A DNA stretch of 64,000 bases, taken from positions 2,294,001 to 2,358,000 of the forward strand of contig NZ_MTQN01000012.1 of assembly GCF_001984195.1 (NCBI RefSeq). Direction: 5' to 3'. This document shows, one piece after another, positions 1-64,000 of the stretch. Made by a program: the position numbers and the translations under genes. The notes below the pieces were generated by a model, which ran no database searches, was not told the DNA's origin, and was given only the letters and a program-made list of their open reading frames with translations. Origin of the DNA: Kribbella sp. ALI-6-A (GTDB lineage: Bacteria > Actinomycetota > Actinomycetes > Propionibacteriales > Kribbellaceae). Numbering within the stretch: the stretch's first letter is position 1; the number at the start of each line of letters is the position of its first letter.

Positions 1-686
1 CGCTCGGTGAGCCCGAGCTGGAGGACATGATCGAGCGCCTGGTCAGCACGGTCCTGCCCGGCCAGACCTACCGGACCGTGCCCGCCGTCCACCCGTACAC
101 GACGCACGGCCGGCAGATCGATGTCCTGCTCGACGACCAGTGGATCGAGATCGGTGAGTGCGGCGTCGCGTCGCCGGCCGTTCTGCGCCGGGCCGGTCTC
201 GACGCGCGCTGGACCGGCCTCGCGATGGGGCCGGGCCTGGACCGGCTGATGATGCTGCGCAAGGGGATCCGCGACATCCGGCTGCTGCGCTCGACGGATC
301 CGCGGGTGGCCTCGCAGATGCTGGATCTTCTGCCCTACAAGCCGGTGTCCGCGATGCCCGCCGTCCGCCGGGACCTGTCAGTGGTCGTCGGCGCGGACAC
401 CGATCTGTCTCCGGAGCTGCTCGGCGACCGGGTGCGCAACGCGCTCGGCCCGGCCGCCGATGTGGCCGAGGCGGTCGAGGTGCTCAGCGAGACGCCGTAC
501 GACGAACTGCCGGAGGCGGCCCGGAGCCGGCTTCAACTCACCCCAGGCCAGCGCAACGTCCTGGTCAGGCTGGTCCTTCGACCGGTGGACCACACGCTGA
601 CCGATGCCGAGGCCAACCAACTGCGTGACCAGGTCTACCGGGAGCTGCACGAGGGTGAGGTGCTGGAGCTGATCAGTTCGAGCTGA
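1..686 (+). CDS. PheS-like class II ligase with C-terminal FDX-ACB domain (5' truncated)
   Basis: The reading frame is open from base 3 at the left edge, so the N-terminus lies outside the window. The visible part (about 228 residues) matches the end of a class II aminoacyl-tRNA-synthetase core: a strand with EIGECGV, then the motif-3-like GLAMGPGLDRLMML followed by GIRDIRLL, as in phenylalanyl-tRNA synthetase alpha chains. It is followed by a ferredoxin-fold anticodon-binding-like domain (starting near MPAVRRDLSVVV). A PheS core fused to an FDX-ACB domain is the layout of organellar PheRS, but actinobacteria usually carry a separate pheS-pheT pair. This may be the family I remember as PheS-related mystery ligase (SrmL). 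The substrate is unknown; a true PheRS role is not demonstrated. Confidence 0.7.
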   Translation, partial: LGEPELEDMIERLVSTVLPGQTYRTVPAVHPYTTHGRQIDVLLDDQWIEIGECGVASPAVLRRAGLDARWTGLAMGPGLDRLMMLRKGIRDIRLLRSTDPRVASQMLDLLPYKPVSAMPAVRRDLSVVVGADTDLSPELLGDRVRNALGPAADVAEAVEVLSETPYDELPEAARSRLQLTPGQRNVLVRLVLRPVDHTLTDAEANQLRDQVYRELHEGEVLELISSS

Positions 687-773
687 TGTGACTTGTGGCA
701 GATCCGTTGACAGCGGGGTCACCGGGCGACAACGCTCGGTGACTCCGTCGCCGTGCGTCAGGAGGATCGCCAG

Positions 774-1979
774 GTGCCCGAGCCGCAGCACCCGGCGATC
801 CAGCTGACGCCGTACGTCTACGGCGGCATCATCGGCGTCTACACCGGCCGCGAGCTACTCGCCTCGATCATGGCTCCGCTGTCCCGGGAGATCGGGCTGA
901 GCACGTTTCAGGTCGGGCTGATCCTGTCCACCTCGGCGCTGGCGATCATCCTGGTCAGCCCGTTCTGGGGCCGTCAGGTGACCCGGTGGGGACATCGCCC
1001 GGTGCTGATCGCGTCGATCTTCGGGGCGTCCTTCGGTCTGCTGGGATTCGCCGTCGTGGCTCATCTCGGTCTGCTCGGGGTCCTGCCCGCCGCGGTGACG
1101 TTCGCGCTCGCGCTGCTGTTCCGCGCCGTCCTGTACGGCGTGGCCAGCGGCGCGACGCCGATCGCCACCCAGTCGTACGTCGTCGCCGTCACGGTCGACC
1201 GGCGGGCGCGGGTCCGCGCGTTCGCGATGATCGGCGCGTCGTTCGGCATCGCGGGGGTCGTCGGGCCGTCGCTCGGCGGGCTGCTCGCGCTCGGAGGGCT
1301 GCTGGTGCCGCTCTACGTTCCACCGGTTCTGCTCGCGGCGATCGGCTGCTTGCTCTGGTTCAAGCTGCGGGTGCCGACGCCGGTTCTCGCCGAGACGGGT
1401 ATCGCACCGGGGCGACTGAGCCCGCTGGACCGGCGGCTTCGGCCGTTTCTCCTGATCGGGTTCGTGCTGTTCTCGACGCTGAGCATTCAGGGGGTGCTGC
1501 TCGGGTTCGTCCTGCAGGACCGGCTCGGGCTGAGCGCGGAGGTCACCGTGCACCGAAGCGGTGTCGCCTTCCTCGCGTCGGGTCTGGTCTCGCTGACCGC
1601 GCAGGTGTTCTTCGTCCGTCGCTTGGCCTGGCCGCCGGCGTGGTTGCTGCGCTGCGGGTTGCCGCTGTCCCTGGCCGGCTTCGTGGTGCTGGTGTTCGCG
1701 GGCAACTTCTTCGTCATCGTGCTGGCCGCGGCGCTGGTCGGACTGGGGTACGCGTTCTCCATCCCCGGCTGCTCTGCGGGCCCGACGCTGCTGATGAAGG
1801 ACCACGAGCAGGGCAGCGTCGCGGGGCTGACCAGCGCCTTCAACGGCGTGGCGGCGATCGTCGGTCCGACCGCCGCCACGGCGCTGTACGAGGTGTCCGC
1901 GCCCGCGCCGTACGCCGCCGGGGCCGTGCTGCTGGCCGCGGCGCTGGTTGTTGCCTGGAGCAACCGCGTGGCGACGTAG
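774..1979 (+). CDS. MFS transporter
   Basis: A 401-residue, strongly hydrophobic protein with about 12 predicted membrane segments and the loop 2-3 motif FWGRQVTRWGHRPVL typical of the major facilitator superfamily. It probably exports or imports a small molecule; the substrate cannot be read from the sequence. I chose the GTG at 774 because AGGAGG lies 8 nt upstream (760-765); a GTG at 753 would put that ribosome-binding site inside the gene. It follows the PheS-like gene by 87 nt and ends 11 nt before the convergent gntP-like gene. Confidence 0.85.
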   Translation: MPEPQHPAIQLTPYVYGGIIGVYTGRELLASIMAPLSREIGLSTFQVGLILSTSALAIILVSPFWGRQVTRWGHRPVLIASIFGASFGLLGFAVVAHLGLLGVLPAAVTFALALLFRAVLYGVASGATPIATQSYVVAVTVDRRARVRAFAMIGASFGIAGVVGPSLGGLLALGGLLVPLYVPPVLLAAIGCLLWFKLRVPTPVLAETGIAPGRLSPLDRRLRPFLLIGFVLFSTLSIQGVLLGFVLQDRLGLSAEVTVHRSGVAFLASGLVSLTAQVFFVRRLAWPPAWLLRCGLPLSLAGFVVLVFAGNFFVIVLAAALVGLGYAFSIPGCSAGPTLLMKDHEQGSVAGLTSAFNGVAAIVGPTAATALYEVSAPAPYAAGAVLLAAALVVAWSNRVAT

Positions 1980-1990
1980 CGGGCGGTTGC

Positions 1991-3385
1991 TCAGACGATC
2001 GCCCAGAGCAGCGCGGCCATCGCGAAGCCGGTCAGCGAGAGCACGGTCTCCAGCACCGACCAGGTCAGCAGGGTCTCCTTGACCGTCATGTTGAAGTACT
2101 TCGCGACGATCCAGAACCCGCCGTCGTTGACGTGGCTGAGGATGATGGAGCCGGCGCAGATGGCCGCGGCGATCAGGGCCAGATGGGCCTGGGAGTATCC
2201 GTCGGCGGTGAGCAGCGGACCGACGATGCCGCCGGTGGTGACGATGGCGACGGTGGCCGAGCCCTGGGCGATGCGCAGACCGCAGGAGATGACGTAGGCG
2301 AGCAGCAGGACGGGCAGACCCGCGCTGGACAGGCTCTTGGCCAGCGCGGCGCCGACGCCCGTCGCGGAGATGACGGCACCGAAGAAGGCACCGGCGCCGA
2401 CGACCAGCAGGATCATGCCGACCGGCTTGAGCGAGTTGCTGCTGAGCTCGCTGAACTCCGCGTTGGTCATGCCACGCCGTACGCCGAGCAGGTAGTAGGC
2501 GAGCAGGACCGCGATGAGCAGCGCGACGGCGGGATTGCCGAGGAAGGTCAGGACGCTGAGCAGATCGCGGTCGGGATCGAGAATGAGCGTGCCGAAGGTG
2601 GCGCCGAGGATCAGCACCAGCGGGAGCAGGATCACGCTCATCACCAGGGCCAGCGACGGCTCCGGCTTGGCGTCCTGCACGTCCTCCGCGGCGACGAACT
2701 CGTCCGGCACACTGACCGGGACGCGCGGCGCGATGTAGAGCGGCCAGAGCACGCCGGCGACGGCGAACGCGGGCAGACCGCAGGCCAGGCCGATGATGAT
2801 CAGCCAGCCCATGTCGACGTGCAGCAGCCCGGCGACCGCGGTCGGGCCAGGGTGCGGCGGCAGGAACGCGTGGGTCATCGAGAGCCCGGCGAGGACCGGC
2901 AGTGCGTACAGGACGAGCGACTTGCCGCCGCGCTTGGCCGCGACGTACACCAGCGGGGCGAGCACGAAGATGCCGATGTCGAAGAAGACCGGGATGCCGA
3001 AGATCAGGCCGACCAGGCCCATCGCGACCGGCGTGCCCTTGGGGCCGAACAGCCTGAGCAGCCGGCGGCTCAGCACGTCGGCGCCGCCGGATCGTTCGAG
3101 CAGCGCGCCGAGCACGGTGCCGAGGCCGATGATCACCGCGATGTGGCCGAGGATGCCGCCGAAGCCCTTCTCCAGCAGCGAATCGCTGGACTTCAGCGCC
3201 GTACCGACGATCGTGCGGACGTTCAGCCCGGCCGCCAGGGCCAGGAACAGGCTGGTGGCGAGCAGCGAGATGAACGGTTCGAGCTTGACCTTGATGATCA
3301 GGAACAGCAGCAGCGCGATCGCTACCACGCACAGCAGCAGCAGTCCTGGCGTGCTGGTGTGCAGCCAGTCGATGGCTTCGGACAT
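1991..3385 (-). CDS. GntP-family aldonate (gluconate-type) permease
   Basis: A 464-residue polytopic membrane protein of the GntP family (gluconate:H+ symporters and relatives). It carries the family hallmarks HAFLPPHPGPTAVAG and GIPVFFDIGIFVLAPLVY. The ATG at 3385 is preceded by a GGAG site; an upstream in-frame extension would have no good ribosome-binding site. It is the last gene of the leftward arm of the catabolic cluster, with an inverted repeat 32 nt upstream that shares its core with one in the divergent promoter region. GntP members import gluconate, ketogluconates, fructuronate or D-serine; from its neighbours I infer an amino-sugar acid such as N-acetyl-D-glucosaminate. Confidence 0.88.
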   Translation of the reverse strand: MSEAIDWLHTSTPGLLLLCVVAIALLLFLIIKVKLEPFISLLATSLFLALAAGLNVRTIVGTALKSSDSLLEKGFGGILGHIAVIIGLGTVLGALLERSGGADVLSRRLLRLFGPKGTPVAMGLVGLIFGIPVFFDIGIFVLAPLVYVAAKRGGKSLVLYALPVLAGLSMTHAFLPPHPGPTAVAGLLHVDMGWLIIIGLACGLPAFAVAGVLWPLYIAPRVPVSVPDEFVAAEDVQDAKPEPSLALVMSVILLPLVLILGATFGTLILDPDRDLLSVLTFLGNPAVALLIAVLLAYYLLGVRRGMTNAEFSELSSNSLKPVGMILLVVGAGAFFGAVISATGVGAALAKSLSSAGLPVLLLAYVISCGLRIAQGSATVAIVTTGGIVGPLLTADGYSQAHLALIAAAICAGSIILSHVNDGGFWIVAKYFNMTVKETLLTWSVLETVLSLTGFAMAALLWAIV

Positions 3386-3416
3386 GGGGGGACTCCGAGG
3401 GGTGGGTGGGATGAGA

Positions 3417-3438
3417 ACTGCGTTCGGGACAACGCAGT
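3417..3438. promoter_or_regulatory. Perfect inverted repeat, candidate IclR operator before the gntP-like gene
   Basis: ACTGCGTT (3417-3424) and AACGCAGT (3431-3438) are perfect inverted 8-mers with a 6-nt spacer. The dyad ends 32 nt upstream of the permease start. Its core TGCGT-N6-CAACG recurs with the same spacing at 7180-7195 in the divergent region. Binding by the IclR protein encoded at 8283-9017 is an inference. Confidence 0.6.
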
Positions 3439-3443
3439 GCAAC

Positions 3444-3465
3444 CGCCGTACGCGCGCGTACGGCG
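3444..3465. repeat. Perfect 22-nt palindrome between the aldolase and gntP-like genes
   Basis: The segment is self-complementary over all 22 bases (left half CGCCGTACGCG). It lies 47 nt past the stop of the leftward KDPG aldolase gene and 58 nt before the permease start. It has no T-run in the leftward direction. It could be a Rho-assisted terminator, a second operator, or part of the general CGTACG richness of this genome. Confidence 0.45.
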
Positions 3466-3511
3466 TGATCGCGCCGGCCTCACAGCGGGCCGGCGCGGTA
3501 CGGCTTCCGGG

Positions 3512-4141
3512 CTAGCGGAGGACGGCGCAGAAGGCCTTCGCCTTCTCGGTGATGCCGGCCCACTGGCCGTCGGCGACGTCGGTGGGGGAGACGACGTCGG
3601 TGCCGGCGCTGACCGCGAGCGCGCCGGCGTCGAGGAACGCGCGCGCGTTGCCCGCGTTCACCCCGCCGGACGGGACCAGCGCGACGCCGGGGAACGGGCC
3701 GCTCAGGTCCTTGAGGTACTTCGGGCCGAACTGGTGCGCCGGGAAGATCTTCACCGCGTCGGCGCCGAGCGCGATCGCGGTCATCACCTCGGACGGCGTG
3801 AGCGCGCCGAGCACGACCGGTACGCCGCCCGCCTGCGCCGCGGCGACCACCTCGGCCGCTTCCGGGCCCTGTCCTGGCGTGACCAGGAACTGCGCACCGG
3901 CCTCGACCGCCGTGCGCGCCTGGGCCGCGGTCTGCACGGTCCCGGCGCCGACGACGGCTCCGGTGTCGCCGAACGCGGCCCGCTCCAGGTGCCGGGGCAG
4001 GTCGGGGGTCGTGAAGGTCAGCTCGATCACGTGGATGCCGCCGGCAACCAGTGCGGAGCACAGGTCACGCGCGTCGCCGATCTCCGGGGCGCGGACGACG
4101 CTCAGCACGCGGTCGGTGCGCAGCAGGTCCAGGGTGGTCAT
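3512..4141 (-). CDS. eda: KDPG/KHG-type aldolase
   Basis: A 209-residue class I aldolase that cleaves 2-keto-3-deoxy-6-phosphogluconate to pyruvate and glyceraldehyde 3-phosphate. The Schiff-base lysine is K131 in VKIFPAHQFGPKYLK and the general acid/base glutamate is E40 in VIELTFTTP, both at the positions expected for the family, whose usual length is about 210. The ATG at 4141 has AAAGGA upstream. It lies 109 nt downstream of the deacylase gene in the same direction. It would supply the last step of the inferred glucosaminate route. Confidence 0.9.
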   Translation of the reverse strand: MTTLDLLRTDRVLSVVRAPEIGDARDLCSALVAGGIHVIELTFTTPDLPRHLERAAFGDTGAVVGAGTVQTAAQARTAVEAGAQFLVTPGQGPEAAEVVAAAQAGGVPVVLGALTPSEVMTAIALGADAVKIFPAHQFGPKYLKDLSGPFPGVALVPSGGVNAGNARAFLDAGALAVSAGTDVVSPTDVADGQWAGITEKAKAFCAVLR

Positions 4142-4250
4142 GCGGGGTCCTTTCGGTGGGGCGGGAAGATGGGGCCGGGGGGCGGCCGGTGTGCAGGGCA
4201 AGGGGGCGAGGTGGTCGTCCGTGCGCGGGTCAGGGCGCACTGGTGTCCGG

Positions 4251-5846
4251 TCAGGGCGCGCCGGCCGGCGTACGGCGGATCGCGCGGCCCGGCAGCGCGT
4301 CGGTGCGCTCGCCGTTCTCGATCACCGGGACACCGCCGACGAGAACCCACGGAATGCCCTCGGCCTGCCGGCGCGGCTCGGCGAACGTGGCGGTGTCCTT
4401 CACGGTCTCGGGATCGAAGAGCACCAGGTCGGCGTGGTATCCCTCGCGGATCAGGCCGCGGTCGGTCAGGCCGAGCCGGCGGGCGGGGCGACCGGTCAGG
4501 TGGTGGACGCAGTCGGCGAGTTCGAGGACGCCGAGCTCGCGGACGTAGTGGGCCAAGTAGCGCGGGAACGTCCCCCAGGCGCGTGGGTGCGGTTTGCCGC
4601 CGACGAGGATCGCGTCCGAGCCGCCGGTGTGGGTCGGGTGCTGCATGATCGCCCGCACGTTCTCCTCGTGGCCGACGTGCTGGAGGATCGTCGTGGCCAG
4701 GTTGTCGCGGACCAGTAGATCGAAGTAGACCCAGGACGGCGGTTTGCCGACGTCTTCGGCGAGCTCGGCGACCGTCTTGCCGACGGCGCCGGCCAGGTCG
4801 GGGTTCTTCACGCCGCCGATCTCGATGGTGTTCCACTCGGTCACGCAGCCGTGGCAGCCGTCGGTGCCGACCTGCTCCAGCTCGTGGGCGATGCGTTGCC
4901 GATCTTCGGGGTTCTGCAGCCGGGCCAGCAGGGCGTCCGGGCCGCCCTCGGCGGTCCAGCTGGGCAGGATCGCGGCGAGAGTTGTTGCTCCTGGCAAGTA
5001 CGGGTAGGTGTCGGTGGTGATGTCGACACCCTGGGCCAGGCCGTCGTCGATCATCGCGAGCAGGTCGACGCCGCGGCCGCGGTTCGGCGCGAAGTTCATC
5101 GTCGCGTGGGTGAGGTGGAGCGCGCAGCCGGAGCGTTCGGCGACGTCGATCATCTCGGCGTACGCGTCGAGGGCGCCCCGGCCGTACGAGCGCTGGTGTG
5201 GGCTGTAGTAACCGCCGTACCGGGCGACGACCTTGCAGAGCTCGACCAGCTCGTCGGTGGTCGCGAACATGCCCGGGGTGTAGGTCAGCCCGCTGCTCAT
5301 CCCGAGCGCGCCCTGCTCGAGTCCTTCCGCCAGCAGCCGTTTCATCTCGCCCAGCTCGGCGTCGGTGGCCGGGCGGTTCTCGGTGCCGACCACCATCATC
5401 CGCAAGGTCCCCTGCGGCACCAGGTACGCCGCGTTGCAGGCGATCCCTTGATCCAGCCGGTCCAGATAGCCCTGCACGGAGTCCCAGGAGAAGTCGAAGT
5501 CGTCCGGCTCGCCGTTCCACCCGGCGATCTGCCGGCGTACCGCCTGCCGGGTCGGGTCGTCGATCGGCGCGAACGACAGGCCGTCCTGGCCCAGCACCTC
5601 CAGGGTGACCCCTTGGCTGACCTTCGCGGTGTGATCCGGGTTGGCGAGGATCTGCAGATCCGAATGCGCGTGCATGTCGATGAACCCAGGCGCCAGCACC
5701 AGCCCTTGGGCGTCGATGGTCCTTCGAGCCGGCGCGGCTTGACCGATGACGGTGATCCGCCCGTCGTCGACGGTGACATCGGCGCTGTACGCCGGGGCGC
5801 CGGTGCCGTCCAGGACCGTGGCGTTGAGGATCTGCAGGTCGGTCAT
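4251..5846 (-). CDS. N-acyl-D-amino-acid deacylase (amidohydrolase family)
   Basis: A 531-residue zinc amidohydrolase of the D-aminoacylase group, with the metal-binding motif DMHAHSDLQ near residue 70 and a typical small N-terminal beta domain (LQILNATVLDGTG). The family hydrolyses N-acyl-D-amino acids to the free D-amino acid and a carboxylate in the cytoplasm. Its ATG overlaps the upstream deaminase stop by one base (TGATG), showing translational coupling. N-acetyl-D-glucosaminate is formally an N-acyl-D-amino acid, so in this context it may be the deacetylase of that sugar acid; the specificity is an inference. Confidence 0.88.
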   Translation of the reverse strand: MTDLQILNATVLDGTGAPAYSADVTVDDGRITVIGQAAPARRTIDAQGLVLAPGFIDMHAHSDLQILANPDHTAKVSQGVTLEVLGQDGLSFAPIDDPTRQAVRRQIAGWNGEPDDFDFSWDSVQGYLDRLDQGIACNAAYLVPQGTLRMMVVGTENRPATDAELGEMKRLLAEGLEQGALGMSSGLTYTPGMFATTDELVELCKVVARYGGYYSPHQRSYGRGALDAYAEMIDVAERSGCALHLTHATMNFAPNRGRGVDLLAMIDDGLAQGVDITTDTYPYLPGATTLAAILPSWTAEGGPDALLARLQNPEDRQRIAHELEQVGTDGCHGCVTEWNTIEIGGVKNPDLAGAVGKTVAELAEDVGKPPSWVYFDLLVRDNLATTILQHVGHEENVRAIMQHPTHTGGSDAILVGGKPHPRAWGTFPRYLAHYVRELGVLELADCVHHLTGRPARRLGLTDRGLIREGYHADLVLFDPETVKDTATFAEPRRQAEGIPWVLVGGVPVIENGERTDALPGRAIRRTPAGAP

Positions 5847-7150
5847 CAGAAGAACGTCCGGACCAGATCCACGACCACCGGGTCGGCGGCGTCCGGATCG
5901 TCGATGACCGGGATCAGGCCCCACTTGTCGAACGCGGTGCAGGGATGCGACAGCCCGACGCGCAGCTCGTCGCCGATGACCACCGGAGGTTCGCCCTCGA
6001 AGGTGAGGAAGCCGTGCTGGTCGTTGAGCTTTCTGACGGTCATGCCCGTGAGCGGAGTGGGGGAGTCGCCCTCGGCGCGTGGGCGGAGGAGCTGCGGCTC
6101 GGGCATGCCCTCGTCGAAGGGCAGGTCGCGTTTGCCGGCGTCGAAGATGGCCAGGCCTGGTTCGGGTTGCGAGGTGATGCGGACCCAGCCGTGCATCGAG
6201 GGGATCAGGCGGTCGCCGTCGGTGCGGGGTGCGGAGCCGAGGGGAGAGATCTGCCGGTAGTAGCCGTCGTCGTGGGCGATGTAGGCGCCGGAACGGAGAA
6301 CGACCCGGGCGGCGGGAGCAAGGGGACCGAGGACCTTCGCGACCTGCTCGAAGTAGGCACTGCCGCCTGCGCTGACCACCGGAGTCAGACCGTCTTCGTA
6401 GAGATCGGTGAGCTTGGCGTGGACGTCGGCAAGCGACCGCAGGTACGCGCGGACGTGCTCCAGCCCGGCCTCGTCGGCGCCGTGAGCGATGGCGCCTTCG
6501 TACCCGGCGACCCCGGCGAGGCGGAGGGTGGACGCCGAGGCGATGGCCTGCCCGACCGCGACGGCGGTCTCGGCATCGCGAGCGCCCGTCCGGCCCTGCG
6601 CTCCACCGATCTCGACCAGGACGTCGAGCGGCCGCGCGTCCGGCCCGACGTACGCGGATCGCGCCGCTTCGAGCTGTTCGACAGTGCGGACGGAGTCGGC
6701 CCAGACCAGCACCTCGAACTCAGGGTCGGCCGCCAGTTCGTCGGCGATCCAGCGCAGTTGCAGCGGGGAGATCACCGCGTTCGCGACCATCACCCGCCGT
6801 ACGCCGAACGTCCGGGCGACGCCGAGCTGGAACCCGTTGGCCAGCGTGATCGCCCACGCGCCCGCGTCGAGCTGCGCGGCCCACAGCGCCGGCGCCATCG
6901 TCGTCTTGCCGTGCGGTGCCAGCTCGACGCCGTGGTCGGCACACCACCGGGCCATGGTCGCGACGTTGTGCCGCATCCCCGGCCCGGACAGGGTCAGCAG
7001 GGGAGTCGGCAGCTGCGACAGTCGCGGCCGGTCGGCGAGGATCTCGCGCACGGTCCGGCCCCACCACGCCGGCGGCAACGCCTTGTCCTGCCAGCTGACC
7101 GGCTGGTCCGCGAGGGCTGCGACCGCGGCGGCGTCGTAGGAAGCTGACAT
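5846..7150 (-). CDS. Fold-type III PLP amino-acid deaminase/dehydratase (D-serine or D-glucosaminate dehydratase-like)
   Basis: A 434-residue protein of the alanine-racemase-barrel group that includes metal-dependent D-serine dehydratase and low-specificity D-threonine aldolase. The PLP lysine is about K82 in LAPHGKTTMAP and the C-terminal metal site is SHPCTAFDKW (His, Cys). The ATG at 7150 has GGAGGAACC upstream. It is the first gene of the leftward operon. D-glucosaminate dehydratase, which forms 2-keto-3-deoxygluconate plus ammonia, is a metal-stimulated PLP enzyme. Co-occurrence with a KDG-type kinase, KDPG aldolase and RidA makes that activity more likely than plain D-serine deamination. 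Confidence 0.85.
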   Translation of the reverse strand: MSASYDAAAVAALADQPVSWQDKALPPAWWGRTVREILADRPRLSQLPTPLLTLSGPGMRHNVATMARWCADHGVELAPHGKTTMAPALWAAQLDAGAWAITLANGFQLGVARTFGVRRVMVANAVISPLQLRWIADELAADPEFEVLVWADSVRTVEQLEAARSAYVGPDARPLDVLVEIGGAQGRTGARDAETAVAVGQAIASASTLRLAGVAGYEGAIAHGADEAGLEHVRAYLRSLADVHAKLTDLYEDGLTPVVSAGGSAYFEQVAKVLGPLAPAARVVLRSGAYIAHDDGYYRQISPLGSAPRTDGDRLIPSMHGWVRITSQPEPGLAIFDAGKRDLPFDEGMPEPQLLRPRAEGDSPTPLTGMTVRKLNDQHGFLTFEGEPPVVIGDELRVGLSHPCTAFDKWGLIPVIDDPDAADPVVVDLVRTFF

Positions 7151-7272
7151 CGGCTGGTTCCTCCAGAAACTGGGCTGATTGCGTAGAATGCAACGACCGT
7201 TGCGCATTCTGACCACTCGGTTGTAGCATCGCGCCAGAACTCCCGTCAACGGACTGCGAGAGAGGACACCTC
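7151..7272. promoter_or_regulatory. Divergent promoter region with IclR-type operator candidates
   Basis: This 122-nt gap separates the leftward deaminase operon from the rightward kinase-iclR-ridA genes. TGCGT (7180-7184) and CAACG (7191-7195) repeat the gntP-operator core at the same spacing. GCAACG (7190-7195) and CGTTGC (7198-7203) form a perfect inverted repeat, which extends imperfectly to AGAATG at 7185 and CATTCT at 7205-7210. The region is less GC-rich than the genes around it. I cannot place exact -10 and -35 boxes. Confidence 0.6.
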
Positions 7273-8286
7273 ATGGTCGACCCGGTGCCCCGCGCGGTCT
7301 GTCTCGGGGAGGCGATGATCATGCTGGCGGCCGACACCGGTGCGCCGCTCGAGGATGTCGAGACCTTCCGCCGTTCGGTCGGCGGCGCCGAGTGCAACGT
7401 GGCCGGCGGACTGGCCGCGCTCGGCATCCCGACCGGCTGGATCTCCCGCGTCGGCGCCGACGGGTTCGGCCGGTACGTGCTGCGGGATCTGCAGGCCCGC
7501 AACGTCGACGTCGGCGGCGTCGAGGACGACCCGCTGCGACCGACCGGCCTCTACGTGAAGCACACGCTGGCCGGCCGGACCCGGATGCACTACTACCGCT
7601 CGGGCTCGGCCGCCGCCGCGATGGACCCCGGCTTCCTCGACCGCCCGGCCGTCCGCAACCGGCTGGCCGGCGCCGAACTCGTCCACACCACCGGCATCAC
7701 CGCGGCCATCTCCACCTCGGCGGCCGCGATGCTCGACCGTCTGGCCGCACTTCGCGACACCCTCGGCTTCGTCCTCAGCGTCGACCTCAACTGGCGCCCG
7801 GCGTTGTGGCGGGACAAGGATCCCGCCCCGCTGTGGCGATTGCTGCGCGCGGCGGACGTGATCCTGATCGGCGCGGACGAGGCGATGCTCTTCGCCGGTA
7901 CCAGTGACCCGGCCGAGCTGCGCGCGTTGTTGGGGCCAAGGGCAACCATCTTGGTGAAGTCGGACGCGCACGTCGCGCTCGCACTCGAGCCGGGCGCCGA
8001 AGAGCGACGGACCGAGGTGCCCGCCCTGACGGTCGATGTGGTCGAGCCGGTCGGAGCGGGAGACGCCTTTGCCGCCGGCTACCTGGCCGCGACCCTGCAG
8101 GGCTTGCCGATGGAGCAGCGACTGCGCTCCGGACACCTGAGCGCCGCCGCGGTGCTCGCCGTGCCGGACGACCACGCCGCACCGCCGGAGCCCGCCGTAC
8201 GACGGGCGCTGCTGGAGTGTTCGGCACAGGAGTGGGCCGAGACGCGGGTCGGTCCGATGGGTGTCAGTGTCGGAGGTCTGGTGTGA
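7273..8286 (+). CDS. PfkB-family sugar kinase, probable 2-keto-3-deoxygluconate kinase
   Basis: A 337-residue ribokinase-fold enzyme. PfkB signature 1 is seen as VGGAECNVAGGLAALG (about residues 36-51), and signature 2 as PVGAGDAFAAGYL with the catalytic base D264. Length and domain order fit KDG kinases (KdgK), which make KDPG for the aldolase encoded at 3512-4141. The ATG at 7273 has GAGAGG upstream. The iclR gene overlaps its stop by 4 nt (GTGA). Other PfkB substrates cannot be excluded from sequence alone. Confidence 0.85.
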   Translation: MVDPVPRAVCLGEAMIMLAADTGAPLEDVETFRRSVGGAECNVAGGLAALGIPTGWISRVGADGFGRYVLRDLQARNVDVGGVEDDPLRPTGLYVKHTLAGRTRMHYYRSGSAAAAMDPGFLDRPAVRNRLAGAELVHTTGITAAISTSAAAMLDRLAALRDTLGFVLSVDLNWRPALWRDKDPAPLWRLLRAADVILIGADEAMLFAGTSDPAELRALLGPRATILVKSDAHVALALEPGAEERRTEVPALTVDVVEPVGAGDAFAAGYLAATLQGLPMEQRLRSGHLSAAAVLAVPDDHAAPPEPAVRRALLECSAQEWAETRVGPMGVSVGGLV

Positions 8287-9017
8287 GTCAGAGTCTGGGC
8301 CGAGCCCTGCAGATCCTGGTCAGCCTCGGCGAGGGCGACCGGTCGCTCGATCAGTTGGCGACCGAGCTCGACGTGCACAAGACGACCGTGCTGCGCCTGC
8401 TGCGCACGATGGAGGCCGAACGCTTCGTACGGCGTGACGAAGCGCATCGCTACCGGCTCGGCTCGCGGCTGTTCTCGCTGGCCGACGCGGCCCGCGAGCA
8501 GCACGTCGTACGGGCTGTTGCCGCGCCGCATCTGCGTCAGCTGAACCAGCGGACCGGCCAGACCGTGCACCTCGCGGCGTACGAGAACGGGCAGGTCATC
8601 TACATCGACAAGCTCGACAGCGTGCAGTCGGTCCGGATGTACTCCCAGGTCGGCGTCCCGGCGGCACTGCACTGTACGGCGGTCGGCAAGGTGCTGCTCG
8701 CGGCCCAGCCGAAGCGCCAGCGCGAGGCGTTGCTCGGCACGATCGAGTACCACCGGTTCACGCCGAACACGATCACCGGACCGGACCAGTTGCGCGACGA
8801 GCTGGACAAGGTCCGGGCGCAGGGCTGGGCGCAGGACCGGGCCGAGCACGAGTCGTTCATCAACTGCATCGGCGCCCCGATCACCGAGCGCTCCGGCCGG
8901 GTGGTCGGCGCGGTCTCGATCTCGGTACCCGACGTCCTGCTGAACTACGAGCAGGTGCTCGAGCTCCTGCCCGACCTGCTCGCCACCACGGCCGCCATCG
9001 GCGTGGACTACCACTAG
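8283..9017 (+). CDS. IclR-family transcriptional regulator
   Basis: A 244-residue regulator with an N-terminal winged helix-turn-helix (LATELDVHKTTVLRLLRTME) and a C-terminal GAF-like effector domain ending in VVGAVSISVPDVLL, the usual IclR plan and length. I chose the GTG at 8283, which overlaps the kinase stop as GTGA and has GGAGG at 8272-8276; a start at 8217 would lie deep inside the kinase gene. IclR proteins often repress sugar-acid and aromatic catabolism and respond to pathway intermediates. It is the obvious candidate to bind the inverted repeats at 3417-3438 and 7180-7210. Confidence 0.9.
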   Translation: MSQSLGRALQILVSLGEGDRSLDQLATELDVHKTTVLRLLRTMEAERFVRRDEAHRYRLGSRLFSLADAAREQHVVRAVAAPHLRQLNQRTGQTVHLAAYENGQVIYIDKLDSVQSVRMYSQVGVPAALHCTAVGKVLLAAQPKRQREALLGTIEYHRFTPNTITGPDQLRDELDKVRAQGWAQDRAEHESFINCIGAPITERSGRVVGAVSISVPDVLLNYEQVLELLPDLLATTAAIGVDYH

Positions 9018-9036
9018 AAGAGAGGCTTTCCCCCAG

Positions 9037-9441
9037 ATGTCCGACAAGACCGCCGTTTCCACCCCCGACGCGCCCGCCCCGATGCCGGTGTTCTCCCAGG
9101 GCGTGCGCAAGGGCAACATCCTGCAGGTCTCCGGCCAGGGCTCGGTCGACCCCGCGACCGGTTCGTTCGTGCACGAGGGCGACGTGAAGGCGCAGACCAC
9201 CCGGGTGCTGCAGAACATCGAGGCGATCCTGAAGGCCGGCGGCGCGAGCTTCGACGACGTGCTGATGCTGCGCGTCTACCTGACCTCGCGCGACCTGTTC
9301 ACGCCGATGAACGAGGCGTACGCCGAGTTCGTCGGCGCGCGCACCCCGAGCGGCGTGCTGCCGTCGCGCACGACGGTCTTCACCGGTCTGCCGCGCGAGG
9401 AGATGCTGGTCGAGATCGACGCGCTCGCCGTTCTGTCCTGA
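9037..9441 (+). CDS. RidA-family enamine/imine deaminase
   Basis: A 134-residue YjgF/YER057c/UK114 protein. The substrate-anchoring arginine is R111 in LPSRTTVF, equivalent to R105 of E. coli RidA, and the family end motif is EMLVEIDALAV. RidA proteins hydrolyse reactive enamine/imine intermediates released by PLP-dependent dehydratases. An AGAGAGG ribosome-binding site precedes the ATG and the gene sits 19 nt after iclR. Its presence supports a PLP dehydratase in the pathway, since the fold-III enzyme would generate exactly such intermediates. Confidence 0.88.
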   Translation: MSDKTAVSTPDAPAPMPVFSQGVRKGNILQVSGQGSVDPATGSFVHEGDVKAQTTRVLQNIEAILKAGGASFDDVLMLRVYLTSRDLFTPMNEAYAEFVGARTPSGVLPSRTTVFTGLPREEMLVEIDALAVLS

Positions 9442-9492
9442 CTCCTGGGACCGCCGTCTCATCAACTGGTTGAAGGTGGGACGATAGGCGGG

Positions 9493-10680
9493 ATGGCCGA
9501 TCCCGTCAGTCTGTGGAAGATCGCCCCCTCGGTGTACCTGCCGGCCTTGCTGTACGGCATCGGCCAGGGGGCGATCGCTCCGGTGATCGCCCTGTCGGCG
9601 CGCGATCTCGGGGCGTCGTTCGCGGTGGCCGGTCTGGTCGTCGCGGCAGCCGGAGTCGGCCAGGTGATCGGCGACATCCCCGCGGGCACGCTGACCACTC
9701 GCATCGGCGAACGTCGCGCGATGTTGCTGGCGACCTTGCTGGTGTCGGTCGCGCTGGTCGCGTGCCTCGTCGTACCGAACGTATGGGGCCTGGCTCTCGC
9801 GATCGGCGCCACCGGTCTGGCCGGCTCCGTCTGGGGTCTGGCCCGGCAGGCCTACCTGAGCGAAGCCGTCCCGCTGGAACTGCGAGCGCGGGCCCTGTCG
9901 ACGCTGGGCGGCGTCCAGCGGATCGGCTCGTTCATCGGCCCGTTCCTCGGCGCCTTCGTGATGCGCTTCCTCGGTACCGACGGCGCCTACTGGGTCCACC
10001 TCGTCGCCGCGGCGCTGGCCTGCGTCGTCCTGCTGAGCCTGCCCGACATCGAGTCCGTACGCCGGAACCGCCTGGCCCGGCCGGTCGTGGTGCAGTCCAC
10101 CCGCGCGGTGATCCGCGAGCACCTCCCCGTTCTGCGAACCCTCGGCGTCGGCGCGCTGCTCGTCGGCGCGGTCCGGGCGTCCCGGCAGGTGGTGGTGCCG
10201 CTCTGGGCCGAGCACATCGGCCTGGATCCGCAGACCACCAGCCTGATCTTCGGCGTCTCCGGGGCGGTCGACATGTTGCTGTTCTATCCCGCCGGATCGG
10301 TGATGGACCGGTTCGGCCGCAAGTGGGTCGCGGTGCCGTCGATGACGGTGCTCGGTGCCGCTCACCTGTTGCTGCCGTTGACCCACTCGGCGGGCGCCCT
10401 GACCGCCGTCGCCCTGCTGATGGGGGTCGGCAACGGGCTCGGTGCCGGGGTGATCATGACGCTGGGCGCGGACGCCTCGCCGCCGGTCGGGCGGGCGCAG
10501 TTCCTCGGGGCGTTCCGGCTCTTCGCGGACTCCGGCAGCGCGGGTGGGCCGTTCCTGCTCGCGGCAGTGACGGCGGTGAGCGCGTTGGCCCCGGCTATCC
10601 TGGTGATGGGTCTGACCGGCTGGGCCGCCGCACTGGCGATGAACCGCTGGATTCCACCCCGCCCGCAGCCGTCGGAGTAA
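9493..10680 (+). CDS. MFS transporter
   Basis: A 395-residue major facilitator protein with about 12 membrane segments; the motif A-like loop reads IPAGTLTTRIGERRAML, and the second half repeats it as SVMDRFGRKWVAV. It lies 51 nt after ridA in the same direction but is separated by its own leader sequence, so it need not belong to the catabolic operon. The two halves align with drug-efflux and sugar-efflux-type MFS proteins; the substrate is unknown. It is only distantly similar to the MFS protein at 774-1979. Confidence 0.85.
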   Translation: MADPVSLWKIAPSVYLPALLYGIGQGAIAPVIALSARDLGASFAVAGLVVAAAGVGQVIGDIPAGTLTTRIGERRAMLLATLLVSVALVACLVVPNVWGLALAIGATGLAGSVWGLARQAYLSEAVPLELRARALSTLGGVQRIGSFIGPFLGAFVMRFLGTDGAYWVHLVAAALACVVLLSLPDIESVRRNRLARPVVVQSTRAVIREHLPVLRTLGVGALLVGAVRASRQVVVPLWAEHIGLDPQTTSLIFGVSGAVDMLLFYPAGSVMDRFGRKWVAVPSMTVLGAAHLLLPLTHSAGALTAVALLMGVGNGLGAGVIMTLGADASPPVGRAQFLGAFRLFADSGSAGGPFLLAAVTAVSALAPAILVMGLTGWAAALAMNRWIPPRPQPSE

Positions 10681-10685
10681 CCGAT

Positions 10686-10714
10686 TTGGTGGGACACGCC
10701 CGGACAGTTACTCT
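10686..10714 (+). promoter_or_regulatory. Candidate rplJ promoter
   Basis: TTGGTG (10686-10691) and TACTCT (10709-10714) are separated by 17 nt and resemble actinobacterial sigma-A boxes. Transcription would begin near 10720, exactly where the L10-leader-like sequence GCCGAAGACCGCTGG starts. Confidence 0.45.
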
Positions 10715-10719
10715 TGACA

Positions 10720-10926
10720 CTGCCGAAGACCGCTGGTTGTCGCGCCTGATCTGTGTCAGAGCGACTGAAGGTCCCACGAAGGTGGGCGGCCCGCGCAGGT
10801 GACTTGGAAGTGTGACAGTTTCGTATGTTCACGCCCTTGCGCCTGCGCAAGGGCGTTTTCGTTTTGTGGGTCGGCGGTGTGGCAGACAAGTCCAACTCTG
10901 TCGGAAGACAGAGCGGAAGGAGACCC
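10720..10926 (+). ncRNA. Ribosomal protein L10 leader (autoregulatory mRNA leader)
   Basis: The 207-nt untranslated region before rplJ begins with GCCGAAGACCGCTGG and contains CGAAGGTGGGCGGCCCG followed by GCGCAGGTGAC, which I recognise as the actinobacterial L10-leader pattern bound by the L10(L12) complex. It ends with a terminator-like hairpin and the rplJ ribosome-binding site. Recognition rests on memory of the family; a covariance-model search would settle it. Confidence 0.65.
10833..10865 (+). terminator. Intrinsic terminator/attenuator in the rplJ leader
   Basis: GCCCTTGCGC (10833-10842) and GCGCAAGGGC (10845-10854) form a perfect 10-bp stem with a 2-nt turn, followed by GTTTTCGTTTT. 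This canonical intrinsic terminator lies 62 nt upstream of the rplJ ATG and inside its own leader, so premature termination is the likely output of L10 binding. Confidence 0.75.
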
Positions 10927-11550
10927 ATGGCGAGGCCGGACAAGGCTGCCGACGTCGCAGAGCTCACTGAGAACTTCAAGAGCTCCAACGGCGCCGTGCT
11001 GACCGAGTACCGCGGACTCACCGTGGCGCAGCTGCGGGAGCTCCGCACTACGCTCGGTGACGACGTGAACTACGCCGTGGTGAAGAACACGCTGACCAAG
11101 ATCGCGGCCAAGGACGCCGGGGTGGAGTCGTTCGACTCGCTCCTGCAGGGTCCGTCGGCCATCGCCTTCATCAAGGGCGACCCGGTGGTCGCGGCCAAGG
11201 GGCTGCGTGACTTCGCCAAGGCCAATCCCCTTCTCGTCATCAAGGGCGGTGTGCTGGACGGTAAGGCACTCGGCTCCGACGAGATCACCAAGCTCGCTGA
11301 CCTGGAGTCGCGTGAGGTTCTCCTCGCGAAGCTCGCAGGCGCGATGAAGGCGGCCCCGCAGCAAGCGGTGTCGCTGTTCGCTGCTCCGCTGTCGCAGGCC
11401 GCGCGCCTGTTCGCGGCGCTGCAGGACAAGCTGCCGGCCGAGGACGCCCCCGTGGCGGACGAGGCTCCGGCTGCCGAAGCGGTGCAGGACGCACCCGCCG
11501 ACGCGCCTGCCGAGGCGAGCACCGAGGAGACCGCGCCGGCCGAGAGCTGA
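10927..11550 (+). CDS. rplJ: 50S ribosomal protein L10
   Basis: A 207-residue L10 that anchors L7/L12 dimers to the ribosomal stalk and represses its own operon. The core runs from [17 protein letters not shown] through the RNA-binding domain ([12 protein letters not shown]) to the helical L12-binding region. After about residue 172 comes an Ala/Glu/Asp/Pro-rich acidic tail, common in actinobacterial L10. The ATG at 10927 has GGAAGGAG upstream; earlier in-frame starts would translate the attenuator. rplL follows after 66 nt. Confidence 0.97.
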
Positions 11551-11616
11551 CGCGCCTTTCTCACGCAACACCCCATTCAGTGATCATCAGCTAGACGTTT
11601 AGGAAGGACCGCCACC

Positions 11617-12003
11617 ATGGCGAAGCTCAGCACCGAAGAGCTGCTCGGCCAGTTCAAGGAACTGACCCTGCTGGAGCTGTCGGAGTTCGTTAAGGCCTTC
11701 GAGGAGGAGTTCGGCGTGACCGCCGCCGCTCCCGTCGTTCAGGCCGCTCCGGGGGCCCCGGCCGCCGGTGCCGCCGAAGAGGCCGTCGAGCAGGACGAGT
11801 TCGACGTCGTTCTCGAGTCGGCCGGCGACAAGAAGATCCAGGTCATCAAGGAGGTGCGTGGCCTCACGAGCCTCGGCCTGAAGGAGGCCAAGGACCTCGT
11901 CGAGAGCGCGCCGAAGGCCATCCTGGAGAAGGTCGACAAGGCTGCCGCGGAGAAGGCCAAGGAGGCCCTCGAGGGCGCCGGGGCCACCGTCACCCTCAAG
12001 TGA
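11617..12003 (+). CDS. rplL: 50S ribosomal protein L7/L12
   Basis: A 128-residue stalk protein that recruits translational GTPases. It has an N-terminal dimerisation helix region ([19 protein letters not shown]), an Ala/Pro-rich hinge, and a C-terminal domain with [20 protein letters not shown]. The ATG at 11617 follows AGGAAGG. It is the last gene of its unit: two hairpins follow at once, whereas E. coli continues into rpoB. Confidence 0.97.
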
Positions 12004-12005
12004 CT

Positions 12006-12026
12006 TGTGCGGCTGTCAGCCGCACA
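12006..12026 (+). repeat. Hairpin directly after rplL
   Basis: TGTGCGGCT (12006-12014) and AGCCGCACA (12018-12026) form a perfect 9-bp stem with a 3-nt loop starting 3 nt after the rplL stop. With no U-tract, it may protect the mRNA 3' end or assist the larger hairpin just downstream. Confidence 0.5.
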
Positions 12027-12040
12027 CTCCAGCAGTACCA

Positions 12041-12074
12041 CCGAAGGGCGGTCCCGCAAGGGGCCGCCCTTCGG
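12041..12074. terminator. Convergent terminator between rplL and the acyltransferase genes
   Basis: CCGAAGGGCGG (12041-12051) pairs perfectly with CCGCCCTTCGG (12064-12074), and CCC/GGG can add pairs inside the loop. It lies between a rightward and a leftward gene, so it can serve both. It lacks a strong T-run, as is usual in high-GC actinobacteria. Confidence 0.7.
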
Positions 12075-12084
12075 CCTGTCCGGC

Positions 12085-12936
12085 TCAAAGTCGCGCGCTG
12101 CGGCGGGCCAGGTCGAGAATGCCCCGGCGGGCCGGGACCCCCACGTACCGGTGGGCGCCTTCGGCCACAAACACCGTGAGGCCGATCCAGCCCAGCGCCA
12201 GCAGCGCGTTGGAGAGCGTGCCGGCGTGCACCGGGCCGAAGCCGTGCAGCACCAGGGCGTGCAGCAGGAACAGCGGATAACCGATCACGCCGAGGCGAAC
12301 GAGCAGCGGATGAGCCGGCCAGCGGGGAGCCGGCAGTTCGCGACCGGCCAACGCCATGCCGAGCGTGAAGACCGGCAGCCAGGCCGGCGGGAAACGGTCG
12401 AGCGCGATCGAGGTGGTCAGTTGCACCGCGGCGAGAGCGCCGGCGACGGCGAGCGAAACCAGCGCCGCGCGACCGGGAGCCGCCGCGACAACGCGGGCGA
12501 GCAGGGGATAGACCAGATAGCAGAGCACCAGCGTGCCGACGAACCACGTCTGGTCGGCGTACACGGCACGCACCCAGTCGCTGCCGTTCAGGGCGCCGAG
12601 CATCAGGACGGCGAGCCCGGCAATCACGAAGAGCGGCACGATTCGCGCAATACGGGCCATCGCGTAGCGGCCGATCACGCGGCGGCCGGAGGCGTAGGAG
12701 AGTCCGGGGTAGTTGTACGCGAGCACGAAGCCGGAGAGCAGCAAGAAGAACGGCACCGCGGCAAGGGCCGTGACCGTGATCAGGTCCTGCAGGTAGCCCG
12801 GCGCACCCCGCCAGACGCCGACCGTCGACGCAACAACCGCCAGCCCGGCCAGACCACGCAGACCGGTCGCCGCCAGCAGCTCAGGCCGCGGATGCGACAG
12901 CGCGGCGCCCTCGGTGACGGATGTGAGACCGCTCAC
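12085..12936 (-). CDS. Acyltransferase-3-like membrane protein lacking catalytic residues
   Basis: A 283-residue membrane protein clearly paralogous to its upstream neighbour (both begin HPRxExLAxTGxR and keep LSGxVLAxNY). It is shorter than the usual 350-400 residues. Where the neighbour has LAVVLHH, with the essential histidine of acyltransferase-3 proteins, this one has LAVVAST; the conserved Glu of the W-x-x-x-E segment is also gone (WFVGTLVL). Its GTG start overlaps the upstream stop as GTGA, with GAGG upstream. It may be an inactive partner of the full-length enzyme or a decaying copy. Confidence 0.75.
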   Translation of the reverse strand: MSGLTSVTEGAALSHPRPELLAATGLRGLAGLAVVASTVGVWRGAPGYLQDLITVTALAAVPFFLLLSGFVLAYNYPGLSYASGRRVIGRYAMARIARIVPLFVIAGLAVLMLGALNGSDWVRAVYADQTWFVGTLVLCYLVYPLLARVVAAAPGRAALVSLAVAGALAAVQLTTSIALDRFPPAWLPVFTLGMALAGRELPAPRWPAHPLLVRLGVIGYPLFLLHALVLHGFGPVHAGTLSNALLALGWIGLTVFVAEGAHRYVGVPARRGILDLARRSARL

Positions 12937-14177
12937 GCCGACACCTCTGACTTCGTACGCTCAGTGATCACAGGGCGCGTCCGTGGGACCAGCCGAAGAA
13001 CGGCCCGTCGAGCCGGGACCTCGATCAGCCGGTGCGCCCCTTCGCCGATCAGCAGGCACAACCCGGCGACCACCACCACACCGGCGTACGGCGCCCAGCC
13101 GGCCGGGTCGGCGAGCATGCTGCCGCGGTCCTTGCCGAGGAACGACAGCAACGGCCGATGGGTCAGGTAGACGGCGTAACTGGCGGTACCCAGCGTCACC
13201 AGAGCGCGCGTCGCGAAGAACCGCGACAACCACGCGCCGGGTGCCGCCGCCAGCGCCAGCAGCAGGACGGCGAAGGGCACGGTCCACATCGCTCCGTAGA
13301 ACGCGGGCAGCATCCATCGCGCGTGACTCGGCCCGGCCGCGGCGATCACGAGCACCACCACGACGCACAGTGCCTGCACCCATCCGGCGACCCGTGTGCG
13401 CAGCTTGAATCCGCGCAGCAGCAGGAAGGCCAGCGACACCCCGATCGCGAACTCCGACAGCCGCGGCAACGGATTGCGGTACAGCCAGCGATGCCCGGAC
13501 GACGGGTCCTTCACCGACAGGAACGCCCAGCCCTCGGCCGTGAACAGCGCGACCAGGAACACCTGCACCGCGAACGCGAACGCGATCAGCCCGAGCAACC
13601 CGGCCGCGCCGAATCGCTTGGACAGCAAGGCGACCAGCGGCACGAGGAACGGGAACACGGCGTACAGGAAGAGCTCGACGCAGATCGACCAGCCGGGCGG
13701 GTTGTAGCTGGCCTGGCCGATCGCGTAGTCGCCCGACCAGGTCTGGATCGCGAGCAGGTGCCGCCACAACGACTCCTGCGGTACGCCGTGCGCGGCGCGC
13801 TGCAGGACGAGATAGAGCAGCACGACCCAGTACAGCGGCATCACCCGCGCGATCCGGGCGACGTAGAACCGCCAGAGCCGGCCGGGCGATCCGATCGTCA
13901 GTGTCGAGTAGTTCCAGGCCAGCACCAGGCCGGACAGCATGAAGAACAGTGGGACGCCGATGTAGCCCGACTGGACCAGATTGCGCAGCGGCTCCGGCGC
14001 CGAGGCCGGTAACCCGATGTGATGAAGCACCACGGCGAGTGCCGCCGCGGCCCGTACGCCGGTCAGCGCTAGGATCTCCGAGCGCGGATGTGGGAGCTGG
14101 TCCCCGTGCTGCGGCGAGGTGATCCCTTGCGGCGGCCGGCGTCGCAAACGGTTCAACCAAGTAGCTGACCGCGGCAC
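12933..14177 (-). CDS. Acyltransferase-3 family membrane protein
   Basis: A 414-residue integral membrane O-acyltransferase-like protein with about 10 membrane segments, the catalytic-type LAVVLHH near the N-terminus, LSGLVLAWNY, and WSICVELFLYAVFP. The family acetylates or acylates sugars, glycolipids or antibiotics at the membrane; the substrate is unknown. I chose the GTG at 14177, which has GGAGG five nt upstream, over a GTG at 14267 with no such site. It runs opposite to rplL and the mce operon and is coupled to its degenerate paralogue. Confidence 0.8.
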   Translation of the reverse strand: MPRSATWLNRLRRRPPQGITSPQHGDQLPHPRSEILALTGVRAAAALAVVLHHIGLPASAPEPLRNLVQSGYIGVPLFFMLSGLVLAWNYSTLTIGSPGRLWRFYVARIARVMPLYWVVLLYLVLQRAAHGVPQESLWRHLLAIQTWSGDYAIGQASYNPPGWSICVELFLYAVFPFLVPLVALLSKRFGAAGLLGLIAFAFAVQVFLVALFTAEGWAFLSVKDPSSGHRWLYRNPLPRLSEFAIGVSLAFLLLRGFKLRTRVAGWVQALCVVVVLVIAAAGPSHARWMLPAFYGAMWTVPFAVLLLALAAAPGAWLSRFFATRALVTLGTASYAVYLTHRPLLSFLGKDRGSMLADPAGWAPYAGVVVVAGLCLLIGEGAHRLIEVPARRAVLRLVPRTRPVITERTKSEVSA

Positions 14178-14333
14178 ACGTTCCTCCGGCGACTGGGACT
14201 CGACGCCGCCTCGAAGGGCGACCCGCAGGACTGTACCCGACCAGGGCGGTCCGGTCCGGGACCGCACAGCGTGACCGGCGTACGGGCTGTGATCGGAGCG
14301 TTACGGGCCGATGGGCAGCTGTTGGTAAACAGG

Positions 14334-14364
14334 GGTTACGGAAAAAGGTACTCGTGCGTAACCT
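14334..14364 (+). promoter_or_regulatory. Candidate mce operon promoter overlapped by an inverted repeat
   Basis: TTACGG (14336-14341) and TAACCT (14359-14364) are spaced by 17 nt. A perfect inverted pair GGTTACG (14334-14340)/CGTAACC (14357-14363), 16 nt apart, covers both boxes, so a bound repressor would block the polymerase. The operon's first gene starts at 14437. No mce regulator gene lies in the window. Confidence 0.45.
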
Positions 14365-14436
14365 AGGGCACCGCCCCCTCGTTGGCTCGTTGCAGCGTCG
14401 TCGGTCGGGGGCCAACTTTTCCCGTGAGGAGGACCG

Positions 14437-15384
14437 GTGGGCGTAGAAGTCCGCGTCGAAGGACTCACGAAGTCCTTCGGAAAGCAGCTGATCTGGGGCG
14501 ACGTGTCGCTGACGCTGCCCGCCGGTGAGATCTGCGTGATGCTGGGCCCTTCCGGTACCGGGAAGTCCGTTTTTCTGAAGACGCTGATCGGGCTGCTCAA
14601 GCCCGACAAGGGCCACGTGCACATCGAGGGCGTGGACATCGCCACCTGCCGCGAGCGCGAGCTGTACGAGATCCGCAAGCTGTTCGGCGTGCTGTTCCAG
14701 GACGGCGCGATGTTCGGCTCGATGAACCTGTACGACAACGTCGCCTTCCCGCTGCGTGAGCACACCCGCAAGTCCGAGTCCGAGATCCGCTCCATCGTGA
14801 TGGAGAAGATGGAGATGGTCGGGCTGGTCGGCGCGGAGAAAAAGCTGCCCGGCGAGATCTCCGGCGGGATGCGCAAGCGGGCCGGGCTGGCCCGCGCGCT
14901 GGTGCTGGAGCCGGAGATCCTGCTGTTCGACGAGCCCGACTCCGGTCTCGACCCGGTCCGGACGGCGTTCCTCAACCAGCTGATCATCGACCTGAACGAG
15001 ATGACCCAGGCCACCTGCCTGATCGTCACCCACGACATCAACACCGCCCGCACCGTGCCGGACAACATCGGCCTGCTCTACCACCGGCACCTGGCGATGT
15101 TCGGCCCGCGCGAGATGCTGCTGTCCAGCGAGGAGCCGGTGGTGCGCCAGTTCCTGAACGCGCAGCGCGTCGGCCCGATCGGCATGTCCGAGGAGAAGGA
15201 CGCCGACGAGCTGGCCCGCGAGGCCGACCAGGAACTGCCGCCGCTGCCGCCGATCCCGCTGCAGCAGTTGCCGAGCAGCGGCGTGATCCGCCCGACCCAG
15301 CGCCCGCCGGGTGAGTGGTGCGAACAGAACGGGGTGACTCCGCCACCGGGCTCCTTCGCCTCAGACGTGGTAGGCGCCACATGA
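14437..15384 (+). CDS. Mce lipid-transport ATPase (MceG/Mkl/MlaF type)
   Basis: A 315-residue ABC ATPase that powers Mce lipid uptake. Walker A is GPSGTGKS, the signature is ISGGMRKRAGLARAL, and Walker B is ILLFDEPDSGLDP, followed by the switch His in IVTHD; the SGGM form of the signature is typical of MlaF/MceG. The C-terminal 70 residues are a Pro/Glu-rich extension, also seen in MceG. The GTG at 14437 has GAGGAGG upstream. In mycobacteria the ATPase gene is unlinked; here it leads the operon. Its TGA overlaps a spacer ORF as ATGA. Confidence 0.92.
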   Translation: MGVEVRVEGLTKSFGKQLIWGDVSLTLPAGEICVMLGPSGTGKSVFLKTLIGLLKPDKGHVHIEGVDIATCRERELYEIRKLFGVLFQDGAMFGSMNLYDNVAFPLREHTRKSESEIRSIVMEKMEMVGLVGAEKKLPGEISGGMRKRAGLARALVLEPEILLFDEPDSGLDPVRTAFLNQLIIDLNEMTQATCLIVTHDINTARTVPDNIGLLYHRHLAMFGPREMLLSSEEPVVRQFLNAQRVGPIGMSEEKDADELAREADQELPPLPPIPLQQLPSSGVIRPTQRPPGEWCEQNGVTPPPGSFASDVVGAT

Positions 15385-15506
15385 CCGTACTTTTGGCCGC
15401 GCCTCCGGCACGGCGGGTCGTGGGGCTTGGTCTCCCGGTCTTCCCTCGTCGCTCCGGTCGCTTCGCTCCCTCCACTCCTCAGTCCAGACCGGGAGGCCCC
15501 ACGACC
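15381..15506 (+). repeat. Intergenic hairpin repeat, copy 1
   Basis: The segment matches 17141-17265. Its core is a 91-nt hairpin (15416-15506): left arm GGTCGTGGGGC (15416-15426), 5-nt bulge, CTCCCGGTCT (15432-15441); right arm AGACCGGGAG (15486-15495) and GCCCCACGACC (15496-15506). The stem is 21 bp and the 44-nt loop (15442-15485) is identical to that of copy 2. All stem differences between the copies are compensated. Confidence 0.85.
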
Positions 15507-15545
15507 TTTCGCGTGCGCCTCGAACCGGACCGGGAGGCGCCGTGA
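15381..15545 (+). CDS. Possible 54-aa coupling ORF in the ATPase-yrbE spacer
   Basis: An ATG that overlaps the ATPase stop (ATGA, 15381-15384) opens 54 codons ending in a TGA that overlaps the next GTG start (GTGA, 15542-15545). The peptide begins MTVLLAAPPARRVVGLG, is Arg/Pro-rich and has no recognisable domain. The related spacer at 17141-17263 is read in another frame through the conserved segment, so the peptide is not conserved; the ORF may serve only to carry ribosomes across the spacer. Confidence 0.3.
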   Translation: MTVLLAAPPARRVVGLGLPVFPRRSGRFAPSTPQSRPGGPTTFRVRLEPDREAP

Positions 15546-16315
15546 CCGTGTCGGCAACTGCGCCCTTGAAGCACGCCGGATCGCTGTTCGCCTTCGCCTT
15601 GGACACCGCGCGGGCGTCGGTCCGGCGGCCGTTCCAGTTGCGGGAGTTTCTCCAGCAGGCCTGGTTCGTGGCCAGTGTGACGATCATTCCGACCGCGCTG
15701 GTGGCGATCCCATTCGGTGCGGTGATCGCGCTGCAGGTGGGCGGGTTGATCAAGCAGTTCGGCGCGCAGGCGTTCACCGGGTCGGCGGCCGTGCTGGCCG
15801 TGGTGCGGGAGGCCTCGCCGATCGCGACCGCGCTGCTGATCGCCGGCGCCGGTGGTTCGGCGATCTGCGCCGACCTCGGCTCGCGCAAGATCCGCGAGGA
15901 GCTGGACGCGATGATGGTGCTCGGCATCGACCCGATCCAGCGCCTGGTCGTGCCGCGGGTGCTGGCCACGATGCTGGTGGCGTTTTTCCTCAACGGCTTC
16001 GTCAGCGTGGTCGGCGTGATGGGCGGTTACGTCTTCAACGTCGTGCTCCAGGACGGCACCCCAGGCTCTTATATAGCGAGTTTCACCGCGCTCGCCCATC
16101 TGCCCGACCTGTGGCAGGGCCAGGCGAAGGCCTTGGTGTTCGGCTTCATCGCGGCGGTCGTCGCGTCGTACAAGGGGGTGAACGCCGGCGGTGGGCCGAA
16201 GGGCGTCGGTGACGCGGTCAACCAGTCGGTCGTGATCACGTTCATGCTGCTGTTCGTCGCGAACTTCTCGATGACCGCGATCTACTTCCAGCTCGTCCCG
16301 CCGAAGGGGGCCTGA
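15542..16315 (+). CDS. yrbEA: YrbE-type Mce permease (MlaE family), first
   Basis: A 257-residue inner-membrane permease of the MlaE/YrbE family, one of two that form the membrane channel for the Mce ATPase. It shows the family segments EASPIATALLIAGAGGSAIC and IREELDAMMVLGIDP, the region that contacts the ATPase. The GTG at 15542 has GGGAGG at 15532-15537; a second GTG lies 6 nt on. It follows the repeat element and is one nucleotide from the second permease gene. Confidence 0.92.
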   Translation: MTVSATAPLKHAGSLFAFALDTARASVRRPFQLREFLQQAWFVASVTIIPTALVAIPFGAVIALQVGGLIKQFGAQAFTGSAAVLAVVREASPIATALLIAGAGGSAICADLGSRKIREELDAMMVLGIDPIQRLVVPRVLATMLVAFFLNGFVSVVGVMGGYVFNVVLQDGTPGSYIASFTALAHLPDLWQGQAKALVFGFIAAVVASYKGVNAGGGPKGVGDAVNQSVVITFMLLFVANFSMTAIYFQLVPPKGA

Positions 16316-16316
16316 C

Positions 16317-17144
16317 GTGTCGGCCCTGGACGTCCTGATCAAGAAGCCGCTGAACTCGCTGGACCGGCTCGGCGAGCAGCTCGCCTTCTACCTGAAGGCG
16401 CTGGCCTGGTCCGGCAAGTCGATCACCCGGTACCGCAAGGAGATCCTCCGCCTGCTGGCCGAGGTGACGCTGGGCACCGGCGCGCTCGCGGTGATCGGCG
16501 GCACGGTCGGCGTGATCACGTTCCTGGCCTTCTTCACCGGCACCGAGGTCGGCCTGCAGGGCTACTCGGCGCTGAACCAGATCGGCACGTCGGCGTTCGC
16601 CGGCTTCGTCAGCGCCTACATCAACACCCGCGAGATCGGCCCGCTGATCGCCGGCATCGCGCTGGCCGCGACGGTCGGCTGCGGCTTCACCGCCCAGCTC
16701 GGCGCGATGCGGATCAGCGAGGAGATCGACGCGCTCGAGGTGATGGCGATCCCGTCGCTGCCGTTCCTGGTCACCACCCGGATCATCGCCGGGCTGATCG
16801 CGGTGGTGCCCCTGTACGTCGTGGGCCTGCTCTCGTCGTACTTCGCCACCCGGCTCACGGTGACCACGTTCTACGGGCAGAGCACCGGCACGTACGACCA
16901 CTACTTCCATCTGTTCTTACCGCCGGGCGACGTGCTCTGGTCGTTCGGCAAGGTGCTGGTCTTCGCGGTGCTGGTGATCCTCGTGCACTGCTATCACGGC
17001 TACCACGCGACCGGCGGCCCGGCCGGCGTCGGCGTCGCGGTCGGCCGCGCGGTCCGGACGTCGATCGTGGTGATCAACGTGGTGGACCTGCTGCTGTCGA
17101 TGGCGATCTGGGGGACGACGACCACGGTGAGGTTGGCCGGATGA
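16317..17144 (+). CDS. yrbEB: YrbE-type Mce permease (MlaE family), second
   Basis: A 275-residue partner permease with REIGPLIAGIALAATVGCGF and ISEEIDALEVMAIPSLPFL, matching the ATPase-contact motifs of the first YrbE. The GTG at 16317 follows a G-rich AAGGGGG site. Two non-identical YrbE proteins per operon is the standard actinobacterial Mce plan. The TGA at 17142-17144 overlaps the ATG of a spacer ORF, which in turn carries the second hairpin repeat. Confidence 0.92.
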   Translation: MSALDVLIKKPLNSLDRLGEQLAFYLKALAWSGKSITRYRKEILRLLAEVTLGTGALAVIGGTVGVITFLAFFTGTEVGLQGYSALNQIGTSAFAGFVSAYINTREIGPLIAGIALAATVGCGFTAQLGAMRISEEIDALEVMAIPSLPFLVTTRIIAGLIAVVPLYVVGLLSSYFATRLTVTTFYGQSTGTYDHYFHLFLPPGDVLWSFGKVLVFAVLVILVHCYHGYHATGGPAGVGVAVGRAVRTSIVVINVVDLLLSMAIWGTTTTVRLAG

Positions 17145-17263
17145 CTGTACTGATGCCTCGCCTCCGGCTCGGCGGGTCATGGGGCTTGAACTCCCGTCCT
17201 TCCCTCGTCGCTCCGGTCGCTTCGCTCCCTCCACTCCTCAGTCCAGGACGGGAGGCCCCATGA
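17141..17263 (+). CDS. Possible 40-aa coupling ORF in the yrbE-mceA spacer
   Basis: An ATG overlapping the second yrbE stop (ATGA) opens 40 codons that end in a TGA overlapping the mceA ATG (ATGA, 17260-17263). The peptide starts MTVLMPRLRLGGSWGLN. It shares its first four residues with the other spacer ORF and then shifts frame because of a 1-nt length difference. Translation through it would melt the hairpin and deliver ribosomes to mceA. Confidence 0.3.
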   Translation: MTVLMPRLRLGGSWGLNSRPSLVAPVASLPPLLSPGREAP

Positions 17264-17265
17264 CC
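17141..17265 (+). repeat. Intergenic hairpin repeat, copy 2 (covers the mceA start)
   Basis: The core hairpin is 17175-17265: left arm GGTCATGGGGC (17175-17185), 5-nt bulge, CTCCCGTCCT (17191-17200); right arm AGGACGGGAG (17245-17254) and GCCCCATGACC (17255-17265). The right arm contains both the GGGAGG ribosome-binding site and the ATG of the MceA gene, so folding would hide the start of translation. The 44-nt loop (17201-17244) is the same as in copy 1. Confidence 0.85.
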
Positions 17266-18579
17266 AGACGAGTTCTCGGTGTCGCCTTCATCGGCTTCCT
17301 CTGCTTCCTGCTCTGGCTGACCTACGCCTTTTACGCCAAGGTGTTCACCGACACCGTCGACGTGCAGCTGAAGACCAGCCACATCGGTCTGCAGCTGAAC
17401 ACCCACGCCGACGTCAAGCTGCGCGGCATCATCGTCGGCGAGGTCCGGTCGGTGTCCACCGACGGCGACGAGGCGACGGTGAACCTGTCGCTGAAGCCCG
17501 AGCAGGTCAAGGAGATCTCCAGCGCGGTCAGCGCCCGGATCCTGCCCAAGACGCTGTTCGGAGAGAAGTACGTCGCGCTGGTGCCGCCGCCGGAGGGGCA
17601 AAAGACCCGGCACATCCGAGCCGGTGACGTGATCGCCCGGGACAAGACCGCGGTCGGCATCGAGATCGAGAAGGTGCTGAACGACGCGCTGCCGCTGCTC
17701 CAGGCGGTCGACCCGGCCGACCTGAACGCCACGCTCAACACGCTGGCCACCGCGCTCGAGGGCCGCGGCACCGAGATCGCCGAGACGCTCACCCAGCTCG
17801 ACGGCTACCTGAAGAAGCTGAACCCGAGCGTCCCGAAGCTGATGGCGGCGCTGGCCAAGCTCACCCAGGTCTCCCAGCTGTACGGCGACGTGACGCCCGA
17901 CCTGGTCCGTGCCCTGCGCAACCTGACCATCACCGGCAACACGGTGGTGGAGAAGGAGCAGCAGCTGCAGAAGTTCTTCACCGACGTCCAGACCCTGTCC
18001 GGTACGGCGAACGGCTTCCTGCGCGAGAACGAGGACCGGGTGATCCGGCTCGGCGAGGTCAGCCGGCCGATCCTCGACCTGCTCGAGCGGTACTCCCCGG
18101 AGTTCCCCTGCTTCCTCAAGGTGCTGACCGACACGGCCCCGATCCTGAACGACACGTTCCGCGACGGCGCGCTGCACATCAACCTTGAGCTGATCACCAA
18201 CCAGCCCACGCCGTACCAGCCGGACGAGACGCCGAAGTACCTGGACAAGCGCGGCCCGACCTGTGTCGGCAAGAACTACAGCCACCCCGGCGCGCACCCC
18301 GGCCCGTACAGCCAGGAGAACCCGGCGCCGTACGTCGTCGCCGAGGACGGCACGATCGGCGACCACAACAAGAACGAGCGCTTCCCGCTGAACCTGCAGC
18401 TGAACCGCGCGGCCCCGGGCTTCGCCGTCGACACGGGCCCGGCGGGCAGCCCGGCCGAGCAGAAGGTCGTCGGCTCGGTGGTCGGGCCGGCGATGGGCGT
18501 GGCGCCCGGTGAGGTGCCCGACCTCACCACGTTGATGGTCGGTCCCCTGATGCGCGGAGGTCAGGTGAATCTGAAATGA
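17260..18579 (+). CDS. mceA: MceA-type substrate-binding protein
   Basis: A 439-residue cell-envelope protein: an N-terminal signal anchor (VLGVAFIGFLCFLLWLTYAF), then an MCE/MlaD beta-barrel domain (about residues 35-120; FGEKYVALVPP near its end), then a long helical region and a Pro-rich tail. Six such proteins form the hexameric tube that carries lipids from the outer envelope to the YrbE permeases. The ATG at 17260 has GGGAGG at 17249-17254, both inside the hairpin arm. Its stop overlaps mceB (ATGA). Confidence 0.93.
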   Translation: MTRRVLGVAFIGFLCFLLWLTYAFYAKVFTDTVDVQLKTSHIGLQLNTHADVKLRGIIVGEVRSVSTDGDEATVNLSLKPEQVKEISSAVSARILPKTLFGEKYVALVPPPEGQKTRHIRAGDVIARDKTAVGIEIEKVLNDALPLLQAVDPADLNATLNTLATALEGRGTEIAETLTQLDGYLKKLNPSVPKLMAALAKLTQVSQLYGDVTPDLVRALRNLTITGNTVVEKEQQLQKFFTDVQTLSGTANGFLRENEDRVIRLGEVSRPILDLLERYSPEFPCFLKVLTDTAPILNDTFRDGALHINLELITNQPTPYQPDETPKYLDKRGPTCVGKNYSHPGAHPGPYSQENPAPYVVAEDGTIGDHNKNERFPLNLQLNRAAPGFAVDTGPAGSPAEQKVVGSVVGPAMGVAPGEVPDLTTLMVGPLMRGGQVNLK

Positions 18580-19610
18580 AGTTGCTCGACAAGAAGACCT
18601 CGATCGACACCGTGCGGCTGGGCATCTTCGTCGTGGTGACCACGATCGCGACCGCGTTGCTGGCGGTCACCATCGGCAACATCAGCTTCACGCCGACCAC
18701 GACGTACAAGGCGGTCTTCACCGACGTGGTCGGGCTGAACAAGGGTGACGACATCCGGATCGCCGGCGTCCGGGTCGGGCAGGTGGACAAGATCGCGCTC
18801 AAGGACGACACACTCGCTCTCGTCACGTTCAGCGTCGACTCCAAACAGGTGCTCGACACCGGCACCCGGGCGACCCTGCGCTACCGCAACCTGGTCGGCA
18901 ACCGCTACATCGCGCTGACCGAAGGTGTCGGCGGCGGGCAGCGGATGAAGGAGAACGACACCATCGACCAGGACCGGACCGCGCCGGCCCTGGACCTGTC
19001 GGTGCTGTTCAACGGGTTCAAGCCGCTGTTCACCGCGCTCACCCCGGCCGACGTGAACCAGTTCGCCTTCGAGGTGATCAAGGTGCTGCAGGGCGAGGGC
19101 GGCACGATCGAGAGCCTGCTGGCCCGGACGGCGTCGCTGACCACCACGCTGGCCGACGCCGACCAGGTCGTCGGTGACCTGATCACCAACCTGACGTCGA
19201 CGTTGCAGATCGTGTCGCAGCGGCAGCAGAACTTCTCCCAGCTGCTGGTCAACCTGCAGCAGTTCATCACCGGCCTGAGCAAGGACATCCAGCCGATCCT
19301 CGGTTCGCTCGGCTCGATCAACTCGCTGAACACCAAGACGGCCGGTCTGCTGCAGCAGACCCGGGTGCCGATCAAGGCCGACCTCGACCGGCTCCGGCAG
19401 GTCTCCAGCACGCTGGACGACACCCAGGCGATCTGGGTCAAGACCCTGCAGAAGATGCCGACGAAGCTGAACACGATGACCCGGACCGCGTCGTACGGCT
19501 CCTGGTTCAACTTCTTCCTCTGCGGCTTCGACGGCAACGTCACCCTGCCGCTCGGCACGCGCATCCCCGTCTCGTACGACAACAACTCGGCGAGGTGTGA
19601 CCACCCGTGA
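18576..19610 (+). CDS. mceB: MceB-type protein
   Basis: A 344-residue Mce protein with an N-terminal membrane anchor (residues about 15-35), an MCE domain containing GDDIRIAGVRVGQVDKI and VGNRYIALTEG, and a long coiled-coil-like helical region rich in Leu/Gln. It begins with ATG overlapping the mceA stop and ends in GTGA with mceC. A conserved Cys-containing C-terminus (FLCGFDGN) is typical of MceB proteins. Confidence 0.92.
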   Translation: MKLLDKKTSIDTVRLGIFVVVTTIATALLAVTIGNISFTPTTTYKAVFTDVVGLNKGDDIRIAGVRVGQVDKIALKDDTLALVTFSVDSKQVLDTGTRATLRYRNLVGNRYIALTEGVGGGQRMKENDTIDQDRTAPALDLSVLFNGFKPLFTALTPADVNQFAFEVIKVLQGEGGTIESLLARTASLTTTLADADQVVGDLITNLTSTLQIVSQRQQNFSQLLVNLQQFITGLSKDIQPILGSLGSINSLNTKTAGLLQQTRVPIKADLDRLRQVSSTLDDTQAIWVKTLQKMPTKLNTMTRTASYGSWFNFFLCGFDGNVTLPLGTRIPVSYDNNSARCDHP

Positions 19611-20617
19611 AGCCCTTCCGCGAGCAGAACCAGCTGACCATCGGCGTGGTCGGCCTGACGGTGATCGGGCTGATCATGCTGGCCGCGTTCAAGGCGCAGG
19701 ACCTGCCGCTGATCGGCGGCGGCACGAAGTACTCGGCACAGTTCTCCGAGGCCGGCGGGCTGAAGAAGAACGACGAGATCCGGGTGGCCGGCGTCCGGGT
19801 CGGGCAGGTCCGCGCGGTCGAGCTCGAGGGCACCCACGTCCGGGTCGACTTCGTGGTGGACCGGGGCGTGAAGCTCGGCGAGCAGACCGGCGCCGAGATG
19901 AAGATCAAGACGCTGCTCGGCCAGAAGTACCTCAAGCTGAACCCGGCCGGTCCCGGCGAGCTGAAGCCGGGCGCCGAGATCCCGCTGGAGCGCACGGTCG
20001 CGGCGTACGACGTGGTGGACGCGTTCACCGACCTGGCCAACACCACCGAGCGGATCGACACCGCCCAGCTGGCCCGGGCCCTGGACACGCTGTCGACCAC
20101 CTTCAAGAACACGCCGGAGGAGGTGAAGGCGTCGCTGACCGGGCTGTCCCGGCTGTCCCGCAACGTGGCCAAGCGGGACGAGGAGCTGAAGACCCTGCTC
20201 AAGCACTCCGACGTCGTCACCAAGGTGCTGGCCGACCGCAACCAGCAGCTGGTCAAGCTGATGAAGGACGGCAACACCGTGTTCCAGGCGGTGCAGGCCC
20301 GCCGGGCGCTGATCCACCAGTTGCTGGTGTCGACGCAGAAGCTGTCCGCGCAGGTGACCGCGCTGGTCCGGGAGAACCGCAAGGACCTGACGCCGACCCT
20401 GCAGAAGGTCAACGCGGTGCTCGCGATCCTGATCAAGAATCAGAACGCACTCGACGCGAGCATCAAGGGCCTGGCGCCGTACGCGCGGGTGTTCACGAAC
20501 ACGCTCGGCACCGGGCCGTGGTTCGACACCTACGTGCAGAACCTCGTGCCGGTCCCGGAGATCCCGGTGCCGCCGTTGCTGCCCGGGTTGCCGCCGATCT
20601 TGGGTGGTGGCCGATGA
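19607..20617 (+). CDS. mceC: MceC-type protein
   Basis: A 336-residue Mce protein: short N-terminus, anchor segment (LTIGVVGLTVIGLIMLAAF), MCE domain with KNDEIRVAGVRVGQVRAV and LGQKYLKLNP, then a helical region and a Pro-rich end. GTG start overlaps the mceB stop; its own TGA overlaps the mceD ATG. The open frame upstream in another phase is not a fusion but GC-driven. Confidence 0.92.
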   Translation: MKPFREQNQLTIGVVGLTVIGLIMLAAFKAQDLPLIGGGTKYSAQFSEAGGLKKNDEIRVAGVRVGQVRAVELEGTHVRVDFVVDRGVKLGEQTGAEMKIKTLLGQKYLKLNPAGPGELKPGAEIPLERTVAAYDVVDAFTDLANTTERIDTAQLARALDTLSTTFKNTPEEVKASLTGLSRLSRNVAKRDEELKTLLKHSDVVTKVLADRNQQLVKLMKDGNTVFQAVQARRALIHQLLVSTQKLSAQVTALVRENRKDLTPTLQKVNAVLAILIKNQNALDASIKGLAPYARVFTNTLGTGPWFDTYVQNLVPVPEIPVPPLLPGLPPILGGGR

Positions 20618-21813
20618 AGGTTGCTTCGTTCTCCCGGTTGGTCGCCATCGGCGTCGTGCTGGTGGTGCTGGCGGTCAGCGTGATCTCGCTCTGGCCGAAC
20701 CCGGAGCGCGTCAGCGCCACGGCGTTCTTCCCGCGGGCGGTCAGCGTCTACCCGGGCTCGGACGTCCGGATCCTCGGGATCAAGGTCGGCGAGGTCGAGA
20801 GCGTCACGCCGGCCGGCCGGACCGTCCGGGTGAAGTTCTGGTGGGAGGCCGAGCACAAGGTGCCGGCGAACGCGAAGGCGGTGATCGCGTCGCCGTCGGT
20901 GGTCGCCGACCGCTACATCCAGCTGACCCCGGCGTACTCCAAGGGCGCGGTGATGGCCGACGGGGCGCAGATCCCGATCGAGCGGACCGCCGTACCGCTG
21001 GAGCTGGACCAGATCTACCAGAGCCTGAACGACCTCTCGGTCGCGCTCGGGCCGAAGGGCGCCAACGACCAGGGCGCGCTGTCGCGGCTGCTCGACGTCT
21101 CGGCCGCGAACCTGGACGGCCAGGGCGCCAAGCTGAACCAGACCATCACCGACGTGTCGAAGCTGTCCCAGACGCTCGCGGGCAACTCCAAGAGCCTGTT
21201 CGCCACTGTCCGGCAGCTGCAGACGTTCGTCTCCGCGCTGGCCGCGAACGACCAGCTGGTCAAGCAGTTCAACACCAGCTTCGCCGCCACCTCGACCACG
21301 CTGGCCGGCGAGCGCAAGGACCTGGCCGCCGCGCTGAGACTGCTGGCCACCGCGCTCGGCGAGGTCGCGTCGTTCGTCAAGGACAACCGGGCGCTGCTGA
21401 AGACCACGATCTCCGGAGCGACCGACATCTCGCAGATCCTGGTCAAGGAGAAGGCCGCGCTGGCCGAGATCATCGACACCGCGCCGCTCGGTCTCGGCAA
21501 CCTGGCCCGCGTCTACAACCCCCAGTTCGGCACGCTGGACCAGCGAATCAACCTGGCGCAGCTGGACGACCCGGCGACCTTCATCTGTTCGCTGCTGATC
21601 CAGGTGAACCAGCCGCTGTCGGCGTGCTCCCAGCTCAAGGGGGTCCTCGACGCCCTGCCGAAGCTGCCGCTGCTCAGCCAGCTCACCGGCGGCGCTCCGA
21701 CCAGCGGCGGCCCAGCCGGTACGCCGTGGGCGCCCGCTCCGGCGCCGAAGCTGCCGACGCCCGACCCGGTCGATCCGTCGCTCGGCGGTCTGTTCCCGGG
21801 AGGTGGCCGATGA
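20614..21813 (+). CDS. mceD: MceD-type protein
   Basis: A 399-residue Mce protein with an N-terminal anchor (LVAIGVVLVVLAVSVISLW), MCE domain with PGSDVRILGIKVGEVESV and VADRYIQLTP, a long helical part (ANLDGQGAKLNQTITDVSKL), and a Pro-rich tail of about 60 residues. The ATG at 20614 overlaps the mceC stop (ATGA); the same frame stays open upstream through mceC, but only the ATG at 20614 gives a normal Mce N-terminus. Confidence 0.92.
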   Translation: MKVASFSRLVAIGVVLVVLAVSVISLWPNPERVSATAFFPRAVSVYPGSDVRILGIKVGEVESVTPAGRTVRVKFWWEAEHKVPANAKAVIASPSVVADRYIQLTPAYSKGAVMADGAQIPIERTAVPLELDQIYQSLNDLSVALGPKGANDQGALSRLLDVSAANLDGQGAKLNQTITDVSKLSQTLAGNSKSLFATVRQLQTFVSALAANDQLVKQFNTSFAATSTTLAGERKDLAAALRLLATALGEVASFVKDNRALLKTTISGATDISQILVKEKAALAEIIDTAPLGLGNLARVYNPQFGTLDQRINLAQLDDPATFICSLLIQVNQPLSACSQLKGVLDALPKLPLLSQLTGGAPTSGGPAGTPWAPAPAPKLPTPDPVDPSLGGLFPGGGR

Positions 21814-23045
21814 GACGACGTCGTACGGCGTTCGTGGCGGGCGTGGTCGCGATGGCCACGCTGCTGACCGGCTGCGACTTCAGCGTCTACTCGCTGCCGT
21901 TGCCCGGTGGCGCGAAGATCAAGGGCCCGTCGTACACGGTGACGGTGGAGTTCACCGACGTGCTCGACCTGGTGCCGAAGTCGACGGTCAAGGTGGACGA
22001 CGTCACCGTCGGCACGGTCGAGAAGGTCTGGCTGGACGGGTTCGTGGCGAAGGTCCGGGTCAAGCTGCCGAAGAGCCTGGAGCTGCCTGACAACGCCCGC
22101 GCGACGATCCGCCAGACCAGCCTGCTGGGCGAGAAGTTCGTCTCGCTGGCTCCGCCGACCGGCGCCGAGAAGCCGCGCGGCAAGCTGGAGAACGGCGAGC
22201 TGATCCCGCTGTCGCACACGACCAGCAACGTCGAGGTCGAGGAAGTCCTGTCGGCGCTGTCGCTGCTGCTGAACGGCGGTGGCGTGGCGCAGCTGCAGAT
22301 CATCACCCAGGAGCTGAACAAGGCCCTGACCGGCAACGAGCCGGCCATCCGCAGCGTGCTCACCCAGCTGAACACCTTCGTCGGCACCCTCGACGCCAAC
22401 CGGCAGAAGATCGTCGCCGCGATCACCGCCGTCGACGCGCTGGCCAAGAAGCTGAACGCGCAGAAGGCGACGCTGGCCACGGCGATCGACTCGCTGCCGA
22501 AGTCGATCAAGACCCTCGACCAGCAGCGGGCCGCCCTGGTCAAGACGCTGCAGGCGCTGTCCACGCTGGGCAGCACGGCGACCCGGGTGATCACCGCGTC
22601 GCAGAAGGACCTGGTGGCCAACCTCCAGTCGCTCTACCCGGTGCTGACCAAGCTCGCCGAGGCGGGACAGAACCTGCCGAAGTCGCTCGAGCTGCTGCTC
22701 ACCTATCCGTTCCCGGACGCCGCGGCGGACGCCGTCCAGGGTGACTTCACGAACCTGGTGATCACGCTCGACGTGAACACGCAGAAGGCGTTCCAGGGAC
22801 TGCTCGGGCTGAACCTGCCGACCGTCGGCCCGACCGCGCTGCCGACGGCGAACCTCAGCCTGCCGTTCCGCAACTCGCCCAAGTTCCCGCCGAAGTCGGG
22901 CGGCCTGCCTCCGCTGCCGCTGCCGACCGGGACGGCGACCAGCTGCGTCACGCTGCTCGGCCTGCCGGTCTGTACGCCGACGCTGAACCGCCCGGCCTTC
23001 GATCCCGAGCTGGCGAAGGTCCTGATGCCGGGGGTGGCGAAGTGA
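21810..23045 (+). CDS. mceE: MceE-type lipoprotein
   Basis: A 411-residue Mce lipoprotein: four arginines, a hydrophobic stretch and the lipobox LLTGC with the lipidated Cys at residue 22. This lipoprotein in fifth position is a hallmark of Mce operons (LprK/LprL types). The MCE domain contains VKVDDVTVGTVEKVWLDG and LLGEKFVSLAPP, followed by helices and a Pro-rich end. Start and stop overlap its neighbours (ATGA, GTGA). Confidence 0.94.
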   Translation: MRRRRTAFVAGVVAMATLLTGCDFSVYSLPLPGGAKIKGPSYTVTVEFTDVLDLVPKSTVKVDDVTVGTVEKVWLDGFVAKVRVKLPKSLELPDNARATIRQTSLLGEKFVSLAPPTGAEKPRGKLENGELIPLSHTTSNVEVEEVLSALSLLLNGGGVAQLQIITQELNKALTGNEPAIRSVLTQLNTFVGTLDANRQKIVAAITAVDALAKKLNAQKATLATAIDSLPKSIKTLDQQRAALVKTLQALSTLGSTATRVITASQKDLVANLQSLYPVLTKLAEAGQNLPKSLELLLTYPFPDAAADAVQGDFTNLVITLDVNTQKAFQGLLGLNLPTVGPTALPTANLSLPFRNSPKFPPKSGGLPPLPLPTGTATSCVTLLGLPVCTPTLNRPAFDPELAKVLMPGVAK

Positions 23046-24334
23046 TCTCCCGAACCGTCCGGATCCAGCTGATGGTGTTCCTGCTGATCACCGTCGTCGG
23101 CATCGCCTACGTCGGTGGCAAGTACGCCCAGATCGACCAGTTGCTGTTCGACGACGACTACACGGTCAGCGCGAGCTTCGCCGAGTCCGGCGGCATCTTC
23201 ACCGGCGCCGAGGTGACGTACCGCGGGCAGCCGGTCGGCCGCGTCGGGGAGCTGAAGCTGCTCGACGACGGCGTCGAGGTCGATCTGGACATCGACAACA
23301 AGGTGAAGATCCCGAACGACCTGGTTGCCGTGGTGGCCAACCGGTCCGCGATCGGCGAGCAGTACGTCGACCTGCAGCCGCGCCGCGACGACGGCCCGTA
23401 CCTGCAGGACAACTCGAAGATCGCCCGGGCCGACACCGCGCTGCCGATCGACACCACCGAGCTGCTGCTGAACCTCGACCAACTGGTGAACTCGGTCGAC
23501 AAGAACAGCCTGAAGACCACCGTCAAGGAGCTCGGCGACGCGCTGCGCGGCAAGGGCGGCGACCTGCAGAAGATCATCGACAGCTCCGGGCTGCTGATCG
23601 ACGACGCCGACGCGAACATCGCCCAGACGATCAAGCTGATCAACGACGGCAACACCGTGCTGGCCACCCAGGTCGCCAGCGGGGACGCGATCCGGACCTG
23701 GGCGAAGAACCTGGCGCTGCTGTCGGACACCCTGGTCAGCTCCGACACCGACCTGCGCACGGTGATCGACCAGGGCTCGGGCGCCTCGGAGCAGCTGACC
23801 GGCCTCATCTCGGAGAACCGGGCCGACATCGCGGTGCTGCTGGGTAACCTGCTGACGGTGAACGAACTGACCGCGGTCCGGCTGGACGCCGTCGAGCAGT
23901 TGCTGGTGGTCTACCCGGCGGTGGCGATGGGCGGGTACGTCGTACCGGCCAAGGACCAGGGGACCGGGCACTACGACGCGCACTTCGGGCTGGTGCTCGG
24001 CTTCTCACCACCGGCCTGCCGGGCCGGCTACAACGGGACGGACAAGCGGGTGCCGCAGGACACGACCGACAAGCAGGCCAACACCAAGGCGTCCTGCACG
24101 GCCGGACCGAGCACAGGCGTGAACGTGCGCGGCTCGCAGAACAAGCCGTCGCCGTCGTCGCGGCAGAACCTCAACCGGACCGGGTACGGCGTCGGCTACG
24201 ACCCGGCGACCGGGCAGGCCGGCGGCACCGGCGGGATGCCCGAGCTGGTGCTCGGCTCGACCGGCGGCCAGGCCGACTACCTGGGCTCGGACTCCTGGAA
24301 AGCCCTCATCCTCGGACCGGTGACCGGCAAGTGA
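23042..24334 (+). CDS. mceF: MceF-type protein
   Basis: A 430-residue Mce protein with an N-terminal anchor (IQLMVFLLITVVGIAYVGG), MCE domain (FTGAEVTYRGQPVGRVGEL; AIGEQYVDLQP) and a long helical region. The last 90 residues are Gly/Ser/Pro-rich, probably disordered. GTG start overlaps the mceE stop, and its stop overlaps the next gene (GTGA). It completes the A-F set expected for one hexameric tube. Confidence 0.92.
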   Translation: MISRTVRIQLMVFLLITVVGIAYVGGKYAQIDQLLFDDDYTVSASFAESGGIFTGAEVTYRGQPVGRVGELKLLDDGVEVDLDIDNKVKIPNDLVAVVANRSAIGEQYVDLQPRRDDGPYLQDNSKIARADTALPIDTTELLLNLDQLVNSVDKNSLKTTVKELGDALRGKGGDLQKIIDSSGLLIDDADANIAQTIKLINDGNTVLATQVASGDAIRTWAKNLALLSDTLVSSDTDLRTVIDQGSGASEQLTGLISENRADIAVLLGNLLTVNELTAVRLDAVEQLLVVYPAVAMGGYVVPAKDQGTGHYDAHFGLVLGFSPPACRAGYNGTDKRVPQDTTDKQANTKASCTAGPSTGVNVRGSQNKPSPSSRQNLNRTGYGVGYDPATGQAGGTGGMPELVLGSTGGQADYLGSDSWKALILGPVTGK

Positions 24335-24831
24335 CTTCTTCCTCGACCCGCAGGGGTTCGCTGATCCTGGCCTGGGCACTGAGCGTGCTGCTGATCGTCG
24401 CCCTGGCGGCCGCGACGGTCTCGGTGGTGGCGCTGCGGCGGCAGGACACCCGGTCGGAGGACCGAGTCGGCGCGATGCGCGCCGCGCGGCAGCTCGCGCT
24501 GGACTTCACGACGTACAAGTACGACACCTGGGACGCGGACGCGCAGCGGGTGCTGAACGAATCGACCGGGCAGTTCAAGGAGGAGTTCCAAGCCGGGTCC
24601 AATTCGGTGAAGACCGAGGTGGTGGCGAACAAGGCGACCTCCAAGGGCGACGTGAAGGAGGCCGCGGTGGTGTCGAACGACAAGGACTCCGCGCAGGTGC
24701 TGGTGATCGTGAACGCCGTCGTCACCAACACCGCCGCCAAGGACGGCGTCGAGCGGCGCTACCGGATCAAGCTCGACCTGGTCCGCGACGCCGGCCGCTG
24801 GCTGACCGCCGACCTGCAGGTGGTGGGCTGA
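24331..24831 (+). CDS. Mce-associated membrane protein, first
   Basis: A 166-residue protein with one N-terminal membrane segment (LILAWALSVLLIVALAAATVSVVAL) and a small extracellular alpha+beta domain ending in RYRIKLDLVRDAGRWLTADLQVV, the plan of Mce-associated (Mas/Mam) proteins found after mceF in actinobacteria. In mycobacteria such proteins stabilise the Mce transporter. GTG start overlaps mceF; its TGA shares one base with the next ATG. Confidence 0.85.
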   Translation: MTSSSTRRGSLILAWALSVLLIVALAAATVSVVALRRQDTRSEDRVGAMRAARQLALDFTTYKYDTWDADAQRVLNESTGQFKEEFQAGSNSVKTEVVANKATSKGDVKEAAVVSNDKDSAQVLVIVNAVVTNTAAKDGVERRYRIKLDLVRDAGRWLTADLQVVG

Positions 24832-25460
24832 TGGCCCGCAAGATCGCCGGCCAGCGGCGTCGTGAGAAGCCGGTCGCCGTCAGTGACGAGGTCGTCGAAG
24901 AGGAAGTACAAGAAGTCCAAGAAGTAGAAGTCGCGAAAGTAGAGAAGAAAGAAGAGAAGGCCGAACCCGCTGCCTCGCGCAGGGTGAGCTCTGTACTCAC
25001 TGTGAGCTTGGCGGCGCTGATCGTGCTCGTGCTGGCTCTGGCCGGCGTCCTGGGGCTGAAGGCGTGGCGCGGCCAGGAGGCCGAGGAGGCGCGCGGAGCG
25101 GCAGCGAACGCTGGCCGGCAGGCAGCCGAGACCGCGCTCAGCTACGACTACCGGACGCTGGACAAGAGCTTCGCCGCCGCCCGGGCGACGATGACGCCGG
25201 AGTTCGCGGGCAAGTTCGACGAGACCGCGAAGGTGGCCGGCGAGCTGGCCACCAAGACCAAGGCCACGGTCCGCGCCGAGGTGCGCGAGGTCGGCGTCCG
25301 CGACGGCGACGCGAACCGGGTCACGCTGATCATCTTCGTGAACCAGACCACCACGAGCACGATCACCCAGGGCAAACCACGGGTGGATCTGAACCGGACC
25401 CGGTTCACGATGGTCCGAAACGGCTCGCGATGGCTGGTCCAGGAGATCGCCGGACTGTAG
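24831..25460 (+). CDS. Mce-associated membrane protein, second, with unusual acidic N-terminus
   Basis: A 209-residue paralogue of the preceding protein: cytoplasmic N-terminus, membrane segment (about residues 55-75), and external domain ending TRFTMVRNGSRWLVQEIAGL. Residues 22-47 form a Glu/Val/Lys run, EEEVQEVQEVEVAKVEKKEE. It uses GAA, GTA, CAA and AAA codons that are rare in the rest of this window, so the stretch (24894-24970) is a visible AT-rich island. It is the last gene of the mce operon. Confidence 0.82.
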   Translation: MARKIAGQRRREKPVAVSDEVVEEEVQEVQEVEVAKVEKKEEKAEPAASRRVSSVLTVSLAALIVLVLALAGVLGLKAWRGQEAEEARGAAANAGRQAAETALSYDYRTLDKSFAAARATMTPEFAGKFDETAKVAGELATKTKATVRAEVREVGVRDGDANRVTLIIFVNQTTTSTITQGKPRVDLNRTRFTMVRNGSRWLVQEIAGL

Positions 25461-25532
25461 TCTGCTGGTGACTGAGGACAGGTCGACCGGGTGGCTCGCG
25501 GGTGTCTCCCGCTGGAGATCCCGGGTCGGTCC

Positions 25533-25562
25533 TTGACTGAGTGGGTGGTCCGACGGCATAGT
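25533..25562 (+). promoter_or_regulatory. Candidate rpoB promoter
   Basis: TTGACT (25533-25538) and CATAGT (25557-25562) are 18 nt apart, in a 273-nt gap that is less GC-rich than the genes. A second pair, TTGGAC (25574-25579) and TAACCT (25598-25603), lies just downstream with the same spacing. rpoBC thus has its own promoters rather than relying on rplJL. No intrinsic terminator for the mce operon is evident here. Confidence 0.5.
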
Positions 25563-25733
25563 GTTGGACCCCATTGGACAGTCTTGCCCTGATCGGGTAA
25601 CCTATTGCTTTGCGCTGCCTTTACTCCTACCCCTGGCTCAGGTCAAGACTTGACTAGGGCGGCTCGGCATGCGCTCCCAGCACCGAAGTGCCAGCATTGA
25701 TTGTTACTTTGCGAGCCCGTGGAAGGACGCCCC

Positions 25734-29216
<3,483 letters not shown>

Positions 29217-29284
29217 GCGGGTTGCCGCTTGAGATCAACAGCCAACTCACTCAGACCATTTTTACAATCGGGAGATAACACATC

Positions 29285-33145
<3,861 letters not shown>

Positions 33146-33165
33146 GCCGAAGCCCCACACACCGC

Positions 33166-33200
33166 CGAGGGCGGCACTCCCACCAGGGGTGCCGCCCTCG
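33166..33200 (+). terminator. rpoBC terminator
   Basis: CGAGGGCGGCAC (33166-33177) pairs with GTGCCGCCCTCG (33189-33200) around an 11-nt loop that allows further C/G pairs. It begins 20 nt after the rpoC stop; there is no T-run. Confidence 0.75.
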
Positions 33201-33223
33201 CGGCGTTGGAGGCACGATGAGCT

Positions 33224-33634
33224 ATGGCCGAGAACAAGACCGCCCGGACCGATGCGAGTGTCGAGGAGTTCCTCGCGTCGGTGCCGCCGCCGCGGCGGGC
33301 CGACGCGCTCGCCGTCAACGAACTGCTGACCGAGGTGACCGGGCTCGAGCCGGCGATGTGGGGACCGGCGATCGTCGGATTCGGTGAACGGCACCTGGTC
33401 TACGCCAGTGGCCGCGAGCTCGACTGGTTCGAGGTCGGATTCTCGCCGCGCCAGCAGGCCACGACGCTCTACCTGACCGAGGGTTTCGAGGGGTACGACG
33501 AACTGCTCGGACGGCTCGGACCGCACAGCACGGGCAAGTCGTGCTTGTACCTCAAACGCTTGTCTGCGGTGAATTCCGGCGTGTTGACCGAATTGCTGCG
33601 ACGGTCTGTGGAGCATGTTCGGGGTGGCGGGTGA
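33224..33634 (+). CDS. DUF1801 (YdhG-like) small protein
   Basis: A 136-residue protein of the DUF1801 family, recognised by VEEFLASVPPPRRADALAVN, by the central MWGPAIVGFG, and by GKSCLYLKRLSAVN near the end. These small cytoplasmic proteins have no established reaction; several sit in stress or iron-related contexts. The ATG at 33224 has GGAGG at 33208-33212, a slightly long spacing; a nearer ATG at 33217 is out of frame. It directly follows the rpoC terminator. Confidence 0.8.
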   Translation: MAENKTARTDASVEEFLASVPPPRRADALAVNELLTEVTGLEPAMWGPAIVGFGERHLVYASGRELDWFEVGFSPRQQATTLYLTEGFEGYDELLGRLGPHSTGKSCLYLKRLSAVNSGVLTELLRRSVEHVRGGG

Positions 33635-33665
33635 AAGTGTCCTCCCGATAGGCCAAGATGACTCC

Positions 33666-34946
33666 ATGACGGATCTCCCGCCCTACCTGCGGCCCTTTGT
33701 TCTGCCGGTCGCCGATGCCGGGGAGGTGCGGGTGGAACGGGTCGGTCAGGTCGACCTCTACCACCCGGCCGGCACCGCGCGGACGGGCGCGATCCTCTTT
33801 GTGCACGGGGGTCCTGGGCCTGCCGGCCTCGAGGTGTCACCTCGGGACTGGCCGGTGTACCAGGGATACGCGACCGCGGCTGCCCAGCGCGGTCTGGTGG
33901 CTGCTGTGGTCGAGCACGGACTGATCCGTGGCCTCGACCAGCTGGTGGCCGCTGCCGACGACGTGGAGGCCGCCGTCGGAGTTCTCCGGGCCGACCCACG
34001 GGTGGATCCGGGGCGCGTCGCGCTCTGGTTCTTCTCGGGGGCCGGACTGCTCGCGGGGGAGTGGCTGGACAGCCGGCCGGACTGGCTGCGCTGCCTGCTG
34101 CTGACCTACCCCCTGCTCGCCACCCCGCCCGGTGTCGACGAACTGGTCAACGCTGCCGAAGTGATCGGCAGGTACGACCAGGGCGGTGGGGCAGCAAGTT
34201 CAGACCTGCCGGTGCTGCTGACCAGGGTCGGCCGCGAGCGCGCCGAGCTCGCCGGTCCGGTCGCGGAGTTCGTCTCCGCCGGTGGCGCCGCGCTGGACAT
34301 CATCGACGTACCGAAAGGGCAACACGGCTTCGACATGCTCGACCACACCGAAGAATCCCGCGCCGCGGTCACCAAGGCGCTGGACTGGGCCATCGCCCAC
34401 CTGGGCGAGGATCCCACCGCGACCTCCACCTCCACCTCCACCCTCCCGATCCCGACTCCGACCACCACCACGACGTCCCCGGTGAGCCCCGTCAGCTCCC
34501 CGGTGGCGAAGGCGACCACCACCGTCACGAAGACTCCGCCGGCCCCGAAGGCACCAGCAGTGGAAACGATCAGCACCGCACCTGACCTCACAGCTGTGGT
34601 GGCCACCGCGTTCTCGTTCGACACCCCGGCGACCCGGGTGGTGGACCGGGAGCACGCGACGTACGCGGCGCACGATCTCGAAGCGTTCCTCGCGTTGTAC
34701 TCGCCGACGGCCCAGCTCCAGTTCGCCGACGGGACCGTGCTGCGCGGACGCCGGTCGCTGCGCGAGCACTACCGGCCGCTGTTCGAGGCGGGCCGGTGCA
34801 AGACCGAGCTGCAGCAGCGGATGATGCTGGGAGAGTGGGTGGTGGAGCAGTCCGTCCATCACGACTCCGACCAGGGTCCGGTGCCGACGATCGTGCTGTA
34901 CCGCGTCCAGGACGGACTGATCGTCGAGGTCCGCTTCCTTGCTTGA
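33666..34946 (+). CDS. Alpha/beta hydrolase fused to a SnoaL-like domain
   Basis: A 426-residue two-domain protein. Residues 1-255 are an alpha/beta hydrolase of the dienelactone-hydrolase type: oxyanion segment FVHGGPGPAG, nucleophile region WFFSGAGLLAG, and the C-terminal His in GQHGFDMLDH. A linker of about 60 residues, rich in Thr/Ser/Pro, follows. The last 100 residues resemble a SnoaL/NTF2-like domain (YAAHDLEAFLALYSPTAQLQF; YRVQDGLIVEVRFLA). The ATG at 33666 is 31 nt after the previous stop. The substrate is unknown; the fusion itself is unusual. Confidence 0.78.
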   Translation: MTDLPPYLRPFVLPVADAGEVRVERVGQVDLYHPAGTARTGAILFVHGGPGPAGLEVSPRDWPVYQGYATAAAQRGLVAAVVEHGLIRGLDQLVAAADDVEAAVGVLRADPRVDPGRVALWFFSGAGLLAGEWLDSRPDWLRCLLLTYPLLATPPGVDELVNAAEVIGRYDQGGGAASSDLPVLLTRVGRERAELAGPVAEFVSAGGAALDIIDVPKGQHGFDMLDHTEESRAAVTKALDWAIAHLGEDPTATSTSTSTLPIPTPTTTTTSPVSPVSSPVAKATTTVTKTPPAPKAPAVETISTAPDLTAVVATAFSFDTPATRVVDREHATYAAHDLEAFLALYSPTAQLQFADGTVLRGRRSLREHYRPLFEAGRCKTELQQRMMLGEWVVEQSVHHDSDQGPVPTIVLYRVQDGLIVEVRFLA

Positions 34947-35673
34947 CCATCTCCACGAGCTCGACCGCACCGCGGCGGAACTGGCGGCGGCGTTCGACGC
35001 CGTCGACCCGGCCGCCGCGGTGCCGAGCTGCCCGGGCTGGACGATCGCCGATCTGGCCCTGCACATCGGGGCCGGCCAACGCTGGTCGGCGTCGGTCCTG
35101 CTCTCCGGCCGCGAGCAGCGCCGGCCGGAGGTGCTGCGCACCACGATCTCCTGGGCCGACTGGTACGCCGGTACGACGGCCGCCCTGCTCGCCGCCATCC
35201 GCGCCGTCGACCCCGACGAACCCTGCTGGAACTTCGCCCCCGTCGATCAGCGCGCCGGCTTCTGGACCCGCCGCCGTCTGCACGAGACCGCCGTTCACCT
35301 CGTCGACGCCCTGCAAGCCGCCGACGGTACGACGACCGGCGACGTGATCCCGCCGGAGGTCGCGGCCGACGGGGTCGACGAAGTGTTCGAGGTGTTCGTG
35401 CCTCGGGTGCTGGAGCGTGGTTTCGCGCCGGCGGTGACCCGGCCGCTCGGCGTACGGGCGATCGACACCGGGGACACGTGGACCCTCACCCCACGGGCGG
35501 AGGGCGAGCCGCCGCAGCTCGAGCGCGGCAACGCCGATGGCGAGGCGGTCCTGTCCGCCAATGCCTCCGATCTCCTGCTCTGCCTGTGGAAACGGCTGCC
35601 CGCCGACCGGCTCACCGTCGAAGGTGATCGGCAGGTCGCCGCCGCGTTCCTCGCCGAGCGCGTGACTTCCTAG
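34939..35673 (+). CDS. Maleylpyruvate isomerase family mycothiol-dependent enzyme
   Basis: A 244-residue protein with the DinB-like MDMPI N-terminal domain: CPGWTIADLALHIGAG and RRRLHETAVHLVDA supply the metal-binding His and Glu. A C-terminal MDMPI_C domain follows. The family uses mycothiol as cofactor, which fits an actinobacterium. The TTG at 34939 overlaps the hydrolase gene by 8 nt, suggesting coupling; start choice is tentative. Its stop overlaps the convergent DUF1501 gene by 4 nt. Confidence 0.82.
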   Translation: MLDHLHELDRTAAELAAAFDAVDPAAAVPSCPGWTIADLALHIGAGQRWSASVLLSGREQRRPEVLRTTISWADWYAGTTAALLAAIRAVDPDEPCWNFAPVDQRAGFWTRRRLHETAVHLVDALQAADGTTTGDVIPPEVAADGVDEVFEVFVPRVLERGFAPAVTRPLGVRAIDTGDTWTLTPRAEGEPPQLERGNADGEAVLSANASDLLLCLWKRLPADRLTVEGDRQVAAAFLAERVTS

Positions 35674-37037
35674 GTCATCACACCCAGCCGACGCGGCTTC
35701 CACCCCGGGAACACCTTGCCCGCTTGGGCTTCGGACAGTCCCAGCCGGCCCATCACGACGTCCGACAGCACGTCGCGGTAGTCGTTCGTACCCGGCACGT
35801 CGCCCTGGTCGAGCACCTTCGGGTCGAGTCCCTCCCAGCGGCCGTGCACGCCGCCCTTGACCCGGCCACCGAGGACCAGTGCCACCCCGCCGTGCCCGTG
35901 GTCCGCGCCGCTGTTGCCGTTCTGCTCGACCCGCCGGCCGAACTCGCTCATCGTCACGACGGTCGTGTTCTCGAGTTCGGGACCGAGTTCCGCGGTGAAC
36001 GCGGCCAGCCCTTCGGCCACGGTCTTCAGCGATCTGGTCAGGTCGCCGTTGTCGACGGTGCCGATGTCGGTGTGCATGTCCCACCCGCCGAGGTCGACCG
36101 CCGCGACCCGCACGCCGGCCTTGTTCTTGATCAGCTGCGCGAGCGTCGCCAGGCTCGCCCCGAAGTCACCCTCGGGGTAGCCACGATCCTTCGGCTGGGT
36201 CTGGATCGCCTGCTGGTAGCCCTGCGCTTTGGCCGAGGCCTGCAACGCGGCGAGTCCCTGGACACCGAGCGGGTGGTCGATCCCGGTGTAGAGCGTCTCC
36301 AGCGCCTTCAGCGTCTGCGGCGCGACGCCGTCGATCCCCTTGACCGCGAAGTCCTTCAGCGAGGTCAGCATCACCGGGTTGGTCGGCCCGAGCAGCGACC
36401 GCGTCATCCGCGCGCCGATCCCGAGCCCGCGGAACGTCGTACCGGGGCCCAGTTCGGCGATCACCCGGTCGAGCCAGCCGGACTGGACCGACGACCGGGC
36501 GGCACCACCACGCTCGAGACAGTCCTGCGCCTGGAAGTGACTGCGGGTCAGGTCCGGCGTCGACACCGCCGGTACGGCGGCCAGCCGGCCCGACGTGATC
36601 AGCGGTGTCAACGGCGCCAGCGCAGGGTGCAGTCCGAAGCCGCGCTGGAACGGCAGCAGGGACGCACCCCGTACGGCGATGCCCGGCCGTGCCTTCAGCA
36701 GGTCGGGGTCGTCGGCCGGGACGAGAACCGACAGCCCGTCCATCCCGCCACGCAGGAAGATCACCACGAGCGTGCCGGTCGGGTCGGCACCCTCGGCCGC
36801 CCAGGAGATGCGCGTCGTGACCAGTTGGTCGGCGACCGCCGCGACGCCGACTCCCAAACCGCCGGCGAGCAGACGGCGACGGGTGAACCCGCGACTCCAC
36901 TTCTCCCGGCGCTGGTCCACCTCGGTGGAGACCGCGGCCGCCTGTGCTCGTACGGCGGCGTCGGCAGGTGTCGGTCCGAGCCGTTGCCAGTCGGGACAGT
37001 CAGGGTGCAGCGACGACAGCGTTTCCGAATGCTTCAT
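35670..37037 (-). CDS. DUF1501 family secreted protein (Tat signal)
   Basis: A 455-residue protein with a twin-arginine signal, FTRRRLLAGGLGVGVAAVADQL (R-R-R then hydrophobic), about 50 residues in. It has the DUF1501 hallmarks LVVIFLRGGMDGLSVLVP, WDMHTDIG and SEFGRRVEQNGNSGADHGHGG, related to the sulfatase/alkaline-phosphatase fold. The ATG at 37037 has GGAGGA upstream. It is co-directional with and 61 nt downstream of the DUF1800 gene; the two families are very often paired. No reaction is established. Confidence 0.85.
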   Translation of the reverse strand: MKHSETLSSLHPDCPDWQRLGPTPADAAVRAQAAAVSTEVDQRREKWSRGFTRRRLLAGGLGVGVAAVADQLVTTRISWAAEGADPTGTLVVIFLRGGMDGLSVLVPADDPDLLKARPGIAVRGASLLPFQRGFGLHPALAPLTPLITSGRLAAVPAVSTPDLTRSHFQAQDCLERGGAARSSVQSGWLDRVIAELGPGTTFRGLGIGARMTRSLLGPTNPVMLTSLKDFAVKGIDGVAPQTLKALETLYTGIDHPLGVQGLAALQASAKAQGYQQAIQTQPKDRGYPEGDFGASLATLAQLIKNKAGVRVAAVDLGGWDMHTDIGTVDNGDLTRSLKTVAEGLAAFTAELGPELENTTVVTMSEFGRRVEQNGNSGADHGHGGVALVLGGRVKGGVHGRWEGLDPKVLDQGDVPGTNDYRDVLSDVVMGRLGLSEAQAGKVFPGWKPRRLGVMT

Positions 37038-37098
37038 TCGAGCAGGACTCCTCCAATAGGAGCGGCCCGGCCGCAGGGGCGGCGCGGCCGAGCCGAGG

Positions 37099-38886
37099 TC
37101 AGCGGGCGAGGAACTGGGGAGAGTCGAGGACCAGGGCGACCACGTGGCCTGCCTGCCACTCCATCCGGCCGAGGTCGACGCGGCTGGTGGTCTTCGCACC
37201 GACGAACTGCGCCAGTGCACTGCGCTGCCGCGAGTTCGGGCGCTGCCCGATCAGCCGTACGCCGAGCCGGTCGAACCACTCGCGGTAGGTGTCGCCGGAC
37301 CGCGGCCGCAGGTCGGCCGGCAGCTTCTCGCGCTTCAGCCCTTCCCACCAGCCGTACGACAGTGCCCGGTGACTCGACCAGCGCTCCAGCATCTGGCCGG
37401 CCGACGACCAGGCCGGCGCGACGTCGGGATAGCCGTTCGGTGACGGCCAGGCCAATGGCGCGTGCCCGAGGTTGTTGAGCTGCCAGTACATAGCTTCCAG
37501 CCCCTTGTCGCTGGACGGACCGAACGGCACATCGAGAGCGCGCGCAGTCCCGACGACGTCCTCGAGCGGGCGCTTCGTCTTCCGTCCCAAGGAGTTCCAG
37601 AACTCGGCACTGCGGAACAGGGCGGTGAGCACCGGGAGGATCGCGGTGTTGTTGCGCAGGTAGACCTGGGCCAGCCGGGCGACCAGCTCCCGCGGCGGTA
37701 CGTCGTCCACGAACCGTACGACGAGCTTGCGCGCGATCGTCTTCGCGGTCGCCGGGTGCTTGGCCAGGTAGTCGAGGTACTTGTCGCCCAGGGCCAGGCC
37801 GCCTCGCGCGGAGGTGTTGGCAGCGGACCAGTCGAGCACCTTGACCCGACCGGTGCGGTGCCGCTCCGGCCGGTACTCGAACAGGCCGTCCTCCGTTGCC
37901 CCGCGACCGCTCAGCACGTACGCACTGCCGCGCATGTCCTTCTCGGTGTAACCGGACGAGACCCCGACGGTGTGCAGCTCGAGCAGCTCCCGGCCGAGGT
38001 TTTCGTTGACGCTCTCGCGGGTCGAGGTGTCGTTGTCGAGGTAGCGCAGCATGGCCGGGTGCCGCATTGCCGCCTTGAGCATGTCGGCGTACCGGCCGAA
38101 GGCGTGCTTGCGGATGACCTGCGTCGCGTACTGCGGTGCGACGTCCCAGCCGCGGTCGGAGGGAGTGGAGACGTGCAGGTGGTTGGCGAACACGTCGACG
38201 ACCACCTCGAACAGCTGCCGCCGGCCGAAGACCTGCCGGCCGAGCGTCGCGAAGCCGGTCTCGAACATGGCGTCCCAGGCGTACTGGTTCACCGACCGCC
38301 GGACCGTCGCCGGATCGGCGCCCGCGAGCTTGAAGGCGCGCCAGGCCTCGTCGCCGGCCGGATCCTTCGTCGCCGGTGACAACTGAGCAGCCAGCCAGCG
38401 GTCGATACCCAGCTTCGCCAGGCTCTCCACGTCGGAGGGACGCGGGCCGAAGGTGGCCCGGTTGAGCAGATGCCGCTGGGCCTGAGCGGCGGTGAGCGGG
38501 CCCGCCTTGTCGACCAGCAGGCCCGGTACGGTCCGGCCGGCCTTGGCAGCGGCGGCGAACCCGGCGTAGTCACGGGTGGGACCGGTCTTCGCGGGCGGCT
38601 TCGGCCGCTGGTCGCCGGCGACGTAGCTGGAGTCCCGGTCGTCCTCGCCGGCCGCCAGCCCTGGACGTTGCGCGACGGCTGCGCGGCTGGTCGGCGTACT
38701 GGCTCTGTTCGGTACGCCGGGAGCGGCGGCGACCCGGTTGCGCAGGCTGTCGGGCCGGGACAGCAGCTCGGCGGCCATCCCACCAGCGGCCAGTACGCCG
38801 GCGACGGCGCCGATCGCCGCCCGCCGGACGACCGGCGAGCTCTTGGGCGCAGGGGGCGGGGGAGGAGGGGCGGGGACGTGATCCAC
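37099..38886 (-). CDS. DUF1800 family secreted protein
   Basis: A 595-residue protein with an N-terminal Pro-rich stretch and a Tat-like signal or anchor (VVRRAAIGAVAGVLAAGG). It keeps the DUF1800 segments HLLNRATFGPRPSDVESLAKLG, WAAQ-type LAAQLSP, and ENLGRELLELHTVG. I chose the GTG at 38886, which has GGAG six nt upstream; a TTG at 38898 would overlap that site. With DUF1501 it is thought to act outside the cytoplasmic membrane, but the function is unknown. Confidence 0.83.
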   Translation of the reverse strand: MDHVPAPPPPPPAPKSSPVVRRAAIGAVAGVLAAGGMAAELLSRPDSLRNRVAAAPGVPNRASTPTSRAAVAQRPGLAAGEDDRDSSYVAGDQRPKPPAKTGPTRDYAGFAAAAKAGRTVPGLLVDKAGPLTAAQAQRHLLNRATFGPRPSDVESLAKLGIDRWLAAQLSPATKDPAGDEAWRAFKLAGADPATVRRSVNQYAWDAMFETGFATLGRQVFGRRQLFEVVVDVFANHLHVSTPSDRGWDVAPQYATQVIRKHAFGRYADMLKAAMRHPAMLRYLDNDTSTRESVNENLGRELLELHTVGVSSGYTEKDMRGSAYVLSGRGATEDGLFEYRPERHRTGRVKVLDWSAANTSARGGLALGDKYLDYLAKHPATAKTIARKLVVRFVDDVPPRELVARLAQVYLRNNTAILPVLTALFRSAEFWNSLGRKTKRPLEDVVGTARALDVPFGPSSDKGLEAMYWQLNNLGHAPLAWPSPNGYPDVAPAWSSAGQMLERWSSHRALSYGWWEGLKREKLPADLRPRSGDTYREWFDRLGVRLIGQRPNSRQRSALAQFVGAKTTSRVDLGRMEWQAGHVVALVLDSPQFLAR

Positions 38887-39123
38887 AGGGTGCTCCAAGG
38901 CGCGGCGCAGCGTACGAAAGGATCCCCGTGACCGGGCCGTTACACCCGATGGGCGTGACTATGCCGCAGCGCCCCGGAGGCCGAAAACCGGCGGCGGCGG
39001 AGATTTACCCCGATCACACATTCACAGATTCGATGGGGGTGGCTTGGAAGGGGCGCGGGATCCGGTAAACTGATCCTGCGGCCACCTCCCATGCGTGCAC
39101 GTGATCAGCAGAGTCGATCTGTT

Positions 39124-39152
39124 TTGACCGTGCTAGAGGCAGCCGCTAGTCT
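39124..39152 (+). promoter_or_regulatory. rpsL (str operon) promoter
   Basis: TTGACC (39124-39129) and TAGTCT (39147-39152) with exactly 17 nt between them make a good sigma-A-type promoter 192 nt upstream of rpsL. Confidence 0.65.
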
Positions 39153-39276
39153 TAACGATCGTGCCTGGGTCATCCTGGGCCGTCATGCGTGCCCCTCGTT
39201 TCGCGGGTTTGCGCGCGTGGCACGGGACTTCTGCCGACAGTCAGAAAGATTACGGCTCCGGTACGCCCGTGCGCAC

Positions 39277-39300
39277 GCGACACACCCGACCGCGGGGGTC
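39277..39300 (+). promoter_or_regulatory. 24-nt leader box shared with rpsJ, copy before rpsL
   Basis: The segment from GCGACACACCCGACC to the end GGGGGTC is identical over 24 nt to 43957-43980 before rpsJ. GACC and GGTC within it can form a small hairpin. It lies in the transcribed leader 43 nt before rpsL. Confidence 0.7.
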
Positions 39301-39343
39301 AGGCGCGCAGCAACCGACCGGACGACAGAAAGAGACCTACGCG

Positions 39344-39718
39344 GTGCCCACCATTCAGCAGCTGGTCCGCAAGGGCCGCCAGGACAAGGTGTCGAAGAAC
39401 AAGACGCCGGCCCTGAAGGGTTCCCCTCAGCGTCGTGGTGTTTGCACGCGCGTTTACACGACGACTCCGAAGAAGCCGAACTCGGCGCTCCGCAAGGTTG
39501 CCCGTGTCCGCCTCACCAGCGGCATCGAGGTCACCGCCTACATCCCGGGTGTCGGCCACAACCTGCAGGAGCACTCGATCGTGCTCGTGCGTGGCGGTCG
39601 TGTGAAGGACCTTCCGGGTGTTCGGTACAAGATCATCCGCGGTTCGCTCGACACCCAGGGTGTGAAGAACCGGAAGCAGGCTCGCAGCCGGTACGGCGCG
39701 AAGAAGGAGAAGAGCTAA
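39344..39718 (+). CDS. rpsL: 30S ribosomal protein S12
   Basis: A 124-residue S12, which monitors codon-anticodon pairing at the decoding centre. The streptomycin-sensitivity lysines are present in [13 protein letters not shown] and [12 protein letters not shown], so this is a wild-type, sensitive form. The GTG at 39344 starts [12 protein letters not shown]; longer in-frame readings upstream would translate the leader box. Its TAA shares one base with the rpsG ATG (TAATG). Confidence 0.97.
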
Positions 39719-40188
39719 TGCCGCGCAAGGGTCCCGCCCCGAAGCGGCCGGTCATCATCGACCCGGTCTACAGTTCGCCGCTCGTCACCCAGTTGATCTC
39801 CAAGATCCTGGTCGACGGCAAGAAGCAGATCGCCCAGAGCATCGTCTACACCGCGCTCGAGGGCACCCGGACGAAGACCGGCACCGATCCGGTCATCACG
39901 CTGAAGCGCGCTCTGGACAACGTGAAGCCCAGCATCGAGGTGAAGAGCCGCCGCGTCGGTGGCGCCACCTACCAGGTGCCGATCGAGGTCAAGCCCGGTC
40001 GCTCGACCACGCTGGCCCTGCGCTGGCTCACGTCGTACTCCCGTGCGCGTCGCGAGAAGACCATGGCCGAGCGCCTGATGAACGAGATCCTGGACGCGTC
40101 CAACGGTCTCGGTGCGTCGGTGAAGCGCCGTGAGGACACGCACAAGATGGCCGAAGCCAACAAGGCTTTCGCCCACTACCGCTGGTGA
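39718..40188 (+). CDS. rpsG: 30S ribosomal protein S7
   Basis: A 156-residue S7 that nucleates assembly of the 30S head and lines the E site. Recognisable segments are [30 protein letters not shown] and [13 protein letters not shown] at the C-terminus. It begins one base inside the rpsL stop (TAATG), so the two are translationally coupled. fusA follows after 69 nt. Confidence 0.97.
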
Positions 40189-40257
40189 TCCGGGGCCCGA
40201 TCCGGGCCCCAGCTCACCCTTTTGACGCACCACAGAACCGAGAGGCAGACCACCGAG

Positions 40258-42369
<2,112 letters not shown>

Positions 42370-42441
42370 TCTCGCTCCGGACCAACCCACCCACAGCGCG
42401 TCGGCGTACGGCGTAAGTCAACACTTTTCAGGAGGGCCCCA

Positions 42442-43635
<1,194 letters not shown>

Positions 43636-43641
43636 TTCCAC

Positions 43642-43682
43642 GAGGTCCGCGAGGGCTCACTCACTGAGCCCCCGCGGACCTC
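43642..43682 (+). terminator. tuf (str operon) terminator
   Basis: GAGGTCCGCG (43642-43651) and GGGCTCA (43653-43659) pair with TGAGCCC (43665-43671) and CGCGGACCTC (43673-43682), leaving one A/C mismatch and a 5-nt loop. It starts 7 nt after the tuf stop and is followed by a short T-containing stretch. Confidence 0.8.
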
Positions 43683-44023
43683 TGCTTTGTGCCTGGTCCG
43701 GCACCCCGAACGGGAGTCGGCTCAGGCGTGAAGCCACCTCGATTGGCATTCCGATGCCGATCTCTGGCACAATATTCAGGTTGCTCAGGCGAGGCCGCCG
43801 GGGCGCACCCCAGGACCGATTGAGGTCCGGCAGACCGATCAGGTCTGGGCTGGTGCGCCGGACCGGAGACCATGCCGAGGTCTGGTCCGAGACCAGGCCC
43901 CGATCTCCATCCCAGGGTCGAAAGAGTTGCTGCTGGCGCACGTATGTGCCCCGTATGCGACACACCCGACCGCGGGGGTCGGAGCAACGCAACGAAGACG
44001 ATAGAGAAGGACGAAGCGAAGCG
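43683..44023 (+). promoter_or_regulatory. 341-nt S10-operon promoter and leader region
   Basis: No gene lies here. TTGGCA near 43744 and CACAAT near 43769 (19 nt apart) are a possible promoter in the most AT-rich part. Downstream, GGACC-GGAGACC (43859-43870) can pair with GGTCTGGTCC (43878-43887). The 24-nt box shared with the rpsL leader is at 43957-43980, where CCGACC/GGTCGG gives a 6-bp hairpin. Confidence 0.5.
43957..43980 (+). promoter_or_regulatory. 24-nt leader box shared with rpsL, copy before rpsJ
   Basis: Identical over 24 nt to 39277-39300. Here it lies 43 nt before the rpsJ ATG, exactly the same distance as the rpsL copy from its start codon, and both are followed by A-rich sequence containing AGCAAC and GACGA. 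Confidence 0.7.
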
Positions 44024-44332
44024 ATGGCGGGACAGAAGATCCGCATCCGGCTGAAGGCCTACGACCACGAGGTCATCGACAGCTCGGCGCGCAAGATTGT
44101 CGACACGGTGACGCGTACTGGTGCGAAGGTTGCTGGCCCGGTGCCGTTGCCGACGGAAAAGAACGTGTTCTGCGTCATCCGCTCGCCGCACAAGTACAAG
44201 GACAGCCGCGAGCACTTCGAGATGCGCACCCACAAGCGGCTCATCGACATCATCGACCCCACGCCGAAGACCGTCGACTCGCTGATGCGGCTCGACCTCC
44301 CGGCCGGTGTCGACATCGAGATCAAGCTCTGA
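44024..44332 (+). CDS. rpsJ: 30S ribosomal protein S10
   Basis: A 102-residue S10 (NusE), part of the 30S head and of the antitermination complex with NusB. The core reads [20 protein letters not shown] and [19 protein letters not shown]. The ATG at 44024 gives [10 protein letters not shown]; a longer in-frame reading from 43583 would run through the tuf terminator. It opens the S10 operon. Confidence 0.97.
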
Positions 44333-44346
44333 GGGAACGCTGACCT

Positions 44347-45003
44347 ATGAGCAAGCAGAAGAACACGCGAGGGCTGCTGGGCACCAAGCTCGGTATGACC
44401 CAGACCTGGGACGAGAACAACCGAGTCGTCCCCGTCACCGTGATCCAGGCCGGTCCGTGCGTGGTGACCGAGGTGCGTACCTCGGCCAGCCACGGCTACG
44501 ACGGTCTGCAGATCGCGTTCGGCGACATCGACCCGCGCAAGGTGACCAAGCCCCTGCGCGGCCACTTCGACAAGGCCGGTGTGACCCCGCGCCGGCACCT
44601 GCTGGAGCTGCGCACCGCTGACGCGAGCGAGTACACGCTCGGCCAGGAGATCAACGCCGAGGCCTTCACGGCCGGCGAGATCGTCGACGTGTCCGCCACC
44701 AGCAAGGGCAAGGGCTTCGCCGGTGTGATGAAGCGCCACGGCTTCCACGGTCTGCGCGCCACCCACGGTGTGCACAAGAAGCACCGTTCGCCGGGCTCCA
44801 TCGGCGGCTGCGCCACCCCGGGCCGGGTCTTCAAGGGCATGCGGATGGCTGGTCGGATGGGCCACGAGCAGGTCACCACGCAGAACGTGAAGGTTCACGC
44901 GATCGACGCCGAGCGCGGACTCATCCTGATCAAGGGTGCTGTCCCCGGTCCCAAGGGCGGCCTCGTGCTGATCCGCAACGCCGCGAAGGGAGCGAGCAAG
45001 TGA
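44347..45003 (+). CDS. rplC: 50S ribosomal protein L3
   Basis: A 218-residue L3, an early assembly protein of the 50S reaching toward the peptidyl-transferase centre. Seen are [10 protein letters not shown] at the start, the central loop [14 protein letters not shown] and [20 protein letters not shown]. Its stop overlaps the rplD GTG (GTGA), coupling the two. Confidence 0.97.
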
Positions 45004-45695
45004 GCACCGTCGACGTAGTCGTCGTCAAGGGCGACAAGGTCAGCAAGAAGGGCTCCGCCGAGCTCCCCGCCGAGCTGTTCGACGTCCAGGTGAACATCCC
45101 GCTGATTCACCAGGTCGTGGTGGCCCAGCTGGCCGCCGCCCGCCAGGGCACCCACAAGGTGAAGACGCGCGCCGAGGTTTCCGGTGGTGGCGCCAAGCCG
45201 TACCGCCAGAAGGGCACCGGCCGCGCCCGCCAGGGTTCGACCCGCGCACCGCAGTTCACCGGTGGTGGCGTCGTGCACGGCCCGACGCCGCGCGACTACA
45301 GCCAGCGGACCCCGAAGAAGATGATCGCCGCCGCTCTGCGCGGTGCGCTCTCGGACCGGGCCCGTGACGGCCGCGTCTTCGTGGTCGAGTCCTTCGTGGA
45401 CGGCGACGCGCCCTCCACCAAGTCGGCACTGAAGGTGCTGGCCGAGGTCACCGAGCACGCCAAGGTGCTGGTCGTCGTCGACCGCGCCGACGAGCTGACC
45501 TGGCTGAGCCTGCGCAACGTGCCGACCGTGCACCTGATCGCCGCCGACCAGCTGAACGCCTACGACGTGCTGTGCAGCGACGCGGTGGTCTACACCAAGG
45601 CAGCGCTCGACGCGTTCGTCGCCGGCGCGCCGAAGGGCAAGTCCGTCAAGGCTGTCGCGACGTCGACCGAAGCCGAGCAGGAGGTAGAGGCATGA
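45000..45695 (+). CDS. rplD: 50S ribosomal protein L4
   Basis: A 231-residue L4 lining the exit tunnel; in enterobacteria it represses the S10 operon, which has not been shown here. The tunnel loop includes [19 protein letters not shown], followed by [14 protein letters not shown]. It starts with GTG overlapping the rplC stop and ends with ATGA overlapping rplW. The last 15 residues form an extra acidic tail ([10 protein letters not shown]). Confidence 0.96.
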
Positions 45696-45997
45696 GCCAC
45701 GGAGTCAACAAGGACCCGCGGGACGTGCTGCTGCGGCCGGTCGTGAGCGAGAAGAGCTACGGCCTGCTGGACGAGCAGAAGTACACGTTCGAGGTCGCCC
45801 CGGACGCCAACAAGACCGAGATCAAGCTCGCGGTCGAGAAGGTGTTCAAGGTCCGCGTGACCAGCGTCAACACGATCAACCGCAAGGGCAAGCGCCGCCG
45901 GACCCGTGCCGGCTGGGGCAAGCGCCCGGACACCAAGCGAGCGATCGTCAGCCTGTCCGGCGACGACCGCATCGACATCTTCGGAGGCCAGTCGTAA
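45692..45997 (+). CDS. rplW: 50S ribosomal protein L23
   Basis: A 101-residue L23 at the tunnel exit, the docking site for trigger factor and SRP. Seen are [21 protein letters not shown] and the loop [20 protein letters not shown]. The ATG at 45692 overlaps the rplD stop; its TAA shares a base with the rplB ATG. Confidence 0.96.
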
Positions 45998-46830
45998 TGG
46001 GTATCCGCAAATACAAGCCGACGACGCCGGGCCGCCGTGGCTCGAGCGTGGCCGACTTCGTCGAGCTCACCCGTTCGACCCCTGAGAAGTCCCTGCTCCG
46101 CCCGCTGCCCAAGAAGGGCGGCCGGAACAACTCCGGCAAGATCACCACCCGGCACCACGGTGGCGGTCACAAGCGGGCGTACCGGCTGATCGACTTCAAG
46201 CGGTACGACAAGGACGGCGTCCCGGCGAAGGTGGCCGAGATCGAGTACGACCCGAACCGCACCGCGCGGATCGCGCTGCTGCACTACGTCGACGGCGAGA
46301 AGCGCTACATCCTCGCCCCGTCGAACCTGAAGCAGGGCACGATCGTCGAGAACGGCCCGGCCGCCGACATCAAGGTGGGCAACAACCTGCCGCTGCGCAA
46401 CATCCCGGTCGGCTCCACGGTGCACGCCGTCGAGCTGCGTCCGGGTGGTGGCGCCAAGATGGCCCGCTCCGCCGGTGCCAGCGTTCAGCTGGTCGCCAAG
46501 GAGGGCCGGATGGCCACCCTGCGGATGCCGTCGGGCGAGGTCCGGATGGTCGACGTGCGCTGCCGCGCCACCCTCGGTGAGGTCGGCAACGGCGAGCAGT
46601 CGAACATCAACTGGGGCAAGGCCGGCCGGATGCGCTGGAAGGGCAAGCGCCCGACCGTCCGTGGTGTCGCGATGAACCCGGTCGACCACCCGCACGGTGG
46701 TGGTGAGGGCAAGACCTCGGGTGGACGCCACCCGGTGTCCCCGTGGGGCCAGCCCGAGGGCCGGACCCGCACCCGCAAGGAAAGCGACCGCATGATCGTC
46801 CGGCGCCGCAAGGCCGGCAAGAAGCGCTGA
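45997..46830 (+). CDS. rplB: 50S ribosomal protein L2
   Basis: A 277-residue L2, needed for subunit association and peptidyl-transferase activity. It starts [18 protein letters not shown] and has the conserved [20 protein letters not shown] with the essential His. TAATG coupling with rplW; 15 nt before rpsS. Confidence 0.97.
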
Positions 46831-46845
46831 TAGGGAGCCGGACAG

Positions 46846-47127
46846 ATGCCACGCAGCCTCAAGAAGGGCCCGTTCGTCGACCACCACCTGCTCAAGAAGG
46901 TGGAGGTGCAGAACGAAAAGGGCACCAAGAACGTGATCAAGACCTGGTCTCGCCGGTCGATGATCATTCCCGACATGATCGGCCACACGCTCGCGGTGCA
47001 CGACGGCCGCAAGCACGTGCCGGTGTTCGTGACGGACGCGATGGTCGGGCACAAGCTCGGCGAGTTCGCACCGACCCGCACGTTCAAGGGTCACGAGAAG
47101 GACGACCGCAAGTCACGGCGTCGCTGA
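46846..47127 (+). CDS. rpsS: 30S ribosomal protein S19
   Basis: A 93-residue S19 of the 30S head, partner of S13. Seen are [20 protein letters not shown] and [20 protein letters not shown] site precedes the ATG. A 54-nt gap separates it from rplV. Confidence 0.97.
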
Positions 47128-47181
47128 CCTCTGGTCAGTTGACGAACGCGTTAGCAAAACCTACGGAGAGATTCGAACATC

Positions 47182-47640
47182 ATGAGCGTTCAAGAGCGTA
47201 GGGCCGTCAGTGCCCGTCGCGAGAGCCTGTTGGGCGACGAGCCCGGGGCCTTCGCGGTCGCGCGCTTCGTCCGCGTGACGCCGATGAAGGCGCGTCGCGT
47301 GGTGGACCTGGTGCGCGGGATGGGTATCGACGACGCACTCGCCACTCTGAAGTTCGCCCCGCAGGCCGCTGCCGCGACCGTGTACAAGGTCGTCGACAGC
47401 GCCGCGGCGAACGCCGAGGGCACCGAGCACCTGAGCCGCGCCGACCTGGTCGTGGTGAAGGCCTTCGTGGACGAGGGTCCGACGCTGAAGCGTCACCGCC
47501 CCCGCGCGCAGGGCCGGGCCACCCGGATCGACAAGCGGACCAGCCACATCACCGTGGTCGTCGGTCCGCGCGACGACTCCGAGCCCGCCAAGAAGGCCGA
47601 TGGCAAGAAGGCCGCTGAGAAGAAGGGCAGGACCCGCTAG
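47182..47640 (+). CDS. rplV: 50S ribosomal protein L22
   Basis: A 152-residue L22 whose beta-hairpin lines the exit tunnel near the macrolide site. Core segments are [20 protein letters not shown] and [20 protein letters not shown]. The last 25 residues are a Lys/Asp-rich tail beyond the usual end. TAG shares one base with the rpsC GTG. Confidence 0.97.
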
Positions 47641-48488
47641 TGGGCCAGAAGGTAAACCCGCACGGGTTCCGCCTCGGTATCAGCACGGACCACAAGAGCC
47701 GCTGGTACGCCGACAAGCTGTACAAGGACTACGTCGGCGAGGACGTCAAGATCCGCCGTCTGCTGAGCAAGGGCATGGAGCGTGCCGGCATCTCCCGCGT
47801 GGAGATCGAGCGCACCCGTGACCGCGTTCGGGTCGACATCCACACCGCCCGTCCGGGCATCGTGATCGGTCGCCGCGGCGCCGAGGCGGACCGGATCCGT
47901 GGCAGCCTCGAGGAGCTCACCGGCAAGCAGGTGCAGCTGAACATCCTCGAGGTCAAGAACGCCGAGGTCGACGCGCAGCTGGTCGCCCAGGGCGTGGCCG
48001 AGCAGCTGTCCGGCCGCGTGGCGTTCCGTCGCGCGATGCGCAAGGCGATGCAGACCACCATGCGTGGCGGCGCCCTGGGCATCCGGATCCAGTGCTCCGG
48101 CCGGCTCGGTGGCGCCGAGATGTCGCGGTCGGAGTTCTACCGCGAGGGCCGGGTGCCGCTGCACACGCTCCGCGCGGACGTCGACTACGGCTTCTACGAG
48201 GCCCGTACGACCTTCGGCCGGATCGGCGTGAAGGTCTGGATCTACAAGGGCGACGTGTCCGGCTCCCGCGCCGAGCGCGAGGCCCAGGCCGCGGCCCGTG
48301 CCGCCAACCAGCAGAACCGCCGTCCGGCTCGCCGTGACGACCGCGGTGGCCGTGGTGGCGAGCGCGGTGGCGGCGGACGCCGGGACGACCGTCGTGACGG
48401 CGGCGCCCGTAACGAGGCCCCGAAGGCCGAGGCCACCACTGCTCCGGCCGCCGAGAAGCCGGCCGAGACGACCGGAACGGAGAGCTGA
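47640..48488 (+). CDS. rpsC: 30S ribosomal protein S3 with RGG-rich tail
   Basis: A 282-residue S3 at the mRNA entry channel. It has [14 protein letters not shown] at the start, the KH-domain motif [19 protein letters not shown], and the C-terminal domain through [13 protein letters not shown]. After about residue 225 comes a basic, Gly/Arg/Asp-rich extension ([20 protein letters not shown]) and then an acidic Ala/Glu end. This tail is about 60 residues longer than E. coli S3. The GTG at 47640 is coupled to rplV. Confidence 0.96.
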
Positions 48489-48491
48489 ACC

Positions 48492-48911
48492 ATGCTCATC
48501 CCCCGCAAGGTCAAGCACCGCAAGCAGCACCACCCGAAGCGCTCCGGCGCTGCCAAGGGCGGTACCTCGCTGGCCTTCGGTGACTTCGGCATCCAGGCGC
48601 TGGAGAGCCACTACGTCACCAACCGGCAGATCGAGTCGGCGCGTATCGCGATGACCCGGCACATCAAGCGTGGCGGAAAGGTCTGGATCAACATCTACCC
48701 GGACCGCCCGCTGACCAAGAAGCCGGCCGAGACCCGGATGGGTTCCGGTAAGGGTTCGCCGGAGTGGTGGATCGCCAACGTCAAGTCCGGGCGCGTGATG
48801 TTCGAGCTGTCCGGTGTCGACGAGCAGATCGCTCGCGAGGCGATGCGCCGCGCGATTCACAAGTTGCCGATGAAGTGCAAATTCATCACCCGAGAGGCAG
48901 GTGAGAACTGA
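48492..48911 (+). CDS. rplP: 50S ribosomal protein L16
   Basis: A 139-residue L16 that shapes the A-site tRNA elbow contact. It begins [20 protein letters not shown] and contains the conserved [19 protein letters not shown]. The stop overlaps the rpmC ATG (TGATG). Confidence 0.97.
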
Positions 48912-49204
48912 TGGCCACCCTGACCGCCGCCGAGCTGCGGAACCTGGGCAAGGACGAGCTTCTGGAGAAGCTCGGCAGCGCCAAGGAGGAGCTGTTCAAC
49001 CTCCGGTTCCAGGCTGCCACGGGTCAGCTGGAGTCCCACGGCCGGCTGCGCGCCGTCCGGAAGGACATCGCCCGCATCTACACGGTGCTGACCGAGCGTG
49101 CGCTCGGCATCACCGAAGAGGTGGACGCTCCGGTCGCCGCCGCCGAAGCCACTGAGGCCGAGGAGACCGCCGACGACAGCGAGAAGGCTGGGAGCAAGGC
49201 ATGA
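48911..49204 (+). CDS. rpmC: 50S ribosomal protein L29 with acidic tail
   Basis: A 97-residue L29, near the tunnel exit. The core is [20 protein letters not shown] and [19 protein letters not shown]. About 30 extra residues at the C-terminus are acidic and Ala-rich ([20 protein letters not shown]), longer than the standard 65-70-residue form. ATG overlaps rplP, and its stop overlaps rpsQ. Confidence 0.95.
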
Positions 49205-49497
49205 CCGAGAACGTAGCGAAGGACGAGACCGTGAGCACGACGCAGGCGCGAGGCCGCCGCAAGACCCGTGAGGGTCTGGTGCTGAGCGACAAGATGGACA
49301 AGACCGTCACCGTCGAGGTCGAGGACCGCGTCAAGCACAAGCTGTACGGCAAGGTCATCCGCCGCACCAGCAAGCTGAAGGCGCACGACGAGCAGAACGC
49401 CGCCGGCATCGGCGACCGCGTGCTGCTGATGGAGACCCGGCCGTTGTCGGCCACCAAGCGGTGGCGCATCGTCGAGATCCTCGAGAAGGCCAAGTAG
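49201..49497 (+). CDS. rpsQ: 30S ribosomal protein S17
   Basis: A 98-residue S17, a primary 16S-binding protein. The core runs from [20 protein letters not shown] to [19 protein letters not shown]. An N-terminal extension of about 20 polar residues precedes it. A 106-nt gap to rplN follows, with only a CTCACGTGAG palindrome (49561-49570) of note. Confidence 0.96.
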
Positions 49498-49603
49498 TCC
49501 CGGCTTCGAGGTCACGGTTACGCCCAGCTGTACCCAATCGAAATCATTCGTTCCGCAAGGCTCACGTGAGTGAGAACCAGCGAGACAACCAGGAGATCAA
49601 CAG

Positions 49604-49972
49604 ATGATCCAGCAGGAGTCGCGACTGAAGGTCGCCGACAACACGGGTGCGAAGGAAATTCTTTGCATCCGCGTGCTCGGTGGCTCCGGTCGGCGCTACG
49701 CCGGTGTCGGCGACACGATCGTCGCCACCGTCAAGGACGCGATCCCGGGTGGCGGTGTGAAGAAGGGTGACGTCGTCAAGGCGGTCATCGTGCGGACCGT
49801 GAAGGAGCGCCGGCGTCCGGACGGCTCCTACATCCGCTTCGACGAGAACGCCGCCGTCATCCTCAAGGCCGACGGTGAGCCGCGCGGCACCCGCATCTTC
49901 GGGCCGGTCGGCCGGGAGCTGCGCGAGAAGCGCTTCATGAAGATCATCTCGCTCGCTCCGGAGGTGCTCTGA
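49604..49972 (+). CDS. rplN: 50S ribosomal protein L14
   Basis: A 122-residue L14, a bridge protein contacting 16S rRNA. It has [20 protein letters not shown] and the conserved [20 protein letters not shown]. The ATG at 49604 follows CAGGAG. It opens the spc section of the run after a 106-nt gap. Confidence 0.97.
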
Positions 49973-49974
49973 CC

Positions 49975-50370
49975 ATGGCAAACAAGTCGCAGCGCAAGCT
50001 GCACGTGAAGAAGGGTGACCTCGTCCGCGTGGTCACCGGCAAGTCCAAGGGACTCGAGGGCAAGATCATCTCGGTCCAGCCCGACGAGGAGCTCGTGGTC
50101 GTCGAGGGCGTCAACCGGGTCAAGAAGCACACGAAGGTGCAGCAGGCCCAGCGCGGCGGCACCACGGGTGGCATCGTCACCCAGGAGGCTCCGATCCACG
50201 TCTCCAACGTGATGCTCCTGGTCGAGGTCGACAAGGACGGCAAGAAGCAGAAGGTGACCACCCGCGTCGGCTACAACCGCGTCGAGGTGCAGAAGCGGCG
50301 CCCGGACGGTTCGACGTACACCGGTTTCCGGAGCGTCCGGATCGCGCGGCGTACCGGCGAGGAGATCTGA
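49975..50370 (+). CDS. rplX: 50S ribosomal protein L24
   Basis: A 131-residue L24, an assembly initiator. The KOW motif reads [20 protein letters not shown], and [20 protein letters not shown] follows. At 131 residues it is longer than the usual 105, with a C-terminal Arg-rich end. TGATG coupling with rplE. Confidence 0.96.
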
Positions 50371-50942
50371 TGACCACCGCAGTGACCGAGGCGAAGTCGC
50401 AGCCTCGGATGAAGACCAAGTACCGCGAAGAGATCGTCGGCAAGCTGCAGGAGCAGTTCCAGTTCGAGAACGTCATGCAGGTGCCCGGGCTCACCAAGAT
50501 CGTGGTGAACATGGGTGTCGGCGAGGCGGCTCGTGACTCGAAGCTGATCGACGGCGCGATCAAGGACCTGGCCGCGATCACCGGCCAGAAGCCGCAGGTC
50601 ACCAAGGCCCGCAAGTCGATCGCGCAGTTCAAGCTGCGCGAGGGCATGCCGATCGGCGCCCACGTGACGCTGCGCGGCGACCGGATGTGGGAGTTCCTGG
50701 ACCGGCTGCTGGCGCTCGCGCTGCCCCGGATCCGCGACTTCCGCGGTCTGTCGCCCAAGCAGTTCGACGGCAACGGGAACTACACCTTCGGCCTGACCGA
50801 GCAGGTGATGTTCCACGAGATCAACCAGGACCGGATCGACCGGGTCCGGGGCATGGACATCACCGTGGTGACCAGCGCCAAGAACGACGACGAGGGGCGC
50901 GCGCTGCTGCGGCAGCTCGGCTTCCCGTTCAAGGAGAACTGA
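50370..50942 (+). CDS. rplE: 50S ribosomal protein L5
   Basis: A 190-residue L5, which binds 5S rRNA in the central protuberance. Seen are [40 protein letters not shown] and [19 protein letters not shown]. One nucleotide separates it from the S14 gene. Confidence 0.97.
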
Positions 50943-50943
50943 C

Positions 50944-51129
50944 GTGGCGAAGACAGCACTCAAGGTCAAGCAGGCCCGCAAGCCCAAGTTCGCGGTGCGT
51001 GGTTACACGCGCTGCCAGCGGTGCGGCCGGCCGAAGGCGGTCTTCCGCAAGTTCGGCCTGTGCCGGATCTGCCTGCGGGAGATGGCGCACCGGGGCGAGC
51101 TGCCCGGCGTGACCAAGTCCAGCTGGTGA
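50944..51129 (+). CDS. rpsZ: 30S ribosomal protein S14, zinc-binding type Z
   Basis: A 61-residue S14 of the short zinc form. The four cysteines are in CQRCGRPK and [12 protein letters not shown] (C-x2-C, 12 residues, C-x2-C). The GTG at 50944 gives [16 protein letters not shown]. Actinobacteria often hold a second, zinc-free S14 elsewhere; none is in the window. A 94-nt gap to rpsH follows. Confidence 0.96.
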
Positions 51130-51223
51130 CCGAGCTCTTCAGCACCGAACACTTCTCCACCCACCATCTAGTCACCGTAGGTCGCCGGCCGGCGAAACCA
51201 CGGCGGGAAAGAGGCCCCAGGCC

Positions 51224-51631
51224 ATGACGATGACCGACCCGATCGCAGACATGCTGACGCGTCTGCGCAACGCCAACCAGGCGTACCACGAGTCGACCTC
51301 GATGCCGTACAGCAAGATCAAGCAGGGCATCGCCGACATCCTGCAGCAGGAGGGTTACATCTCCTCCTACCAGGTCGAGGAGCCCAAGGAGGGCACCGTC
51401 GGCAAGACCCTGATCGTCGACCTGAAGTTCGGGCCGAGCCGGGAGCGCTCCATCGCGGGCGTGCGCCGGATCAGCAAGCCGGGACTGCGGGTCTACGCGA
51501 AGTCGACCAACCTGCCGAAGGTGCTGGGAGGCCTGGGCGTCGCCATCATCTCGACGTCGCAGGGGCTCCTCACTGACCGGCAGGCCAAGAACAAGGGCGT
51601 TGGCGGGGAAGTCCTCGCCTACGTCTGGTGA
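51224..51631 (+). CDS. rpsH: 30S ribosomal protein S8
   Basis: A 135-residue S8, a central-domain assembly protein and, in E. coli, the spc-operon repressor. It begins [20 protein letters not shown] and ends [21 protein letters not shown] plus LAYVW. The ATG at 51224 follows GAAAGAGG. Confidence 0.97.
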
Positions 51632-51658
51632 CGAAGAACCGGAAGGAGGACCACATTC

Positions 51659-52201
51659 ATGTCTCGCATCGGTAAGCTCCCGATCACGGTCCCGTCCGGC
51701 GTCGACGTCACGATCGACGGCCAGACGGTCACCGTCAAGGGTCCCAAGGGTCAGCTCTCGCACGTCGTGGCTGAGCCCATCGTGGTCAACCGGGACGAGG
51801 ACGGCACGATCGCCGTCGCGCGTCCGGACGACCAGCGCAAGAGCAAGGAACTGCACGGCCTGTCCCGCACGCTGATCGCCAACCTGGTGACCGGCGTGAC
51901 GGAGGGCTACGAGAAGAAGCTCGAGATCGTCGGCGTCGGGTACCGCGTCCTGGCCAAGGGACCGACCCAGCTGGAGTTCTCGCTCGGCTACAGCCACACG
52001 ATCACGGTGGACGCGCCGGAGGGGATCACCTTCGCCGTCGAGTCGCCGACCAAGTTCTCGGTGCAGGGAATCGACAAGCAGTCCGTCGGTGAGGTCGCCG
52101 CGAACATTCGCAAGCTGCGCAAGCCCGAGCCGTACAAGGGCAAGGGTGTGCGGTACGCGGGCGAGCAGGTCCGCCGCAAGGTCGGAAAGGCTGGTAAGTA
52201 A
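51659..52201 (+). CDS. rplF: 50S ribosomal protein L6
   Basis: A 180-residue L6 near the sarcin-ricin loop. It begins [20 protein letters not shown] and shows [20 protein letters not shown] and the C-terminal [28 protein letters not shown] precedes the ATG. Confidence 0.97.
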
Positions 52202-52203
52202 CG

Positions 52204-52587
52204 ATGGCGATCGGTTTGCGGCACAACAAGCACGCCGCCAAGAAGACCGCTTCGCGGCTGCGGCGTCAGATCCGCGTCCGGAAGAAGATCAACGGTACGG
52301 CCGAGCGGCCGCGCCTGGTGGTCAGCAAGTCCTCGAAGCACCTGTTCGCTCAGGTCATCGACGACGTCGCCGGCGTGACGCTGGTGTCGGCCTCCACGAT
52401 GGAGTCCGACCTGCGCGGTGCGGAGGCGAACAAGACCGACAAGGCCAAGACGGTGGGCGGCCTGATCGCCGACCGCGCCAAGGCCGCCGGTATCGACTCG
52501 GTCGTGTTCGACCGGGCCGGGAACAAGTACCACGGCCGCATCGCGGCACTGGCCGACGCCGCCCGCGAGGGCGGGCTCGGCTTCTGA
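52204..52587 (+). CDS. rplR: 50S ribosomal protein L18
   Basis: A 127-residue L18 that binds 5S rRNA with L5. Seen are [40 protein letters not shown] and [20 protein letters not shown]. Two nucleotides after rplF; a 31-nt gap to rpsE. Confidence 0.97.
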
Positions 52588-52618
52588 TGACGGCGACAAG
52601 GGAAGAAGGTAGTTCGAA

Positions 52619-53218
52619 ATGAGCGGAGGCCAGCAGCGTCGCGGAGGCGGCGCCGGTGGTGAGCGCCGTGGTCGTGACGGTGGTCGCGGTCAGGCAGCTG
52701 ACAAGACCGCCTACATCGAGCGCGTGGTTGCCATCAACCGGGTCGCCAAGGTCGTGAAGGGTGGTCGTCGCTTCAGCTTCACCGCCCTCGTGGTCGTCGG
52801 CGACGGTGAAGGCACCGTCGGTGTGGGATACGGCAAGGCCAAGGAGGTGCCCGCGGCGATCGCCAAGGGTGTCGAGGAGGCCAAGAAGGCGTTCTTCAAG
52901 GTGCCGAGGATCCAGGGCACCATCCCGCACCCGGTCCAGGGTGAGAAGGCCGCCGGCGTGGTCATGCTGCGCCCGGCCGCACCCGGTACCGGTGTGATCG
53001 CGGGTGGCTCGGCGCGCGCCGTCCTGGAGTGCGCGGGCATCCACGACATCCTCAGCAAGTCGCTGGGCTCGTCCAACGCCATCAACGTGGTGCACGCCAC
53101 GGTGGAGGCGCTGCGCAGCCTGGAGACCCCGGAGGCCGTGGCCGCGCGCCGTGGCCTGCCGGTCGAGCACGTCGCTCCGGCGGCTCTGCTGAAGGCGCGG
53201 GCGGAGGTCGCATCCTGA
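52619..53218 (+). CDS. rpsE: 30S ribosomal protein S5 with RGG-rich N-terminus
   Basis: A 199-residue S5, part of the mRNA entry channel and fidelity centre. The core holds [20 protein letters not shown] and [18 protein letters not shown]. The first 30 residues are Gly/Arg-rich ([20 protein letters not shown]), an extension absent in E. coli. TGATG coupling with rpmD. Confidence 0.96.
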
Positions 53219-53400
53219 TGGCACGCCTGAAGGTGACTCAGACCAAGTCCGGCATCGGTGGCAAGCAGAACCAGCGCGACACCCTGCGCACGCTGGGTGT
53301 GAAGCGGATCGGCGACGTCGCCGTTCACGACGACCGCCCGGAGATCCGTGGCATGGTGCGTACGGTTCGCCACCTCATCACCGTCGAAGAGGTTGACTGA
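53218..53400 (+). CDS. rpmD: 50S ribosomal protein L30
   Basis: A 60-residue L30: [20 protein letters not shown], then [11 protein letters not shown] at the end. It is the exact usual length. The ATG at 53218 overlaps the rpsE stop; rplO starts one base after its own stop. Confidence 0.97.
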
Positions 53401-53401
53401 C

Positions 53402-53842
53402 ATGGCGCTCAAGGTTCACCACCTGCGTCCGGCGCCCGGAGCCAAGACCGCCAAGACCCGCGTGGGTCGTGGTGAGGGCAGCAAGGGCAAGACGGCCGGC
53501 CGCGGTACCAAGGGCAGCAAGGCCCGTAACAACATCCCCGAGTGGTTCGAGGGTGGCCAGATGCCGCTGCACATGCGGCTGCCGAAGCTCAAGGGCTTCA
53601 AGAGCAGGAACCGAGTGGAGTTCCAGGTCGTTAACCTGGACAAGCTCGGACAGCTGTTCCCCGAGGGCGGTGAGATCGGTGTGACCGATCTCGTCGCGAA
53701 GGGCGCGGTCCGGGACGGTCAGCCGGTGAAGGTGCTGGGTGACGGCGAACTGACCGTGGCACTGCAGGTCTCGGCACACAAGTTCTCGAAGTCCGCCAAG
53801 GAGAAGATCGCGGCGGCCGGGGGAACCACCACCGAGGTGTGA
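53402..53842 (+). CDS. rplO: 50S ribosomal protein L15
   Basis: A 146-residue L15, a late assembly protein. The Gly/Lys-rich N-terminal part reads [20 protein letters not shown], followed by [19 protein letters not shown]. It ends the ribosomal run before secY; a large hairpin follows. Confidence 0.97.
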
Positions 53843-53845
53843 GTG

Positions 53846-53903
53846 CCAGGGCTCGTCCGGCTCGTGCGCTGATATTGTGCGCAGGTCGTCGGACGAGCCC
53901 TGG
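53846..53903 (+). terminator. Large hairpin between rplO and secY
   Basis: CCAGGGCTCGTCCG (53846-53859) pairs perfectly with CGGACGAGCCCTGG (53890-53903). The 30-nt loop holds a small inner stem TGCGC/GCGCA around TGATATTGT, which itself looks like a -10 box. It may terminate, attenuate or process the mRNA ahead of secY. Confidence 0.55.
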
Positions 53904-53974
53904 TTCGTCTCCAGCCCAGCTGCTTTGCTAGGCCCCTGCCCTGACCGGGCACGGGAAACATGTGGGAGGACAGG

Positions 53975-55276
53975 GTGTTAGGCGCCTTTGCCAACGCGTT
54001 CAAGACTCCGGACCTGCGCCGGAAGATCTTGTTCGTGCTCTTCATCGTCGTGATCTTCCGGATCGGTTCGGTCGTGCCGGCGCCTGGCGTGAACGTCAAG
54101 TCGCTGGACACCTGTTTGCAGCTGTCCCAGCAGGGGGCGAACGCGAACCTGTACAACCTGATCAACCTGTTCTCCGGCGGTGCGCTGCTGCAGCTCGCGA
54201 TCTTCGCGCTGGGCATCATGCCGTACATCACCGCCAGCATCATCCTGCAGCTGCTCACCGTGGTGATCCCGCGGCTGGAGTCGCTGAAGAAGGAAGGTCA
54301 GGCGGGGCAGGGCAAGATCACGCAGTACACCCGCTTCCTGACCGTCGGTCTGGCCGTGCTGCAGGCGACCGCGTTCGTCGCGCTCGCCCGCACCCCGGGC
54401 CGGCTGTTCCAGGGCTGCAACGAGCCGCTGCTGCACAGCGACAAGGTGTTCCCGGTCATCGTGATGGTGCTGACCATGACCGCCGGTACCGGCGTCGTGA
54501 TGTGGCTGGGTGAGCTGATCACCGACCGCGGCGTCGGCAACGGCATGTCGATCCTGATCTTCACCCAGATCGTCGCCACCTTCCCGACCCAGCTGTGGGC
54601 GATCCGCAAGAGCCACGGCGTAGCGACCTTCCTGGCCGTGCTGGCCGTCGGTCTGGTCATCGTGGCCGCGGTCATCTTCATCGAGCAGGCGCAGCGCCGG
54701 ATCCCGGTCCAGTACGCCAAGCGCATGGTCGGCCGGAAGATGTTCGGTGGTACCTCGACCTACATCCCGCTGAAGGTCAACCAGGCCGGCGTCATCCCGG
54801 TCATCTTCGCCTCCAGCCTGATGTACCTGCCGGTGCTGGTCAGCCAGTTCCGCCAGGACGAGAAGTGGGCGCAGTGGATCCAGGGCAACCTGGTCAAGGG
54901 CGACCATCCCATCTACATCGTGACGTACCTCGCCCTTATTATCTTTTTCACGTACTTCTATGTCTCGATTACCTTCAACCCGAAGGAAGTTGCTGACAAC
55001 ATGAAGAAGTACGGCGGCTTCATTCCCGGGATCCGGGCAGGGCGGCCGACCGAGGAGTACCTCTCCTACGTTCTGTCCCGCATCACGCTGCCCGGTGCGA
55101 TCTACCTCGCGGTGATCTCGTTGATCCCGTTGATCGCGCTGGTCCTCTTGAACGCCAGCCAGAGCTTCCCGTTCGGTGGTACGTCGATCCTGATCATGGT
55201 CGGCGTCGGACTGGACACGGTGAAGCAGATCGAGAGTCAGTTGCAGCAGCGTAACTACGAAGGGTTCCTGCGCTGA
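53975..55276 (+). CDS. secY: Preprotein translocase subunit SecY
   Basis: A 433-residue, ten-segment channel protein of the Sec translocon. It starts [20 protein letters not shown] and contains [20 protein letters not shown] and the cytoplasmic loops with [21 protein letters not shown] chose the GTG at 53975, which has GGGAGGA at 53964-53970 and aligns with Streptomyces SecY; an ATG at 53960 would place that site inside the gene. TGATG coupling with adk. Confidence 0.95.
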
Positions 55277-55848
55277 TGAGAATGTTGCTGATGGGTCCGC
55301 CCGGGGCGGGCAAGGGCACGCAGGCAAAGGTGCTTGCGGAGCGTCTGAACATCCCGGCCGTCTCCACCGGCGACATCTTCCGGCAGAACGTGAAGGACGA
55401 GACCGAGCTGGGTCTCGAGGCGAAGCGGTACATGGACGCGGGCAACTACGTCCCCGACGAGGTCACGAACGCAATGGTGCGGGACCGGCTGTCCGAGGCG
55501 GACGCCGGCGCGGGCTTCCTGCTGGACGGCTACCCCCGGACGCTGCCGCAGGTCGGCACGCTGGACGACATCCTGGCCGAGCACGGCCACAAGCTGGACG
55601 CGGTGGTGGCGCTGGTCGCCGACACCGACGTGCTGGTGGACCGGATGCTCAAGCGGGCCAAGACCGACGGCCGCTCGGACGACTCCGAAGAGGTCGTCCG
55701 GCACCGGCAGGACGTCTACACCGCCGAGACCAAGCCGCTGCTGCAGGTGTACGCGCAGCGTGGTCTGCTGGTCGAGGTGGACGGCGTCGGCGAGATCGAC
55801 GAGGTCAGCGAGCGCGTGCTCGCCGCCCTGAAGTCCCTCGGCGAATGA
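55276..55848 (+). CDS. adk: Adenylate kinase
   Basis: A 190-residue short-form adenylate kinase (2 ADP to ATP and AMP). P-loop [16 protein letters not shown]-binding [10 protein letters not shown], and DGYPRTLPQ are present; the LID is the short type without zinc cysteines. Its ATG overlaps the secY stop by one base, a conserved pairing. A strong terminator follows. Confidence 0.96.
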
Positions 55849-55854
55849 TCTTCG

Positions 55855-55893
55855 GGTCCGTCCGGCGACGTCTGGTCGCCGGACGGACCTTTT
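55855..55893 (+). terminator. secY-adk intrinsic terminator
   Basis: GGTCCGTCCGGCGAC (55855-55869) pairs over 15 bp with GTCGCCGGACGGACC (55875-55889) around a 5-nt loop and is followed by TTTT. It is the cleanest Rho-independent terminator in the window. Confidence 0.88.
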
Positions 55894-55945
55894 GCTTGTC
55901 CCAGGTGTCCCGTCCGGGCCACCACCGATGCGGAGTACGGAGTCG

Positions 55946-56770
55946 ATGATCTTCAAGGACCGCGGGATCGAGATCAAGACCCGTGAGCAGATCCTGTCCA
56001 TGCGCAAGGCCGGCCTGGTGGTCGGCCGCACGCTGGAGCTGCTCCGCGCCGAGGTGAAGCCCGGCATCACCACCGGTGAGCTGGACGCGATCGCCGAAGA
56101 CCACATCCGCAGCTCGGGCGCGACGCCGTCGTTCAAGGGCTACCACGGCTTCACCGGGTCGCTCTGCACCTCGGTGAACGACGAGATCGTGCACGGCATC
56201 CCCGGCGACCGGGTGCTGGCCGAGGGGGACCTGATCTCGATCGACTGCGGCGCGATCGTCGACGGCTGGCACGGCGACGCCGCGATCACCGTCGGCGTCG
56301 GCACGGTCGCCGACGAGCTGCTCGAGCTGGCCCGGATCTGCGAGGAGTCGATGTGGCGCGGCTTCGCGGCCGCCAAGCTGGGTGGCCGGCTGACCGACAT
56401 CTCGGCCGCGGTCGAGGCGCACGTGCGCGCCAACTCGTCGTACGGGATCGTCGAGGACTTCGTCGGGCACGGGATCGGCTCGGCGATGCACCAGCCGCCG
56501 AACGTGCCGAACTTCGGGCGTGCGGGCAAGGGGCCCAAGCTGGTCGAGGGGCTGGCGCTGGCGGTCGAACCGATGCTGACGCTGGGCAAGCAGGACAACC
56601 ACACGCTCGACGACGACTGGACCGTGGTCACCGACGACGGCAGCGCGGCCGCGCACACCGAGCACACCTTCACGCTGACTCCGCAGGGTCCGTGGGTGCT
56701 GACCGCCCTGGACGGCGGCGAGGCGAAGCTGGCCGAGCTGGGCGTCACGTTCGGTCCGCTCGCCGACTGA
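55946..56770 (+). CDS. map: Methionine aminopeptidase, type I
   Basis: A 274-residue metallo-aminopeptidase that removes initiator Met. The dinuclear metal ligands are visible in DGWHGDAAIT, GHGIGSAMHQPPNVPNF and AVEPMLT, plus HTEHTFTLTP near the end. The ATG at 55946 (MIFKDRGIEIKTREQIL) has GGAG upstream and aligns with short MetAPs; a longer reading from 55892 begins within the terminator T-run. It must have its own promoter after the adk terminator. Confidence 0.93.
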   Translation: MIFKDRGIEIKTREQILSMRKAGLVVGRTLELLRAEVKPGITTGELDAIAEDHIRSSGATPSFKGYHGFTGSLCTSVNDEIVHGIPGDRVLAEGDLISIDCGAIVDGWHGDAAITVGVGTVADELLELARICEESMWRGFAAAKLGGRLTDISAAVEAHVRANSSYGIVEDFVGHGIGSAMHQPPNVPNFGRAGKGPKLVEGLALAVEPMLTLGKQDNHTLDDDWTVVTDDGSAAAHTEHTFTLTPQGPWVLTALDGGEAKLAELGVTFGPLAD

Positions 56771-56892
56771 CCCGTACGCCGCTCGCCCGCCAGGGCAGAC
56801 TTCCGGGCAGCTTCGCGTCGTCCACTCTCCGGCTACGCGCGTCCACCCATCGGGGGACGCCGGGCACGCCCCGGCTGAGGCACACTGGGGAC

Positions 56893-57345
56893 ATGCCCAG
56901 CTCGTACCAGCCCCATCAGCGCTTCACCGAAGCCGATCGCGACAAGATCGCCGGCCGGTTGCGTGACGCCTTCGCGGACGGGCGCCTGGACCAGCCGGAA
57001 TTCACCCGGCGGCTCGACGACCTGTACGGCGCCCAGACCTACGGCCAACTGGAGCCGTTGGTGCGCGACCTCCCGCCGGTCCGGACCTACCAGACTCCCG
57101 CCGGGGTGCAGAGTGCGCAGCCCGCCCCGGCGCCGGGAACCTTCCCGGAGCGGAAGAAGGACAACCAGCCCCAGCGCAACCTGCAGGGCCTGCTCGGCGG
57201 CTTCACCGGGGTCGTGCTGATCAACGTGATGATCTGGTTCGTCATCGGCGTCGCCAACGGTGGCCAATGGCCGCACTTCTGGCCGGTCTGGCTGCTGATC
57301 CCGTGGGCCCTGATGGGCATGGGTCACCTCGGAAAGCGGCGGTGA
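56893..57345 (+). CDS. DUF1707 protein with 2TM domain
   Basis: A 150-residue protein. Residues 10-60 match DUF1707 (RFTEADRDKIAGRLRDAF, DGRLDQPEFTRRLDDLYGA), common in actinobacterial membrane proteins. A Pro-rich linker follows, then two membrane segments (GFTGVVLINVMIWFVIG; VWLLIPWALMGMG). The function is unknown; a membrane-anchored sensory or structural role is possible. A GTGA overlap couples it to the next gene. Confidence 0.8.
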   Translation: MPSSYQPHQRFTEADRDKIAGRLRDAFADGRLDQPEFTRRLDDLYGAQTYGQLEPLVRDLPPVRTYQTPAGVQSAQPAPAPGTFPERKKDNQPQRNLQGLLGGFTGVVLINVMIWFVIGVANGGQWPHFWPVWLLIPWALMGMGHLGKRR

Positions 57346-58148
57346 CCGAGACCGCGCGGCGCGCCGAGGGGCTGCGGCTGCGCCCGGACTGGGCCTGGCA
57401 GCTGCGGCAGGGCTCCGCACTGGTTTACGTGGTGTGGTTCCTGGTCGCGGTCCCGCTGGTCGTGGTCGGCCTGCTGGTCGAGCCGCGCTGGGTCGGCTGG
57501 CTGGTGCTCGGCTGGTTCCTGGTGCTGGTCGCTCTGACCGCGGCGTTCCGGATCTCCGAGGCCAGGCAGCGCCGGGGCTGGGCCGACATGGCCCGGCAGC
57601 TGGGCTGGCAGGTCACCGCCGGCGATCCCGATCTGCTGGACCGCTGGCCGTTCCCGCCGTTCGACGTCGACCCCGCGGCCGAGGTGTACGACGTGACGAT
57701 CGGCCGGCACCGGGGCCGCGAGCTGATCGCCGGACGGTTCCGCCACAAGGTACGGCGCCGCCAGCTCGGCTTCGACTTCCTGGAGCTGGAGATCGACCGG
57801 CCGCTCCCGCCGATGCAGCTGCTGCCGACCTCGCTGGCACCGGTCGCCGCGGCGAGCTTGGTGCCGCTGAAGCTCACGGTGACCGGGCTGCCCGAGAAGT
57901 ACTGCCTGTTCAACGGGCGCGAGGATCTGGCGCTGGAGGTGCTGCATCGGCGGGCGGTCGACGTACTGGCGCAGGTTCCGCCGTTCGGGTTCAGCTGCGA
58001 GGGTCGCCGGTTCGTGGCGATCTTCCCGGCGTACCGGGAGCCGGCGGTCGCGCTGGCCCATCTGGACGCCGCCTGCGACCTGCTCGCGCTGATCCCCGAG
58101 CACGTCTGGCAGACCGGCGAGCAGTGGCTGGCTACTCGGCAGTCCTGA
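57342..58148 (+). CDS. Hypothetical membrane protein
   Basis: I do not recognise a family. The 268-residue product has two adjacent N-terminal membrane segments (VYVVWFLVAVPLVVVGLL; WLVLGWFLVLVALTAAF) and a soluble alpha/beta C-terminal part of about 190 residues with no clear motif. The GTG at 57342 overlaps the DUF1707 stop, so the two membrane proteins are probably made together. Its 3' end overlaps the convergent reductase gene by 17 nt. Confidence 0.7.
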   Translation: MTETARRAEGLRLRPDWAWQLRQGSALVYVVWFLVAVPLVVVGLLVEPRWVGWLVLGWFLVLVALTAAFRISEARQRRGWADMARQLGWQVTAGDPDLLDRWPFPPFDVDPAAEVYDVTIGRHRGRELIAGRFRHKVRRRQLGFDFLELEIDRPLPPMQLLPTSLAPVAAASLVPLKLTVTGLPEKYCLFNGREDLALEVLHRRAVDVLAQVPPFGFSCEGRRFVAIFPAYREPAVALAHLDAACDLLALIPEHVWQTGEQWLATRQS

Positions 58149-58998
58149 GCAGCCGTACGACGGCGGCGAGGTCCTCGTCGCCGTGACCCTCGCGGACCGC
58201 GCGGGCCAGCAGGTCACCCATCGGGGCGAGCAGCGCGGGATCGACGCCTTGATCGCGGGACGCGTCGAGTAGGTTCACGAAAGCGGTGGACTGCATCTCG
58301 AGGTTGGAGCCGGCCGCACCTGGTTCGGCGCCGTACTCGAGGTCCTTCGCGATCGCGGGCAGGGTGGCGAGCATCGCCGTCAGCCACGGGACGAGGAGCT
58401 GCTCGGTGAACTCGGTCGGCGAGATCTTCTCGCTGGAGGTCAAGGCGAGCGCGTGGGCGGCCCCGCCGAACATGCCGTACATCCCGGTGAGCAACGCCAG
58501 GTCCTGCAGCGCGGCCAGGCCGGGGTCGCTCCCGACGTACTGGGGACGGGCGGGCGCGGCCAGGTCGGCCTGGTGCCGCTCGAAGGCGGCTGACGAGCCG
58601 CTGTAGAGGATGAACGCGTGCGGGCCGCCGATCATCGCGGGAACGGCCATGATGCCGCCGTCCAGGTAGTCCGCGCCCTGCTGGATGGCCCAGTCGGCGG
58701 CTCGGCGGGCGTGTGCGGGCGTGCCGTTGGTGAGGTTGACCAGGGTGCGGCCGGAGAACTCGGTGGCGGCCGGTGCCAGCGCTTCCTGCACGGACGCGTC
58801 GTCCAGGAGGCAGACGACGATCAGCGGGCTGACGGCGACGGCGTCGGCGACGGTCCGGGCGCGGGTGACACCGGTGAGATCGGGTGCGCGGCCCGGCGTA
58901 CGGTTCCAGACGGTGGTCGGATGGCCGGCGGTGACGAAGGCCTGGGCGAGGGCGGTTCCCATCGCGCCGAGGCCGAGAACGGTGACTGGTGTCTTCAT
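58132..58998 (-). CDS. Imine-reductase-like NAD(P)-dependent oxidoreductase
   Basis: A 288-residue dehydrogenase of the 6-phosphogluconate/beta-hydroxyacid group. The N-terminal Rossmann motif is VLGLGAMGTALAQAF with NRTPGR, typical of NADPH binding. The C-terminal helical domain ends GDLLARAVREGHGDEDLAAV, a pattern I associate with actinobacterial imine reductases. The ATG at 58998 faces a palindromic region at 59034-59074 that could hold its operator. The natural substrate is unknown. Confidence 0.8.
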   Translation of the reverse strand: MKTPVTVLGLGAMGTALAQAFVTAGHPTTVWNRTPGRAPDLTGVTRARTVADAVAVSPLIVVCLLDDASVQEALAPAATEFSGRTLVNLTNGTPAHARRAADWAIQQGADYLDGGIMAVPAMIGGPHAFILYSGSSAAFERHQADLAAPARPQYVGSDPGLAALQDLALLTGMYGMFGGAAHALALTSSEKISPTEFTEQLLVPWLTAMLATLPAIAKDLEYGAEPGAAGSNLEMQSTAFVNLLDASRDQGVDPALLAPMGDLLARAVREGHGDEDLAAVVRLLRTAE

Positions 58999-59033
58999 GA
59001 CGTCCAGGCTGGGTGCCAGGCGGTAGAGTGGAC

Positions 59034-59074
59034 AAGTACCGACTAAATAGTCGGGTACTTACCTGATGGTAAGT
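59034..59074. promoter_or_regulatory. Two overlapping operator-like palindromes between the reductase gene and infA
   Basis: AAGTACCGACTA (59034-59045) and TAGTCGGGTACTT (59048-59060) are inverted with one unpaired base. ACTTACC (59057-59063) and GGTAAGT (59068-59074) form a second, perfect dyad overlapping the first. A further GGTAAGTGG copy lies at 59106-59114. The site is 36 nt upstream of the leftward reductase gene; a HxlR- or TetR-type regulator is a guess, and no such gene is in the window. Confidence 0.6.
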
Positions 59075-59231
59075 GGGCCTCTGAGGGCCGATTGGGTTTC
59101 CGGCCGGTAAGTGGCGTACACTCTTTCCTTGGCTCTTTGTAGCCTCTGGTTGTGCTGCCCAATGCTTGTTCCGGGCCGTGCGACCGTGCGGTACCAATCA
59201 TTCAGTACGTCGTCTACAGAAGTGCGAGGAC

Positions 59232-59453
59232 ATGCCCAAAAAAGAGGGAGTTATCGAACTCGAGGGCACCATCGTCGAGGCCCTGCCGAACGCGATGTTC
59301 CGTGTTGAGCTGTCCAACGGGCACAAGGTGCTCGCGCACATCAGCGGCAAGATGAGGCAGCACTACATCCGGATCCTCCCCGAGGACCGGGTCGTCGTGG
59401 AGCTGTCGCCGTACGACCTCACCCGGGGTCGGATCGTCTACCGGTACAAGTAA
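59232..59453 (+). CDS. infA: Translation initiation factor IF-1
   Basis: A 73-residue OB-fold protein that blocks the 30S A site during initiation. It reads [20 protein letters not shown] and [15 protein letters not shown], the standard full length. The ATG at 59232 follows GCGAGGA. Its promoter must lie in the 233-nt gap to the reductase gene; I see no convincing boxes. rpmJ follows after 30 nt. Confidence 0.97.
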
Positions 59454-59483
59454 CCACAGCCACCTGTCGAAGAAAGAAGCTCG

Positions 59484-59597
59484 ATGAAGGTCAATCCGAG
59501 CGTCAAGAAGATCTGCGACAAGTGCAAGGTGATCCGCCGTCACGGCCGGGTCATGGTGATCTGCGAGAACCCGCGGCACAAGCAGCGGCAGGGCTGA
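59484..59597 (+). CDS. rpmJ: 50S ribosomal protein L36
   Basis: A 37-residue L36, too short for most ORF lists. It reads [19 protein letters not shown] and then [12 protein letters not shown]. The zinc ligands are Cys11, Cys14, Cys27 and His32, so this is the zinc-binding form. The ATG at 59484 follows AAGAAAGAAG. A structured 184-nt spacer separates it from rpsM. Confidence 0.97.
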
Positions 59598-59648
59598 TCC
59601 AAGCCCTACCTCGCGACACGGCACTGTCGCACCACAGCGCGCATGCTC

Positions 59649-59735
59649 GTCCAGCACGGCAACAGGCTGGACGTCGCCCCCGGAACAGAGGCCGGGGCCT
59701 TGCCGGTGAAGGAACGCTCACCGAGGCGGGCAAGG
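59649..59735 (+). promoter_or_regulatory. Three-hairpin structured spacer before rpsM
   Basis: Hairpin 1: GTCCAGC (59649-59655)/GCTGGAC (59666-59672). Hairpin 2: CCCCGG (59678-59683)/CCGGGG (59692-59697). Hairpin 3: CCTTGCC plus GGTGA (59698-59709) with TCACC (59718-59722) and GGCAAGG (59729-59735), leaving a 6-nt bulge. The stems follow each other with almost no gap and end 47 nt before the rpsM ATG, like a leader bound by a ribosomal protein. Confidence 0.5.
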
Positions 59736-59781
59736 ACGCAGCGCGCCACCACACCTCTGCAGACGAAAGGACAACCGCCAC

Positions 59782-60153
59782 ATGGCACGCCTCGTAGGCG
59801 TCGACCTTCCGCGCGACAAGCGCATCGAGGTCGCCCTCACCTACATCTTCGGTGTAGGTCGTACTCGCGCCCTGAAGACGCTCGAAGCCACCGGCATCTC
59901 CGGTGACAAGCGCGTCCACGAGCTGGGCGACGAGGAGCTGGTGAAGCTCCGGGACTGGATCGAAGGCAACTACAAGATCGAAGGTGACCTCCGTCGCGAG
60001 GTGACCGCGGACATCCGCCGCAAGATGGAGATCGGGTCGTACCAGGGTCGCCGCCACCGCAGCGGTCTGCCGGTGCGTGGTCAGCGCACGCGTACCAACG
60101 CCCGCAGCCGCAAGGGTCGTCGCAAGGCGATCGCCGGCAAGAAGAAGAAGTGA
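59782..60153 (+). CDS. rpsM: 30S ribosomal protein S13
   Basis: A 123-residue S13 of the 30S head, contacting the P-site tRNA and the 50S. It begins [20 protein letters not shown] and holds [20 protein letters not shown] and a Lys/Arg-rich end. The ATG at 59782 follows GAAAGGA. rpsK follows after 38 nt. Confidence 0.97.
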
Positions 60154-60191
60154 CCCGGATGACCGTCGACCAGCCCAGGAGCAACTGACTT

Positions 60192-60599
60192 ATGCCTCCC
60201 AAGAGCCGCACCGCGGCCGGCGCGAAGAAGGTGCGCCGCAAGGAGAAGAAGAACGTGGCCGCCGGCCACGCGCACATCAAGAGCACGTTCAACAACACGA
60301 TCGTGACGATCACCGACCCGACCGGCGCGGTCATCTCGTGGGCTTCCGCGGGCACCGTCGGCTTCAAGGGTTCGCGCAAGTCCACCCCGTTCGCCGCGCA
60401 GATGGCCGCCGAGGCCGCCGGGCGCCGGGCGATGGAGCACGGCATGCGCAAGATCGACGTGTTCGTGAAGGGTCCCGGCTCCGGCCGTGAGACCGCGATC
60501 CGTTCGCTGGGTGCGGTCGGCCTCGAGGTCGGCACCATCCAGGACGTCACCCCGACCGCCCACAACGGCTGCCGCCCTCCCAAGCGGCGCCGGGTCTGA
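60192..60599 (+). CDS. rpsK: 30S ribosomal protein S11
   Basis: A 135-residue S11 of the 30S platform. The core is [20 protein letters not shown] and [19 protein letters not shown], with the conserved C-terminal [16 protein letters not shown]. The basic N-terminal extension ([14 protein letters not shown]) is typical of actinobacteria. Confidence 0.97.
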
Positions 60600-60622
60600 C
60601 CCAGGAAAGGTAGGCAGCGAAA

Positions 60623-61231
60623 ATGGCCCGTTACACCGGACCCATGACCAAGAAGTCGCGCCGTCTCGGGGTCGACCTCGTCGGTGGCGACAAGGCCTTC
60701 GAGCGTCGTCCGTACCCGCCGGGTATGCACGGCCGCGGCCGTCCCAAGGAGAGCGAGTACCTGCTCCAGCTTCGTGAGAAGCAGAAGGCTCGTTTCGCCT
60801 ACGGCGTGCTCGAGAAGCAGTTCAGCCTGTACTACAAGGAGGCCTCGCGGCGTCCGGGTAAGACCGGTGACAACCTGCTGATCATCCTCGAGTCCCGCCT
60901 CGACAACGTCGTCTACCGCGCCGGCCTGGCCCGGACCCGTCGGCAGGCGCGTCAGCTCGTCGTGCACGGTCACTTCACCGTGAACGGCATCAAGGTGAAC
61001 ATCCCGTCGTACCGGGTCGCGGCCCACGACGTGATCGACGTCCGGCCGAAGTCGGCCGAGATGACGCCGTTCATCATCGCTCGCGAGACCCACTCCGAGC
61101 GGGTCGTCCCGGCGTGGCTCGAGGCCCTGCCGGAGCGGCTGCGGATCCTCGTGCACCAGCTGCCCACCCGGGCACAGATCGACACCCAGGTCGCCGAGCA
61201 CCTGATCGTCGAGCTCTACTCGAAGAACTGA
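60623..61231 (+). CDS. rpsD: 30S ribosomal protein S4
   Basis: A 202-residue S4, a 16S 5'-domain assembly protein; in E. coli it represses the alpha operon. The S4 RNA-binding domain reads RLDNVVYRAGLARTRRQARQ and LVVHGHFTVNGIKVNIPSYR. It has no N-terminal zinc cysteines, the C-minus form. A 103-nt gap to rpoA follows. Confidence 0.97.
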   Translation: MARYTGPMTKKSRRLGVDLVGGDKAFERRPYPPGMHGRGRPKESEYLLQLREKQKARFAYGVLEKQFSLYYKEASRRPGKTGDNLLIILESRLDNVVYRAGLARTRRQARQLVVHGHFTVNGIKVNIPSYRVAAHDVIDVRPKSAEMTPFIIARETHSERVVPAWLEALPERLRILVHQLPTRAQIDTQVAEHLIVELYSKN

Positions 61232-61334
61232 TCCGGTTCCCGCCGGCGGCCTGTTCGCCGCCGGCGGGATCGGTCGTTCTTCGTCTCGCGACCTCAAATA
61301 GTGGTCGTCGCGAAATCGAAGAAGGAAGAAACAC

Positions 61335-62360
61335 GTGCTTATCGCGCAGCGCCCCACCCTGACCGAAGAGGTCGTCGGCGAGCACCGCTCGCGGTTCGTG
61401 ATCGAGCCGCTCGAGCCGGGCTTCGGCTACACCCTCGGCAACTCCATCCGCCGCACCCTGCTGTCGTCCATCCCGGGCGCCGCCGTGACCAGCATCAAGG
61501 TCGACGGCGTGCTGCACGAGTTCTCGACGGTGGCCGGGGTCAAGGAGGACGCCACCCAGCTGATCCTGAACCTCAAGGACCTGGTCGTCTCCTCCGAGCA
61601 CGACGAGCCGGTCACCATGTACCTGCGCAAGCAGGGCCCCGGTGACGTCACCGCCGCCGACATCGCGCCGCCGGCCGGTGTCGAGGTGCACAACCCGGAC
61701 CTGAAGATCGCCACCCTGAACGAGAAGGGCCGGCTCGAGATGGAGCTGGTCGTCGAGCGGGGCCGTGGTTACGTGTCCGCCGTCCAGAACAAGTCCGCCG
61801 ACGCCGAGATCGGCCGGATGCCGGTCGACTCGATCTACTCGCCGGTCCTCAAGGTGACCTACAAGGTCGAGGCGACTCGTGTCGAGCAGCGCACCGACTT
61901 CGACCGGCTGGTCGTGGACGTCGAGACCAAGCCGTCGATGCTGCCCCGCGACGCCGTCGCGTCGGCCGGCAAGACGCTGGTCGAGCTGTTCGGCCTGGCC
62001 CGCGAGCTGAACGTCGAGGCCGAGGGCATCGACATCGGCCCGTCGCCGGTCGACGAGCAGATGGCCGCCGACCTGGCGCTGCCGGTCGAGGACCTGCAGC
62101 TGACCGTCCGGTCCTACAACTGCCTCAAGCGCGAGGGCATCCACACCGTGGGTGAGCTGATCTCGCGCAGCGAGCAGGACCTGCTGGACATCCGCAACTT
62201 CGGCTCCAAGTCGATCGACGAGGTCAAGCTGAAGCTGGCCGAGATGGGCCTGTCGCTGAAGGACTCGCCTCCCGGCTTCGACCTGCGCGCCGCTGCCGAG
62301 GCCTACGGTGACGACGCCGAGGACGAGGACGAGAGCTTCGCCGAGACCGAGCAGTACTGA
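61335..62360 (+). CDS. rpoA: DNA-directed RNA polymerase subunit alpha
   Basis: A 341-residue alpha subunit: the N-terminal dimerisation domain ([20 protein letters not shown]) and the C-terminal domain that binds UP elements and activators ([20 protein letters not shown]). A short acidic tail ends it. The GTG at 61335 gives [13 protein letters not shown], the usual actinobacterial start, with GAAGGAAG upstream. Confidence 0.97.
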
Positions 62361-62427
62361 CCTTTCGATGGCCTCACGGCCCGTTCCCAAGGTCCGCACC
62401 CGGGCCTGAGATTTCTGGAGTTGGACA

Positions 62428-63135
62428 ATGCCTACCCCTACCAAGGGATCCCGCCTCGGCGGCAGCCCGGCGCACGAGAAGCTGATCCTCAGCAACCTCG
62501 CCACCTCGCTGTTCGAGCACGGCGCGATCACCACGACCGCGTCGAAGGCCAAGCGCCTGCAGCCGCTCGCGGAGTCGATGATCACCAAGGCCAAGCGTGG
62601 TGACCTGAACTCGCGCCGCCAGGTGATGAAGCGGATCAAGGACAAGAGCGTCGTGCACGTGCTGTTCACCGAGATCGGTGAGCGCTACGCCGACCGTCCG
62701 GGCGGCTACACCCGGATCATCAAGCTCGGCCCCCGCAAGGGCGACAACGCCCCGATGGTGAAGATCGAGCTGGTCGAGGCGCTGGCGGACTCGCCGAAGG
62801 CGAAGAAGACGGCGGCCAAGAAGGCTCCGGCCAAGAAGGCCCCGGCCAAGAAGGCGGCCGCCAAGGCCGACGACGCCGCCGAGGTGCAGGACGAGGTCAA
62901 GGACGAGGCGAAGGCCTCCGACGTGACCGCGGGCAAGTACGAGGGTTCGGCCGCTCCGCTGGCCGACGGCTCGGCGCCCGAGGGCTTCGACATCAAGGGC
63001 AACGAGAACTCGATGAAGTTCCACACCCCCGACTCGCCGTGGTACGACCAGACCGAGGCCGAGGTCTGGTTCTCCACCGAGGACGCGGCCGTGGCCGCCG
63101 GCTTCACCAAGGCCGGCGAGACCGAGGACAAGTAA
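62428..63135 (+). CDS. rplQ: 50S ribosomal protein L17 with long C-terminal extension
   Basis: A 235-residue L17. The normal core ([20 protein letters not shown] to about residue 118) is followed by a Lys/Ala/Pro tract like a histone H1 tail ([16 protein letters not shown], residues 131-146), an acidic linker, and a compact module at about 183-228 ([36 protein letters not shown]). I believe similar modules, called sunset domains in NCBI names, cap other actinobacterial proteins. E. coli L17 has only 127 residues. Confidence 0.95.
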
Positions 63136-63151
63136 CACCCAGCACCCCGTG

Positions 63152-63183
63152 GCGCCCCTTCACCCGTTCGGGTGGAGGGGCGC
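63152..63183 (+). terminator. Terminator after rplQ
   Basis: GCGCCCCTTCACCC (63152-63165) pairs with GGGTGGAGGGGCGC (63170-63183) over 14 bp with one T-G wobble and a GTTC loop. It starts 16 nt after the rplQ stop. No long T-run follows, and truA starts 19 nt later. Confidence 0.7.
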
Positions 63184-63202
63184 TGCTGCGTTAGATTGCC
63201 CT

Positions 63203-64000
63203 GTGCGTTGGCGGATAGACCTGAGGTACGACGGGACCGGATTCCACGGCTGGGCCAGGCAGGACGGGCTCAGAACCGTGCAGGGCGACTTCGAGCAAGC
63301 CCTGCGGACGGTTCTGCGGGCCGAGCAGGCCCCGACGGTGACCTGCGCGGGAAGGACCGACACCGGCGTCCACGCCCGCGGGCAGGTCGCCCACGTGGAC
63401 CTGGACACCACGATGACCGCGCGGGAGTTGCTTCGCCGGCTCAACGGCGTACTGCCCCAGGACGTCTCGGTGACCTCGGTCGCCGAGGCCCCGGAGGGCT
63501 TCGACGCCCGGTTCTCCGCGCTGTTCCGCCGGTACGTCTACCGGATCTGCGACGACCCGATCGGCTGGGATCCGCTGCGCCGGCAGGAGGTCCTGCGGGT
63601 CGGCCGCGCGCTGGACGTGGACCGGATGAACGCCGCCTCCCAGACCTTGCTCGGCGAGCACGACTTCGCCGCGTTCTGCCGCAAGCGCGAGGGCGCCAGC
63701 ACCGTCCGCGCGCTGCGGGACTTCTCGTGGGTCCGGGTCGCGCCGGGTCGCTTGGAGGGCACGGTGATCGCCGACGCGTTCTGCCACTCGATGGTGCGGG
63801 CGCTGGTCGGCTCGATCGTCCCGGTCGGCGACGGCCGCCGCGAGGTCGACTGGCCCGCCAGTGTGCTCGCCGCCCGCGTCCGCGACTCGGCGGTGGCGGT
63901 GCTGCCCGCGCACGGGCTCACGCTGGAGGAAGTGCGCTACCCGGCGGACGATCAGGTGGCGGCACGCGCCGTGGAGACTCGGCAGGTCCGTGGCGAGGTG
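63203..64000 (+). CDS. truA: tRNA pseudouridine(38-40) synthase TruA (3' truncated)
   Basis: 266 codons are visible before the right edge, close to the full family length of 270-290. TruA converts uridines 38-40 of the anticodon arm to pseudouridine. The catalytic Asp is in [16 protein letters not shown], with the N-terminal [14 protein letters not shown] and FRRYVYRI. The GTG at 63203 fits the family start ([14 protein letters not shown]). rplQ-truA adjacency is common in actinobacteria. Confidence 0.95.

Follow-up and report, generated by a model that had tools for sequence, protein, structure and literature searches.

Does the GntP-family permease gene gntP of Kribbella sp. ALI-6-A obey the same regulator as the neighbouring enzyme genes, and if so through which DNA site? 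We analysed the surrounding window, a 64,000-nt stretch corresponding to positions 2,294,001-2,358,000 of contig NZ_MTQN01000012.1 (assembly GCF_001984195.1, forward strand; GTDB lineage Bacteria; Actinomycetota; Actinomycetes; Propionibacteriales; Kribbellaceae). An earlier reading, made from the sequence alone, had proposed that the word TGCGT-N6-CAACG is a shared operator that places the permease and the enzymes under one IclR-family protein.

Genes of the locus

The features of the locus are collected in Table 1. The product of 8283-9017 belongs to the IclR family (PF09339, 40.3 bits for a cut-off of 22; PF01614, 164.7 bits for a cut-off of 24) and scores under the cut-off of every NCBIfam model that it matched. 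The nearest one is KdgR, the gamma-proteobacterial IclR-family regulator whose name also refers to KDG-related catabolism, but the match reaches 165.5 of the 275 bits required, and the motif listed for KdgR in Table 1 of PMC8222616 differs from the site described below. BhcR, also of the IclR family, comes second, and the neighbouring deaminase weakly matches BhcC; in contrast, the scores stay well short of the cut-offs (159.2 bits against 350 for BhcR, 84.2 against 690 for BhcC). The best NCBIfam model for the kdgK product is KDG/KDGal kinase (152.1 bits, cut-off 400).

Table 1. Features of the ongC-kdgK locus and of the eda-gntP gap (window coordinates).
Feature	Position	Strand	Basis or remark
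GntP-family permease (gntP)	1991..3385	-	TIGR00791 above cut-off; next same-strand gene after eda
Perfect 8-bp dyad, 6-nt loop, ahead of gntP	3417..3438	-	read as RNA stem-loop, not operator
22-nt perfect palindrome, eda-gntP gap	3444..3465	-	
10-bp stem, 8-nt loop, directly after eda	3470..3497	-	
KHG/KDPG aldolase (eda)	3512..4141	-	TIGR01182 above cut-off
D-aminoacylase/GlcNAc1A-deacetylase-like amidohydrolase, OngB-like	4251..5846	-	homology (phmmer, Pfam)
Deaminase with D-serine-dehydratase domain, OngC-like (ongC)	5846..7150	-	PF14031 above cut-off; weak BhcC match
Candidate operator box 1, TTGCGTAGAATGCAA, palindrome TTGC-N7-GCAA	7179..7193	.	38/38 Kribbella and 50/50 other divergent-IclR loci
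Candidate operator box 2, TTGCGCATTCTGACC	7200..7214	+	left half intact, right half degenerate
Predicted kdgK-iclR-ridA promoter	7200..7229	+	-35 TTGCGC 7200-7205, 18-nt spacer, -10 TAGCAT 7224-7229
PfkB-family kinase, KDG-kinase-like (kdgK)	7273..8286	+	Pfam PfkB
IclR-family regulator (iclR), presumed binder of boxes 1 and 2	8283..9017	+	Pfam HTH_IclR, IclR_C above gathering scores
RidA-like protein (ridA)	9037..9441	+	TIGR00004 97.9 bits, slightly under cut-off 106.25

A D-aminoacylase-like deacetylase, a D-amino-acid-deaminase-like enzyme, a KDG kinase, a RidA protein and a local regulator are likewise grouped in the ong cluster of Pseudoalteromonas prydzensis, whose repressor is OngR (PMC9537276); here the four proteins other than the regulator are assigned by homology only, the kinase and RidA under NCBIfam cut-offs. 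In contrast, OngR is a MurR/RpiR protein and the transporter is of the SSS type there, whereas an IclR regulator, a GntP permease and an aldolase are found here. In phmmer, the deacylase scores higher to a D-aminoacylase (1m7j, 256.2 bits) than to PpOngB (9kb1, 218.3 bits). By its predicted gene content, the cluster resembles the pathway for oxidised chitin (GlcNAc1A), but its regulator and transporter are of other families. A gluconate permease and a KDPG aldolase are named beside gluconokinase and glucose-6-phosphate dehydrogenase genes in PMC5327559, apparently as another Entner-Doudoroff gene set.

The tandem element between ongC and kdgK

The divergent ongC-kdgK gap of 122 bp harbours the element TTGC-N7-GCAA-N6-TTGC (7179-7203). 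Its two boxes are separated by six bases, with centres 21 bp apart, i.e. two helical turns, and this spacing is kept in 88/88 loci with a divergent IclR orthologue. A position weight matrix (PWM) built without Kribbella scores box 1 at 17.6 and box 2 at 8.7. The second dyad that the sequence-only reading had placed in this region, GCAACG-AC-CGTTGC, is indeed present at 7190-7203. The word TGCGT-N6-CAACG at 7180-7195 overlaps box 1 and, judging from the relatives, is a by-product of the larger conserved site, which has other boundaries; the word itself occurs in 19/88 divergent regions.

We scored the element in 124 loci (the window, L039-L098, and L114-L178 less L119 and L123), reduced to 123 by dropping L132, which comes from the same genome as L077. 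L099-L113, L119 and L123 were left out, as they were taken to be genomes already counted under another handle (17/17 compared), as were L181-L191 and 6 of 29 matched non-Kribbella genomes. Orthologues were called from tblastn matches that lay on the divergent strand no more than 3.5 kb away and had an identity of 45% or higher. The element is present in 38/38 Kribbella loci, which are mutually related, and in 50/50 other actinobacterial loci with a divergent IclR orthologue, mostly drawn from the 80 top-ranking of 562 relatives, which favours closer ones. It was found in only 2/35 loci devoid of such an orthologue and 1/17600 resampled upstream regions. The exceptions are L126, whose sequence ends before the iclR position, and Marinactinospora (L121/G483), in which an IclR relative is encoded at another place; there it diverges from a kdgK relative, and a single TTGC-N7-GCAA box lies in between. 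Conversely, L120, scored as a miss among the 35, has a tandem site with one mismatch. Residues H32, K33, T35, R38 and L39 of the IclR HTH are also invariant (88/88).

The predicted -35 of kdgK-iclR-ridA falls inside box 2, and a TANNNT lies 17 or 18 nt past the box-2 hexamer in 88/88 loci, versus 5.9% with shuffled flanks when any distance from 16 to 19 nt was allowed. The overlap of box 2 with the -35/-10 pair would suit a different reading, in which the neighbouring IclR does not bind the tandem element, the latter being the site of a different factor or no more than a conserved promoter. We regard this as quite unlikely, as box 1 is palindromic and lies outside the -35/-10 pair, the exact element is missing from 33/35 loci without a neighbouring IclR (a weak control, 22 of the 35 being distant relatives in other gene settings), and Marinactinospora has a box beside its relocated iclR relative. 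On the ongC side, no single conserved form of the -10 emerged from our reading of the loci. A generic E. coli-type promoter scan found none in either gap, and so missed the kdgK promoter.

The strict tandem form occurs once per genome in 38/38 Kribbella, each time at ongC, and a loose pattern yields 69 matches across the 38 genomes (hand-summed). The single box TTGCR-N5-YGCAA occurs at 9 places in the window's own genome versus 14 for a reversed control. Specificity thus belongs only to the tandem form, the single box being no rarer than chance. A wider-regulon search with TTGCGYATTCTG gave two matches in the same genome, the second of which precedes a gene that we read by eye as coding for a ROK-family regulator. 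Among 11 further places examined in other Kribbella genomes, those of G003 and G010 have the same neighbour genes as this second match, that of G009 has very similar sequence, and the remaining 8 are in a different setting, with G015 and G018 resembling each other.

PMC8222616 describes a GTT-11-AAC subgroup of IclR group 1 operators, with the consensus GTTYCRYW3RYGRAAC, tandem centres 18-22 nt apart, sites at -20 to -80 from the starts and frequent sugar and sugar-acid genes. The putative site described here is similar in part: it forms a 17-bp palindrome, mostly RTTGCRN-AWT-NYGCAAY, that agrees in most columns, its spacing of 21 bp lies within the tandem range, and both boxes are inside the -20 to -80 zone, the centre of box 1 being 36 nt from the ongC start and that of box 2 being 66 nt from the kdgK start. 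It differs from that consensus by a G at the fourth position and a C at its mirror in 88/88 loci (a feature that is part of the scoring pattern), where the consensus has Y/R, and by the degenerate right half of the second box. A search of titles and abstract starts returned no paper on this actinobacterial operator, which the supplements of PMC8222616 may list. We conclude that the ongC-kdgK divergent promoter very probably includes an operator of the IclR type. The earlier proposal of IclR control is thereby retained, with an operator other than TGCGT-N6-CAACG.

The gap between eda and gntP

TGCGT-N6-CAACG occurs only twice in the window, at 7180-7195 and, on the same strand with the same spacing, at 3419-3434, inside a perfect dyad before gntP, ACTGCGTT-N6-AACGCAGT, as had been noticed. 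The gap also contains a 22-nt perfect palindrome (Table 1), and measures 126 nt (3386-3511) instead of 125. If the dyad and the 7180-7195 site were two copies of one IclR operator, gntP would be under its own copy. The two share ten identical letters at identical spacing, both are intergenic, the gntP copy lies within a perfect dyad, and its best word ranks 89 (palindromic model) or 323 (both boxes) of 63986 window positions with PWMs that include Kribbella, although far below the scores of the real boxes. In contrast, among 40 gntP gaps of relatives and the window the word is found in one, the window's own, and is missing in 39, including that of the sister species; the TTGC-N7-GCAA box is found in 0/40. 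The motif is thus missing at gntP in orthologous clusters, which the sequence-only reading had itself named as a refuting observation. With the PWM made without Kribbella the dyad scores -3.2, while shuffled gaps average -3.7; the highest score anywhere in the real gap is equalled or exceeded in 18.2% of shuffled ones. A single gapped word in common is also frequent by chance: one or more gapped 5+5 words (spacing 3-12) are shared by 20.7% of resampled gap pairs (first-order, 2000 trials) and 49.6% of random window segment pairs, and TGCGT-N6-CAACG has 14 matches in its own genome versus 24 for a reversed control pattern. One gapped word in common between both gaps is therefore not above chance. 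A shared operator at gntP was rejected on the relatives, the PWM and the chance controls, and the two-copy arrangement appears highly improbable.

The dyad might instead be a weak IclR site of recent origin, specific to this species or to the species pair, as the TGCGT and CAA of CTGCGTTCGGGACAACG align with those of the window's box 1. This has hardly any likelihood either, given that both half-sites (CTGC, ACAA) are without a base fixed in the 88 loci, and that the dyad of the sister genome is altered at exactly the TT/AA positions and has lost the CAACG word.

How, then, is gntP linked to the enzymes? A close gntP orthologue is present in 9/38 Kribbella genomes, after eda in 9/9. On the strand of gntP, the gene immediately upstream is eda in 37/40 loci and the deacylase gene in 3/40, with a median gap of 33.5 nt (between alignment ends). 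Since gntP follows eda or the deacylase gene on the same strand, operon membership is the simplest link, and from this gene order gntP and the enzyme genes very probably form part of one regulon. The co-control claimed earlier stands in this form, by way of the gene row instead of an operator of its own. The simple E. coli-type scan, which had missed the kdgK promoter and is thus weak evidence, detected no separate gntP promoter or terminator.

The gap contains three dyads within 126 nt, with a fold z-score of -3.33 in the window; the value for the sister genome (G010) is -4.26. Two both-sided changes between the window and the sister preserve the pairing of the dyad; its sequence is not kept. 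Conservation of pairing but not sequence suggests an intercistronic hairpin, a reading that rests on two related genomes. As a repeated element, its exact pattern occurs only in the window and the sister, and with up to 2 mismatches it is scattered in 36/38 genomes. The dyads could also be chance structures or terminator remnants without a role. The basis in only two genomes, the lack of a terminator-like T-run in the gap and the occurrence of such an 8-bp dyad in 27 of 1014 half-overlapping window segments leave this a substantial if lesser chance; the density of the dyads, the z-scores and the kept pairing argue against it.

Proposed regulation and its meaning

The reading that we favour, with a probability of roughly 85%, is that a tandem IclR-type operator lies in the ongC-kdgK gap, that gntP is controlled through its gene row and that the dyads ahead of it are mRNA stem-loops. 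The IclR protein would sit on one DNA face as two dimers (a tetramer), at 7179-7193 and 7200-7214. Bound IclR would mask the kdgK-iclR-ridA promoter at its -35 and very probably the ongC promoter as well, because box 1 is separated from the ongC start codon by a mere 28 bases. A pathway intermediate, possibly KDG, KDPG or glucosaminate, would release the repressor. As the last gene of the ongC-ongB-eda-gntP row, gntP would be controlled with the enzymes without its own operator, and in this species and its sister the stem-loops would most likely determine how the gntP message is processed or how much of it there is relative to the other genes.

These comparisons caution that a gapped word common to two promoters misleads unless relatives are compared. 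They yield a precise putative operator for an uncharacterised IclR regulator common to many actinobacterial genera, and point to a likely oxidised amino-sugar pathway in those genera. More tentatively, and at somewhat less than even odds, many soil Actinomycetota may use oxidised chitin ends through such a cluster, with one dedicated IclR repressor and one tandem operator in each genome, an arrangement that would have arisen separately from the marine OngR system, the transporter share being tuned by intercistronic hairpins in one species pair.

The gene cluster and its predicted pathway

The cluster consists of seven genes (table). Four are on the minus strand: gntP, eda and those for an amidohydrolase resembling OngB and a deaminase resembling OngC. 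The plus-strand genes kdgK, iclR and ridA begin after a gap of 122 bp. This gene content corresponds to the steps outlined for GlcNAc1A in the marine ong cluster, namely deacetylation, deamination to KDG and phosphorylation to KDPG (PMC9537276). In contrast with that cluster, the Kribbella one has an additional aldolase gene (eda), and both its regulator family and its transporter family are different. Words beginning with 'actino' do not occur in the main texts of PMC9537276 and PMC12017989. By phmmer score, the deacylase is nearer to D-aminoacylases than to PpOngB, and hence the probable substrate is deduced from the company of the KDG kinase and KDPG aldolase genes. The start codon of iclR overlaps the stop codon of kdgK (GTGA), which suggests that kinase and regulator are translationally coupled.

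Features of the cluster (positions in the window)
Feature	Strand	Position
gntP	-	1991-3385
eda-gntP gap		3386-3511
Dyad in the eda-gntP gap		3417-3438
TGCGT-N6-CAACG, copy 1		3419-3434
eda	-	3512-4141
ongB-like	-	4251-5846
ongC-like	-	5846-7150
Box 1 (TTGC-N7-GCAA)		7179-7193
TGCGT-N6-CAACG, copy 2		7180-7195
Box 2 (left half intact)		7200-7214
kdgK	+	7273-8286
iclR	+	8283-9017
kdgK/iclR overlap		8283-8286
ridA	+	9037-9441

A tandem site between ongC and kdgK

Besides the window's own copy, we retrieved the cluster from 37 further Kribbella genomes and from other Actinomycetota. Every Kribbella ongC-kdgK gap (38 genomes) contains TTGC-N7-GCAA followed, after six bases, by TTGC. Derived from Kribbella, this pattern was then tried on non-Kribbella loci: all 50 that carry a divergent IclR orthologue (identity of 45% or more, at most 3.5 kb away; mostly from the best 80 of 562 relatives) have it. 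Its twelve bases are thus identical in all 88 divergent-IclR loci. Two of the 35 loci without IclR also have it; these loci make a weak control, 22 of the 35 being distantly related and set among other genes. In resampled upstream regions the pattern occurs once in 17600. Of the further columns within the boxes and next to them, two are kept best, A at place 7 and G at place 12 of box 2 (80/88 each); others vary freely.

A lone box is not specific, TTGCR-N5-YGCAA being found at nine places in the window's own genome versus 14 for the reversed control. The strict tandem pattern has a single match per genome in all 38 Kribbella genomes, so that the IclR regulator looks local in reach. Another arrangement, TTGCC-N5-GGCAA-N6-TTGC, distinct from the putative operator, recurs in 20 of the 38 (hand count; e.g. 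G000:C6:162576-162600 in the window's genome). The box-like TTGCGTATTCTGCG (loci L179:1501-1512, i.e. G000:C7:367258, L221, L223 and L224) precedes a gene that looks by eye like one for a ROK-family regulator; this applies to the window's genome, to G003 and G010, and also to a closely similar sequence of G009. The box may be an additional IclR site, or else part of an unrelated promoter.

The two loci that have the pattern but no neighbouring IclR are L126 and L121. The sequence of L126 ends before the iclR position. No IclR was found near ongC in Marinactinospora (L121, G483); its best IclR relative (43%) is encoded at another place and points away from a kdgK relative. The sequence between these two genes contains TTGCAATATGCGCAA but no exact second TTGC. 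Murinocardiopsis (L120), scored as a miss, has GTGC-N7-GCAA-N6-TTGC before ongC, one base off. Elsewhere it carries paired IclR and kdgK genes whose intervening sequence contains two boxes with one mismatch each; that locus has three such matches versus 0.72 expected, and 10 of 200 shuffles reach three.

The tandem site appears to be an ordinary kind of putative operator, unusually well conserved. Its box centres are 21 bp apart, in agreement with published IclR operators, which frequently lie in tandem (18-22 nt) and follow the type GTTYCRYW3RYGRAAC (PMC8222616), and this spacing would place two dimers on one DNA face. The literature searched, taken as titles and starts of abstracts, yielded no description of a putative operator for this cluster. 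Helix-turn-helix residues H32, K33, T35, R38 and L39 of IclR are identical in 88/88 orthologues; mean conservation differs modestly between residues 1-62 (0.79) and the rest (0.72).

Together with an 18-nt spacer and TAGCAT, the box-2 hexamer TTGCGC gives a plausible kdgK promoter, which IclR bound at box 2 would block. TANNNT lies 17 or 18 nt past the box-2 hexamer in 88/88 loci; a simple E. coli-type promoter scan did not report the candidate. Just 28 bases separate box 1 from the ongC start codon, so the predicted ongC promoter must be close to box 1; no single conserved -10 was found for ongC.

The eda-gntP gap

The sequence-only reading had linked gntP to the enzymes by a shared operator, TGCGT-N6-CAACG. 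Its two copies are positioned as described and are the sole ones in the 64-kb window. As a shared word it is unremarkable: the 8.1-Mb genome has 14 matches versus 24 for the reversed pattern, and gapped 5+5 words (spacing 3-12) are shared by 20.7% of resampled pairs of the two gaps and by 49.6% when window segments are paired at random. TGCGT-N6-CAACG fits only 19 of the 88 divergent-IclR loci because it treats the variable centre of box 1 as invariant. The second dyad proposed, GCAACG-AC-CGTTGC, is present; its first arm corresponds to the right half of box 1 and its second arm to the left half of box 2.

A second operator before gntP also found no support, as none of 40 gntP gaps contains a TTGC-N7-GCAA box and only the window's contains the word (1/40). 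Scored by a PWM built from the 50 non-Kribbella loci, boxes 1 and 2 of the window reach 17.6 and 8.7, against -3.2 for the dyad and at best -0.3 anywhere in the gap, a value that 18.2% of shuffled gaps attain. Thirty-six of the 40 gaps are 20 nt or longer; two of these score above 0 (L160, 4.1; L161, 3.7), and the lowest Kribbella box 2 is higher (5.4). When the PWM includes the other Kribbella loci, the best word over the dyad takes rank 89 (palindromic model) or 323 (both-boxes model) among the 63986 positions of the window, far below the real boxes.

The window's gap contains three dyads and folds as RNA with a z of -3.33 (1/200 shuffles as good); in the sister genome G010 a gap of similar length has two (z -4.26). 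A dyad of this kind occurs in 27 of 1014 window segments. Loop and outer stem of the gntP-proximal dyad are identical between the two genomes, and two inner pairs change on both sides together, from T-A, T-A to G-C, C-G in G010. Such a change is what kept pairing, not a sequence-reading protein, would leave, in this one comparison of two related genomes.

Close gntP orthologues are found in nine of 38 Kribbella genomes, after eda in all nine; four more have relatives of 42-44% only. The other 29 (e.g. L040-L043) lack a close orthologue, and in eight Kribbella loci without gntP no obvious transporter was seen by eye among mechanical ORFs after eda; uptake may be by another system there. In L051 (G018) the gntP match is in two pieces in different frames, breaking near residue 52, as if frameshifted in the species or the assembly. 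Across the 40 loci, the next same-strand gene upstream of gntP is eda (37) or the deacylase gene (3), the median gap is 33.5 nt, and six gaps, the window's included, exceed 100 nt. The simplest link between gntP and the enzymes would be co-transcription.
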